Position numbers and translations under genes: made by a program
In this document: in pieces, positions 1 through 64,000 of the stretch
Numbering within the stretch: the stretch's first letter is position 1
Layout: every line of letters begins with the position of its first letter
Notes under the pieces: model-generated
What the model saw: the letters and a program-made list of their open reading frames with translations, nothing else
Database searches by the model: none
Told to the model about the DNA's origin: nothing
DNA from: Owenia fusiformis
Lineage: Eukaryota > Annelida > Polychaeta > Sabellida > Oweniidae
Assembly: GCA_903813345.2 (NCBI GenBank)
Contig: CAIIXF020000005.1
Coordinates: 14,013,375-14,077,374 of the forward strand
Reading direction: 5' to 3'
Length of the DNA stretch: 64,000 nucleotides

Positions 1-1224
1 CATAAACACAGTATTTGATAGAAATTAGTGTAAATGCTTTTCCAACTTTTTCATTTTTCATCAATGTTGACTTCCGGGAAGGCGTTGTAGTTATCACGAA
101 ATAACGCATTGACCCTTGAACTTTACTTTGTTGACGTGTCAACCAAGCATGTCTGTTGTGAAAATTAAAAGAATATTAAGCAATGTTTTGCGGTCGTTTG
201 TGGACGAATAGCCTGTTCTAGATTTCAAGTGAAGTACGCAACGAACGAAACTGCGTGATCTACACTCCCACTATTGGTCTGAACGAAATGCTACGTACAA
301 ATATGAGCCGTCTGCTGTATAAGTCGATTAATAGAGTAAGACCTGTTGGTGATGCTTTATAATTTAGACCAAAACATTGAAGAACAAACAAACCTGTAAA
401 TCGTGAAAATAACGAACAAATATTCGGTTTTCACATATGTTCGGTAATTTTTCGTATTGAAACTTCCGGAACTTACAAGGAAATCATTCATTTTCACGGT
501 CCATGATTTACCTCTTGGATGTTGTGGCAAATGCGCCATGGTTGACGGAACAAAGATGATATGGTTTCATTAAGATTCAGGTTCTAATCTTTAGAAGGTA
601 AGCCAGACTCCCAAACGTCAGCTAACTCTTATATTTAGCATGTTAGCGACGAAGTCAGGCCATGAAAACAATTCTAGTAGTATGTGTGGCAAATGATGGG
701 TCTTAAGTTATACTTTGGTCACCCCCAAGGAAGGTTAAGAAGATTTTATAAAAAATTCCCATTACATGAAAGACAGACTAGGAAACCCTCTGCATGAGCC
801 CTGTGTTTGATACTGAAACAAATCAGTTGTTCAAACCACCTGAAACTACTTAAACACAACACGCAACACATCCTTGTCTCATTTAGGATCTTGGGCACTC
901 TGCTATAGGTTCATGGTATTGAAATATATGGTATTATTTTCTTTGACAGCATGGTTTATATTATGAACTCATACTATATGGCAATACCTACATCAATAAT
1001 CACAAATTGAAAACCTTGTCTCGCATTCTTGTACATTGTAATCGTAATGATATCTATATTGATTTGGTTTGTCCAAGCTTTCTACATTGATATCATTATC
1101 CCATTAAATCATGTATTATAAAGATAAACCATGGCAACTCTATTCTTTATCTATATAATGATAAATAACCCCCTCCCTCTTCATCTGAGTTCGTTCACAT
1201 TTTTTATTTTATTTCTTATTTCAG
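1..1224. other. Upstream or intronic DNA before the first recognised CEP41 exon
   Basis: No coding exon could be supported here. The first CEP41 exon seen (1225) begins inside a codon, so at least one upstream exon must exist. I searched this stretch for the expected N-terminal region of CEP41 and did not find it, so it probably lies left of the window. The first 300 bases are richer in CG dinucleotides than the surroundings and include an ETS-like CTTCCGGGAA at about 70, which could be promoter-like. That is weak evidence. Confidence 0.4.
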
Positions 1225-4200
1225 ATTACAGATATAGGAAAGATGAGCTCTTTAAACGAATGAAAGTCTCCACATTTGTTCAACTGGTAAGTAGAAGTTA
1301 AGCTGATAGATTTCATCTGTGACTCAAATTGTAAATTGTTATATTATTCAAATACCCAGATTTGGGAGAAAAAAAGTCAATGTATCGATCAATAACTATT
1401 GGGGCTCATTCTGATACTCATAGCATCTTTCTGTTTCACATGAAACATCTCAGGGCTGAGAAGAAATGAAATGTCATGGTTTATCAAGATGATTGGGGCT
1501 AGAGAAAAATTTGATTGTGTTTTGTTTACATAAATGAAGATTCAAATGCTAGTGACTTCTACTCAATGTGAAAATATCCGTGCAGTAAACATCAGTAATT
1601 ATTCCATAATAACATGTTTTCCCTGGGAAATAAACAGGGAATAGAATTGATATTTAAAAAATCCTGTATCAGATCCTACACCAGCCAAAATCCTCTATCA
1701 GATCCTGTGCCAGAAGTATTCCCGGGAATTTTCTTGTCTTGATTTTTACACTTCTTGTTCCATTTTAACACTTGTTGATAGAAGTTGAAAATGTCAGTGT
1801 ACCACTTTATGTCACCATCATTGGGTGGTGACAAATCAAATTTGAAAATGAATAAGTTCCAGAAACAATATTATTGAATAAATAGGTTATTGATGGTCAT
1901 GATAGAATATGAATGTTTCCTTGAGAAAATATGATATTGGCATCAGAAAATATATTGACACTCGGACTGTCACCTTCGGTTAATACAATATTTTCCTCAG
2001 CCAATATCATATTTGCCCTCGAAATAAAATTCATATTCCATCCCTCCCATTAAATAGCCTCTATATATTCAGTAGAGTGAGAGTCAATCTGTCAATATAA
2101 TTGATTAAATGACAATTTGGGAAGAATTGAAAACATTGACCTTACTTTTCGAAACACATTATATTTTTATTAGTTTTTTTCTGATTTATCAATAGTGACA
2201 ATGGGAGACCAATAAACACATATCAATTCATATATTATGCATAGGCCTTTATAGAATAATATACTGTCAGAGATCCATATATGCAAATAAAAAAGAAATA
2301 ACTTTTATTTTAGGTGATCCAAGTAGCTGATATCGAAAGACAAGATCTTGAGACAGCTAGGGATGAAACAATGATATCAGGTGAGTACTTTATCAGGTTT
2401 CCTCCAGAAAAAGACCAATCATAGCCCTTTCCTGAAGGAGATTGTACCCTTCTCCTGAAGGAACCAGAAAATAAAAATCTGCACAAGTGTATCCTGCGCA
2501 CAGAGTCCAGTTAGAAACAAGTTAGATGAACCTCTCTTTTAAGAAGCAAAGTTGAACGAGTGCAAAGGGTATGCTGTCTGGGCAAAAAATACCACATTGA
2601 ATCAAGAACTACAGTATAAGACCATAATAGTAATCTTCAAAGTTCTTTAAAAAATTCCATCGCAATCCAGCTTTCAAAGCATCTCAAAAAGAAAAATGTA
2701 TGAGCCTGAAATGACATCATAAATAGAATAAAGGGTTAGATACACATGTTGGAAGTGTAAGATGCTTGAATTGCCATCCTACTTGTATGTAATCCATCAT
2801 TTTATCGATGAAAACTTCCATGGACGTTTGAGTATATAAAATGCCTTTTATAGTACTAAACCAGATAGATTACCTTTAATATGCTTGTTTTGTATCATGT
2901 GAATAGCAGAAACGCATGCAACTGTAAATTAGTCTTTTGTATGCATGAACTGTTCATCCTTCAATCCACAATATTGTTTTCAGATTAACTCATAAATAAA
3001 ATGCCATGATGATCGTGAATAAAATGACATGCTGATCATTTTGAGAAATACTGTCTCTATCATACATCTTTTTATCATCTTCGCACGCCCGGTCTTCTTT
3101 GCATTCCGACGGGAGCTTTGTGAACGAAGATGTCTTTTTATCGCACTTTGATAAGTGCCTTTTGCTCTTCAAAGTGCAATATTTCTCACTGTATGTTGTT
3201 TTTTTATAAAAATTCATTTGAGTCATAGAAATCTCTGCACATGGATAACATTTGATAATACAGTTACCTTACAGAATTTTTGTCTTTTGTTCTTTATTCT
3301 GCAATATAAACTATGACTGATATGTCATCATGTTCTTGGGTATTCTGTGTATAATAGAATTAATGTTTTCCTCAGTATAACATTGCAATGAAACAACAGC
3401 TGAATCAATACAGTATTCTCATAAAAAATATTTCATAATGAGTAGGGTCAGTTCTCTCTTTTGCTGTATCAGAATTTATTAGATTGAATGTACATGTACT
3501 TTAGTTTTGAGATATAAGAGCTCAAAAACTAAAAAAACTTTTCTCAACTTTAACAAGTTTTTTTTAACATCATCTTCAAGTTTTCTGGAGTTCATATTTG
3601 ACCTTAAATTTCAGATTTGATCTTCAGTTGACCTTCATTGACCTTCACGCATATCTACTACATTGATAAAAAAAGTTGATTTTAAAATTGACTTTTTTTA
3701 TTCTAATTTAGGTCACCTTAATTTGAAAAAACCTATTGTGACTAAGCTTGTATTCACGAATGCAACTTTCAGCTAGCAGCTACAGGTTGATTGTAATTTG
3801 ATGGCAAACTCACTGAAATATGAACAGTAGCTGCCATGTATCCCGGTAGCTGATTCGCTAATTTGCTAATTGACAGGTTAATTTATGAAAATTAATTGGT
3901 TAAACCGGTTGCTAATAGCCAAAAGTTGCATTGGCAACAATACAATCTAAGTTTCTCAACATTCAAGACTATAAATCAATAATTTGGGTTGAAAGTCAGG
4001 ATATACACATTCCTCTAAAGGTTCAGCACATATTAGCATTTGACAATTTATTGCAATTTTGCACCAGTTTTGAGATGTAATCAAATTTTGACATTTTTCA
4101 AGCTCATATTTCAACATGCTCCAATAGCTGTTTATTAACACTTGTAATTGATAAATGTCATTCATCCTTAATTTTGTTCAGTCTTTTTTTGAAAGGCTAT

Positions 4201-7200
4201 TTTTTAATAACATTTTATTCTTTATTCTGCTTCATTCAAATATAATTATTTTGGCGAAAGGAGTCTGCAAAGGTGCCGCAAAAGCAATGAATGAAGAAAT
4301 ATAATCGAATTAGCTAATTAATCAAATCCACCTAATTAAGCTAATTAGGCAAGTTTAATTAGCTTATTCCTTAAAATAAGGTTGAAATAAGTCATTTAAT
4401 TGGTAAATTCTTAACATACTTACGTAAATTGTAAGCTTAATTAACTAAAGGTCAGCACTGGGTACTGTACTATGAAGGATAGATAAAACTTAAAGGACCT
4501 GTCCAATTTTATATGCCATTATAAGCAAAATAAGCTTAAGCTTTACAGCACCAATTTCAAACTCCTTTTCAATGCTTTTATTCTTCATTCAGTTCATAAA
4601 TCAAATTATTTCTTAATTTTCATTTATTTTTTGGTCTTTGAATTCTCGAAACAAACATGTTCAGTGAGAATCAAACATTTGGATACCAAGCTGCATTTGA
4701 GCAAACCTTCTTTAAATCATGTCCGAAGTAATATTCACCAGTTATGGTAGTTGAACCAAGGTAATATGGCACAAAAGCATATCCTGTTATTTTAAATCTG
4801 TCAGCAGTATTTCTCCAAATTGCCTCTCTTGATGCCAAATTGTAGGAAAAATTTGTTTTTACGATGCCTTCAACATTCCTGAAAAACATTTGTACTTGTC
4901 CACAGCAGGATGATACTAACTGGAGTTTGAGTATCATCCAAGATGGGAGACAAAATTTGTTCGTCATACATAAACATTTGATTTCAACTAAACCAAATAA
5001 AATCTTGATTCCAAATATTTTGTCAAGTATTCAACTACTGATTGTATACGTAACTACTGAGAAATACTCAAACAACATCTCTGAAATTGACTCAAAGGGA
5101 TGAGGATTCTAACCTATAATATTCACCATTGATGAACCTAACTCAACGGAGATCAATGTATTTCCATATGGTTAGTGTAATCCCTTGTTGAGTAAGTTTC
5201 CAAAAATGTAATTTGAATTAGATCATCTGAAGCAAAGCCATTTCGTCTTTCGTCAATCCAGAGATGTTTGCATATTTTTATGTCAGTACCACAAATTGTG
5301 GCATATTTTTATAGTCTCCAACCTTTTTATGGATTGTGTTTGGCAGTTGATGATTGGTGTTTGGCATTGGTGTTTGGTGGTCAGTGTATGTAACAAATGA
5401 CACATGGTGACATTTTGCATGTTAATGCCTTGTTTTGTAGTTGTAGCCTTTAACAGAAAAATACTTTTTAAGCCTTCATCTCGGAAATGTCTCATTTGTC
5501 TAATGATTTATTACTGAAATAAAAAGTATATTCACCTTCCCTTGTTATCTCTAAATGTATATGTCCCTCTGGCAGTCCCTAAAACAATCTGTGGAAAATA
5601 TTCTGCGCTCTTCACTCCCGTCACTGTTTGAAATATTTTAACGAATGAAAAAGCTTCTGTGATACATTTCTGTTTCCAAGGGAGAATCACTTTGAACTTG
5701 TCACCAATCTTGTAAGGGTTTACTGAAAGTTACATTTAGGAATGAATTAATTCAAGTATTTTGTAGAGATAAGTGAATCAAATGTGTTTAAGTACTGGAA
5801 AACGGATAAAATAATTTTGCACAACACTACCAGTATTATTATTAACGCATGCATTACAAAAAGAGTTTTATTCCAGTCTGATCACTTTTTAATTTTTATA
5901 CCACCACCAAAAAGATTTGACCTTCAATGACCTTCTCTAGGTCAAAAAAGGCTCAAAGGTCAAAAAGGTATTTTTCAACTTGCTTCAAATTGACCAAATT
6001 TATATTTCAAAATTATCTACAAGTTCTCAAAAGTTCAAATCTGACTATACAAAAATGTATTTTTTAATTTGCTTCAAATTGACCAATTGTTTTTCAAAAT
6101 CATCTGCAAGTTCTCAAATCTGACTATAGATTTAAGATTTAACCTTCAATGACCTTCTCAAGGTCAAAAAGAGAATTGACCTTCAATGACCTTCTCAAGG
6201 TCAAAAAAGGTATTTTTTCAACTTGCTTCAAATTGACCATTTTTTTTTAAAATCATCTTCAAGTTCTCAAAAGTTCAAATCTGACTTTAGATTCGAGATT
6301 TGACTTTTGATGGCCCATTCAAGGTCAAAAAAGATTCATAATATTGTGAACAACAATGTGGTGACATTTTGTCATGGTATTAATGCCTTGTAGAAATTTG
6401 TTATAAGATGAACTCACTACATGTTGTGTTAGCCTCGTCAGACCCATCTAAGCAGTCCACTACCCCATCGCAGCCCTGTAACAGAGTCGAGTACTGATAA
6501 TGTACTTAAAATAAAAAAAACTGGGAGTTGAGATGAGCAAGATAAAGTAGGTTTTGTTTACAGGTATATATAGTAGTTTCTTAAGAGTCTAGAAGTTGTG
6601 AAAGGTTTCTCACCCATAGTTGATGGATACATTCTCCTGATTCTATGCAGCGTAACATGCCCTTCTTGGCACATTGATTTGCTGGAAAAATTGATGACTA
6701 AAGCCTTGGTCACATTTGCTCTATGACAGCCGTAGCTTCACAAAACCAATATATAGAAAATATCCCTGTATTTTACACTGCATATTTCTCTTGATTTTGA
6801 GAAGCTACTGCCGCCATATGATTGCAGTAGATCAAATGTGATTGGGGCATGGTTTTGGATATTTATACGTGAAGGATCATCTGAAAAATACTGATATGGC
6901 CTTTTTTCAGGCTAGGATGAGCCTGTTAGAAAATAATGAAATAAAACAGTGACAGTCTTTTAGATTTTTTTTTTAATGGTTACATTTTGAAACTACTTGT
7001 ACATCTTATGATTGTTTAGCTTTATTTCATGCTATATGTAATAATTGTCTTGGGCTGTGTAGCAAGCAACATTTTGTAAGGCTTATGACTCATACCTTCT
7101 GTATATACAATATCGGTTCCACTTTCCGCATCTCTTTTGGAATTCTTCAATCGCTCAAGTTTTACCTGATTGTCTTGTTGTATCTTTTGGTACTTCTCTT

Positions 7201-10200
7201 CGATTCTATAATATATGGAAGTTCGTTAAAGAATACTTTTGTCCAATATTGCATCAATTTTCATTAATTGAACTAAAACATCATTTCTTTTGAAAATGAC
7301 TGCCTTATGTACATGCCATTCACTTGACAATACATTTCATTGGATTTGCTACTTCTTGGCATTGTCGTTTTTGGTTATATTAGTTTGAAATACACCTACA
7401 ATGTTCTTTTCGTCCTCCATCTGAAATTATGAAAATAATGTTTTAAAACTATAATATTAAAATGAAATTTCAATTCTTCTTATTCTACTCAATTCTACTC
7501 TACAGTCTAGCATCTAACTGATGGGCATCAGATAGTTCAATACTGGTTTATAGGAGGCAGCACTAAATTTCCACTTGGGGTGTCTACTAATTGACTCATT
7601 TCTTTAGAAATTGAATATAATAGGCAAGATATTATATAGATACAGAGCTGTTCACTAACTTGGATCACTGATTTTAGTTTAGACAATTTATACAGTATGT
7701 AATGTATATTTAACTCACATACACATGAGCATTGGATGGTTTATGTCAGTGAACAGAAAATATTCATTGGGAGAATTGAGGTTTTATTTAAGTGCAGGTT
7801 GAAGCCTGATACAATACTTAAAGGAGTGGTATCGATATAGAGAACTGAATATTCAACAATGTTTTTCTCTTAAACCAATCATTAAAAACATTCTGTAAAA
7901 AACAAGGTATTGTATGTAATGTTGACTGATTGACAACAATTTAATGCATAAATTATTTAGAAATATTTTATAAAACTGTTTTTGTTAACATTTTTTTTGT
8001 GCAATTGTTTTTGCTCCTTTCTACCAATTCTTGAGAATGAAATAAAATAAGGAATTTTGGGTTGATTTTAAAAAAAGTATTCAAAAAATTAAACAAAATC
8101 CCCTCAAAATAGATAAAAATCAAGATAAAACTTATATTTCATTAACAAGATACTTTTCTAAAATCAACCCAAATTTTCTTTGGACAATTACAATATTGAG
8201 AGACCTAAACATGTTATGTTCATGTCGTTTTGTTCCAGTGAGGTTCGGAAAGATGTTTCATTTCACTCTGGAAACATGATACCAAGAACAAAACAATTGT
8301 TTGATGTGTATTCTAAAACAATATAGATGAAAGTATGTATGTATTTTTCAAATTATATTGTTACCATTCAAAAGATGACCATTAAATTGACGATGTTTTA
8401 AATTTTTAGATTTTCCTATGACTGGTTTAAGAAACATGTGTTCAAAAAGTTCTCCATATCGATACCAATCCTTTAGAAACATACAACATAATATGAATGT
8501 GAATTCTAAAATCAAGACATTAAGTTCAAGTTAGAAGAATAGTAATATTCATCTACAAACTTTATAAGTGGATTCATAATTCCTCACAAAATTCATACAA
8601 TAATTTGTATTCTTCCGATAACTGATAACTGTTTTGTTCAGAAAACAATTTTAACCAGAGACATATAAAACATTTTTATTTGTCTCTGTTTTAACTAAGA
8701 TGTATCATTTCATAACGAAATTCTTATGTTTTAAAAAGCTGATATGTCTCCAATTTTACATTTTGATAACTTGAGATACAAACATGTTGAACACAGTTTC
8801 TTGTAAATATAATATAGAACTCTCTCCTTCATCTTAAGTAATATTCAGATCATTATTCTTGCCTAATATAATTGCTAACATTCACATTACTGATCCTGTT
8901 ATTTGAGTCTAGCCCCCCCCCCCCCCCAAGTCCAAGCTGAAGAATCTCTAATTCATCACTCTCTCCATAATCTTGGATTTTCTTATTTTGTGCCAAATTA
9001 CTATATAAACAATACACAATTTGTCAATTCTAATTTAAGGGATATATTTATGCCTTTTTTAAAAATAATATTTAGTACAGATTTTATTTAGATATCAAAT
9101 TAGTTCATCCATACCCCTTGGTAAAAATAAACAAAATAAAATAGCTAATCTGAATTCATATTGTGCATATTGTTTAAGTAATGATAAGATTTCAATTTGA
9201 AATGTGTTGCAAATAAGTATGTAGATACCAGCTAGTATGTAGATTTTTCAACTGGTTGCTCAAGGGAATCAAATAAATATACATGTAGTTACACCTGATA
9301 AGTCATCATGTGCATCAGCCTGAGACAGCTATAACCTAATGTTGAACTTGAGTGATTCTTTTGAGATGGGGGAGGTACACATAGTTAATTTCATGAATGG
9401 ATCATTATATAACTAGACTTGAAAAGAATTTGTCTTTTTTACAGACGGGACCATTTTGGTCCCAATCTAAGCGGTTAGATGCTAGACTGTCTACTCATTA
9501 TTCTCATTTTGCTTTTTCTTGTTCTTGCTTGGTTTCATTACAACTTTAGGTCCTTTCAATTCAATTCAATTCAATTAATATTATTCAATTCTAGTTTTCA
9601 TACAATATAAATTTACAAGTGATTCGAAACTTTGACACTTGTATATGTACTTAGATATCTATAATTTTATAAATGATCTATAAATATCAAAAGATACCTG
9701 TTGATAATGGCCTCTTGTGCATCCAGCCTTGATTTGATGATCTCTGGTGCTACTGGTGTAGTACTTGCACTTAGCTTGCAATCACATGATGCTCTCACTC
9801 TTCCCGCATGGTAGATACATAACACCACCACTAGCAATATAAACCTTGCATCCATCGTGATCACTTTTGGTGTTTAGTAGTTCAGTATTATCACTACACA
9901 GTTATAATTCTGTGGCACCTTGTTCTTTGTTAAAGGGTGTTATTAGTCAGTTCATGATTTTTGCATGTTCTTTCAAGTCAATGAATCAAAATCCTTTATC
10001 ATCCAACAGAATGAAGTCTGGTAGGGAAATAGAAAAGCCATCTGTCTGTTTGTTTGTGTGTCTGGGCCACAACTCAAATACTGATTGACGATATCTGTGG
10101 AATACAGAGAATATTCCACAGATATCACATTTTCCACGGATTTGGAGAATCCCGCCAATGTGACGTGTATTGTTATGTGATGATTAAATGACGTCACATG

Positions 10201-13200
10201 ATGATTGAATCAGTGTATGTTATTTTGAAATGTTTGGTTTGGGCCTAGTTTTATATTTGAATTATGGGTCAAATAGAACATCCTATAATTTTTGTGATAT
10301 CATTTTAATCAACTCGTTGATATTATTATCTGCACTCATTTGCTATGCTCACTCGTCGAGCTATTGATATCAGCTTGTGGATAAAAATGATATCACTCAA
10401 AATCATAAGATATACTATACATATATTTACCAATAAACTTCATATACAATAGATATTTTCTGTCCCAGATTATACTGATAAAGGTTTGAATATTGTAGCT
10501 AAACAATATGCAGCAATGTGTCTAATGCTGGTCAAATACAAAAAAAACAGATTGTCTTTTTGACAATATCTTTTTAGATGTATTTTCTAATAGGCATTAT
10601 CCAAGCAATAGCCTTTAATTAAAGTGAACACAAGTTAATCTTGTAGCCTTTGAGATTTTTGTACTTAAATGATCTATTTAAAGATAGGAATGGTAGAATG
10701 ACCTATCAATGATATAATATAGTACTATAGTCTTCTTGGAGTAATTAAGGTAGGCACATTAGAATGAGATTATAGATCAGTTTGCCATTGCTTTGAATAG
10801 AATTTCTGAAAACAGGCAAACTAATTTAAAAAAACTTCAGGAAAATTTATTACATATTACATATATGATTTTAACATGGAAACAGTGGGAAAGTTCATCA
10901 AAACATGCTATTTTGGCGAATATAACCAAATGAATTCCTTGGTTTGTAAATGAAATAAGCAGATAAAATGTTTGATCCGTGGCGACTTGACAGCAGCTGT
11001 AGCTTCCCAAATTTAAAAGAAATATGTCTCAAAATATAGGGATAAGCAGTACGCTGTAGATTTTCTATATCGATCTTGTGAAGCTACAACTGCTGTATAC
11101 TCGCCATAGAGCAAATGTGCTTGAGACCTAAGTGTGACCATTTTCAACCCATTATTGGCAAATCATGAGTGATAATACCTTGATTACGTGTATATGCACA
11201 GTGTTACCTTTTTGTTTGATTCCATGCTGCCTTCCTGAATTAATCAGGATTTGACACGCTAAAAATGAAATTTAATTATTACGAGATTAATTGTTTTAAA
11301 TCTTGTTTTTAGGTTATTACAACCTACTGTACTTTTAGTACGCATTAGATAATCTTCTCCAGACATACAAAGTACATTCCAGTATGTGGTTAAAACATGT
11401 TAAAAAATAGACTAGATGCGAGTAGAAATAATCTTGATTTACATCATTAAATATTCAAAAGTCAGTAAAGTGATGTCATATTTGAAATCTAAATGTAAAA
11501 GTACACCTAGAAATCTGGTTTTGAAAAGTGTTTATCAACTATAAAAATATAATTTTTGGGGAAAATGTGAATTCTAGCTCGGGTAGATTCCCCGTATATT
11601 GGACAGCTTTTACTGGACATATTTTGATTTTCATAACTATTAGATACATAAGTGTGATATGAGAATTGAACCAATAAACTGATATTTAAATTAAAGTGAA
11701 CTTTCTACTCTCCCCGTCATGCTATCTGACCCAAATGAGCAACTTCGTTTTGAAACTGGTAACCACCTACTGGCATCTGAGTAATTGCATCCATGAAAAT
11801 CTGTGTAAGTTCTTTTGAAACATCTAAGAAACTATACCTCCCATTTGTTCAACCTATATATGGCGACACAGTTGCAACACATTTCCACCAATATCTGTTA
11901 CCATGGCAACAGTGTTGTAATCATATTTTAACCATTTTCAATGTAGTGACATTTTTTCATGTTAATGCCTTGTGTTTTAATCTTTTAGGAACTCCATATA
12001 CAGGTAGACCAGATACTGTGGGTGATTCTGAACTTAAACATCTTGATGCATCCAGCCCTGTGCCTTCACTAGCTTTGACCGAGGGTGACTACGGAGCACC
12101 TGCCCCTGATACGATGACATCTAGGTCTACAATGCAAAGGTAGGTCTCAAAGAGTCATCTGCTTTGCATGGGTTCACCTTCTTGCTCCTTCTTCAGTCAA
12201 AAGTACACTTTTCAGATTTTGTCAAATATGATGACAGTCATCAAATTTGAGATCTCGGATTGTCAAGATTGCATTTTTAAGGTCTGATTCATTTGTGAGG
12301 TTTAATTCTGTATGAAGTTCTTCTTTGATAATCAAATACATGTAATCCCATATGGCTTGCAATAATACAGTGACACAGTCACCACCACAAGTCTCAAACT
12401 TTTTTGTGGACTGTGTTCAGCTGTTGGTGGTTGGCAGTTGGTGATATTTTGCATGTTTATGCTTTGTTAGCTTTTAGATGACCCACCATTTCTTTTCATG
12501 AAGTGAAAAGGGAACCATCTGAGATATGTTTACATGCAATTATAGACACAAATAAACATGTCTGTTTTTAAACACAAAAGTCTGTCTTGAAACACAAATG
12601 TCTGTTTTGGAACACAAAAGTCTGTTTTGAAACACAAAAGTCTGTTTTGAAACACAAATGTCTGTTTTGAAACACAAATGTTTGTTTTGAAACACAAATG
12701 TCCATTTTGAAATCCAACTGTCTGTTTTGAAACATGAATGTCTGTTTTGTCTTTTATAGTGTTATAAGTGGAGTTGGAGAAATTGACATAGAAAGTAATA
12801 AACCAGTGACAGCTGGGAGACCCTCAGAAGACACGGACACATGTCCATATCTCTTACTGGACTGCAGAGATAGAGATGAATTTGATCAATGTCATATCAT
12901 ATCATGTAAGTAACTCTACACTGTTTAGTTAATATTGAATAGAATATTTCACTCTATTGAGGTGAATACCTGTGCATCTTTCACAAGTCATATTCCACGA
13001 AGCCCAGTTTCCTCCGCCCAATCAACAAAAACTTTAATCGAATGTTATGCTGATTTTTTGTTTTATTTGTGTGTACATTTTCAATTAATTTTAACTTTTC
13101 TTCGTCAGAAAATCCTTTAAATCTTTTCTTGTCTGCTATTTTGACTTACACTGAACGTGAAAAATTGAGGAAGATGGCATACTTATTTCAAAACCTTCAA

Positions 13201-16200
13201 AAAATGAGTAATAACAATGTGAAAATAATGGTAAAACGATATGTCTGTTCTATTTGCGTGTCTGCATCACGCTGATATTTCAAATGTCTGTTGCATGCAC
13301 AATGCTTTCTCATGACCTCATTGAATATGTACCATGGTAGAATAAAACTGAAACACCTTTTTTAGCGAGATCAATAGTGCAAGAAAACAGGCAAACAGTT
13401 CATTCATGGAACGAAGCATGAAACCTTCCACATATCATCAGAATACCATTCCCTTTGATTTAAGAGCCAGAAGCATTTTTGTGGTCCACTAGAATGGTCA
13501 AAAAAATAGTAAGAACCCCCTCCCACCAAAGCCCATGGGGGTGGGGAGATATAGGAATATTTTTTTCATAAAATTTCTACAGTTTTAGTGTGCTATTTTC
13601 ATGGTAAAGAAATTTTGCAAACAAAACAAGATGATTTATCATTGATTTCCATCATCGTTAAAGACTAATCATGGGCGACGCCCACTTTTCGTACCTTGAA
13701 CATTTAGGTTATTAAATCTCTATCATGGGTTGAACAAATGAATGCAATTCAGTTTTCTGGATAACACCAGATACCTTTTTGATGCTAGGTGCTATAATTA
13801 ATCGTAGCATTTGACTTTTTAAAGGCTTACACCATATCACAACCCTGTTTAGAAGAAGAAAGCAAGCAACAAACGTCCCAGATCTACAACATGTATCCAC
13901 TATTCTATGTACATGTATGTTGAGTCTCTATACTCTCCTGAAGAGAACCTATGCTACAGATACAACTTTCCAGAATTTAGATGATGATGTGCTTAAACAG
14001 TTTGATGAATGGTGTGCTGACCCGGTGCCTAAACAGTTTGATGAATGGTGTGCTGACCAACAGAATGTACCAGTACCAGTGAACATTTAGGCTATTAAAC
14101 CTCTTTCATGGTTTGAACCGGTACCAGAAGGGCCGCCACAGTCACAGCCTGCAGTCTCTAAATTCTCAAGAGAGCCTATACTACATATACAGCTGTCCAG
14201 AATCTAGATAATGAAGTGATAAACAGTTTGATAAATGGTGTGCTGACCAACAGAATGTACGAGTCTTTAAGTTTTGGTTTCCGATTATTTGAATTGAAAT
14301 ACTGTGCCTTAACTAAGTGTGGGCTATCAGAGAGGGAAATTTCCCTCTTTATCTCTAGTCAATGAGCAATCTTATCTCCTGGTTTTTTGTTTTTTGACCT
14401 TGTCAATATGTTTGCTGAGTACCAGTTCAGTATATCATCAGAACTCAAAGTTCAAAAATGGATAGCTTTTGGAAAAGTAAAAAATTAGAGATATCTCACT
14501 TCCCATGAAATTGCAGCTGCCCTTTGACATGGTAGGACTATGTGTCTCCCCTTATTTCATGCCCCAACAGGTTCAGACACTATATCTGGATTCCAATCAT
14601 TGAACATTTTGTTGAGATTTTATACAATAGAGACAACAATGAAATAACTGTAAATGCTGCAAGACAAGAAATGTTCACAAAGAAAACAACTCAAATTGAG
14701 AACATCCCACCATAAGTTGCATAAGTTGGTTCCAGACAATTATACCTATGTCAGTCCTCACTTCACCCTCACAATTGAGTTGGGAATCCATAACCACAAA
14801 GGCTGGGAAAATAATTTGGGTGCCAGTGTGGAAAACATTGCCCAAGCCCCAGATGCATGCCAAATGCTAGTAAAATGCAGCTGCAAACAAAAGTGCTCAA
14901 CAAAAAGATGCAAGTGCTTTTTTGTCATTCTAGTGAACCACAAAAATGGCTCTGGCTCTTAAATCAAAGGGTGTCCTGGTGATATCTGAAAAATTGCAAA
15001 TGCCCCCTCCAATCAAATCCTGGGGGGAGGGGAGGGAAGTATTTTTTGTTGATTTTTTTTAATATGATCTATATTCATTTTTAGTATGTTATTTTCAGTG
15101 TATAAAAACAATTTTCAAGATTGCATCCATATTTCTCATGGATATTTAGAGGTTATGTCACTATCGTGGCATATATGCCCGAGGTCTCAGTGATATATGG
15201 CCCGACCTTGGGAGGGACATTGATCTCTGAGAACCGAGGACATATGCGCCACGATAGTGACATAAACGATTTATAACATACCTATGATGATGTGGACTGG
15301 TCAGAGAGTACCGTTTTCTTATAGAATTGACAAACAAATGGTTTGAAAATGATTGAAATGAGTTTAGAAAAATTGCTCGCGCAGTTTTATCTTCGATTGA
15401 TTGGTTATGACGTCAGCGCCTTGACCAATCAGAAAGTTAGCGGGCGCGGGCTTTTCAAAACTTATATTGGCCCGCTGTCTTGAGTACACTTTGCACTATA
15501 CATCATCATAGGTATGTTATAATCATTGTTAAAGCCTGACCAAGGGCGACGGTCACTTTATCAACATGTTAATATACAAGTTAATGAGTCTTCTATTGTG
15601 AATAGAAAAATTACCTAATAAGGCTGAATAAAATTGATAAGATTAAGTCAGTTATTTATGTTAAGATGATAATTTCTTTAAGTAAGTCAATTGAAAGGCC
15701 ACATCCCTTTTAGATATAAAGATATAATAATATATAATTCATAATTAATGATATATTATTTTGGCTTTTAATGAGAGCACTTTGACTAATTGATACAAGT
15801 TACCTTATTAGGTATCTTAACTGCAGTTCAAATATCCTATTTTGTGCATTTAAGCACTTCAACACTCTATTATTATTATCACTGAGCTAGGTGTCATGTC
15901 CATTACAATCCTGCATTTTACTAGCGTTTGGCTTGCATCTGAAGCTTGGGGCAATGTTTTCTCCACTGGCACCCAAATCATTTTTCCAGCCTTTGCTGGT
16001 GTAGTGTCTGAACCTGTGGGAGCATGAAATAAGGGGAGAACATAGTTCTATCATGTTGTATCAAGGGCAGCTGCAATTTCATGGGAAGTGAGATATTTCT
16101 AATTTTTTTTTCCAAAAGCTATCCATTTTTGAACTTTGAGTTCTGATGATATACTGAACTGGTACTCAGCAAGCATATTGACAAAGTCAAAAAACGAAAA

Positions 16201-19200
16201 ACCAGGTGACAAGCTTGCTAATTGACTCAAAGAGGGAAATTTCCCTCTCTAATAGCCTACACTTAGTTAAGGTACAGTATTTGGATTCAAATAATCTGAA
16301 ACCAAAACTTAAAGACTGGTACAATCTGTTGGTCAGCACACCATTTATCAAACTGTTTATCACTTCATTATCTAGATTCTGGACAGCTGTATATGTAGTA
16401 TAGGCTCTCTTGAGAATTTATAGACTGCAGGCTGTGACTGTGGCGGCCCTTCTGGTTCTAGTTCAACCCATGAAAGAGGTTTAATAGCCTAAATGTTCAG
16501 CATATGAAAAGTGGGCGTCGCCCATAACTAGTCTTTAACAACTTTGAAAATCAAAGAGAAACCATCTGGAAATAAAGAGGAAAATTCTCCTGTCCTATAG
16601 CCCTCACATAGTCAAGGCACAGTATTTCAATTTGAATAAGCAGAAACCAAAGCTTGAAGACTGGTACATTCTGTTGGTCAGCATGGCATTCATCAAACTG
16701 TTTAGGCACTTGGTCAGCACACCATTCATCAAACTGTTTTAGCACATCATCATCTAAATTCTGGACAGTTGTGTCTGTAGCATAGGTTCTCTTTAGGAGA
16801 GTATAGAGACTCATACATGTACATAGAATAGTGGATACATGTTGTAGATCTGGGACATTTGTTGCTTGCTTTCTTCTTCTAAACAGGGTTGTGATATGAT
16901 GTAAGCCTTTAAGAAGTCAAATGCAAAGATTAATTATAGCACCTAACATCAAAAAGGTATCTGGTGTCATCCAGAAAACTGAATTACATTCATTTGTTCA
17001 ACCCATGATAGAGATTTAATAACCTAAATGTTCAAGGTATGAAAAGTGGGCGTCGCCCATGATTAGTCTTTAACAATGATGAAAATCGATGATAAATCAT
17101 CTTGTTATGTTTGCAAAATTTCTTTACCATAAAAATAGCACTCTAAAACTGTAGTATGACCATATTCAAAGAATTTTTTTTATGAAAAAAATATTCCTAT
17201 ATCTCCCCACCCCCATGGGATTTGGTGGGAGGGGGTACTTACTATTTTTTGATCATTCTAGTGGACCACAAAAATGGCTCTGGCTCTTAAATCAAAGGGA
17301 ATGGTATTCTGATGGTATGTGGAAAGTTTCACGCTTCGTTCCATGAATGAACTATTTTTGCACTATTGATCTCGCTATTTAAAGTGTGTGCGAAACTATA
17401 TAGAGTGTGCAGGTGTCCGTACTGTGGGACTATAAATAGGCTCAACCAAAGTTCAGATAGGTGTGAGAGGACAGTCAAAACCCATGCTAAACAATGAGGA
17501 GACAATTCTGCCAACAAACCAACAGGTCAATTAAGATTATGGAAGCAACGAGACAGTCAAGTCACAAGCATTTAGGAAAATCTAGAATTATTTTGTATTG
17601 CACGAAATGTTCAATACATACACACCTTCAATACAAATAAACCCTTTTAATCCGAAAATGTATACACTTTTGTCAACGTTGCTAATTTTAGTGTGTCTCT
17701 TTAATGTTAATCAAATCTCTATAAGTAGAACACCTCCTTAAAGTAGAACACTTTTAAAGTAGAACACTTTTGAGGGTGTTTGACTTTGCTATTTTCTTGA
17801 GTCTGGATTCTATTACTTGTATTATCAGATTATGCTCTTTAAGTAGAACACCTCCTTAAAGTAGATCACTTTAAGGGTGTTTGACTTTGCTATACTTAAC
17901 TGTTGAAAAATATTTTCTTGAGAAGATTCTACAAGTGTATTACTTGTATTATCAGATTATGCTCTTTAAGTAGAACACCTGCTTAAAGTAGAAGACTTTT
18001 AAGGGTGTTTGACTTTGCTATACTTAACTATTGAAAAATATTTTCTTGAGTAGATTCTATTGCTTGTATTATCAGATTATGCTCTTTAAGTAGAACACCT
18101 CCTTAAAGGGTGACGTAGACTTTCCCGTACAAAAACAAAATGGCGGTTAAATGGACTAGTTGATCATTAGAAAATTAGGGGTGTTTGATAATCAACAAGG
18201 CCAAGGTTTTTTAATATTTTGTTTATTTACAAAAAGTACGTTTCGCATTAATACGCGTTTGGGGTCTAGAATTTTGGACATTTGATGAAGCTGTACATAT
18301 ATTATTTGTAACTTGGGGCTGCATTAATTAGTAATTGCATATAACATTTGTGAGGATAGTTTAAATGTGATTGACAGAGAACATTTACTACCAGACTTTA
18401 ACGCTTCCTTTAGTGGATTTATGAATTGATTGATTTTTGTGGAAACACAATACGTAATTAATTTTGGGATTATAAGAAATAGATCGATTAACAAGGTAGG
18501 CCTGTCAAATCTATATTACATCGTGATGGATTTTAAATAGGTACCTCATATCGTCGAATCAATTCAATACAAGATATTATCATATTTTGCAGATAAAGAT
18601 CACAAAACGAAGAGTTTGATTAAAATATGTATTGGTACATGTAACAAAATAATATATGTACTGTAAAATAGACAAGCATTGTGTGTTTCAGTATAATAAT
18701 AAAAATTGCAGCCACAATTGTTTCAAATATTTGTAGCTTTTTCAAGATTTTTTAATTTTTCCTAGTCCTTCGCGTGGGGTCCCATCGTCTTTGGGCGTTG
18801 GTACCCGGTGTTGTTTCCTATTAACATTTTCGTTCCAGTCAAGGATAAATAGATCTGTCCTAAATCTGTACGCCACTTCACCGAATGATTGTTTCTTTGG
18901 AGCAAATGAGCAGAGTGCTCCATTCGCAGCCTCAATATAAAATGTTGAAAGGCCGGATAAAACAAGGTGTGGCTTTTTGTAAACTATTGAATCTGTTACA
19001 AAATCAATGAGGAGACGAATGGCATCCGGGTTTGTGATGATAACTCTTGAGGGCTGATAGCTTCTGTTTTTGTTACAAGGTGAGCTCAAGCGGCAATTGT
19101 CGTGGTTACCCTGATAATGTAGCGGGATGGCATCGAGACTGTCAGTAAGATTATTTTCGTCTCCACCACAGTTCATAATAGAATAAATGAAATGATTTTT

Positions 19201-22200
19201 TACTCCGTCAGCTTTGTCAAATAGTTGTGGATGCCAGGTTTTCCCAATATTGGTCTTTGTACCTTTGCTGATTTTACTAAATTTTTTCATTACACTTTTA
19301 ATCACGTGCCATAAATCTAATTGTTCGTTGACATTTTCGTCTTTTATGATTTTACTGATCTGTTGATTATGATCATGAATGTTGCACTTTATTTTCACAT
19401 CGTTACTTTTAAAATGTTCATAAATTTTCTTTGTGGCAACCGCTTCGTGTTGCTGCGCGGTTACACAAATTGATCGGGATATAACCTCAGAGGCCACAAT
19501 CTGATGGGTGCTATGGTCGATTGCAAACGTGTTTGAGTGGGTGGCATTTCTGCAGGCGCTGTACGTTGCATCTGTTTCTATTGTAAGACCATCAGGACTG
19601 TCATTTGAGGCTACTTGAAGACACTCCGATATAGACAGGAATCGCATTTGGCTTGCTGCCTCAGACATGACAGGTTTACATACATCAATGAGACTTCTTG
19701 GAAGCTGTCCGATGTCGAGTGATTCAGCAAAACGGTTGTACTGATCTAAAAGTAAACCACTGGATAAGAAACTTTGTGCAGCTTTGACGTTCAGAAGGAA
19801 TCTGGGGTTTGCAGTACCTGTAGGATTGTCATATAGATATGGCGAGGACTTCCATTTCAACGTCTGGTGTTTGGAATCCAGAGAATAAATCCCCACATGA
19901 ATATATGTTGATTCCAGAGTAATTTGTGGAGGTGATTTTATCTTTTTGGAATCAATCATGTAAAATACAGTATCGATCAATTTCTGTAAAGCAGTCGAAC
20001 ATGTTAGAACGGGTTTTTCTGATTTCGAAATGTCTTTCCCAACGGTATAGAACGGTTGAAAATTTATTGGCGTACTAGTACCTTCTGAATCGCACACTGA
20101 AGGTTCGGCATGGTCTAGTAAAGTTGTAATGATGTCCTGCATGGAAGAGATACCAGTTGCAGATTTAAAACTCGCAATGCGTGCGTTGAAATTGTCCAGC
20201 TCGACTTTAGATGCGAAATAGCAGTCTATGTTTTTTCTGAACTGTTTCCTTTTCTTCGGGGGTGGTCCATTTGTGTCCATTCTGAAAAATAAAAAAGAAG
20301 AATTAGGCTGTGTGGCTGTCCAAATTAAAGTACAAAAATGTACTATTCTGATTATTTGTATAGGACGAACAGAAGATAATAGAACAAACAGTGGACACAA
20401 CATTGACAGGGCTTGCAAAGTTATAACTAAGAATTAGACTCAAATAAATGACAATAAAATATAATGTAGCCTATCTTACTTTCAACATGGCATTTTTACA
20501 AACAAACAATCGTTTATCCTAAACAACACTCAAGTAATGCAATTATTGGTCAGTAAATGTTATATCAAACAAATGTGTTACTTACTATTGTTGATTCTGC
20601 AATCACTGTTACTACAATGTGTAGCTGGTATGGCAATCTCGTGGTTGTTTGAGGCATGCTTTAGTTGAGCATCCGACTGAAAATATACATACAAGTATAT
20701 CATGATCCATGATGTACTAAACATATATTTCATTTATTTTATAGAATTTATTAAATCCTCGATATTAGCAGCCATTGATGTTCCAGGTTATCAATATTTC
20801 ATACCAAGTACAATGATATCAAGGTTGAAAGAAAAATTCAAACGTTTTGAAACTAACCAAACAAAATTGCTTGGCCTACTAGTGTATTTGTTTACATCAT
20901 ATTAGAGCCTTCAAAACGTATTAATTTTCTAATCAAAACGCATTCAATTCACAATATTGCCTAAACATTTCAACAACTGCACAACTTATATCACTGGAAA
21001 TCGATACAATTACAAAATATACTCACTGCACTTCTTGCATGCCCCGCTTCTAATATCTAACGATCCATGCACATGTTACATGCTCTCTCCCCTTAAGTAG
21101 AAATCCGGGATCGTTCCTTTTATACTAAACGGTGACCAACACCAACAGAGCGCGTTCGATTTGCTAAACGATATGCGTCAACCTTTAAAGTAGAACACTT
21201 TTAAGGGTGTTTGACTTTGCTTTACTTAGCTTTTGAAAAAACTATTTTCTTGAGTAGATTCTATTACTTGTATTATCAGATTATGCTCTTTAAGTAGAAC
21301 ACCTCCTTAAAGTAGAACACTTTTGAGGGTGTTTGACTTTGCTATACTTAACTATTGAACACTATTTTCTTGAGTAGATTCTATTACTTGTATTATCAGA
21401 TTATGCTCTTTAAGTAGAACACCTCCTTAAAGTAGAACACTTTTAAGGGTGTTTGACTTTGCTATACTTAACTATTGAAAACTATTTTCTTGAGTAGATT
21501 TTATTACTTGTATTATCAGATTATGCTATCTAAGTAGAAGACCTCCTTAAAGTAGAACACTTTTAAGGGTGTTTGACTTTGCCAAACTTAACTTTTGAAA
21601 ACTACAATGTATTTTCTTGAGTAGATTCTATTACTTGTATTATCAGATTATGCTATCTAAGTAGAAGACCTCCTTAAAGTAGAACACTTTTAAGGGTGTT
21701 TGACTTTGCTATACTTAACTGTTGAAAACTATTTTCTTGAGTATATTCTATTACTTGTATTATCAGATTATGCTCTTTAAGTAGAACACCTCCTTAAAGT
21801 AGAACACTTTTAAGGGTGTTTGACTTCTACAGGTTTTGCTGCACTTAACTTTTGAAAATTATTTTCTTGGGTCAAGATTCTATAACTTAGATTATGCAGT
21901 CTTATCTGACCATATGTTACATTACAGTTAAATGTTAATTGAAATATGTAACGTCTGAAATGTCAGCATAATGTTAGATTATAGAGCTGATACCTGACTT
22001 AGTCTTGATAGCATGTGTTGTGAAGTAAGAGTTTGTTTTGAAGTTGGTTATTGTGAAAAAATCATTTTACTCACTTATTTTGTGTGTGAAGGTTTAAATG
22101 TTGATTTTAACCTCTTGACTACCTGGAGTGAGAAGATTTCTCATCACCCCAGAAATTACCTTGAAACCCAGAGTGACGAGAAAATCTATCACAATTCTTT

Positions 22201-25200
22201 TTACTAAAATTGGTCTTATTTGAACAATTTTTATCCAATTTACACAAAAAAATTGTTTTAAAATGTGTAGAAGTGATCTCTGTCATCTTTTAGAGCCTGG
22301 GATTCAAGAGGTTAAAAAAACTTTCATTATTAAATCATTATTTTTTGTTTTTATTCAATGTCAAAGCAAAACAAAAAATTTATTTCATTATCAAACTTCT
22401 TATTGCCTCTCAGATCAGAAAGATCTAAAATCTCAATTAAACTTTCTGTCTGGGACCGAGTGATACAAATCAAATTCAGAAAATAAAAGTTAATGTCTCA
22501 TCATGATTTAACCTTTGAAACATTAATTGATGTACATAATCAATACCTTTAACATTCAAAATAGCGTTTTACCAGAACACACAATGTTCATAGATGCAAT
22601 TAACAAAAAAATGCCATGGTCGCAGTTATATTGCCCTAAACGTATATATAGTAGAAGTTTATTTTATTGTATGGTACAGTATGTTAAAAGAATGATTGGA
22701 ATTAAATCATTGTACATCTTGGGAAGTCTGTCCTTAGTGCTAACATCGTTAATGGTAATGTACACGACATTTCCTGATGTGCAGTTGACGCAACTTTTTC
22801 ACAATAAAAGGCAAGAGTTTCAACGGGATTATTCTAAAAACAGTAATTCGACAACTTGTCTTATTTTGGTGTGGACCTTATGGTGCACGCATACCTATCG
22901 CCATGTTGGATACGTCTTTGGGAATTGCTCGGAGAGTCGTTGTGAAATGACAGTAGATAAGACGCGTATAAATGACGCAGCTGCTGTAATATTTTGGGGA
23001 CAGAGCGAGGAATTTGTTTCAGGAGATATCCCAGCTTACCATGCTCCTTCCCAAATATGGGTGTTCGTTACACGTGAGGCCGTTCTTAGGGGTTACTTTC
23101 AGAAAATGAATTTTGCGAAAACGAGATTTGCCATTAACCGTACCATGACCTACAAGCTAGATTCCGATATACCCTGGCCCTATGGTTACATGACATCCCA
23201 GCCAGGTCAAATGCATGAATTAAAAAGAAAACCACGCATCGCAACTTGGCTGGTGAGCCACTGTGATGCGCAATCAATGCGAATGTCTTACGTTAAAGAT
23301 TTACAAAGATATGTCTCCGTGGACATCTACGGAAGATGTGGTAACCATTCAATATGTAGTAGAGATACTAAAAAAGATAGAGACGGCTGTATGAAGTATT
23401 TAAGCGATAGCTACATGTTTTACATAGCATTTGAAAATTCTGATTGCAAAGATTATATCACAGAAAAAGTCTGGACTAATGCGTTATTACATAAGATGAT
23501 ACCTGTCGTTAGAGGCAGAATGACGAACTTCAGTGCACATCTTCCCCCGGGTTCATTTATCCATGCAGATGAATTTGCGACCCCTGAACTCTTAGGACGG
23601 TACCTTATGAAAGTTCATTCAAACCCTACATTATATTCTAAATATCACGCTTGGCGTAAAACTATGTCAATTCAGGCTGCTGGCCAGACTTTCTTCAAAT
23701 GTGCCTTATGTGAAGCGATACACAGGTTCAGGGCCAGTCAAGAGAAAAAGACTGTTGACCTGTTGGAATTCCTAGATGACCGGAACCAATGCTTCAAATA
23801 CAGAAGTGATCTAGAAGAAAAGTTCTTCAAAACTGTTTAATCAAAATTTTTCATAATTGCTTAATATTTTGCTTTAACATATTACCAGTTAAATAACATA
23901 TACATAAATACTTTCACTAATATACTTATGTTACTTCATTCTAATAGATATTAAGGGATTCAAAATAGAGCCTTGCCTTACGCTGTATTTATGATGTATT
24001 TTCCACCACCTCACTACCTGTATCTTTATTTGATTCAATTACAGATCCCAAAATAAAGTTGAAATGTCTAATAAACTCATGTTTAGTGCCATTGACAATG
24101 ACAATACATTCCATAGAACAAAATTTGATATATAGAAACATTGATGACATTGCATTTAATGTGATGACCATTTTGAGAAAAGTTTGCTATTTTGTCTGAT
24201 TTTTTTAACAAATTAACATGTTTCAGTGACAATTGCAATGACTTGATGGCTCTCACTCTCTCTCTTGAAACTCCATGATAAACACATTTACATACATTTG
24301 CACTATATGTACATGTATTGTGATATTGTCACCAGATGCATAGATTGTATCCTGCTAAACAAATAGTGTGAAATAGCCTGGTATTGTGTTTTACTAGGGA
24401 TGATCCTGAAGTTCTGATAAAAATGATCTTATTTAAAAGTTTACCATTCATTTTCCATAATATTTACAGTAACGGGGACATTCATTTCCTCATAAGTTAT
24501 AAAAGATTAAAATGCTGGTAAGGAATATTTCTGAAGTTATAATGGTAACCATAATAACGCTATAGCTGAAAGGGGTAATCTTTGTGAAATTTAAAATATT
24601 GCAAGATTGTTTAATTCTACAAATGGCTGTTCATATAGAAACTGCTATGTTAATGCCTCATTCTCACGAGCAAATATTGTTTTTGTGTTACCCAATGGCC
24701 ATGCTGTCAGGTACTTGTAATGCATGAGTAAATATTGTTCTTGTGTTTCCAGCTTTATGTTACCCAATGGCCATGCTGTCATGTACTTGTAATGCATGAG
24801 TAAATATTGTTCTTGTGTTTCCAGCTTTATGTTACCCAATGGCCATGCTGTCATGTACTTGTAATGCATGAGTAAATATTGTTCTTGTGTTTTCAGCTTT
24901 ATGTTACCCAATGGCCATGCTGTCATGTACTTGTAATGCATGAGTAAATATTGTTCTTGTGTTTCCAGCTTTATGTTATCCAATGGTCATACTCTTATGT
25001 ACTTGTAATGCATGAGTAAATATTGTTCTTGTGTTTCCAGCTTTGTGTTACCCAATGGCCATGCTGTCACGTACTTGTAATGCATGAGTTAATATTGTTC
25101 TTGTGTTTCCAGTTTTGTGTTACCCAATGGCCATGCTGTCACGTACTTGTAATGCATGAGTAAATATTGTTCTTGTGTTTCCAGCTTTGTGTTACCCAAT

Positions 25201-28200
25201 GGCCATGTTCTTGTGTTTCCAGCTTTATGTTACCCAATGGCCATGCTGTCATGTACTTGTAATGCATGAGTAAATATTGTTCTTGTGTTTCCAGCTTTAT
25301 GTTATCCAATGGTCATACTCTTATGTACTTGTAATGCATGAGTAAATATTGTTCTTGTGTTTCCAGCTTTGTGTTACCCAATGGCCATGCTGTCACGTAC
25401 TTGTAATGCATGAGTAAATATTGTTCTTGTGTTTCCAGCTTTATGTTACCCAATGGCCATGCTGTCACGTACTTGTAATGCATGAGTTAATATTGTTCTT
25501 GTGTTTTCAGCTTTATGTTACCCAATGGCCATGCTGTCACGTACTTGTAATGCATGAGTTAATATTGTTCTTGTGTTTCCAGTTTTGTGTTACCCAATGG
25601 CCATGCTGTCACGTACTTGTAATGCATGAGTAAATATTGTTCTTGTGTTTCCAGCTTTGTGTTACCCAATGGCCATGCTGTCACGTACTTGTAATGCATG
25701 AGTAAATATTGTTCTTGTGTTTCCAGCTTTATGTTACCCAATGGCCATGCTGTCACGTACTTGTAATGCATGAGTTAATATTGTTCTTGTGTTTTCAGCT
25801 TTATGTTACCCAATGGCCATGCTGTCACGTACTTGTAATGCATTAGTAAATATTGTTCTTGTGTTTTCAGCTTTGTGTTACCCAATGGCCATGCTGTCAC
25901 GTACTTGTAATGCATGAGTAAATATTGTTCTTGTGTTTCCAGCTTTGTGTTACCCAATGGCCATGCTGTCACGTACTTGTAACGGTGAACTGAAGGGAAT
26001 GCTGCAGTATGTATCCTTAATAGAAAAAAAATACAACATACATTGTACAAGCCAGATTTTGTCAAGCTTATACCTGAGCTATCTTATAAATAAACCCGAG
26101 GGTTCACTGTATATATATCTTGACTGGGATCCTTGGCTCACTTGCGGTACTGTGATATTTCAACCATCTGTGTGACCGGGGCAAACATTTTAACAATTCA
26201 ATATTCAACTTTCCTTGCTCAGTGCATGTCATGCTTTTATGATTATTCAAGCAACTGTGTAACTTGGGAAATCATTGGTATACATAATTTTTCAATATTC
26301 AATATTCAACTTTCCTTACTCAGTGCCTGTCATGCTACTGTGTTTATTCAAGCAACTTTGTGACTGGGGCAAACATTGGGATCCATAATTTTTCAACAAT
26401 TCAATATTCAACTTTCCTTGACTCTACTCAGAGAAACCAAGAAGGTAAAATAATTGTGATCTATGATGATGATGAGAGAAGGGCATCTAAAGCTGCTACA
26501 ACACTGGTAGAGAGAGGCTACACTAATCTGTTCATGTTATCAGGAGGTAAGTTCTGTATATGAGTATTGTGTAGTTTAGGGTGGCATAGAGTGGTGACAG
26601 GTCATCTCAACCCCAAGTTAACTCATCCCAGTAAAACTCAACCCCAAGTCAACTCAACCCCAGTAAAACTCAACCCCAAGTCAACTCAACCCTGTAAATC
26701 TCAACCCAAAGTCAACTCAACCCCGTAAAACTCAACCCCAAGTCAACTCAACCCCAGTAAAATTCAACCCCATTCAATTCTACATTTCGGGCTGAAAGGT
26801 TTCTCATTTAGGAGACAATGGGATACAGATAATGTGGCTGCTCAACTGTGGCAACACCTTAACCAACCAACTATATCAACCAAGAAATATAAGTGTATCA
26901 TAACAGCCTCTGTTTTTGTAACTGATTTCTGATGTTACACTTTTGTATTTGCAACTGAGTTCTGACATTTTGTCATCTTATACCATGTTTTAGAAAATCA
27001 ATTTCCGATCAAAGTGTGTTCTATGGATTGTGAGTTTGTATGTGCATGGTTCCTAGGTACCAATCATTCTTATTTCTCATGAGCTTATATGATCATAATA
27101 CATAACCTTAATCTTCATAGACGGTCTAGACATTGACCTTTCTGGCCTTAAAATATGGTTGGGTTTCTTGTCAGGAACCATGCATATTCAATTTCATTAC
27201 AATGGTCAAGTTTTTTATTTATTATTTATTTTAGGAAGAGACAGACACAGAGATGAACGAATGGATATACATACCACCTGTTATTAAGCAATTTAGAACT
27301 GTAACACCAATATGTTTTTTTCTAGGTCTAAAAATGGCATGGAAATCATTCCCCAAGGGTCTTATCACAGGGACAGTCCCTTTCAGTATCTCCAACCAGA
27401 AAACCAAACAAGTTCTCCCTGCCACGCAAAAAGAGTTTGACAATGATGATATAGATGAACTACTGCTACAACTTGACAACGTATTAGAAGATAAAAGTGT
27501 AGGAAGTGAGTACTATATACAGTCAGCGGTAATCCACTCTAGCGTCGCTTTGAAATACGACAGTTGTGCGTCACATTTTTTTGCAAAAATATTTCTTATT
27601 TTCGTTGTATCCACTCCCTCATTTCTACATTATATCTGCGCATGCTCACATATTTAATTAGCACAACAAAATAAATAAATGGCTCCTGACAGCGAATTGT
27701 CAACTCGTAAGCTTTTCAGCTAATTTCTACATTTTTCAAGATGAATTTCATAATATGCATAGTGTCGAGTGGTCGAATCATGTTTTAGAATATTGAAGGT
27801 GTTGTTTTTTTCGAGGGGAGTGCGCAGGAGATTGAATCTGAACGAAAGACACCAGGTCGTAACAGAGACACTTGTTTGTCGTGTTAGCATGCTACGCATC
27901 TGGGCTCATCTGTGTACATCATTATTTGCGACACTTACAGTTCACATACCAGGGGACACTTGAGTGGATTACCACTGACTGATATAAGAACATGTACACA
28001 ACCTAGCTCCAGAAAATATAAATATGTTTGATTATTTCAAAATGTTTGAAAGATCTAGATTTTTATGTCACCACCACAACCTTTTTGAGGTGGCGGTTGG
28101 TCTTCAGCAATCGGTAGTTGGTGTCGGCATCTAAAACAAGTGGCAGGTGGTGATATTTTGCATGTTAATGCCTTGTTTATCTTTGTAAGATTTAAGTTTT

Positions 28201-28490
28201 TATAGTTTTGCTGGATTTTCGTTATTTAAGATACATAACCAGATATTTAGCTTTGGGAAGAAAACTTCAAACGACAGAGATCGTGATAGTCAAACTTCCA
28301 CGATATTGATATACAGTAAGTTGACAGAGTTGTTTAAGCAAGTTTTTATGTCTAGTCAATACATGTTCCTTTTTATTTATTTTTAGGTCGATTAAGTTCC
28401 AGATCAAGGACAGGGGGTGCGTCATCAATGTCCAATCAGACAGCTAGGTCCAATATGACTAACAGGTCAACACGACCTGCCTTCAAGTGA
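1225..28490 (+). CDS. CEP41: CEP41 (centrosomal protein 41), 3' eight coding exons, 5' incomplete
   Basis: Coding exons: 1225-1286, 2314-2380, 11989-12139, 12760-12905, 25943-26010, 26432-26546, 27326-27505 and 28387-28490 (TGA). All introns are GT-AG and phases match throughout, giving 296 residues (human protein about 373). The first exon reads [20 protein letters not shown], as in the conserved CEP41 N-terminal region. A rhodanese-like domain follows ([11 protein letters not shown], then [49 protein letters not shown] and NLFMLSGG). The tail is Ser/Arg/Thr-rich and ends RPAFK. In vertebrates CEP41 is a centrosome and ciliary basal-body protein needed for axonemal tubulin glutamylation; that role is known for the family, not shown here. 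Two protein genes and a transposon sit in its introns. Three of its acceptors abut tandem repeats. Exon 5 (25943) is the last copy of a 72-bp array, and an element lies 14 bp after the exon-7 donor. Confidence 0.93.
1915..2040. mobile_element. Small fold-back (MITE-like) repeat
   Basis: The segment around 1930 (AATATGATATTGGC) recurs inverted near 2003-2017 (GCCAATATCATATTTGC), with further pairing between AGAAAATAT and ATATTTTC. This makes an imperfect hairpin of about 115 bp in the first CEP41 intron of the window. No coding capacity. It resembles a MITE, but no target-site duplication is clear. Confidence 0.45.
2381..4670. other. CEP41 intron, no gene seen
   Basis: AT-rich intronic sequence with no supported exon. 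It holds a GACCTT/AAGGTC-type dispersed repeat near 3600-3720, related to the arrays at 5915-6340 and 39240-39420. An AT-rich stretch dominated by TAATTAGC and TTAATTAG words lies near 4300-4450. Confidence 0.5.
4671..9855 (-). CDS. Secreted LDLa-containing protein resembling extracellular haemoglobin linker chains, nested antisense in CEP41
   Basis: Six exons on the minus strand: 9855-9698 (ATG), 7205-7096, 6681-6614, 6475-6418, 5722-5536 and 4878-4671 (TGA). All junctions are GT-AG and phases are consistent, giving about 262 residues. Residues 1-22 form a signal peptide ([18 protein letters not shown]). Exon 2 is a charged, helix-prone coiled-coil segment ([19 protein letters not shown]). 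Residues 93-131 form a complete LDL-receptor class A module with six cysteines and the calcium-site motif DCLDGSDE. The remaining 130 residues look like a beta-rich domain with W147/C151, [19 protein letters not shown] and a late cysteine (KKVC). The order coiled coil, LDLa, beta domain is that of linker subunits that assemble annelid erythrocruorins and chlorocruorins. I infer a linker-like protein; the C-terminal match is from memory of the family pattern and is weaker than the LDLa call. The gene lies wholly within the CEP41 intron 2381-11988. Confidence 0.72.
5300..5440. repeat. Dispersed repeat family R1 (ends in a TGTCACCAC / GTGGTGACA motif), copy 1
   Basis: About 130 bp with GTTTGGCAGTTGATG and related words, ending GTGACATTTTGCATGTTAATG then CCTTGTTT. 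Near-identical ends recur at 12365-12470, 28065-28180, 57840-57910 and 59262-59395, with fragments at 6357-6395, 11944-11975 and 36853-36875. No coding capacity. It is a short dispersed element (SINE or MITE); I cannot tell which. This copy lies in the last intron of the linker-like gene. Confidence 0.6.
5915..6340. repeat. Imperfect tandem repeat of GACCTTCAATGACCTTCTC / AAGGTCAAAAA units
   Basis: Three to four degenerate copies of a ~130-bp unit carry GACCTTCAATGACCTTCT, AAGGTCAAAAAGG, a CTTGCTTCAAATTGACC block and AAGTTCTCAAAAGTTCAAAT. It lies within an intron of the linker-like gene. Related sequence occurs near 3600-3720 and 39240-39420. Confidence 0.6.
6701..6850. mobile_element. MITE family M1 copy 1 (TIR with GTCACATTTG-)
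   Basis: About 150 bp, beginning GCCTTGGTCACATTTGCTC and ending GATCAAATGTGATTGGGGC, so the ends are inverted repeats. Internal words CCGTAGCTTCACAAAA, TATAGAAAAT and TTCTCTTGATTTTGAGAAGC recur in the copies at 10970-11130, 32470-32627 and 58821-58999. It sits about 20 bp upstream of the acceptor of linker-like exon 3. Non-coding. Confidence 0.7.
7206..9697. other. First intron of the linker-like gene, no other gene seen
   Basis: AT-rich intron between coding exons 1 and 2 of the antisense linker-like gene. It contains a poly-C run at about 8914-8927 and a short (TTCAA)n run near 9558-9575. No coding exon beyond the rejected 25-nt candidate at 7396-7420. Confidence 0.5.
10278..10425. mobile_element. 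MITE family M2 copy 1 (TIR ACATCCTATAATTTT)
   Basis: Ends are ACATCCTATAATTTTTGTGA and TCACTCAAAATCATAAGATAT, imperfect inverted repeats. The interior reads GATATCATTTTAATC, TGCACTCATTTGCTATGCTC and GATATCAGC. A second copy with the same order and better-preserved ends is at 51688-51846. Non-coding. Confidence 0.65.
10970..11130. mobile_element. MITE family M1 copy 2
   Basis: It runs from TTTGATCCGTGGCG to CATAGAGCAAATGTGC, with internal GCTGTAGCTTCCCAAA and GTAGATTTTCTATATCGAT. Opposite orientation and ~160 bp, as for the other three copies. No open frame. Confidence 0.65.
11405..11790. repeat. Dispersed repeat R2, copy 1
   Basis: About 380 bp, beginning AGACTAGATGCGAGTAGAAA and ending in CACCTACTGGCATCTGAGTA. 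The same sequence is found at 41269-41330 and again at 42105-42485, where one copy is split by a ~770-bp insertion. No coding capacity seen. Confidence 0.65.
12365..12470. repeat. Dispersed repeat family R1, copy in the CEP41 intron after exon 3
   Basis: It has CACCACAAGTCTCAAAC, then GTTGGTGGTTGGCAGTTGG, and ends GTGATATTTTGCATGTTTAT. It matches the order and end of the other R1 copies. Confidence 0.6.
12561..12749. repeat. 20-bp tandem repeat that runs into the CEP41 exon-4 acceptor
   Basis: Nine exact-length 20-bp units of consensus TCTGTTTTGAAACACAAATG lie in register from 12561 to 12740. A partial tenth unit (TCTGTTTTG) then supplies most of the polypyrimidine tract of the acceptor TCTGTTTTGTCTTTTATAG. 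Exon 4 of the window starts at 12760. Unit 8 is the most diverged. Confidence 0.95.
15151..15270. repeat. Short perfect-arm inverted repeat
   Basis: GTTATGTCACTATCGTGGC near 15154 pairs with GCCACGATAGTGACATAAAC near 15248-15267. Between them lie inverted ATATATGCCCGAG / TGATATATGGCCCGA-type words. It is immediately followed by the nested MITE at 15271. Confidence 0.75.
15271..15522. mobile_element. MITE nested inside the inverted-repeat complex
   Basis: About 250 bp with ~20-bp terminal inverted repeats: TATAACATACCTATGATGAT at the left and its complement ending at 15522. TTATAA at both edges is compatible with a short TA-rich target duplication. The interior is GC-richer (GCGGGCGCGGGC) and non-coding. 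Confidence 0.8.
17377..17720. other. Intergenic-like intron sequence, nothing recognised
   Basis: Between the inverted-repeat complex and the 120-bp satellite. No gene, repeat family or regulatory site could be supported. Confidence 0.4.
17724..18106. repeat. 120-bp satellite array, left part (interrupted by transposon)
   Basis: About three units containing AAGTAGAACACCTCCTTAAA, AGTAGAACACTTTTAAGGG, TGTTTGACTTTGC and TTGTATTATCAGATTATGC. The array stops at CACCTCCTTAA (18106), where the transposon begins. It continues in the same phase at 21185. Confidence 0.92.
18742..20280 (-). CDS. DDE-type transposase (Kolobok-like, inferred)
   Basis: An uninterrupted 512-residue frame starts at the ATG at 20278-20280 ([16 protein letters not shown], an NLS-like start) and ends at 18742. 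The frame is open for 46 more codons upstream, but a strong acceptor (TTTTTTATTTTTCAG) ends two bases before this ATG, so the extension is probably intron. Likely catalytic blocks are [17 protein letters not shown] (first D), [16 protein letters not shown] (second D) followed by [14 protein letters not shown], and a C-terminal [20 protein letters not shown] block with an E. These follow the layout of an animal transposase family with TDRH.QI, DVWH.KG and FAPKR blocks. The frame is intact. Non-coding 5' exons are annotated separately. Confidence 0.85.
   Translation of the reverse strand: MDTNGPPPKKRKQFRKNIDCYFASKVELDNFNARIASFKSATGISSMQDIITTLLDHAEPSVCDSEGTSTPINFQPFYTVGKDISKSEKPVLTCSTALQKLIDTVFYMIDSKKIKSPPQITLESTYIHVGIYSLDSKHQTLKWKSSPYLYDNPTGTANPRFLLNVKAAQSFLSSGLLLDQYNRFAESLDIGQLPRSLIDVCKPVMSEAASQMRFLSISECLQVASNDSPDGLTIETDATYSACRNATHSNTFAIDHSTHQIVASEVISRSICVTAQQHEAVATKKIYEHFKSNDVKIKCNIHDHNQQISKIIKDENVNEQLDLWHVIKSVMKKFSKISKGTKTNIGKTWHPQLFDKADGVKNHFIYSIMNCGGDENNLTDSLDAIPLHYQGNHDNCRLSSPCNKNRSYQPSRVIITNPDAIRLLIDFVTDSIVYKKPHLVLSGLSTFYIEAANGALCSFAPKKQSFGEVAYRFRTDLFILDWNENVNRKQHRVPTPKDDGTPREGLGKIKKS
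20586..21090 (-). promoter_or_regulatory. Transposase promoter and two non-coding 5' exons
   Basis: On the minus strand a TATA box (TATAAAAGG, about 21115-21123) lies 30 bp upstream of a likely start near 21090. Exon 1 ends at 21027 with the donor GTGAGT. Exon 2 is 20676-20586, with acceptor ATATTTTCAG and donor GTAAGT. The next acceptor is at 20283-20282, just before the transposase ATG. All three frames through exons 1-2 into the ATG are closed or out of phase, so these exons are probably 5' UTR. Confidence 0.65.
21185..21880. repeat. 120-bp satellite array, right part
   Basis: About six units with a period of exactly 120 bp (compare 21241 and 21361) contain AGTAGAACACCTCCTTAAAG, GGGTGTTTGACTTTGC, TTTTCTTGAGTAGATTCTAT and TATCAGATTATGC. 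Later units diverge and the array fades after 21880. Together with 17724-18106 it forms one array of about nine units. Confidence 0.93.
21881..22526. other. Sequence upstream of the fucosyltransferase, no gene seen
   Basis: AT-rich, with no supported exon. It may carry the fucosyltransferase promoter, but I see no clear TATA box or initiator. Confidence 0.4.
22527..23840 (+). CDS. Alpha-(1,3)-fucosyltransferase (GT10), single exon
   Basis: A 437-residue open frame. Family marks in order: [20 protein letters not shown] (residues 201-220), [20 protein letters not shown] with VDIYGRCG (241-272), the donor-binding core [19 protein letters not shown] plus [13 protein letters not shown] (298-330), and a C-terminal CxxC (FFKCALCEA). 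Residues 61-80 form a hydrophobic signal anchor (type II Golgi membrane protein). Several Met codons precede it. Met49 (22671) leaves a 12-residue cytosolic tail like other family members and may be the real start. The enzyme would transfer fucose from GDP-fucose to GlcNAc in N-glycans or similar acceptors; the exact linkage cannot be told. The gene is intronless and lies in sense orientation in the 13-kb CEP41 intron. An AATAAA occurs at 24052-24057. Confidence 0.93.
   Translation: MMYIINTFNIQNSVLPEHTMFIDAINKKMPWSQLYCPKRIYSRSLFYCMVQYVKRMIGIKSLYILGSLSLVLTSLMVMYTTFPDVQLTQLFHNKRQEFQRDYSKNSNSTTCLILVWTLWCTHTYRHVGYVFGNCSESRCEMTVDKTRINDAAAVIFWGQSEEFVSGDIPAYHAPSQIWVFVTREAVLRGYFQKMNFAKTRFAINRTMTYKLDSDIPWPYGYMTSQPGQMHELKRKPRIATWLVSHCDAQSMRMSYVKDLQRYVSVDIYGRCGNHSICSRDTKKDRDGCMKYLSDSYMFYIAFENSDCKDYITEKVWTNALLHKMIPVVRGRMTNFSAHLPPGSFIHADEFATPELLGRYLMKVHSNPTLYSKYHAWRKTMSIQAAGQTFFKCALCEAIHRFRASQEKKTVDLLEFLDDRNQCFKYRSDLEEKFFKTV
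23841..24655. other. Downstream of the fucosyltransferase, nothing recognised
   Basis: AT-rich DNA with a possible polyadenylation signal AATAAA at 24052-24057. No exon or repeat could be supported before the 72-bp array. Confidence 0.4.
24660..25980. repeat. 72-bp satellite of CEP41 exon-5 acceptor plus 40 bp of exon, 19 copies
   Basis: The unit has 32 bp of intron (TGCATGAGTAAATATTG, then TTCTTGTGTTTCCAG) and 40 bp of exon (CTTTGTGTTACCCAATGGCC, then ATGCTGTCACGTACTTGTAA). Nineteen copies of the exon part are seen. The last, at 25943, is the real CEP41 exon, which continues CGGTGAACTG; the other 18 continue into the next unit. All keep the CAG acceptor. Copy 8 (about 25191-25218) is shortened. 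Copies 5 and 10 share the same rare changes (TTATCCAATGGTCATAC), showing a 326-bp higher-order duplication. Long reading frames through the array come from the 72-bp (24-codon) period and are not genes. Confidence 0.97.
26194..26431. repeat. ~102-bp repeat triplicating the CEP41 exon-6 acceptor
   Basis: The word AATATTCAACTTTCCTT starts at 26200, 26301 and 26403 (periods 101 and 102). In copies 1 and 2 it is followed by GCTCAG or ACTCAG. In copy 3 it leads to the true acceptor GACTCTACTCAG at 26431. The intervening CATGCT...TTATTCAAGCAACTNTGT and GGGGCAAACATTGG words repeat too. Confidence 0.9.
26617..26775. repeat. ~31-bp minisatellite (CTCAACCCCAAGTCAACTCA)
   Basis: About five copies of a unit with CTCAACCCCAAGTCAACTC followed by AACCCCAGTAAAA. 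It lies in the intron after CEP41 exon 6, about 70 bp from the donor. Non-coding. Confidence 0.9.
27520..27981. mobile_element. 462-bp element with 20-bp TIRs, 14 bp after the CEP41 exon-7 donor
   Basis: The left end CAGTCAGCGGTAATCCACTC and the right end (complement CAGTCAGTGGTAATCCACTC) match at 19 of 20 positions. ATATA flanks both sides (27515-27519 and 27982-27986). The exon donor is at 27506, so the insertion lies almost against the splice site. The interior has no recognisable protein. Confidence 0.85.
28065..28180. repeat. Dispersed repeat family R1, copy
   Basis: It begins ATGTCACCACCACAACC and ends GTGATATTTTGCATGTTAAT then GCCTTGTTT, with GTTGGTGTCGGCATC between. Same family as at 5300-5440 and 59262-59395. 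Confidence 0.6.
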
Positions 28491-29277
28491 AAATGTAAGA
28501 ATCTGTCAATTTAAATTATCAGTATGAACAATGAATCATATTATAAGTTTGAGCCAGCCAAGATAAGATCGATCACATCAATTGAGAAATTAATATGGGT
28601 TATTGTTTTAATGCTAGTTGATTGAAATGATGGTCACCAAAAATGGATATAGTCTTTAGGACCATTGCAACTCAGGTGATATTAACTCTAATTTTATTAA
28701 ATAAACCAGAAATTCAATATGTTTTAATATACAAGGGTGTATGATAATTATTTTTTATTATATATATGGGCAGAAGGGTTATTGAGCAAGTGACATACTG
28801 CAATTGTTAGAAACTATTAGATTCTTTTGCTGAATTATTGTTGGCAGCCATCTTTAAAGTCGCATTATCACCTTGACTGGTGGCAGCATTTGTCGTTCTT
28901 TTAAATGCAAAAACGCACAATTGATATACACGTACATGTTTACATTTTGTTATTTCAGCTGACTAACAGTCACCAATCCCGTCCAATACAATTGTATATA
29001 AGCACTCATCCAGTATTTGAGTATGTTGGAGATGACAACATATCAGCAACACATGTACTCTTGCACAACTGTACTACAGCTCATGTCCATCTGTACTACA
29101 GCACCTGTACTCCTGTGCATCTGTACTACATGAAATGTACTTAGCAACTGTACTATGTCATGTACACCAGTACTTAGATGATACTCAAATCCAGTTTAAT
29201 GGATATTTCTGTGTAAAACACTCACTACATGTCTCAGATGATACACAACACTAGACTAGATCACATTTTTGTTACTA
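28491..29277. other. CEP41 3' UTR region
   Basis: Downstream of the CEP41 stop. An AATAAA lies at 28700-28705. A possible 3'-UTR intron runs from GTAAGA (28495) to the acceptor TTGTTATTTCAG (about 28959). A GTACTACA/TCTGTACTA-rich stretch lies near 29060-29160. No other gene seen. Confidence 0.45.
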
Positions 29278-29343
29278 CAGGGTGTTCATAAAAACACATC
29301 AGTTCTAGTTTAAAAGATGTATCTTCAATATATGGACACCCTG
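29278..29343. mobile_element. 66-bp TA-flanked mini-element (CAGGGTG family)
   Basis: It starts CAGGGTGTTCATAAAAACAC and ends TATGGACACCCTG, flanked by TA on both sides (29276-29277 and 29344-29345). Terminal CAGGGTG inverted repeats and TA duplication fit a Tc1/mariner-type MITE. Relatives are at 48182-48245 and 52489-52562. Confidence 0.75.
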
Positions 29344-29399
29344 TACAATTTTACTATAAAATTGCAACTATTGAATATGTATTTAAAAATATATATATT

Positions 29400-30685
29400 C
29401 ACACTACCCTACCACGTGACCACGTTTAAAAGGGAAACAGGGTACAGCTAAGTTGCAAATGGAGGACGTGGGTTTAATTTCATATTTCTGAACGTAAAAT
29501 ACATTTTACATTTATTTCTAGTATTCTACCAGACATAGAATTGATTCATCGAGCAGTTTGTAGAATATTGTTGGCAAAAAACCACTATAGGCAAAGATAG
29601 ATAATAGTGGGCGCAGTGAAGCAAAACTCAATGCAATACACGATACATTTCAGTAAATCTATCAACGTACAGGGAGCATGTAAGTTTCCCTTCGAAAATG
29701 TTACATTGATATGTAACAAAAAACCCAGTTAACTGTTATTTAACTGCGTGTCATCGTGTTATATGTGGATACATTTTCCAAGATGTTATTCAACTGTATT
29801 TTTGTGAATTAATTGTTTTTTTTAAATCTTAAGATGCAAAAAACGTCGTCCCAGAAATGTATCTTTACTTTGCTGTAAGGCATAACATATTGTGAAACAT
29901 TTTTCCTCTTGTCACAAACAGGATAATGTTTGTTTCGAGGTGTCTTGTGATGAGCGTTTCATGATTAAATGCAAAATCACTGGAGCAGATACCATCCAAA
30001 AACATCTGACATTCAACACGTCATCTAAGACTACATCGATCTGGTATTCGTTTTTTTACAATAATAGAGAAATACGATGTCATATCAGCGCAACAGCAAA
30101 TCGTGAAGAACAAAATGCTCTCAAGTCGTGGCATGATGGTATTTTGAACAAAATATTTTAAATGATCGGTTTTTGAGAACGGTAGTGAAGTAAGACCATT
30201 CAAGGGGTTATATAAATCTACAAAATAATGTTTACTTTATTTGGATTAAATAACAATTGATGACACCTCAAAGCATCAACAGGCGGCCTTTTTAGCATTA
30301 TTTTCATTGTTTGCAACGTAAATGTACATGAGATCGGGACATAGTATGTCTGTATAATCAGCTTACTTTCTCGCTCCCTGTACTATTGAGCAATTTACAT
30401 TCCTTGTACCCTGTATTGATCAACTTTTGCAACTGTGTACCGTGTACTATGACATATCAAATATTTTAAAATTTAAAACGATATTATTTACATTCTTTCT
30501 TCAACTATCTTTTAACTTGGAACATGGACTTCACTATTGCACCACTGAAGTTCAGCGAATAGCAATATTGACTCACTACGAGCACCAAACGTATTAACCT
30601 TTTGACTAAGCAGTCGAAATACTCAAAAGCGACGTGGTTGAAAGCCAAGAAATTCGCGCATGCGCTATCGAGGTAGGGTAGTGTG
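29400..30685. mobile_element. 1286-bp transposon with CACACTACCCTACC TIRs
   Basis: Perfect 14-bp inverted ends (CACACTACCCTACC) are flanked by ATATT on both sides (29395-29399 and 30686-30690), which fits a 5-bp target-site duplication. The interior includes an 89-codon frame (29892-30161) with no recognisable domain. A second inverted pair (GTACAGGGAGCATG near 29668 and TCGCTCCCTGTAC near 30372) lies inside. Probably non-autonomous; superfamily not assigned. Confidence 0.85.
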
Positions 30686-30690
30686 ATATT

Positions 30691-32469
30691 CTAGACTTTG
30701 AAATATATATATGTGCTTGTATGTGATATTATTTTGTAACATAATCATAATTTTAAAACCAAAGGGAACCAGCTACAGAGAATTTTAAAAATTTGGACGA
30801 GTTCTTTTTGAAATATGTGACCTTACAGTTGAGGTTTTTTTCATGTTATCAATTTATTTCTAATTTAAACAATTACAATCAATGATAACTAATTGCTATT
30901 GAGATATAAGCGATACTTCTCTGTTCTGCATGTATTGTGTTCTTCTCATCTTAGAAATACATGTATACCGTGAAAGAAAACTTTTCTTTCCTTTGGTTTA
31001 TATCTGTTTGATTTTATTTGTTGCATAGATGTGTAGAACTATTGCATAGAACTATTTTGAATTTGAGTAGAAGGATTCAATATGACAGAAGTCTATGCAT
31101 TGCCCTTTGATGGTTTATCCACTTGCATGTTAATGTTGCAAAAACTATGATATTGTTTGAAGATTTTATTAATGTAAATAAATGTATACAATAATGATAT
31201 CTAAAATGTAGATGTGTTGTTTTTTATGAATAAATTAAACTGGTATTTTTATTGGAACCAACAAAGTTGATATGGGAATATAATTGAGCCCTTCTAGTAA
31301 GGATGTCACGGGCGATACAATTTTGCATAAAAAGTTAAGATGAGTGTTTTTTTGTTGCATCGAGTGATTGCATAAGCGACAGCATCCAGTGATAAACTGC
31401 ATCAAGTGTTCAGTCGACAATATTACAGTGTCTTGGATAAGGAAGAAGGGATTGTCCTTTACCCTTCCGAGACCAAAGTCCCTAGGGATGAAGACACTTC
31501 TGGGATATTGTTACATCCCTAAATTCCCTACTGTTTGGACATCGATAATATCTCAAATATCATATATCCCCAAGACTCCTTGCCTCACGTTTTTAAATTT
31601 ACCTCGCATATTCATAGCTCCTGGCTATGCCCCTGTCATGAAAATGAACTTTCCGATATACCAACCCAAGACCCTCACCCAAACAGAACCCATAACATAA
31701 CATAATTCTATTTCTTCAAATACATGAACAGAACAAAACATTTCTTCTTAAATTGCTCTATTTCTAATTTTAAACTACAAGTACAAAATGAACAGTAAAA
31801 AAATATTTGTTGGAATACTGATGTTTACAAAAATCCCTGACTTAAATTGACAAATCTTGCCATCATGTTTTAATATGTACAGTTGAACTAAATACTAATG
31901 TAATATAATACAATAAAAAAGCACCAACTCACATCAGAATGAAACACTGAACTAGATGTTCTTACTAGAAAATAAAAGATGTTCACAGACTCCATTTTAC
32001 ATGACTATCAAATAAGTTATTTAATAGTCATGTAAAATGTCATGTTAAATAACTGTAAATGACTTAGTGCAGTTCATATGACTATCAAATTGTATGTTGA
32101 AATAAAATAAGTGTTTTCATTTCTCATACCTTCAGTTAGTCTTTTCCCAGACTGAGGTTTGCATAAGGTTTGCTGTCAAATTCCCTACCCTGGAGCAACA
32201 TACTGAGGAATTTTTGTACCCTGGTAGCAATTATAGCTGGTCAAATAAAGTCAAGATTTCTATTCCCACGAAGGAACCCCCTTTTGGGCTTGGAAATAGG
32301 TAATAGGAGTGGGGACTAATGCAGGACTAAGCATTCACTGACCTATTGTGCATATAAATGAAAAACCAACAGTCTACCACGCAGACCCTAAGAAAAGTCT
32401 AAATACTTCAATTTTCCTGGACTAAACTGTACATTTAAATATGTGTATGTACAAACACCTTTTACTAAT
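30691..32469. other. Intergenic region between CEP41 and PCED1 ends
   Basis: AT-rich, with no gene supported. A perfect 15-bp-arm hairpin (ATTTTACATGACTAT ... ATAGTCATGTAAAAT) lies at about 31994-32037. The stretch 31370-31700 is more GC-rich, but I cannot relate it to a known gene. Confidence 0.4.
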
Positions 32470-32627
32470 GCTTCAGTCACATTTGATCTACAGCAGCCAT
32501 ACAGTGGCTGTAGCTTCCCAAAATCGGAGAAATATGCAGCATAAAATATAGTAATCAGGAGTATGACATAGATTTTCTATATCAATTTTGTGAAGGCCGC
32601 CAAAGAGCATATGTGACTGAGGTCTAA
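32470..32627. mobile_element. MITE family M1 copy 3
   Basis: It starts CTTCAGTCACATTTGATC and ends AGCATATGTGACTGAGG, giving inverted ends, with internal GTGGCTGTAGCTTCCCAAAA and TAGATTTTCTATATCAAT. The TIR is best preserved in this copy. Confidence 0.72.
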
Positions 32628-32729
32628 GTTTCACAATTTGAGGGTCTGTGCACCCAACTAACTACCTGAGCAATATACTATGAGATAATACTGAGTAAAT
32701 GCGTAATACTGAGAATCATAAAAAAACAA

Positions 32730-33533
32730 TAAAAATACTAATGCAACTAGCACCATTTTAAATGTTTTGACTTAGAATATAACAGATCTTGACTACAGGA
32801 TAACGTATATGAAAATGAAAAATATTTCTAGATTATATGTTTGTGGACTTCTACAGACATATACATAGATGTTCAAAACACCACCACGAATGTCAACATT
32901 TTGACCTCAAATACAATGAATTAGTTTTTGAAAACACTCAGGTTTTCATACATGGACATTGCACACATAAAAAATATTAAAAATGGCACCATTATATTTT
33001 GGCTCAAGTGCAAATGATTTAATGAATGATGCCATATGTATGTAGTACTTTTCTGATTACTCGTTTAGACGTCTATAAAACAGATTTTTAAAGTAGCACC
33101 ATTTTAGTTTTGACTATCCGCATACTTAAACTTATACACAAATATATTTTTAAAGTAGCACAATTTTACAGTTTCTCAAGTCAAGATGTGAGATATAGTT
33201 TTTTAATCATATGCTTAGACTTAAGACATACATTTTTAAAATGGCACCATTCCACAGTTCGACTTTAAATTGTGAAGTTTTTTGATTGTCCATTTTTCCG
33301 TTTGGACTAATATATACAAACTTGTTCAAAATGACATTATTCTACTGGTTTGACTTGCAGCTTTTGCACAAACATGACTTCGATTGAGCAGCTTTGACGG
33401 ATATATACTTTTCGATTATGGGTATGGACTATTTCAGCATAACAGATCAAAATATAACACCTTCTACAGGTTAGACTAGCACCTTTTGAGCATACATAAC
33501 TTTGTGCAGTTTTGACATATGAATGGAATTTGT
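32730..33533. repeat. PCED1 3' flank with loose TTTTAAA-GGCACCATT repeats
   Basis: Downstream of the PCED1 stop on the minus strand. The words TTTTAAAATGGCACCATT and TTTTAAAGTAGCACCATTTT, each followed by a GTTTGACT-type word, recur at intervals of roughly 70-80 bp (about 32750, 33000, 33090, 33150, 33235 and 33330). It is a diverged tandem array that may be transcribed as 3' UTR. Confidence 0.45.
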
Positions 33534-36500
33534 TCAATATGGGTTCGCCTGACCAATAAGCCGCATAGTAACTTGACGTTGCCTATTTATGGGTGGATGT
33601 TGAGGGTGTCCCAAGGTCACATATCTCTGGGGAGCGTAGTTGGAATCATTCTGAGCATAATCGTTCCATTGGTAGTTAGAATTCACTGTTGGTGAAAAGT
33701 TATTTCTGAAAGAGTTTGATTGGTTGAAGTTGTAACCAGAGTTGGAGTGAGTTGCATGGTTATTGGGGAACCCTGGTGCATTGGGAGTTTGGTTAAACAT
33801 GGGGCCACTGTTGTAGTTATGTGTGTTACTGTGGCCAGGGCTGTAAGTATTGCCACCATAAGGCTGAGGTGATTTTGTTGAGATTTTATATCCTCGCTTA
33901 TATGCCCATGACTTGACCTCAGGTTTCATTAATGGTGGCGGCGGTGGGATTATCGGTGAAGGAGCTTTGTGTGCTGGTGAATTAGATCTTCCAGATGATC
34001 CTCGGGATGCAGGTCTAACAGCAGGTGATTCAGATCTTTTTCTCTTCGATCTTTCAGCTGGAGATTCAGATCTCTCCCTCTTGGAGATCAAAGCAGGGGA
34101 TTCAGATCTTCTTAACAGGGATGCTCTTGATCGATTATCTGAATCTTCAGATTTTTGAATTGGCACAAATCCTATATTCGCACTTAACTTTTGTAAACTT
34201 TCCAGTGGATGCTTATGGGAATTTACACATCCATCAATATCAGCTATCGGGGCTTCACCAAACTCAGAATTCTGGGTTGTAGAGCTAACTTCCTCATCCT
34301 CATTCATCTTACCTGTTGACGTCTTGCGATCTTTGGATAACCGTCTTGGAATATTTCTACCCCATGCTTCGGCCACATGAGTCAGTAGCAGGTTGGACAT
34401 GCGTCGATGAGCAGTCATGTCCCAATGCACATCATCCTTTACGCGACGATGAAGTTGGCGACGGAAATAATAATGAAGATCGAGGACGTCATATCCATGT
34501 TCCACCACAACTTGTTTTGCGAAAAAATTCGCCTCCATGATATCCAATCGTAGAGTCTCATTCATAAACTTAACCTCCTCGATGAGTACTCCCCCATATG
34601 CTTTTTCCCCGACAGGAAGTGCAGTATTCCATATAAGGAGGCATTGGTCATCCAGGACTTCATCAAATCGGGTGAAAAGTCGCTCTAGGTTAGTCTTGTA
34701 TTCAGGTACAGATCTGGTAATACCGTACCTGGAAATTCATAAATGGTGACTTATACTTTCATTGAATTAAACAATAAATAGAGTTACACTAGAAAATAGA
34801 TAATTTTAAATCCTTGATGCCAAAGACGACAGACTCATAATGCACGAATGAATTATCTTAATTATCAAGGTTGAAATCATGACACTTATTGTTGTTTCTA
34901 CACCTCCTCATAATATTCTTCAACATCAGTATGATGGGTTGAAGCATACATTAATACTTAATAATGACAGTGTACTTAAGACAGTCCATGCATTCAGGTA
35001 TTTACAATAACATATACAGTGTTCTCCATAGGGTTTTTTCTCAAGTTGGTGTAAAATTCTTATTTTCAGGAGTTAGGCCATTAGTCAAAATATGCCCATT
35101 TTTCATGTTTTTTCTCATTTTCAAGTGGGTGCATTTTCAGGTGGGTGATTGCGATCACTTGCCTAATGCTAGGGAGATCACTGACATGTACAACAATTAT
35201 TATAAATGCAATATACAAATCTTATTGGTAAATACCTGGTAACATCCCACAAACAGGAGTTCATAATGACCAAGTCTGGTTTAGGCTCTTCAATGAGGTC
35301 ATCTAATATAGTTTCCATGTATGGGCCATAGCAACGTGTTAGGTAATAAAATCTGAAAGTAAAATTGTAAAAAAATAAAATAAATGAGATCATCCAGGAT
35401 AGTCTCCACTTTTATACCCTTCTTCCATTAGACTCCAAATCTTCAGCCTGATATTTGATAAAAACTGAGAATGATCTTCCACTTGGTTTACCGGCCTACT
35501 TGCAAAGATATAGTATTACACAGTAAGTTATTCCGTAGGTTCAAGGTGTGCAGACTCGTAGCCAGTGGGTCAAAATCATGCAGTTTTTCACCATTCTGAG
35601 CATTTCTCATGTGTCACCCCCCTAGAATTTTATAACCCCCTTGGCAAAACTTGGGAAGATAATTAACTTTATTGTTTGTTCTCCCCTAGGGGAGTGGGCC
35701 GATCCTGGAGGTACTGCAATACCAGGCCAACCCATGGCAAAGGTGGAGCAAGCCCCTTACACTTCGCCCAGGTACAAAAATCAGTTTAATATCGAAGATG
35801 TCCAATGGACATCGTATCAGATATTAAGCTGATAAGAACAGATACTACACTTTGATCTTAGCCAAAAGGCCGAGAAGCGATACCCATAACACTTCCAGAC
35901 GGCGAACTGACCTAAAAGAAAATTCAAATGTGATGGTTTTTTAGTCAGGACATTGCACTTCATTTCTAGCTTCAAATAAAATATTTCACTATTCATTATC
36001 GAATGAACATTTTGAAATATATCGCCACATTTTTCTCTAAATTATAATATTTTTCTTGAATTTGTGAACAAAATATAATGAAAACTATGCAGCAAAATAA
36101 TTACACATTTAGCATATACACACTACTATACCTAACACCTAGAAATGCATAAGATACTTTGTTTGTCTAATTGAATTGTTTAATATATTTTTGAAAGTGC
36201 CTTACTAGCATCTAATTTTCAACTGATAAACCATTCATAAGGAACAGACAAATAAAAACAAATACATAATCATTACTAATAAGCCAAATGGGTTGCTCAT
36301 GAACACCTAATGCAAGGTATAGTAGTGTGATATATAAAGATAACAAATTGACTGTTAAGGACTGATTGCCTCAACCTAAGCTACTTAACTGTTAAGCATT
36401 CAGATAACCACATGTGCAGACCAGTCTCACATGTTAAATAAATGTAAAGACCAATCTAACATGTTAGATAAACAAAGTAACTAAGAAAATTACAAATAAA

Positions 36501-39500
36501 AATTGGCAGGGAAATCTACATTCTACAAACATAATCTAAATATTCCTTACACCAATTTTAATTTTTATCAATTTTTTAAAGGTCACCGCAACATATTAGT
36601 TGCACAGCTGCACATGTACATTTTTCAAAGCTTCAATATTTCAAGGACAGTTTGTATCATAGTCCATCCATAAAATAGGTTTATGATGTTGCAATGATTT
36701 TGTTGTGGTGAATTATTTAGAGCTAGATTCACTTAAATATTTCTAAATCATACAAAGTGCTTGTATGTTTGTGAACATGGCCAACATTTCCGACATTCCC
36801 TCCCAACAAGGCATAACAGGGGATTTATGTTTGTACTTCCTGACGTAACATAACAAAATGTCACCACCTTGTTAGTTCTTGCAAATGATTCCAAAAATAT
36901 AACAACTGTTGTATAACAACACGCCCTGAGCACTAATCGCCTGATTGAATGCTGGTCAAAAGTGGAGGCCATTTAACAATACATAACCACTGCTAAGTGT
37001 TGAACTATCTAAAGACAAAAACATAAGAAATGACACTTCAACAGCAAATAAATTGTTTTCATATTATTTCACCTAACAAAAATCCTATTAAGTTTTGATT
37101 TGATTTGATTTGAAAACTATATTTCGAGAAATTTAGTCCCAGCAAACTTAAGAAAATTCTACATGGACATATCTATGAAGTTGAGAGGAATAAAATAGGC
37201 TTTTATTTAAGTCTGAGAGGAATAAACATGAAAACCTTCAATCTTGACCTGGAAAAAATGTTCAAAAGGTGGTCTGGTGCGCCAATGCTATTATCGAAAA
37301 ATACAATTGTTTCCTGTTCTTCAAATCTTCCAGTGGACCAGTATGTTGAAAGTAACAGCTACTTTAATACAACAAGCTACTCCTGAGGTCTGGGGGTTTC
37401 ACTTAAATATACCTCTTAATACCTATGTGCCATACCAAAGGCCACCTTTTGGGCGTTTACCAGGTCAATCTACTCTCAAGATTGAAGGTTTCCATGTTTA
37501 ATTCCTCTCAGACTTTTAAAAGGTAATTGCATATCTCTAAACATCATAGATATGTCCATGTCAAATTTTCTGAAGTTTGCTGGGACTAAATTTCCTGAAA
37601 TATTGTGAAATTGACTGAAAATCAACTTTTACAGTGGTTTGTCCCAGGCCTCGGCAACTGATTTAACCAATTTAATGCCATTTTTTGTAAAAAAGGTACT
37701 TTCTTGAACAATTCTCTATGGTTTTTTCCTCTCATGAGCCGAAGATACCAAATTATTTAGAGTGAACCCCTTGGTTCTGAAGTAGATTGCACTTGTTGAC
37801 ATTGAGCAGGTTATAATATCAGCCCTGCTGCTTAAATTCCAACTGAAAATCAATCTTCTCAGTTTGTATCAAATAACAGGCTGAATATCCAAGGATCTTA
37901 AGGGAGGAGGGAAATTAACTTTATTGTTTGTTCTCCCCAAGGGGAGTGGGCCGATCCCGGAGGTACTGCAATACCGGGCCAACCCATGGCAAAGGTGGAG
38001 CAAGCCCCTTACACTTCGCCCAGGTACAAAAATCAGTTTAATATCGAAGATGTCCAATGGACATCGTATCAGATATTAAGCTGATAAGAACAGATACTAC
38101 ACTTTGATCTTAGCCAAAAGGCCGAGAAGCGATACACATGACACTTCCAGATGGCGTACTAAGCTAAAAGAAAATTCAAATGTGATGGTTTTTTAGTCAG
38201 GACATAGCACTTTTAAAGCTAGCATCAAACATAGATTCACTTTGTTTTTCATGAAATTAACATTTTCAATTTTATCACCACATTTCTCTCTAAGTTATAA
38301 TATTTTGCTTGAATTCCCCAGTAAAATATCTAAATAATATGAAGCCAAATGGCAGAAGGAAATGTGTTAGCAGGAGGAGATGTGTTAGCATTCAAACTTA
38401 TCAGTTAAACATATGAGCTGAGTACTCAATGCCACTTAAACCAATAACCAATCAAAGCGATCAAAATGTACTGCTAATTTAAGTGCTGCTATCTTTTGAA
38501 CAGTGTGATATTTATTAACATGTTGGTGCTGCCATCTTTCTGAAGAAGTGGTTTTATTCACATGTTTATGTGGTCTATTTCCTAAAACAAATATAAAAGG
38601 CCATTAAAAGCACAAATAAATCAAAACAAACTAATAAAATGAATATAATTAATCTACTTGGATGACATGTTAACAGATTTTATGTATTTAAACTTGAATA
38701 AGAATAACTAATATGCTAAGCTTATTTGAAGGAACTTTGTATATTGCATAATTTTGACCCATTGTGTTTTATATACTATATTAAACACAATTCATGGCTC
38801 CAAATACTATAATAGTATCATAATGCAACAGCTAATGTTAATTCCATGCTATTTCTCTCAAAAATTTGAATATATGATCAATTTTCTTTCATTTCAATTC
38901 AATTTTGACTACATTTATACTTATACCAGTTGACCTCTCAGTTTCTTATTTCACGGTTTCTATTTTATTTTTCATATTACAACATGACACCATGGTCAAT
39001 GAGTCCAGGGCTCGTGCCAGGCTTTTAGACTGTGGCGCAGCACCACACTCTATTTAGCTCCCTCCACACCCTATTGGCAAATCATGACTGTTTCCACAGT
39101 CTAAACTTGACTGAATATACAACAATAACATGTAATGAAGGACCCACGGTCCTATGCTCACACAGTTTGGAACCTTCAGAGGAATTTATATCCTGACTTT
39201 CAAACAAACTTTCGAACTTTGAGAAACTAAGATAGCATAGTTGTGTGACCTAGTTTGATGACCTTTGACCTTGAAAATTTTACTTATTCAGAGCTCAGTA
39301 AGGTCTTTTGTGATTAAGCTGACCAAAATTTACATCCAAAAATCAATTTGAAAAATCAACTTTTTTGACCTTTCGAAGGTCACTGAAGGTCAAGTAAAGG
39401 TCAAATCCTAAAACTAATGTCAGATTTGAACTCCTGGCAACTTCTTTTACTGTTTTTTGACGTCAAATATCTCAAAAATGGTAAAAATTTGATGCTGACA

Positions 39501-42500
39501 TATGTTGAGAAATATGTAGGGAATGCTTAAATCTATTAATGATGTAATTTATTGCAGGAAATGATCAAGTATAAGGCAAACTTTAAGAATCTTGTCAATC
39601 ACAAAACCTGCCATTGACTTTATACATGAGAAAGTTTCCTGAAAATGACTAAGTCCTACTTTTTTTCAAATTTTAAAGAGTAAACATCAAAAACCGTAAT
39701 TCCAAGAGCTTTGAAATCTTCAGAGGACATAAGTTGCATATACACCAACTACTAAAAGTTATTTGAAAGTTCTACTTCAACAAAGTGTCTAGTATTTACA
39801 GGAAATTTGACTTTTTGACGTCAAAATTCGCAATTTCTCGGAAACCGGGCGAACTTGGCAAATGGCGATGATAGGTCAAATAGGCATTATGGATATGCAT
39901 AAAATGAATGTGGATATGACTCAATCCGAATAGCAGTTTTAATTTGTGCGGCCTATGTTGACAGACGGACCAACGGACGGACGGACCAACGGACGGACGG
40001 ACCAACGGACGGACGGACGGACCAACGGACGGACGGACGCCTGGTCAATCCCATAGGCTCACTGTGTGAGCCAAAAAGGATAAAATATAACATAAATATT
40101 ATTTATCCCGATTGAACTATTCTGAAGATGTTAGCACCACACCCTAAATATTTCCTGGTGAAAGCCTTGGAGTTCCTCTGATCATGGTATTTACCTGACC
40201 AAATGGAAATCTGTCTGATACTGCCTGACTTCTCTGTATGACTTTCCATTGTGCATCTGACCAAGGCGACCTCCTTCTATCAACTTGTCCCTTAATACGG
40301 AATGCTCCCCCTGAAATAAAGAATAGGGGCGTGATAAAACAAAACAAATGTGTGACATATTAGCAATTCGCGTGAAACTTCCTAACAAACTATGTCCGAT
40401 TATTTCGGTGTTCGTTTTTTTCAGCGTTCATTTTTTCAGCGTGAACTGAAACATTTTTGCTTGACATTGATTAGAAAAAATGTGTATTTGCTTGACACTT
40501 TCTGTCACGCAAAAAAACAGGCATGACTTTTGAATTTCTTCAGCAAATGCGTGACAAATACGCACATTGCGAGACAGTTAAATAGAACAGTAAGTCCTGA
40601 AATGATTATGCAAATCAATTACATGTACTAAAACCTTACCTTATTTCAAACCAATGTAACAAAGCCTTTGTCTTGCTTTAAGACCCTGGATTATCTACTC
40701 TAATACCTGTCAGTTAGAGTAGATAGTCCAGGGTTTTGGAGCAAGACTATAAAGGCCTAGCGCCTCTATTGTTTTTGCTCTATTGTTTTTGCCCTTTCCC
40801 TTACAGCCCTTACTCTTATGGGTTTAAATCTGTCAACACTCGCTTCTATTACCCCTCTCATCTTCCAACTCATATTACCTTTTGCTTTAGATGAGATTCA
40901 GTCAAATACTTGTTGCTTTGTAACATCCCTATCAGATCTTTGTAGATGCCCCTCTGGACTGAAAAATAGAAAATTGATATTTTAGTAAGATTTTAACTTA
41001 TATTTCATTTTTTCCATGTCATTATTAAAAAAAGTTACTGGTGTAGCAAGTTCATAATAATGAATACTTTTATATACACACATGTACTATGCTTAGTCTT
41101 CTGATTGTCCCTGGACCCCCCCCCCTCCAATTTACTGTTATGAGTATCATGGCATAAATTTTATCTACAAATATTGTATTTGAGTTGTTTTATCTGTAAT
41201 TGATCTAATGCTTTAGCATGCTGAGTATAGTCCTTTTTATCAGCCCATAGCATAGATCCTATGTTTCAAATAGACTAGATGCGAGTAGAAATAATCTTGA
41301 TTTATGTCATTAAAAATTCAACATTCAAAGTGAAACTGTCAAACCATAGGTTCTGGGCCGATATAAAGATGGCAACACCAACAGAACCCAGTATTATATT
41401 TTTCTCTCAGGTGCTCAACGAGTTGTTGATGTAGTTTTTGAATACCAATTAATGTCGACTAACGCTGTTCCCAATGTGAAAAATATAACTAGATATAAAG
41501 AAAACATATGGATTGAACTACCTAGCACATAAAATCGATATGTAATGACATACTGACGGCCTGACATGTCATTAAACGGCACTGTCCCGCTTTGCGAAAT
41601 TGGCCATGGCAGGAATCAAGTGTTCATTGATTTTGGGCATGCGCAAAGCATACCATTGGTACTTACCGATTTTTAGCGAAGCCTTAGAAATAGCATACCA
41701 TTCTAAAAACTATCTAAAAATACGAAAAAATCATTTCAGATCATTTGTAGATGTTTGAGAATAAACGTCTAATCGAAGAGAGAAGTGAATAATTACTACT
41801 TCCGGAAATCTGCCATGGCCAATTTCGCAAACCATAATTTTGCTGTTCTTAGGCATATTATGCCTATTTCAGTTAGTGTTTGATCGACACTACACACTTA
41901 GTATGTATATGGATATGTCTTTTATCAAACAGTAGGGCTGTTTCACAAGAATGATCGGCATTTAGGGGCGAAATGTGGATTTTAAAAGTACCACTTCGGC
42001 TCCCGTTGATTACCTGAAGAGAATATTTATAAATATACACAGATCGATTACCATGCCATCTTTATTTAAAAAATATTCCTATCGGCCTTTGCCTATTTGT
42101 CAAACTGATGTCATATTTGGAATCTACGTGTAAAATCACATCTAGAAATGTGGTTTTGAAGAGAGATTATCAACTTTGAAAATTTAATTTTCTTTCAAAA
42201 TGTGACTTCTAGGTAGGGGGGGGGGGATTCCCCATAGATCCCCTGTAGTAAAATGACAAAAAGTGAAATATCTTTTCTAGTGTTGGGCAGATAATATTTT
42301 CTTTTACTGGACATATTTCAATTTGTAAAAATATCAGATACATTAAGGTAATTTGAAAAGTGACCCACTAAATCTGATGAATATTCAAGTTAAAGGGAAC
42401 TTTGTAATACCCTGCCATGATATCCCCCCGAATTTGCCACCTGGTGGCGAAACTGGTAATTACCTACTTGCACCTGAGTAATTAACCAATAATTTCTCTT

Positions 42501-44196
42501 TCTGCTGGGAATGGCATATAGGAAAGATCATGTGACATCATAATGTAAGTGTGCTGAAGAGAGAGATGTAAGGTGTTATAAAAGATCAAAATATTTCCCT
42601 AAAATTCTTAGCTGGGAACAATAACAAACATTCCCTGGTTGATGTGTTGCGACTGGAGCATTGAGTTTGTTTGGTAGGCAGTAATTCATAATTATACACC
42701 CATATAGATTTGTCTGCTAACAGGGATGGACATTAAAATTCCCTAAGGTCATCAGGGTTCTTTCTGTGAGTTCCATATGGGGAGATGTTCACCCCTATAT
42801 ATATATATATCTTTTATTGACTCTCTGATGTCATTACAATGACATATTAGTCACTAAAAACTACAATCTACAAAACTGACCTAAGACTAAACTAACTATT
42901 GAATACAAAAATAAAGTTGTTGTCAAATACAATTCTAATTACATCATCAAATGTAAAATACAGAATACAAGATAATTGTAAAATACAAATATAACTTGAC
43001 AGAAATTTAAATATCAGTGTGATGCATCGTTGACACATTAATCCAATTTTTTGAGTGAATGATAGATGAACTTTGCTAAATGTAAAATTACATAAGAATT
43101 TTTGTGAGACATTAGTTTTTTAAAAATAATGTCAGGACTGCCTACAAAATTAAATCGTGTAAGGGTGTCAAACAAAATTTTTCTTTCTGTAGTGTTTTTC
43201 TTACAAATCATGATGAAGTGTTGTTCATCTTCTAAAATACCACAAATATTACATAAACGTTCATCTACAGGTTTTGGCTTTGGCTTTAAATGACGACCAA
43301 GTTCTATATGTAACTTGTGGGAACTAAGCCTAAATCTACAAATTGCTTGCCTGTAATTTTTATACAGGGTGACAAATAAACTGGGCAAGTCAAAGCTGGA
43401 ATAATTTCTTTATTATCTATGCTATGAACTTTATTTTATTAGGTACATAAACTAGAATCAATGGTAGAACTTATGCCATCAAAGTTACACTGGACAATCT
43501 GAAGTCAAAAGTCACTTTTCGAAAAATGGATCATTTCAATTTTGCAAGTTCATTAAACATTTATGTTGTTTCTGTGCCCATCAAAAAATGAAGCCGAGTG
43601 CTTATATTAAAGAAATTATTTCAATTTTGGATGTGATTTTTTTTGTGTCACACATGCTACTCCCAAACAAACTCTTCTGGATTTTTTGTTCCTATGATGT
43701 GACATGATTGATATCTAGATTCCAGGATCATCTTACAATGTTAATGGAGGATGTAGAAAATGTCTAGAATTTCATTGGTGAGTTGACATGTGCTATGGAT
43801 CAACCCTCCGGCCATTCTTATAATGAAGAAACAAGTGCAGACAGATATATGAGTACTACCCTGCAGATTAGAGTCATGTACAGGATTACAATTTCAAATA
43901 TCTCCAAAAAATCATAAACGCTGGCCTATATGTCAGCTAACAAAGGCATGTTTGGAAAAAAGTGCATACTTGATTTTAGCTTTTGGAGAATTTAGAAAAT
44001 TCTGAGCCTCCCTGAAAGTTTCACATGAATGATCCCTGCCCTCCCCCTCCCCCAATGAAGGGTAAGACACATGTACATGGAATGCATAAGACCACCTACT
44101 TGCATAAGACCACTTACTTGAATCTCCCATGATGACCACAAACTTGTTGTGAAACAACTCTTTGACATCATCACAAAGGAATAAGTCTGCATTCAT
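33534..44196 (-). CDS. PCED1: PCED1 (PC-esterase domain protein, GDSL/SGNH-like)
   Basis: Five coding exons on the minus strand: 44196-44118 (ATG), 40958-40879, 40310-40195, 35352-35236 and 34728-33534 (TGA). GT-AG junctions and phases agree, giving 528 residues. The N-terminus has [20 protein letters not shown] with the GDS serine (S26). Next come [19 protein letters not shown] and [17 protein letters not shown]. The C-terminal catalytic-type motif is [19 protein letters not shown], with a DxxH at about residue 229. This matches vertebrate PCED1A/B (FAM113) in order and spacing. The last exon adds a low-complexity tail with repeated RSESPA blocks, then an Asn/Tyr/Pro-rich end. PC-esterases resemble acyl esterases acting on modified glycans or proteins, but the animal substrate is unknown to me. 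Two U2 genes lie in the 35353-40194 intron. The symbol is family-level; A versus B is not resolved. Confidence 0.93.
35547..35640. repeat. Fragment of a CGTAGCCAG-type element
   Basis: CTCGTAGCCAGTGGGTCAAA, then ATCATGCAGTTTTTCACCAT, resembles part of the element at 49861-50068. It lies just beyond the 3' end of the first U2 gene. Confidence 0.4.
35661..35693 (-). promoter_or_regulatory. Putative 3' box of U2 snRNA copy 1
   Basis: The 26 bp following the U2 3' end (CTCCCC side through AACAAACAATAAAGTTAATT on the minus strand) are almost identical after the second copy (37912-37938). The position and A-rich composition fit the snRNA 3'-processing box. The role is inferred from conservation between copies. 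Confidence 0.5.
35694..35881 (-). ncRNA. RNU2: U2 spliceosomal snRNA, copy 1
   Basis: The transcript starts ATCGCTTCTCGGCCTTTTGG at 35881 and contains the branch-point recognition region GTGTAGTATCTG, the stem IIa start and an Sm-type site ATTTTTG. It ends with the stem IV hairpin around GGTATTGCAGTACCTCC. The length, about 188 nt, is normal for metazoan U2. In stem IV this copy has a T-A pair (35724/35706) where copy 2 has C-G. The gene lies in a PCED1 intron on the same strand. The 3' end is set by comparison with known U2 and is accurate to a few bases. Confidence 0.97.
35913..35952 (-). promoter_or_regulatory. Conserved proximal promoter block (PSE-like) of U2 copy 1
   Basis: Positions -32 to -71 from the U2 start are almost identical in the two U2 genes (AAAACCATCACATTTGAATT core on the minus strand), whereas sequence further upstream diverges. 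The position agrees with the snRNA proximal sequence element. No TATA box follows, as expected for Pol II snRNA genes. Confidence 0.65.
35960..37126. other. PCED1 intron between U2 copies, first part
   Basis: AT-rich. It includes a small R1 fragment (AAAATGTCACCACCTTGTTAG) near 36855. No gene seen. Confidence 0.4.
37127..37605. mobile_element. ~480-bp fold-back element
   Basis: The left arm 37127-37250 (AATTTAGTCCCAGCAAACTT, GGACATATCTATGA, GAGAGGAATAAA, CCTTCAATCTTGA) recurs inverted at 37465-37605 (TCAAGATTGAAGG, AATTCCTCTCAG, TCATAGATATGTCC, AAGTTTGCTGGGACTAAATT). Arms are about 130 bp with indels and the spacer about 215 bp. No protein recognised. It sits between the two U2 genes. Confidence 0.8.
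37912..37945 (-). promoter_or_regulatory. Putative 3' box of U2 snRNA copy 2
   Basis: Same block as after copy 1 (AACAAACAATAAAGTTAATT on the minus strand), directly following the U2 3' end. Its conservation, against the divergence beyond it, supports a processing function. Confidence 0.5.
37946..38133 (-). ncRNA. RNU2: U2 spliceosomal snRNA, copy 2
   Basis: Identical to copy 1 in the parts I compared base by base, except for two positions in stem IV: C-G (37976/37958) replaces the T-A pair of copy 1, so the helix is kept. It starts ATCGCTTCTCGGCCTTTTGG at 38133. The branch-point recognition region and Sm site are intact. It is a direct repeat of copy 1, 2252 bp away, on the same strand. Confidence 0.97.
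38165..38204 (-). promoter_or_regulatory. Conserved proximal promoter block (PSE-like) of U2 copy 2
   Basis: It is at the same distance (-32 to -71) and has the same sequence as the block upstream of copy 1, including CTGACTAAAAAACCATCACA. Flanks diverge soon after. Confidence 0.65.
38210..39956. other. PCED1 intron, mostly unremarkable
   Basis: AT-rich intron. A GACCTTTCGAAGGTCACTG / AAGGTCAAGTAAAGGTCAAA repeat of the 5915-6340 type lies at 39240-39420. No gene seen. Confidence 0.4.
39957..40042. repeat. GGAC/GGACGGACCAAC tetranucleotide-based minisatellite
   Basis: Seven or so interspersed CAACGGACGGACGGAC units. A related GACGGACTGACGGACGG run is at 59850-59907. Confidence 0.95.
40662..40758. 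repeat. 97-nt imperfect hairpin in a PCED1 intron
   Basis: Arms of ~42 nt pair: GCCTTTGTCTTGCTTTAAGA plus CCCTGGATTATCTACTCTAA, against TTAGAGTAGATAGTCCAGGG and a complementary outer arm. The loop is 10 nt (TACCTGTCAG). The inner 20 bp have one mismatch. It could be a tiny fold-back element or a precursor-miRNA-like hairpin; the sequence alone cannot decide. Confidence 0.7.
41269..42485. repeat. Dispersed repeat R2, copy 2, split by a ~770-bp insertion
   Basis: 41269-41330 matches the start of the R2 copy at 11405. The match resumes at about 42105 (GATGTCATATTTGGAATCTA) and runs to 42485 (CACCTGAGTAATT). The inserted 41331-42104 segment contains a perfect 21-bp inverted repeat (41591-41611 and 41811-41831, core GCGAAATTGGCCATGGC). 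A poly-G run lies at 42217-42227. Confidence 0.7.
42796..43388 (-). pseudogene. 3' end of a non-LTR retrotransposon (5'-truncated LINE)
   Basis: A 116-codon frame (43388-43038) has the C-terminal features of LINE ORF2 proteins after the reverse transcriptase: [20 protein letters not shown], then a CNIC...HFIMIC zinc-knuckle-like motif and [14 protein letters not shown]. The reverse transcriptase itself is missing, as expected for 5' truncation. The 3' side ends in a (TA)n tract at 42796-42812. It lies in the first PCED1 intron, same strand. Confidence 0.72.
43389..44117. other. First PCED1 intron, part next to exon 1
   Basis: No exon or repeat family supported beyond exon 1 at 44118-44196. 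The frames running from exon 1 into this region cross a good donor (AAGTAAGTGG) and are not coding. Confidence 0.4.
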
Positions 44197-46689
44197 CTTG
44201 TCTCAAACTAGTGCAACTTCTCACATATGGAGGAGACACCTGTTGAATAAGAGAAAATTAATTGATATTTAATAAGCTTCTGTATCAATCATATGTTTGT
44301 TGTTTTTTAATCTTGTTGAAATGATCAAAACAAAATTAGATTTGGACAATATAATAGACTAATTAAGAAAATTACCATCAGTGTGAAGATAATAAGCCTA
44401 TCAGGTAAATGTTAATCCGCCTGTCTTGCAATATATGAGAGGGAGGGGGGTTTGAACTTAGCTTTTATTCATACTGTAAACCTTTAGTCATATACATTAT
44501 GTAATATCTTATAGGATCAAGATGCCTTTTATTGGAAATATACACTTACTAAAAGTGTCGGCAATTCATGAAATATATATTTATGTGTCTTATTTATTCT
44601 ACCATTATGATTTTGAAATCTTGCTTCAAACCTTTGTGACCCCCCCCCCCACCTCTGGGGTGATCAGAAGTAAAGTAGATATGGTGGATGGTGTAGAGAT
44701 TTAATGCAATAATATGGACCAGCTTGTGAGAAGAATAACATCTTTCATTTTATCTCTTAATCTTTCCTAAATACTTAGAACATGACCATTACATACTTCA
44801 AACATAATTGGCTCATACTTCAAACCGTTTGATTAGGGCAATTATGCATAATTAGACATATCTTCAATTCTAGGACCTTGAAAATATGATTTTGATTATC
44901 ATAATAGCAAGAAAAGATGCTAGATAAGTGGTTTTGAACTTCTTAAATATTTTCAAACACATAATAAGCAGTGTATAATGCTGTAGAAGGGTTTATCTAA
45001 TTCAAATTTGGAATTGTATTTGAAAACCTATGTGGCTCTGTTCAGCATAACTTGTATTGAATGTTTCACTTCTTGGCTTTTAGCACTGAATGTACATTTA
45101 GTTCCATAATTTTCATGAATATGTAAATGCCCAAAATTATTCTGCTTATTGTGGGATCCACAGTCTCTAAACTATCCCTAGTCTAGATACAAGCCCTTGC
45201 AACAAGTGTGAGAAGGTGTTCCGTGGAGAGGGGGGGGGGTCACAGAGGCTCGTAGCTAGACTATACTATCCCTTAGAATACACAAGCTTTAGATAAGAGA
45301 GATATTGATAAATGAGAATACATTCTAATCTTTTCTTTTGAATCTACAGAGTTGTCATAAAAGTCTTTGCCCAGGTTATTCAGATTTATCTTCAGTGCTT
45401 TCCTACAACTGGAATATCAGGCCTGTAGCCTGGGGGGGGGGGGTTATGGGGTTCCAAAAATAGTTTTTAAGTGCGTTTGGACTGTGACTCACTGAGATAA
45501 GTTACAATAAGGGGTGAAGTACCCCTAAATGTGGGGTTGATTTTTCAAATCATCCCCATAACTAGTAGTGTATTGAAGTCTTGCAAGGGTGTGATCGGTG
45601 CAAACGCATCCCCTCCCCAACAACCAATAAGAATAAAACCATTAGATAAAAGAGCTTTTAACCCCCGGGCTAACCCCCCAGAAATCAATATTGTATTTCC
45701 CACAGGATATACCCCAGATACTCACCCTGTATCCAAAACCTCCGATTTATAACCCTCATATATTTGACTGTGTGTATATTAGTGAGGAACACAGAGCATA
45801 TGCATTTTTCATAATACACCTATCCAGTAAGCTTATCATAATCATAAGTCTCAAGTAATTTTTAATTTTTGAAGAAATTGAAATTCATTTTCAACATACT
45901 CTTCTTTACTCAACGTTTTCTGTTTTAATATGAACTCTTAGTCCACACACTGTCAATATGTTATCAGAATATATTTGTGATCTAAAATATGTACTTTACT
46001 AGAGAATATACGGTGTAAAAATACTTACAAATTGAAATAAACTTTTGTTGAAATTCAGCACATTTTCCTGTCATCCATGTCTTCTCCTTTTAATTCGGAC
46101 GAGTTCAATGTGTAAGTTGTGATTTTTAAAAGGGCTGGCAGGATTTATTCTAGTCACATTTGGATCAAATAGGCACAACATGACGGCTCAAAATAACTCC
46201 AATATGTCTTATTCTAATACATTTCAATACAGTGATAAGTTCGAAAGCTATCAAATAAATATCAAATGGAAAAAAGTGTAAGATAACTATTCAAATCACA
46301 TACTAACACCCCTTGTAAATAACAAACTTTTGAGGGTTGTTTTTGCGGGAGATTTTGAAATCTAAATAAAGATGTCGCTCAAATCATTTATTCAAAGCGA
46401 GGCAATGTTGGCATGCCAACTATGACAACGATCTGCTAGATAAACTTTGTTTATAGATGACTTCTAATCGATTTGGTTAATATCAAGGGGATTATAAGCT
46501 TTCACATTGGAATTATTGAGCTGAAACTTACTTCAGACATACGACTGACAACTATTTGGCATATAACTGCTCAAATAAGGAGTGATATCACAATATGGAA
46601 CTTTAATTGAAGTTGTAAAAAGTTTATAAAAGTTTTGAAAGTAGAAAAATTACCCAAGCCTTCATTTTATTTAGGCAGATTTTATAAAA
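44197..46689. other. Intergenic region between divergent PCED1 and TEX36-like genes
   Basis: About 2.5 kb that must contain both promoters; no TATA box is convincing. It holds homopolymer C or G runs (44641-44650, 45230-45240, 45434-45446) typical of the dispersed elements in this genome. CCTGTAGCCTGGGG near 45422 resembles the CGTAGCCAGG element. No gene seen. Confidence 0.45.
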
Positions 46690-49464
46690 ATGCCCAAAGG
46701 AAGATTAAATGCACCACCAACCCAGTCTGATGGAGTTTGGGTAAGTACATATTATATTTAAATTCTAGTAACAATATTTAGTAGGCACCCATGGCTGATG
46801 GAGAATCTCTGGTCATTCGTAAAGTTTGTTTCTGCTAAAATTATTAAATCCTGATGGTTAGACAGATTAGAAAATGAGAATAATAACTGAACATAATGTT
46901 TCATTTATCTTCTGATTTATTTTTAGTTTCGCCATAGGGGCAATGATGTGTGGAGTACATTGGACAGACGTGTAGATACAAGTACAGGTGGAATGTTACA
47001 CTCTACCTTCAAAGAGTCATCTAAGACTAAACCATTACCTCCTCCAGCACCATATTGTGAAAAAGATCAGGTAAGTAAGCCCAAAGCATGTGAAGATAAT
47101 AAATTCTGGCTTATTGGGATTTTTTGTAAAATTTCTTCTGGCCTATGGAAGATAAATATATCTGACATCTCTTGAAAGTCCACGATATCACACAACACAG
47201 GGCAGCCTTTTAAACTGAAAATTCTTGTATAGGCCTGAACAGTGTAGAAATATTTAATCTTAGTGATTTTCATAGAAAAATAGTAACAACCCTTTGTAGC
47301 TTAATCATAGATTGTAATATTATCTGAACATTGGTGAATGGTATCTATAGAAATTTTTAGACCAATCTTGTTAGAACTAATGGAATAGTGGTAAATAAAA
47401 TCCATTTAGAATTTTCTAAAGTATCTTATTTCTAGTATCATCCTAACTTTGTAAATAGTGGCTGTTCCTTAGTGGTATATTGATCTCAGCTTAGAGGATT
47501 AAATTGATCTAAACCTAGCTATAATAGTGACAAAGTAATGTATAGCATGCTTACTATTCATTAATCAATGAACAACCAACAATTTCATCATAAAATATAT
47601 AATGGAACCAAATCGGAAGAAACCCATCCTAGGGTCTAAGATTTCCTTTGATATTAAAATGGGCAAATTCTAGGATGGAGAAAAGAGTTATTTATCACCC
47701 TTTACTGATTATCTCTAATTCTGGTTTCAATCTTGTATTATTCGTTAGTCTCATTATCTCCACTTCAAGAACTCAGAACACAATGGGGAGGAAATAATTA
47801 GAAATGATACAAGAAAATTGGTTCCTAATTGATTTTATGCCCATTCAATTCTTGTATTTCTATTTGAATTATTGGTTGTAAGCCTAATTTTAAATGGTTT
47901 AGTGGAAGCATTCTGATACTCTCTTTCTTACATAGCAGATTGATTAATCTCAGTAAGACAGCCACTAGGGTATATCATGATTGGTAGTATTATATTCTAT
48001 GTAAAAACATATACTTAACATTTGTAGAATATTTAGATTAGAAATAATATATATAAAATGTGTCAACATTTTGTAGTTTAGGCTTAATAACCATTTTCTA
48101 ATGAGTTTTTAAACTCAGGTTATCAAATATTAGCATGATAAACATTATTCTACAAATGTTCAAGGTTATGATACCGGCATACAGAGTGACCCAAAAATGT
48201 TACTTATTATTTCTATTCATAGGTTAATTCTTTTGGGTCACCCTGTGCATTAACATGCTTGCTTTTAACTACTCGCTTATGATAACTTAATTTGGTTTCA
48301 GAAAAATTTCAAACTAAAGAACACATTTTCTAGTCATGACAACCGAAACTCTTTCCAGGACCATGGAGTGTACTTTGGGAATGTAAGAACAACTTAGTTT
48401 ATTATTAGTAATAGAGTATAGATTGTATTAGAAAGTTCTATTGTTGTAGGATGCCAATGAAAAGCTTACTAATATAAATGTAGAAAATTAGTTTAGTATC
48501 TTCTGAATGTACTCTTCATTTTGAAACATCATTCTATAAGCATTAGCGTAAACAATTTTACATATGGAACTGATTATAAATATTTGAATGAAGATTCTTA
48601 CAAATATATACATTCTTACAGAATATATTTAAAGGGCCATTAAATGTTATTCTCATCTTAAATGTTATTCTCATCTTAAATGATCCGAAAATATCTTAAA
48701 TTCATAATGATATGTAACTTATACAATTAATGGACTTGGGACATAATCTCACTTTTTGAACATTGAAATAAATTGTTCATGTCATGTAGAAATTGAAAAA
48801 AGTGCGAGTTTTTTTCAGTTTGGAACTTGTCATGTAAGGACTTTTAGATATTTTCAGAAAAGAAGGTTCAATCCAAGTCTATTGATTGTACAATGTACAA
48901 GTTATATATAATTATGAAGCAAAAACATTTTAGGATTATTTTTAGGAAATTTAAGCTGTTGGCCCTTTAAATGAATATTCAAAATTACAAAAAAAAAATT
49001 TACCCATGCTCAATTTTAATGACAATTTTGGGTTTTTCCAGGGCCAAGATACAAGAACATTGGGAAAAAATTTAACAAAACCTAGTGACAGGCACCACTT
49101 TACAAACAAAGACTATCTTAAACATGATGGAAGAACAACAGTGAATTACTCATATGATTCTAATTATGCCGTGTCTTATCAGGGTGACCAGAATACTAAA
49201 AAGCCAGTGCATAGACGTTTTCCAAGAATTCACCCCCAAGGTGAACCAGGGCCAAAAAAATTAGACACCACCATTACTGACATCTATCAACCACCCGCTG
49301 TACCATATAATACATCTCTACAAGTATTAGCATCGTCGCAAGAGCCATTTTTGAAACATAACCCATGGAAATTTTCTTATCATGGCTCTCCTAAATGTTA
49401 CCCACCATTTGATAAAGTAGATAGGCAGAACCCATATCCAGTATGGATGGTCCAAGGAAGTTAG
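46690..49464 (+). CDS. TEX36: TEX36-like protein
   Basis: Four coding exons: 46690-46740 (ATG), 46927-47070, 48302-48382 and 49042-49464 (TAG). All junctions are GT-AG and phase 0, giving 232 residues. The start MPKGRLNAPPTQSDGVWFRH resembles the TEX36 N-terminus (MxKGRxxxPPxxxDGxWF). Exon 3 has the conserved block FSSHDNRNSFQDHGVYFGNG. Exon 4 has RHHFTNKDYLKHDGR, VSYQGDQ and HRRFPRIHP, in the same order as the vertebrate protein. No transmembrane segment or signal peptide; basic and aromatic-rich. TEX36 is testis-expressed in vertebrates with no settled function; its HDNR/RRFPR style recalls small sperm axoneme-associated proteins, which is inference. The vertebrate protein is about 190 residues, so this one is somewhat longer. 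Confidence 0.85.
47071..48181. other. TEX36-like intron 2
   Basis: AT-rich intron, no additional exon or repeat family recognised apart from the mini-element at its end (48182-48245). Confidence 0.45.
48182..48245. mobile_element. 64-bp mini-element (CAGGGTGACCCA family)
   Basis: It starts CAGAGTGACCCAAAAATG and ends TTTTGGGTCACCCTG, giving inverted ends of about 16 bp. TA precedes it; the right flank is TG. It lies about 55 bp before the TEX36-like exon-3 acceptor. Confidence 0.7.
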
Positions 49465-51687
49465 AATCTCAGAAATGTAAAAATTAAGTATGTCTAATAT
49501 AGGCATGAAGTTATCATCTATTTCACTATTACCATGCATTATACTGTTACCATGAATGACTACATTTGTCAGGATTAGTATCTGCTTTTTAGTCAATTCT
49601 TAACTGAGATGTTATATATCTTTATTTCTTTTCTCCCCACAACCATCTGATAAAATGCATTCACAAATATAAGCTCATATTATTTAAAGCTTTTCAAACA
49701 TATAATATTCATTTCTAAATCCAATTCCAAGCTGAATTCTATACCTGTGATGATCTTATTTCCTTTATACATTTTATGGAATATTGTGGTTCTGATAGAT
49801 ATGGACACAAAAAGAAAGTTCATGTAAAATGTTAGATACTTTTTTTCATTACATGCTATTCAGGACCGTAGCCAGGATTTGCCAAGGGGGGTTCAGTTTT
49901 CAAAACGTTCCAGTGGGGGGTTCACATTTAACAATTTTGGTCCAAATATGGCTAAAATCACTTGAGAAGTCCTCAAAATGGTGAAAAACTGCATGATTTT
50001 GAAAGAATTTTTGGCCAGGGGGATTCGCCCAAACCCTGCAAACCCCCCCCCCCCTGGCTACGGCCTGCTATTCAAAAAGTAAACTCATTGGGGTATTTCT
50101 TGAATATGATTCAGATTCACATATGACATTCATTCAGGTTTTAGATATGCCACCCCACAATTAAATTTGTTAGGATGTAATATGAATATTCCATAACCAT
50201 GCATTACACTCATACCATGAATTACAGTATTACCATGCATTACACTACTTTTTTCATTGTAGTACATGTATTTACAATACATGATAATGCATCATATTCC
50301 TATTAGGGAGGTCATGTTTTGATGGCTTCAGTAAGGGGTTTACATTCATTGCCATCGGTTGTACAGTATTTCATTTTGGCAAAAAAGAAGATTTCTTAAA
50401 GATCTAAAAAATTACAAGTTAAGGTAGATCTGTGTAATAAGAATATTTTTGTAATATTCCCGATTATCATAACCAAATATTGATGAAATATTTTACACAT
50501 TTTAATGTGGTCATTCATATAATCATATTGTTCAAAGTAAAAATATTTTCATTGAGTATTAAATGTTTCTTGAATTTTTTATTTCAACCTTTTTTGAAAG
50601 TGCAGAACTACCTTAAGAAATTTCGGCTTGTATGATCAAGAAGTCAAGAACTAAGCATGTAGGATGAGTTTTAATATTCTACATTTGATATTTCTCAAAT
50701 TGTGTCATATGAACAGTGTTCAAAATTCATGGCTGCCCCATTGGCAATGAATATCACTTTGGCAAGAATTTTAAAAAGTGGTTGCATGGCAAGGGAATGA
50801 TTCCCAGCCCAACAGGTTTCAACTGCAACCTTGTTATCAATTTCTTAGTTTAGAACCCTGCTTATAAAATATAAGGTATTATATCCGGTCACATCACATC
50901 ATATTTATGCAGCACACAATTTAAAATGTGATTTGAGTATAATGTGGTGGTCCCTGATTTTCAAAGCTTGCCATAAGAATGAAACTGGTGAAACACCATT
51001 GAGTGCAAATATGAAATTATTAGAGATTATGATTGATCTGCTTTCATGTTTTTCAATTGTTATTTAATAGAAAAATATATATTCATAGAGTGTCATGAAA
51101 TATCTTATTTTGGATATTGTTTTTAATAAAATATGTATATATAAAAATGATCACGTTTTGTTTTGTTCTGAGTGATGTCTTGTCCACTTCTATTTTTCAT
51201 CATTTATTCAAAGTGGAAAAATTGGTGTAGAACTATTAACGTTGACATTTGCAAAATGTCCACCTAAATTTTCCTAATTTTAAACTTAATGGGTCAATCA
51301 TTATTCACTCATTGAAATAAAATCCCTTTATGTGATTTCATCATCATTTTGCTACATTTATCCCAGGTTATCCGACTTCTTTCATAAAACTTATTGAAAA
51401 TCAATCTTAAACAGCACCATGGGTATTGACCCTTCATTACCTGATAACATTCCTTATCCTACACTTATTGTACTAAATGTACAATAACATAAAAAAAATT
51501 TGATATTAAATGGCAAAATGAATATCCAGAGGATATCGTGACGATATACCTCGGAAAACCCAATATGCGGAGGATATTGTGACAATATACTCCGCTTGTT
51601 GATTTCCCCCCCCCCAAATTGACTCTATTTGGCATGAAATTCATTTTGCAATGATATTATACATTTAGTACACTCCTTCTAAGTGTA
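49465..51687. other. Intergenic region after TEX36-like
   Basis: AT-rich 3' flank. It contains the element at 49861-50068 and a palindromic GAGGATATCGTGACGATATA / GGAGGATATTGTGACAATAT pair at 51530-51595. No gene seen. Confidence 0.4.
49861..50068. mobile_element. ~200-bp element with CCGTAGCCAGG ends
   Basis: It begins GACCGTAGCCAGGATTTG and ends CCCCTGGCTACGGCCTG, inverted ends of about 11 bp. G-rich and C-rich runs (GGGGGG, and C11 at 50046) lie just inside. Non-coding. Similar fragments occur near 35547 and 45422. Confidence 0.7.
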
Positions 51688-51846
51688 GGATAATAAGAAC
51701 ATCCTATGATTTTTTTTCAGAATAGCGTTTTAATCTACTCGGTGATATTGATATATGCACTCTTTCGCTTTGCTCTCTCGTGCAGATATCAATGTCACCT
51801 AGAAGATAAAAATGATATTCCTCAAAATCATAGGATATCCTATAAT
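51688..51846. mobile_element. MITE family M2 copy 2
   Basis: Ends ACATCCTATGATTTTTTT and TCAAAATCATAGGATATCCT are inverted repeats. The interior TGATATTGATATATGCACTC, TTTCGCTTTGCTCTC and GATATCAATGTCACC aligns with the copy at 10278-10425. Confidence 0.75.
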
Positions 51847-51993
51847 CATCCCATGGCCCACACTTACATCTTTCGAATATGACATCACAATAACTAGAAC
51901 AATTGATTTACTGGTCTGTAATCAAACATGTATGAATGCTTTTCATAAATGCAAATCATTGATTTTCTGATTTGTTTATCATATTAGAATCGT

Positions 51994-52160
51994 AATAAAG
52001 ACCTCCATTCTATGATTTATGGCAAATAAATTACCTCAGATTTTATTCTGGTCATTGCCGAAGACCTCAATCTCTTCACGCACTATAGGTCTATTGAATA
52101 GAATAAAAATTTCGGTCATTTATTGCGCCATAAATCATAGAATCTCGGTCTTTATTCCTT
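51994..52160. mobile_element. ~165-bp MITE with ~28-bp TIRs
   Basis: The left end AATAAAGACCTCCATTCTAT, continuing GATTTATGGC, is mirrored by GCCATAAATCATAGAATCTC then GGTCTTTATT at the right. Non-coding, no other copy seen in the window. Confidence 0.85.
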
Positions 52161-53441
52161 AATTGTCTAAACAGGACTGAAATCAGTGATATAAATCAAA
52201 TCATTGTATACACTCCATCTTTATTCAGAAAAACGTTAGTTTATAAGCATCTTGGAAGTCAAAGATTTCTACAATGGTTATATTATTAGTCTTCAGTCTG
52301 GGCACTTTTTCTGGCCGTTTCTAGAGCCAAAATATTCTAAATCTGGAACAATTTTTCGAAGAGGCTACTCTACAAAACCAAGTAACTTCTTGCCAAAAAA
52401 ACAAAGAACATAAAATACATCAATTTAAGTTTTTCCCTTTATTCCACTTATTTACAATTATACAAGCTCATGGTTTGTTTTATATATACAGGGTGGGCCA
52501 AAAATGCCAATAATGAATGAGTTGTTACACTTTAAAATCAGTAACATTTTTGGCCCACCTTGTATATCCTGTACTTCATACTACACACTATTGATTGCAT
52601 ACAAGGCTGTTAGCCCTCAAAATTAATACATGCAGGTACCATTCTTGACTACTGGCCATACATTTTCTCAGAATATCTAGAATCTGAAGTTCCTTGGGCC
52701 GTGGCTTCAGCACCATTTTAAATATCATTGTTCAGGTATAGCTGAGGGCTTTTTCTCCTCTGCCCCAGGACATTATGGCTTAACTTAGGCTTAGGTTGAT
52801 AACTGTCAAATTCAGTCCTGCTGTGCTATGAGATTTCTGTGTTTAAAAGTGTTTTTCACACCCATGTCTTTCCTACTGACATTCTTTTTTCTTTTTTGTC
52901 CACTTTACATAATAATATATGATGTAAGTATCAAATACTTTTTCTGTCTAACACGGTTTCTCTCACCTTCGGATGAGTACATGTTGTAGTGTTACTGCAA
53001 TATAAGTGAGAACTTATTTAATTTAATACTTTCTCATTTCAATGGAAGTGTTTGATACAATTTTATTTTAATCCAGTTGGAGGTACATTGAAACATGTTG
53101 AATGTGAACCATTTTAGAAGTTTTAAAAATGCGAGAGTCGATTGGTTATCCAGAATGTTTTCGCATTTCAATGGAATCAATTGAAATATCCATTCTAACC
53201 GACCAAATTCTCTCACTCTCAATACGAAGTAAATACTTTCTTACTTGTGATCTGTACTTGGTTGGCTAAAAGTGAAAATGTGGGAGGGAATGTGTTTCCA
53301 AAATGTGTTTTGATGTGCTCACTCAAGAAAGTGATCTTGCATTTTAATGTAAGCAAGATACACTGAGAACAAAAACTTTTTCCATCCAATAAAAAGTGTC
53401 CATTAGAAAAAAAATTCTCCATAAATATAAATACTTTCTTG
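52161..53441. other. Intergenic region at the MAEA 3' side
   Basis: AT-rich. It includes the 74-bp mini-element at 52489. It may hold the MAEA 3' UTR at its right edge. No gene seen. Confidence 0.4.
52489..52562. mobile_element. 74-bp TA-flanked mini-element (CAGGGTGGGCC)
   Basis: CAGGGTGGGCCAAAAATG at the left and its near-complement CATTTTTGGCCCACCTTG at the right, 17 of 18 matching, flanked by TA on both sides. Typical of a Tc1/mariner-derived MITE reduced to little more than its ends. Confidence 0.85.
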
Positions 53442-56400
53442 CTACATGACAAACACTTTCTCTGCTTCATCAAATGAATAAATGTCTTCAGTCCTAGGAC
53501 ATACTAATGTTCCTTCATTATCACCTGCCATCTGTACCAGGGACTGGAATGAAAGAGAATATATGATTTACTTCCACATACATGTATTAATACAAACAAG
53601 GCAAAAACATGTGACTAGAATAAACCAATATCTCATGAAATTAATTTTAGGCTTTTGCTTCAGGTATATAATTTCATTAATAAACAAAATGACGATATAG
53701 CACATAAACATGTGACTAGAATAAACCAATATCTCGTGAAATGAATTTTAGGCTTTTGCTTCAGGTATATAATTTCATTAATAAACAAAAAACCGATAAA
53801 GCACTTTGAAAAGATGCAATAAAAGGATCAAACAAATCCTTCTTCTTTATTTTGGTCAAACATGTTTAAAATCAAACTGAGGTCTTCTGATTGAGCTTCA
53901 GATCTAATACACCAGGTTCTTGCTACAACACGTTCTATTACGTATGTACATTTAGGTTTATTATATGGTACTTACATTATAGCCATACACATAACCATTT
54001 GGGAGCATCATAGGTGGATTATGTTCATTGAGAGGTTCAATATAGTCTATTATACAGTACTTACATTATAGCCATACACATAACCATTTGGGAGCATCAT
54101 AGGTGGATTATGTTCATTGAGAGGTTCCCCAGAGATAAAACACACAAGTCTTGATTGGGCACAATGTGCAGATGGAAGAGGTCTTGCAAGCTGGTTGAGA
54201 TGTTTTGTACAAACAGGACAATCAGCTTTCTTGTAGTCTGGACTGTTCTTGTAACAATGACTGGACAGGTTAAGAAAAATACATCACAGAAAGCTGCAGT
54301 TATGTGACATAATGGTATAAAATCTAATTTCTTCAACTCTGTTACTGACAAAGGTGATGGAGTAATTCATTCTTAAGAAGGAGCAATTGTTACTAAGTCA
54401 TCGGTAGACTCAAGACATTCCAATTCTGGTGTGTACAGAAAATGAAGTCTTTAGCTAACAGACCTGGAATGGTCTCATTGTGTGTTTCCTTAATATAGAT
54501 ATACACAAGATCAAGTATGTTGCCTAACACAGCTGGAGCAGCCTCAAATTGTTTTTCATTAAAGAGATATATTCCACTGTTTTTATCTTTTTGTATATAT
54601 CAAAGGATACGGTGTTTTCAATGCTGAAAGGCCAGACTGCAGAGTTACTGAGAATATTGATTGACTGTTCAGTTGATGGAGTTTAAAATTTTCAAATCTG
54701 AACTGTTGGACCAAACTCTGCCATCGACTCACATCTAGTAGGTCCTGAAAATAAACATTTTCATATATATGTTTTGAAATTACAAAAAAGAATTCGCCAA
54801 GACAAGCAAATATACAGTATCAGTCTAATAAACAAAATTCAATTTATTGAAACTAGTGATCCATTCATTTATGTGGATCAGTAAAACTGAAAGATTTCTT
54901 TTCTATTCAGTTGTCTCCCATAAAATTATCAAACTATGAAGTTTTTCATGATTTTTCTGATTTCCAAATCAATGCAAATGGGTTGTTCTAGGCATCTCAA
55001 ATGGTTTTAGCGGTCATTTGTTTTAATCCTGGCGAGATCAGTGTAAGCAGAGAAAAATTAAATACAACAAAATAAACTCACAGAGGCAGCAGTTTTTTTG
55101 TTGTTTTTTTATACATAAATTTATTCCTTTAGTTAATAATAATGGACATGCAATTGATTGCCAACGTTTTATAAAAAACATTAGCGGCAATTTTAGACCA
55201 TATGAATAGGAATGCATTAAAATTTTTAATTTATCAAAGTAATGGTATAACACATATAAGAAACTATAATCCCATGGGCCAGGGATGAGTTAACACATGC
55301 ATGCAAAAATCAGCCAAACCGATCACAGAGGCAGCAGTGAGGGTGCATTTTTAATATCATATGGTATATATCACATCTTACCTTTTAAGGTATGTCTTAC
55401 CGTATATGGTATGTCTTACCTTATATGGTATATTTTATCTGTACAGTAGGTCTTATCTTTTATGTTATGTCTTACAATTTATGTTGTGCCCTAGCTTATA
55501 TGGTATGTCTCACCTTTAAAGTATGTCTTACATTTTATGGTATGATGTCATCATCTTACCTTATTTGGTATATCTAACATTATATGGTATATCTTACCTT
55601 ATATGGTATGATTGTAGTACTGCTGGAAAAGGCGAGAAGTCCCATTACTCTTTGGACATCAAATAACTGTGCTTCTTCTAAATTAGTAAAATACTTTCTT
55701 GCATGTCTGGAATACAAAAAGGTCAAATTATGAGTTTTAAGATTTTTTATACTTTGTATTAGATCCAAATAGATTTGCAACAGGGTGGCATGTCATATTC
55801 AACTTTTTTTCTGAAAACATGAATGCTTTAAATGGTTAAAAAATGGTAAAAAAAAGTTTGAAAATCTATAAAATAAATGTGTCCCATAGAAAAAGCAAAT
55901 GGGTCATTTTTAGATTTAATAAATACATGTATAGAAAAGATGACTTGTTATAAGGTCGACCAATGAACAATTCATATATCTTTATTACTTTAAAATAAAT
56001 TTAAGACATTTTAGGAGCAGGGTTAGAGGTTTGAGCCATTTCAATTTGATTTGTCATTTTCTTACCTAACAGCCTCTAATCTTTTGTTGTTCCTTATAAG
56101 CTCTATGAACTCCTGTTGTCTCAAATTAAATTCTAGGGAACTCTGAAATTCAAAAACATCACATAATAATTATCTCATAAAGAAAAGCAATGCCAAGATG
56201 TATCAAATTCTATCAAATATGTTGTGAAGTGGCGGACAAGACTGCCAGATATCATTTCTCAAAATGGTTACCATACTTGAGAAATTGACGAAAGATAATG
56301 TCATCCTGACATGTATTTACAATATTATTGCTCTATTACTTCCTGAAGTTATAACAATTAACTAATAAAACGACACATATAAATGGGCTCCATTTTTCAA

Positions 56401-59400
56401 AATGGCAACCAAATTGTCATAAGGTGTTACGACTCTTAGGGGAGGCATCAAAAGTTCGATGTCGGATCGGAAACTAAATAAATCTAGTTTTGACTCTGAC
56501 CCCCCCCCCTCCCCCAAAAACTAAATACCATGAAAGTTGATCGCTGACTTCCGGTTTGAGAATTTGAAAAATTATTGCTAAACACGGTCTAGTTCTTGTT
56601 AATTTCTATCGTAATTTGCGGCTTTTAACAACTATAGAATCCATTGGAATGATCTTGACGAAGAAAGCATCAGGTAAAATCTTTATTTTTAAACCATTCA
56701 AACAAAAAATTGAAATGTTGAAATTTGTCGGATAGCAAACTGAAATGGGTTTGAACCCCCTCCCCCCTAACTAGATTTATTTAGTTTTCTATCCGACATC
56801 GAACTTTTGATGCCTCCCCTAATAGCATTTTTCACCATTAGGCATACAAACTCTATAATTTTGTAAGTCCAAAGAAAAAGACTATTTGATTGAGGGGAAT
56901 ATAATTCAATTGGCAAATAGTTTGCGTGTGCAAACTGCAGCCTTGGAGACTGAGATCAAGAAAAAAAAATTAAAACCATGCATTAACACTTCCAAAACGC
57001 ATCACTCTAATTCGTCTTGAGGTGTTAATGCACGTCAGATATGATGCATCATTACTACTATTTATATATTGTAGGACAAAACGTGGGAAGTTCAAAAAAT
57101 GGCTGTAGCTCTAGGACATTCACCACATTTTCCAGAATTTGGAAAACCTTATCAGATGGTATATTAGAATCTATGAAGCAGGGCTGTCAATATTTTCGAA
57201 AACAAATGTGTGATATATACACATATTTCGGACCAAATGCATGACATAAACGGTAATAGCATGCAAAGACCGAACAGAATGCATTCGCTTATATAGGATA
57301 GTGAGGCAATTTATTTATTACATTTAACCTGGACATTATGTTTAACACTTTTTTACAGACAGGCAGAAAAAGTTGTTTGTTTGGGAGAAATGTGTTAATT
57401 TTCTGATGTAAAAAAGTATATTTTGAAACATTCAGCTATTTTTTTACATCAATGTTCTTGTAAACAGTGTGACAAAATGCGACTCTATTTTGGACATTCT
57501 AAAACTATATTTTGAATCCGTGGCCGTAAAAAAAATCAAATAATTTATTTCTTTACCTTCATTTTGCGTAATTTGGACCTGTTGTCATGGCACCAAGATA
57601 AACATTTAGCAGTCTCCTGTTGTTCCAATGATTCCTCAACTTCCTTGGAGACGAGGAACAGATCAATATTTGTTAGGTCCTGAATTATAAATACATGTAG
57701 ACATGTTAATGACAGTAACGTTAACAAGTTTTATACTATGCAAGGGGCTAAAATAGTTCAATTAAATACCATTTGACATGTTTTAGTCATTAATGGATAA
57801 TTTAATCAGTTTGGGATGCATGTTTGAACAAGGCTTTAACATAAAAAATGTCACCACCTGCCATTTGTTACAGATGCCAAACACCAACTGCTGAACACAT
57901 AAAGTTGGAGACTAACAATACGTCAATATAAAAATTTGGCATTGAGTATCTGTATAAAACCAGTACATACCTCGATCTCTGAATGTTTAGCTAACTTCAA
58001 TGCTGTATTGTAATACCCGGCCCTCAGGAAATTCTCTACTAACATTCTGTCGAGGCGTTTCTTCCGCCACTGCACAGCTGCACTTGGCGAGAGAGTCTCA
58101 AATTCTTTAAGATGTTCCAGACGACGTTTGCAAGCCTGGGCAGCCTCAACTTCATCTTTGATGCTTTCTTCAGCCTGTAAATAATTTTTAAAAATCAGAC
58201 ATTAGTAGAATGATGATTAGGCTTTGAATACAATAGGTAACCAATACTATGAGGGGGTAGGAATCCCGGGGTAGGAACGCGTGAGTATTTTATTGGATAT
58301 ACTCTACGTTTTTCTACCATGAATATGTTATTATTGTTTTGAAATGCTGAAAAGGGCCTTGTCTCGAAAATACCCAAAAATTAAAAAAGATAATATCAGC
58401 CTGCAATTTGCAGCCTTTTTTTTAATTAAAATTTGCAGCCTTAACAGACTTAAAAATTAATCATGGTAATATTACATATCAGATAAACAAATGAAATATG
58501 TATAAATATAGGGGCAGACATTGATCCATCTTTTGATAAACATAATGTAGAGGTGTATGTTATAGGGGCAGAATATGTATTAGATACTAAGAGATCCATC
58601 TGGGTATATTTTAATATGATAGATGCATATTGCATAAGGCTAGGAAAGAAATGTGTTTTGTAAGAGAAAGTCATGTTTATGGTTTCTGGGCAACTAGAAA
58701 AAATACATTAAAATGCAAAATGAGAAATCGATTCATCTTCATGTATTGATTTTGTCTAGCCTTTTGAAAATACATTATGTTATTTTGTGTTTCGAAAACA
58801 AAAATATAAATCTTATTTTAAGGCTTGAAGTTACATTTGCTCTACGGAGGTCTGTCGTACAGTGGCCATAGCTTCACAAAATTGATATAGAAAATTTATA
58901 TCGTACTGCTTATCCCTATATTTTATGGTGCATATTTCTCTCAATTTGGGAAGCTTCAGCCATCATTGGTTGCAGTGGATCAAATGTGACTGAGGCATTA
59001 GTTACTGACTTATTAGGGTTGACAAAAAAGATGCTCCAACCTAACAAGACTCCAACCTAATATCAGGGTATCAATCGCCATGCATGAGTAATAATATGTA
59101 TAGAGAGGTTAGTAACAACGTTTTTTGGTACAAGTTAAAAGCTACAAAGTCTTTTGGTACAAGTTAAAAGCTGTTTTGATTTTTTTTAATTTGATATTTT
59201 TAATTTGGGTGTATTTCAGGATCAGAGTAAGGGACTGCCATTTGAACAAAACGTAAACAATGCATTAACGTGCAAAATGTCACCACATACCATTTGTTAC
59301 AGAACAACAATACCGACCACCAAACACCATCTGCTAAACACCAACCACAAAAAAGTTGGAAATATAACAATAGGTCACCACTTGTGGTGATGACATAAAA

Positions 59401-62400
59401 ACTTAGACAAATTGGTTCTTTTTAACAAATAAAATCACTGTGATAATTCTATTCTTAATCTTAATTGCGTAACAGCAAAAGACAAAGATTTACCAAAACC
59501 AATCAAACAATCGTGAACCACTCGACAAGACTTCCAGCCATTATCTCTCAAAATGCCCACAATAATAAAAAAATCAAAATAACTAGATAACGGCAACTCC
59601 GCGGAGTAGCAAATCCCAACGAACAAAATATCAATTACCGAATTCCAATCAATTACATGTATACTCATCACTTTGGTTAAAATTAAAAAAATTAGATTTT
59701 AGAATTGCGAATTCCTGCAAAGCAGCCACTTTGAATTTTCTGAGATACAAATCTTAAAAATAATACGATAATTGTGATCTATTCACCAATATACATCTTT
59801 CCACTAAATATGAAGAAAATCCGTAAACTAGTATTTGAGTTATCTTCCAGACAGATGGACAGACTGACTGACTGACGGACTGACGGACGGACGGACGGAC
59901 GGACGGAGGGCTTCACTATATCCCTACCGAACTTCGTTCGTTGGGATAATAAAAATTAATTAATATCGTTGTGACACATGTGCAGTATTTACACTTAAAA
60001 TATCACAAATTCAATTTAAGTAAATTTAATCATGCAATATATCATAGATTATATGAAAAAGACACACACCCCCCCATGGGCCATCTACTTGATTAGTTTT
60101 CAACAAACAATGTGAATTGTAAAATAAAACGTATGAAAACACAATTTTCAAAATGGCTGCCTCAATGGGCAAATCATCTAAGACAGTATGTCACACACCC
60201 AAGTATTTCAATAAATATCAGATCTGAAAACCCAATTTTCCTTAAGGAATATGAACATACCTTCAACTCTTGTATTCAGAAATGCTTCATATTATGGAGT
60301 CTACTCTTCAAAATGAGATCTTAAGTTTCAGGGATATTAGCACTGGGGCCAACCGCTCTTTCATCTTTGCGAGACCCATAAAAAAAGTAGAAAGGATTCA
60401 ATATTTGGACTTTTTACTCTTATCTCATCTTTATCACTTCTGATCTCTTTAACCATGGAACACTCACCTTCCTTTTCAACACTTTCAACTTCTCGACCAT
60501 CCCACTGAGTACTTTGGCGACATTTTGAACTGATTCTTTTTTCTGGAGGCATTTCTCCAAATCTGTTGTTGAGCTTTGAACGTGTGCCACTTCGCGATCT
60601 ATATTCTTCTGAGCAACTCGGAATTTCTTGTTTAAAACTTCATATGGTACCTAAAAACACAGAGCAATTCATTTTTAGTAGGGATGGAATGACATTAGAA
60701 GTCATCAGAACTCAGAAAGTAAAGTACATGTAGTACTTTCAGATCAGAATGGAAGAGAACCCATCAATTTCAGTACCTTTCCCCCATTGGACAATTGGAT
60801 TTTTATCTAGATATACAGTAGATCCCGTGAATACTGAACATTTTTTTCCAAGAAAAAATGTCCAGTGATGGTAGGTGTTCACTACAGAGAGGGTAATTTA
60901 TACGGAAGTAAGCAGTGTATGTGTGAAGGAAGGGCGTGTCTACTAGAGACAGGTGTTCACTTGAGAGATATGTTCACCAAGACAGGTGTTACTGCAATGG
61001 CGTAGCGTCATATACACAAAAAACACCATTGCGTACTCTCAAATTTGAGAGAAAAATGATTTTTTATAATGAATTGCCCCGCAAAAATTCGCCAACTCCA
61101 AAAACAGGCGTGTGAACCTTATATTATAATGAACGTGATACTTGTTTAATATGACAGTTTCACAGTAACTTATAACATAGTTTATACTTATAAACAATGA
61201 GTATACAGTTATAAACAATAAAATGACGCCAACGAGTTTTATTTCCAAGATGCACCTATTTCGTCTATTATTTTAAAACGGGTTCATGTAATCATAAAAT
61301 ATTGGATAAAAATGACTAATAATTTACATTTAATTGGTCCAGATTAAGTTGGAATTTCGTATTTCAAACCGACCCAGGACGCTTCAAATGCAATCTCATT
61401 TTAAAATTTTCTTCAGGGAGAACCCCCCCAAACCCCCCTTGAACTCGTTCGCTTCGCTCACTCGTGGCGTACTTTCACGAAATACCTACGCTACGCCTCT
61501 GTACTCTATTGGCATGTAACTGAATGATCTTGTTGACGTGTGGACTGTGATTTAAAATTGTGAAAATGAACATCTAAAGGTATTTTAACATTGTGTAAAA
61601 AATACAAATCAAAATTGTTTTAATAAAAGAAAATTACACACAGAATTAAAATATGCCATCAAATACAAAATAAAATTAGTTTTTAATGATTAAAAAACAG
61701 ATCTCCTAAAATGTCATTAAAAATGAGACTTAAACAAGATTTCAAAGCTAGGCCTATTTAGCAAAATGTCTCCAATTTGAAAGTAATCATGCTGACCCTG
61801 TCCAAAAAAATTAAACATCAGAATTCTGTATTTTTCAAGGTATTATATATTCCATCACCAGGTAACCATTTTAGATTTTCCAATCAGAAAAAACATAATA
61901 GTTTCTATCTATTCTTAAATCTTCTAATTAGCCCCTTTTCAAATGGTTTTATATATATTATACTTATAGAATTGTTTTAGCTCAAGTATTGATGTAACCA
62001 TTACTTGTATATTGTTGTTTTTTTCATGCTGATCTCAGAAGTAGATCGGTGAAAGTAGGTCAGTATTTTGTGTTTTCATGCATTCACATTTAAAATAGGC
62101 AATGGGCTACCCTGCATATAGAGAGGTATTCAGAGGCATATACAGCTGCAAACCAATTAGTATGTGCATCAACCAAATTTTCCAGGGTTCTGTCAAATAC
62201 AGTACATGGTAGTTGGCAAAATAACCCTATTGGTGTCTATTACCATGGAAACTTTAGAATATCTTTGCTGAATACTAAACCCATTGGCAGTAGAGTATAC
62301 ATGTACATGGCTACAGTAGGAGTCAATTTGATTGTGCATCAACCAAACTTTAAAAAATAACCAATCAAAGAACTAAAGTGCAATATTACATAGAAAATAC

Positions 62401-63459
62401 AGACACAGAAAATACATACTGTATTTTCTCTAATAGATGCACAATCTCCTATAAATGCACACCTGATTTTTCCAAGAAAGACTGGCAATTTAAGTACCAA
62501 ATATAAAATGTATTCAAAAATGAACTGGGTGATAGGATTAATTTTGAATATCCACTAATCACTATCATAGAGAAATCTGTGTGCACAATACTGTTACAGA
62601 TGTGTTTCCGGAATCTTAAGAACTATTAGTACGTTCATGAGTAGAGAATAAGACGTTTTGAATGAGGTGCGATTTGTCCCATATATTTCTGAATTAGCTA
62701 CACTACAGATGCGGACCAGAATGTTTTGTAGTAGGACCTCATAAGCTCAGAGAATAATTCAGAAGTCACTAAATTGGAAAATTTCAAAAAAAGTGACCAC
62801 CTTTCAAAATGTTCCTTATACAAAATGGTGCTTCCCCATGACAGATTTTGCACTTATTTTAAAGCTGAGATCTTCATCTTTCTATTTCTACTTGTTTGGT
62901 TCGAGTAAAAACTTATGGACGCAGTTATTTGACTTTTAATACAGGGTGTGAATATTTTCGAAATGAATGCGTGTTATAAACATATATTTCAGACATGGGT
63001 GACATGAACGGCAATCGCATGAAAGAACCAAACGGAATGCATTCAATTTTTTTCGCTATTCGGATTTTTACCGTAGAGGGTCTATTGGCATTTGATAAAA
63101 AACAATTTCTGAAAATATGATTTGCGTGATATTTGATCATACACGCTAAATTGATGCGTGATTTCTATTTTTCCAGCAAATGCGTGACAATCACGCCTAA
63201 TGCGTGAGGGTTGACAGGGCTGTAACTTAGTCTAGATTTAGTTTTAAAAAAATTTGGGGAAAAAATAAAGAATAATTTTATGATAATTTTCATATTGGGT
63301 TTTAGCACACAAAATGACCTCAGATTTTCTTCCTACTTCTCAGAAATTATCATTATTATGTAAACCTATGAAATATTCATACAACTCGATGGTTTAAGCT
63401 TTGAAGATGGATATATTTACCTTTAAAGTGGCGTGCTCCAAAGACTTGATATCATCCAT
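53442..63459 (-). CDS. MAEA: MAEA, RING-like E3 subunit of the CTLH/GID ubiquitin ligase
   Basis: Nine coding exons on the minus strand: 63459-63421 (ATG), 60650-60468, 58174-57971, 57679-57557, 56142-56066, 55706-55598, 54744-54611, 54260-54065 and 53543-53442 (TAG). Phases agree and the product has 388 residues (human 396). It starts [20 protein letters not shown]. The LisH region is [20 protein letters not shown] (about 120-140). The CTLH region follows ([20 protein letters not shown]), then the CRA region ([30 protein letters not shown]). The C-terminal RING-like domain has [17 protein letters not shown] and VCPRT. MAEA pairs with RMND5 in the CTLH (GID) complex. An acceptor 35 nt before the ATG suggests a spliced 5' UTR. 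Exon 6 and exon 8 donors are tandemly duplicated just downstream. Confidence 0.97.
53968..54127 (-). repeat. 89-bp tandem duplication of the MAEA exon-8 end and splice donor
   Basis: 54057-54127 (end of exon 8 plus GTAAGTAC donor) is repeated at 53968-54038 with no difference over 71 bp. Both carry CCAAATGGTTATGTGTATGG, then CTATAATGTAAGTAC. The upstream-facing copy (54065) is the one that splices in frame to exon 9. The second copy lies in the intron as a decoy. Confidence 0.95.
55380..55615 (-). repeat. ~19-bp minisatellite made of the MAEA exon-6 splice donor
   Basis: On the minus strand the exon-6 end ACCATATAAG|GTAAGATAT is followed by about eleven diverged copies, such as ACCAAATAAGGTAAGATG, ACTTTAAAGGTGAGACAT, ACCATATAAGGTAAGACAT and ACCTTAAAAGGTAAGATG. 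At least three keep AAGGTAAG exactly and one keeps AAGGTGAG, so the intron begins with a row of decoy donors. The real donor, at 55597, is the one that fits the reading frame (IIPYK) and the protein family. Confidence 0.92.
57840..57910. repeat. Dispersed repeat family R1, short copy
   Basis: ACATAAAAAATGTCACCACC then TGCCATTTGTTACAGATGCC, CAAACACCAACTGCTGAACA. Partial copy in a MAEA intron. Confidence 0.6.
58821..58999. mobile_element. MITE family M1 copy 4
   Basis: It begins AGGCTTGAAGTTACATTTGC and ends GATCAAATGTGACTGAGGC, with internal GGCCATAGCTTCACAAAA, TATAGAAAAT and TTCTCTCAATTTGGGAAGC. It lies in the MAEA intron between exons 2 and 3. Confidence 0.72.
59262..59395. repeat. Dispersed repeat family R1, most complete copy
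   Basis: About 135 bp, from GCATTAACGTGCAAAATGTC through ACCACCAAACACCATCTGC to TGTGGTGATGACATAAAA. It is flanked by CATTAACG and GTGGTGA motifs shared with the other copies. Confidence 0.65.
59850..59907. repeat. GACGGACTGACG / (GGAC)n microsatellite
   Basis: GACTGACTGACTGACGGACT followed by a GACGGACGGACGG run. It resembles the run at 39957-40042, where similar words also precede a short unique tail, so it may be part of a dispersed element. Confidence 0.9.
60651..63420. other. MAEA intron 1
   Basis: 2.8-kb intron with no other exon supported. It contains a GTTCACT/GACAGGTGTTCACTTGAGAG repeat at 60810-60990 and the GGCGTAGCG element. A segment at 62940-63230 (AATATTTTCGAAA, GCATGAAAGAAC, AAATGCGTGACAATCACGCC) has counterparts at 57180-57290 and 40490-40570. 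Confidence 0.45.
60998..61499. mobile_element. ~500-bp element with GGCGTAGCG ends
   Basis: It starts GGCGTAGCGTCATAT and ends ATACCTACGCTACGCC, inverted ends of 9 bp. Near the right end is GAACTCGTTCGCTTCGCTCA preceded by a C-rich run. Non-coding, superfamily not assigned. Confidence 0.6.
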
Positions 63460-64000
63460 CTTTGTTTTGGTGGTGAATTGTGGGATATATTTTTCTAAAA
63501 AAACAAGAATAAACTGACCAATAAATTATTATAACATAATTTTAGTGCTCTATTGTTGTTAAAATGTAAAAATATATGAATTAAAGCATTTTATGGTATT
63601 TTTACTTCAAATTTCCCTCCGAGATTTCTCGAGATTTGGCACCATTTGCAAAAGTGCTAGCGAGCACGGTACAAATGTGACAAATTTAACGCCGATTTTT
63701 CATTCATTCAGAAAAGAAGAACTAATTATTGGATGTTCTAACACATATTCAGTGTAATTGACAGTGATTTAACACATTTATATAAATAGTTTTTGATTAA
63801 GTGTATCGGAAAATAGGTCCGTAAAAGTTGTGTCAAAAAGAGCGTGTCCTTTGTTTGGACTGAAAAGGTAAGTCCACTCTTCTCACAGTTCATTTATTAT
63901 TTATGGGGTAATCAACGATTTATACTATCATATAATCATCTTAAGTCAATTTTCTTTTTAAATTTCAACTCTTAGACTAGTTAAGTTGATGACTAGATGG
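63460..64000. other. Upstream of the MAEA start codon
   Basis: Minus-strand acceptor TTGTTTTTTTAG precedes 35 nt of probable 5' UTR and the MAEA ATG. The first exon and promoter should lie here or beyond the right edge. I cannot place them. Confidence 0.4.

Follow-up and report, generated by a model that had tools for sequence, protein, structure and literature searches.

How does a transcript come to use the last in a row of acceptors when several of those in front of it carry exactly the same sequence? This question is raised by a gene in the window (by which we mean the whole 64,000-nt stretch of DNA analyzed here), in which the boundary between an intron and a CEP41 exon stands in a tandem array that ends in the coding exon. 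The choice of a 3′ splice site among equivalent candidates has been studied in built two-site RNAs (e.g., those described in PMC5389562), while the cilium gene CEP41 offers 18 acceptors. Three of the decoys do not differ from the real site over a stretch much longer than the common 3′ splice-site motif, which removes the strength of the local site as a variable for these three. The array is a natural test of splice-site choice, and it also bears on the evolution of an exon start that would share in unequal exchange with the array in front of it.

The repeat unit is 72 bp long and consists of the last 32 nt of the intron, including the AG, followed by the first 40 nt of the 68-nt CEP41 exon (−32 to +40 around the acceptor), which is the composition given in the first-pass annotation of this DNA. 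There are 19 tandem cores at 24,688–25,950, the other coordinates being collected in Table 1. From one core start to the next, 17 of the 18 intervals measure 72 bp, and the remaining one (25192 to 25230) measures 38 bp, 34 bp being missing from copy 8, so that the reported 19-fold repetition of a 72-bp unit is right in its number of copies, but not in the length of every one. Tandem Repeats Finder gave 95–96% matches for both 72-bp rows, and a junction-spanning 27-mer found 18 matches at three or fewer mismatches, compared to 0 in 100 dinucleotide shuffles. The AG acceptor is kept in 18 of the 19 copies. In copy 1, it is missing, and the copy is 14 bp shorter at that place (counted by hand); thus, there are 17 decoy acceptors and the real one (exon start 25,943), rather than the 18 intact decoys and one real acceptor counted previously. 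The 68-nt exon has the boundaries that had been assigned to it, and it is indeed the last copy alone that runs on into the full exon. The array is real, and most details of the earlier reading are correct.

Table 1. Features of the CEP41 locus in window coordinates (a slash in a splice site marks the exon/intron border)
Feature	Position	Strand	Details or basis
CEP41 exon upstream of the array	12760..12905	+	donor CAT/GTAAGT; ends with a single base (T) of a split codon
CEP41 intron, 13,037 nt, array at its 3′ end	12906..25942	+	sequence
Copy 1, with the exon part but no acceptor; single-copy intron on its left	24666..24720	+	
Copies 2–18, 17 decoy acceptors	24721..25910	+	core positions, copy alignment
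First "exon" bases of the decoys	24753, 24825, 24897, 24969, 25041, 25113, 25185, 25223, 25295, 25367, 25439, 25511, 25583, 25655, 25727, 25799, 25871	+	
Copy 8, shortened 38-bp unit	25185..25222	+	spacing, copy alignment
Copy 19, comprising the intron end, the real acceptor (AG 25941–25942), and the first 40 nt of the exon	25911..25982	+	
Real CEP41 rhodanese exon, 68 nt	25943..26010	+	donor TAT/GTATCC; overlapping GCA/GTATGT 4 nt upstream
101-bp repeat at the 3′ end of the following CEP41 intron, no exon sequence in its unit	26188..26431	+	
Next CEP41 exon	26432..26546	+	donor GAG/GTAAGT

Judged by sequence similarity, the gene is CEP41, and the assignment of the exon to it is borne out. The joined exons match PDB 11yj_Y0, "Centrosomal protein of 41 kDa" (E = 6.1e-43, chain residues 142–272), with no gap across the 68-nt exon, as well as Pfam Rhodanese (4.7e-15), and the exons of the CEP41 rhodanese region stand in order and in frame. 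A human CEP41 probe gave colinear pieces at 1224–1289, 12758–12901, 25942–26010, 26432–26548, and 27325–27387; the PDB 11yj_Y0 match is independent of this probe. In the probe search, the 68-nt exon alone gave 23.9 bits (E = 0.47) for the real copy and a slightly higher 24.6 bits (E = 0.27) for decoy copy 17, and thus does not single out the true copy on its own, which is identified instead by exon joinings. We compared seven of these, scored against human CEP41, of which the best uses the real exon and joins TAT/GTATCC to CAG/AGA (128 bits, open frame). The alternative pair GCA/GTATGT and CAGAG/AAAC is also in frame, but gives a product two residues shorter that scores 119 bits, compared to 128. 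Stops occur in three joinings: when the alternative donor is combined with the usual acceptor, when the exon is skipped, and when the exon is made to start at decoy copy 18 (the one decoy used for this joining) and run on to where the real one ends. The GC content of the window is 33.9%, and the GC3 of the CEP41 exons is 32.7%.

The phenomenon itself is not new. Minisatellite-like duplications of intron/exon boundaries, named mirages, have been described in the lancelet globins and Adh3 (PMC3087553), and also in PGBD5 and TnC (PMC3902484), the lancelet loci named in these two sources being Adh3, the globins BflGb6 and BflGb9, TnC, and PGBD5. The CEP41 array likewise has a tandem unit that lies across an exon/intron boundary and retains splice signals in many of its units. 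BflGb6 shares its layout, with an intron 3′ end followed by the 5′ part of an exon (PMC3087553), and the unit lengths of lancelet Adh3 (10–72 bp; PMC3087553, PMC3902484) overlap with that of CEP41. The gene is a different one, however, and 17 decoy acceptors compare with 6 units in one haplotype of BflGb6 and 3 in another (PMC3087553) and up to 7 repeats in PGBD5 (PMC3902484). Our literature search, which was made by phenomenon rather than by gene and in a collection with few subscription papers, returned no report of the CEP41 array, and we do not claim that the array is absent from print. Exact unit patterns of 47 and 30 bases had 0 matches in a prokaryote genome collection and 0 in IMG/VR, as expected for an animal gene. 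The value of the array is its scale and the exact identity of the competing sites, the kind having already been described.

Our preferred reading, to which we assign a probability of roughly 0.68, is that the array is a mirage-type minisatellite, the decoys of which are removed with the intron, and that the last acceptor is chosen by cross-exon recognition. A segment made up of about 30 nt of intron end and the first 40 nt of the CEP41 exon would have been duplicated in tandem, and the patterns among the copies suggest that these were then expanded and partly homogenized by unequal exchange. As the decoys sit in a 13-kb intron, they would normally be spliced out along with it, and cross-exon recognition of the complete exon would then favor the last acceptor, presumably because it is the sole one with a complete exon after it (28 more nt and the donor region). 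Read in this way, the array is a new and large case of a mirage, and probably a mostly silent one. Our direct evidence covers the sequences, the gene, the identity between decoys and real site, and the stops.

It is this identity that narrows the choice. The 23-mer of the real site (−20 to +3) is found unchanged in 10 of the 17 decoys, and three decoys (25041, 25367, and 25655) are identical to the real site over the whole of −32 to +40, with the identity extending from −71 to +40 in the case of the decoy at 25655. The acceptor's own sequence therefore cannot explain the choice of the real site over these three decoys. What differs between it and the identical decoys is the sequence beyond +40 (28 nt of exon and the donor region), the wider upstream context, and the last position, and the deciding factor must be the last position, the remaining 28 nt of the exon, its donor, or the wider context. 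By eye, the 28-nt remainder is rich in purines, and it may serve as an enhancer. RNA structure was considered as a selector and rejected, as the two-unit fold does not exceed shuffled sequences in stability (z −0.52, with 49 of 200 shuffles reaching or surpassing it).

Branch-point motifs were scanned 14–59 nt before the acceptors using the yUnAy consensus. A full yUnAy motif was not found in this range before the real acceptor, and was found in six decoys, as TTAAT at −21 in four of them (25113, 25511, 25583, and 25799) and as CTTAT at −44 in two (25041 and 25367), which speaks against our preferred reading. By eye, the left flank of the array contains CTCAC, the A of which lies 29 nt before the expected start of the exon part of copy 1; that this is a branch point left behind is a lead only.

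Turning to the donors, our scale is a crude human PWM, with energies of the duplex with U1 beside it. On this scale, the real exon's donor TAT/GTATCC scores −4.85 and the overlapping GCA/GTATGT −0.94, compared to 5.10 and 7.59 for the neighboring CEP41 donors. Furthermore, no GT scoring above 1.5 was found 20–259 nt past the real acceptor or past decoy copies 6 and 15 (the decoys checked), and thus the real exon is not marked by a strong donor. A strong downstream donor as the mark of the real exon is correspondingly weakened as a candidate. We propose exon definition as the best account of the choice at hand, rather than as a demonstrated one. We note that the poor score of the real exon's own donor speaks against an easy account of this type.

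Smaller systems show where splicing goes when an acceptor is doubled. Human CBS 844ins68, a tandem duplication of a piece of the intron 7/exon 8 junction, is a two-copy analogue with one extra 68-bp copy, in which the more distal of the duplicated sites is favored and normal mRNA has been shown in people (PMC2630376). This source terms the sites "donor", although the intron 7/exon 8 junction is an acceptor. CBS also carries a high-copy 31-bp VNTR, c.1444_1467+7(16_21), with coordinates that cross an exon/intron boundary (PMC2630376); its nomenclature suggests that it covers an exon end and donor, and not an acceptor as in the CEP41 array. β-globin test RNAs with a duplicated acceptor, a design credited to Reed and Maniatis 1986, are spliced exclusively to the distal site (PMC5389562). 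In these RNAs, the exon behind the upstream acceptor is cut short (14, 55, or 205 nt), as in the CEP41 decoys, although they are built two-site constructs spliced in vitro, unlike the natural CEP41 array. The same source describes the splicing of duplicated-acceptor RNAs in vitro as inefficient or slow, and thus the silence of the CEP41 array cannot be assumed.

The consequences of decoy use can be read from the frames. When the CEP41 frame is entered at a decoy, it runs into a stop in all 17 cases, in agreement with the premature stop that had been expected. The stop had been placed after 14 codons; it falls after 15 residues in 15 of the 17 decoys (counting the split Ser codon), but after 29 in the truncated copy 8 and after 39 in copy 17. 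This raises the alternative that the decoys are leaky or regulatory "poison acceptors", which would be used frequently enough for stop-containing CEP41 transcripts to be made and degraded, with the copy number tuning CEP41 output. The stops in all 17 frames are in keeping with this, and it gains from the decoys that share the real site's sequence, both the 10 over −20 to +3 and the three over −32 to +40, from the full yUnAy motifs that six decoys possess and the real site lacks in the scanned range, and from the slowing of splicing in vitro by concurrent occupancy of alternative acceptors (PMC5389562). We nevertheless consider it unlikely, as lancelet mirages are reported to leave splicing undisturbed (PMC3087553, PMC3902484), with Adh3 data and globin RT-PCR suggesting no interference with regular splicing, according to the authors of PMC3087553.

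The first-pass annotation had also raised the use of GTAATG as a donor, by which the decoys would become 36-nt, frame-keeping micro-exons. Each of these would add a 12-residue repeat to the rhodanese domain. CTT/GTAATG does stand at +36 in 16 of the 17 decoys, and the frame stays open when either one micro-exon (copy 15, the single decoy so inserted) or all 16 are included. However, this donor is weak (PWM −2.17, the 76.6th percentile of 3,412 plus-strand GTs; U1 duplex −1.4 kcal/mol), and the match to CEP41 falls from 128 to 119 bits with one insert, and to pieces of 79.0 and 64.7 bits with 16. As the real donor is weaker still on the same crude PWM, this scale cannot serve to exclude micro-exons, but, overall, we regard them as very improbable.

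Returning to the reading as a mirage, the copies differ from each other in a structured way. Compared across the unit, several copies form sets without any difference: 5 and 10; 7 and 14; 13 and 17; 12 and 16, which both match the consensus; and 6, 11, 15, and 19, the last being the real copy. Copies 5 and 10 carry six differences from the consensus, of which five are absent from the other decoys counted and the sixth is present in six decoys. Both the rare changes shared by these two copies and the exchange among copies had been proposed previously and stand, the latter on the sets of identical copies. Such recurrence of variants in combinations is the pattern of concerted evolution described for mirages, for which unequal exchange is the mechanism that we infer from the copies. 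At the edges of the cluster, copy 1 (left) is divergent, and copy 19 (right) does not differ from the inner copies 6, 11, and 15; since copy 19 belongs to this set, the sequence is consistent with the front of the real exon taking part in the exchange.

Relative to the real copy, the exon parts of the decoys (copies 1 and 8 left out) show 5 nonsynonymous and 3 synonymous distinct changes, where 27 of 117 possible changes are synonymous, which fits exon parts that are free of coding constraint, the numbers being too small for more. Variable columns number 11 of 72 (copies 1, 8, and 9 left out), and we estimate that, with so few, chance alone would be likely to spare both AG columns. There is thus no evidence for acceptor retention by selection beyond recent homogenization, which further counts against a regulatory role of the decoys.

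These differences also bear on the possibility that the array is an artefact of assembly and that the locus in fact contains a single copy or a few. A lancelet mirage appeared aberrantly assembled in a draft genome, according to the authors of PMC3087553. In CEP41, however, the copies differ by point variants, by losses of 34 and 14 bp, and by repeated multi-unit blocks, and an array of 1.3 kb is of modest length for long reads, making an artefact improbable, although the number of copies could nonetheless be inexact.

A more far-reaching interpretation, which we consider doubtful, would see the array as a natural competition of 18 acceptors, in which sequence-identical sites are separated only by downstream sequence, last position, or wider context. 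The efficiency of CEP41 splicing would then vary with the number of copies, as if set by a dial, and the lineage might be one in which mirages had not been known before.

Tandem repeats make up 6.5% of the window (Tandem Repeats Finder rows merged by hand), and two others lie at splice sites. In the intron after the 68-nt exon (26011–26431), the 101-bp repeat presents a pyrimidine tract three times, with an AG after each; these AGs end at 26222 and 26323 and, in the case of the real acceptor, at 26431. On the minus strand lies an exon of MAEA (PDB 8pjn, E = 1.3e-25; another MAEA exon lies near 58 kb, E = 2.2e-21), the 3′ end and donor of which are duplicated once, with AAT/GTAAGT at 54064 and again 89 nt downstream. 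The two donors have equal scores, and this duplication mirrors, on the donor side, the CEP41 acceptor array.

At the end of the real CEP41 exon, the rhodanese exon into which the last copy of the acceptor array continues, two overlapping donors lie 4 nt apart within GTATGTATCC (26006-26016), and both score as weak on a human PWM. When the joined exons are translated, splicing from the upstream donor to the usual acceptor shifts the reading frame and runs into a stop. Before the next CEP41 exon, a 101-bp repeat supplies two additional pyrimidine-tract-plus-CTCAG sites (26188-26431). A 20-bp array of 9.6 copies (12558-12749) stops 10 nt short of the CEP41 exon start at 12760.

A donor-side mirror of the CEP41 acceptor array is found in the same window in MAEA, where a single duplication with an 89-bp unit (53959-54127, minus strand) has left the exon end and its donor present twice, as AAT|GTAAGT at 54064 and at 53975.

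The CEP41 intron that carries the acceptor array also holds a fucosyltransferase frame, ~0.8 kb upstream of that array, and a frame with a Mutator-like transposase match; two U2 snRNA matches lie elsewhere in the window.

Reading frames in the CEP41 intron, and U2 snRNA matches
Feature	Position	Strand	Detail
Fucosyltransferase frame (GT10)	22527-23837	+	437 codons, uninterrupted; Pfam E=2.7e-53
Mutator-like transposase match	18742-20418	-	558-aa frame; Pfam E=3.1e-9
U2 snRNA match, full-length	35689-35881	-	188 bits
U2 snRNA match, full-length, second	37941-38133	-	188 bits
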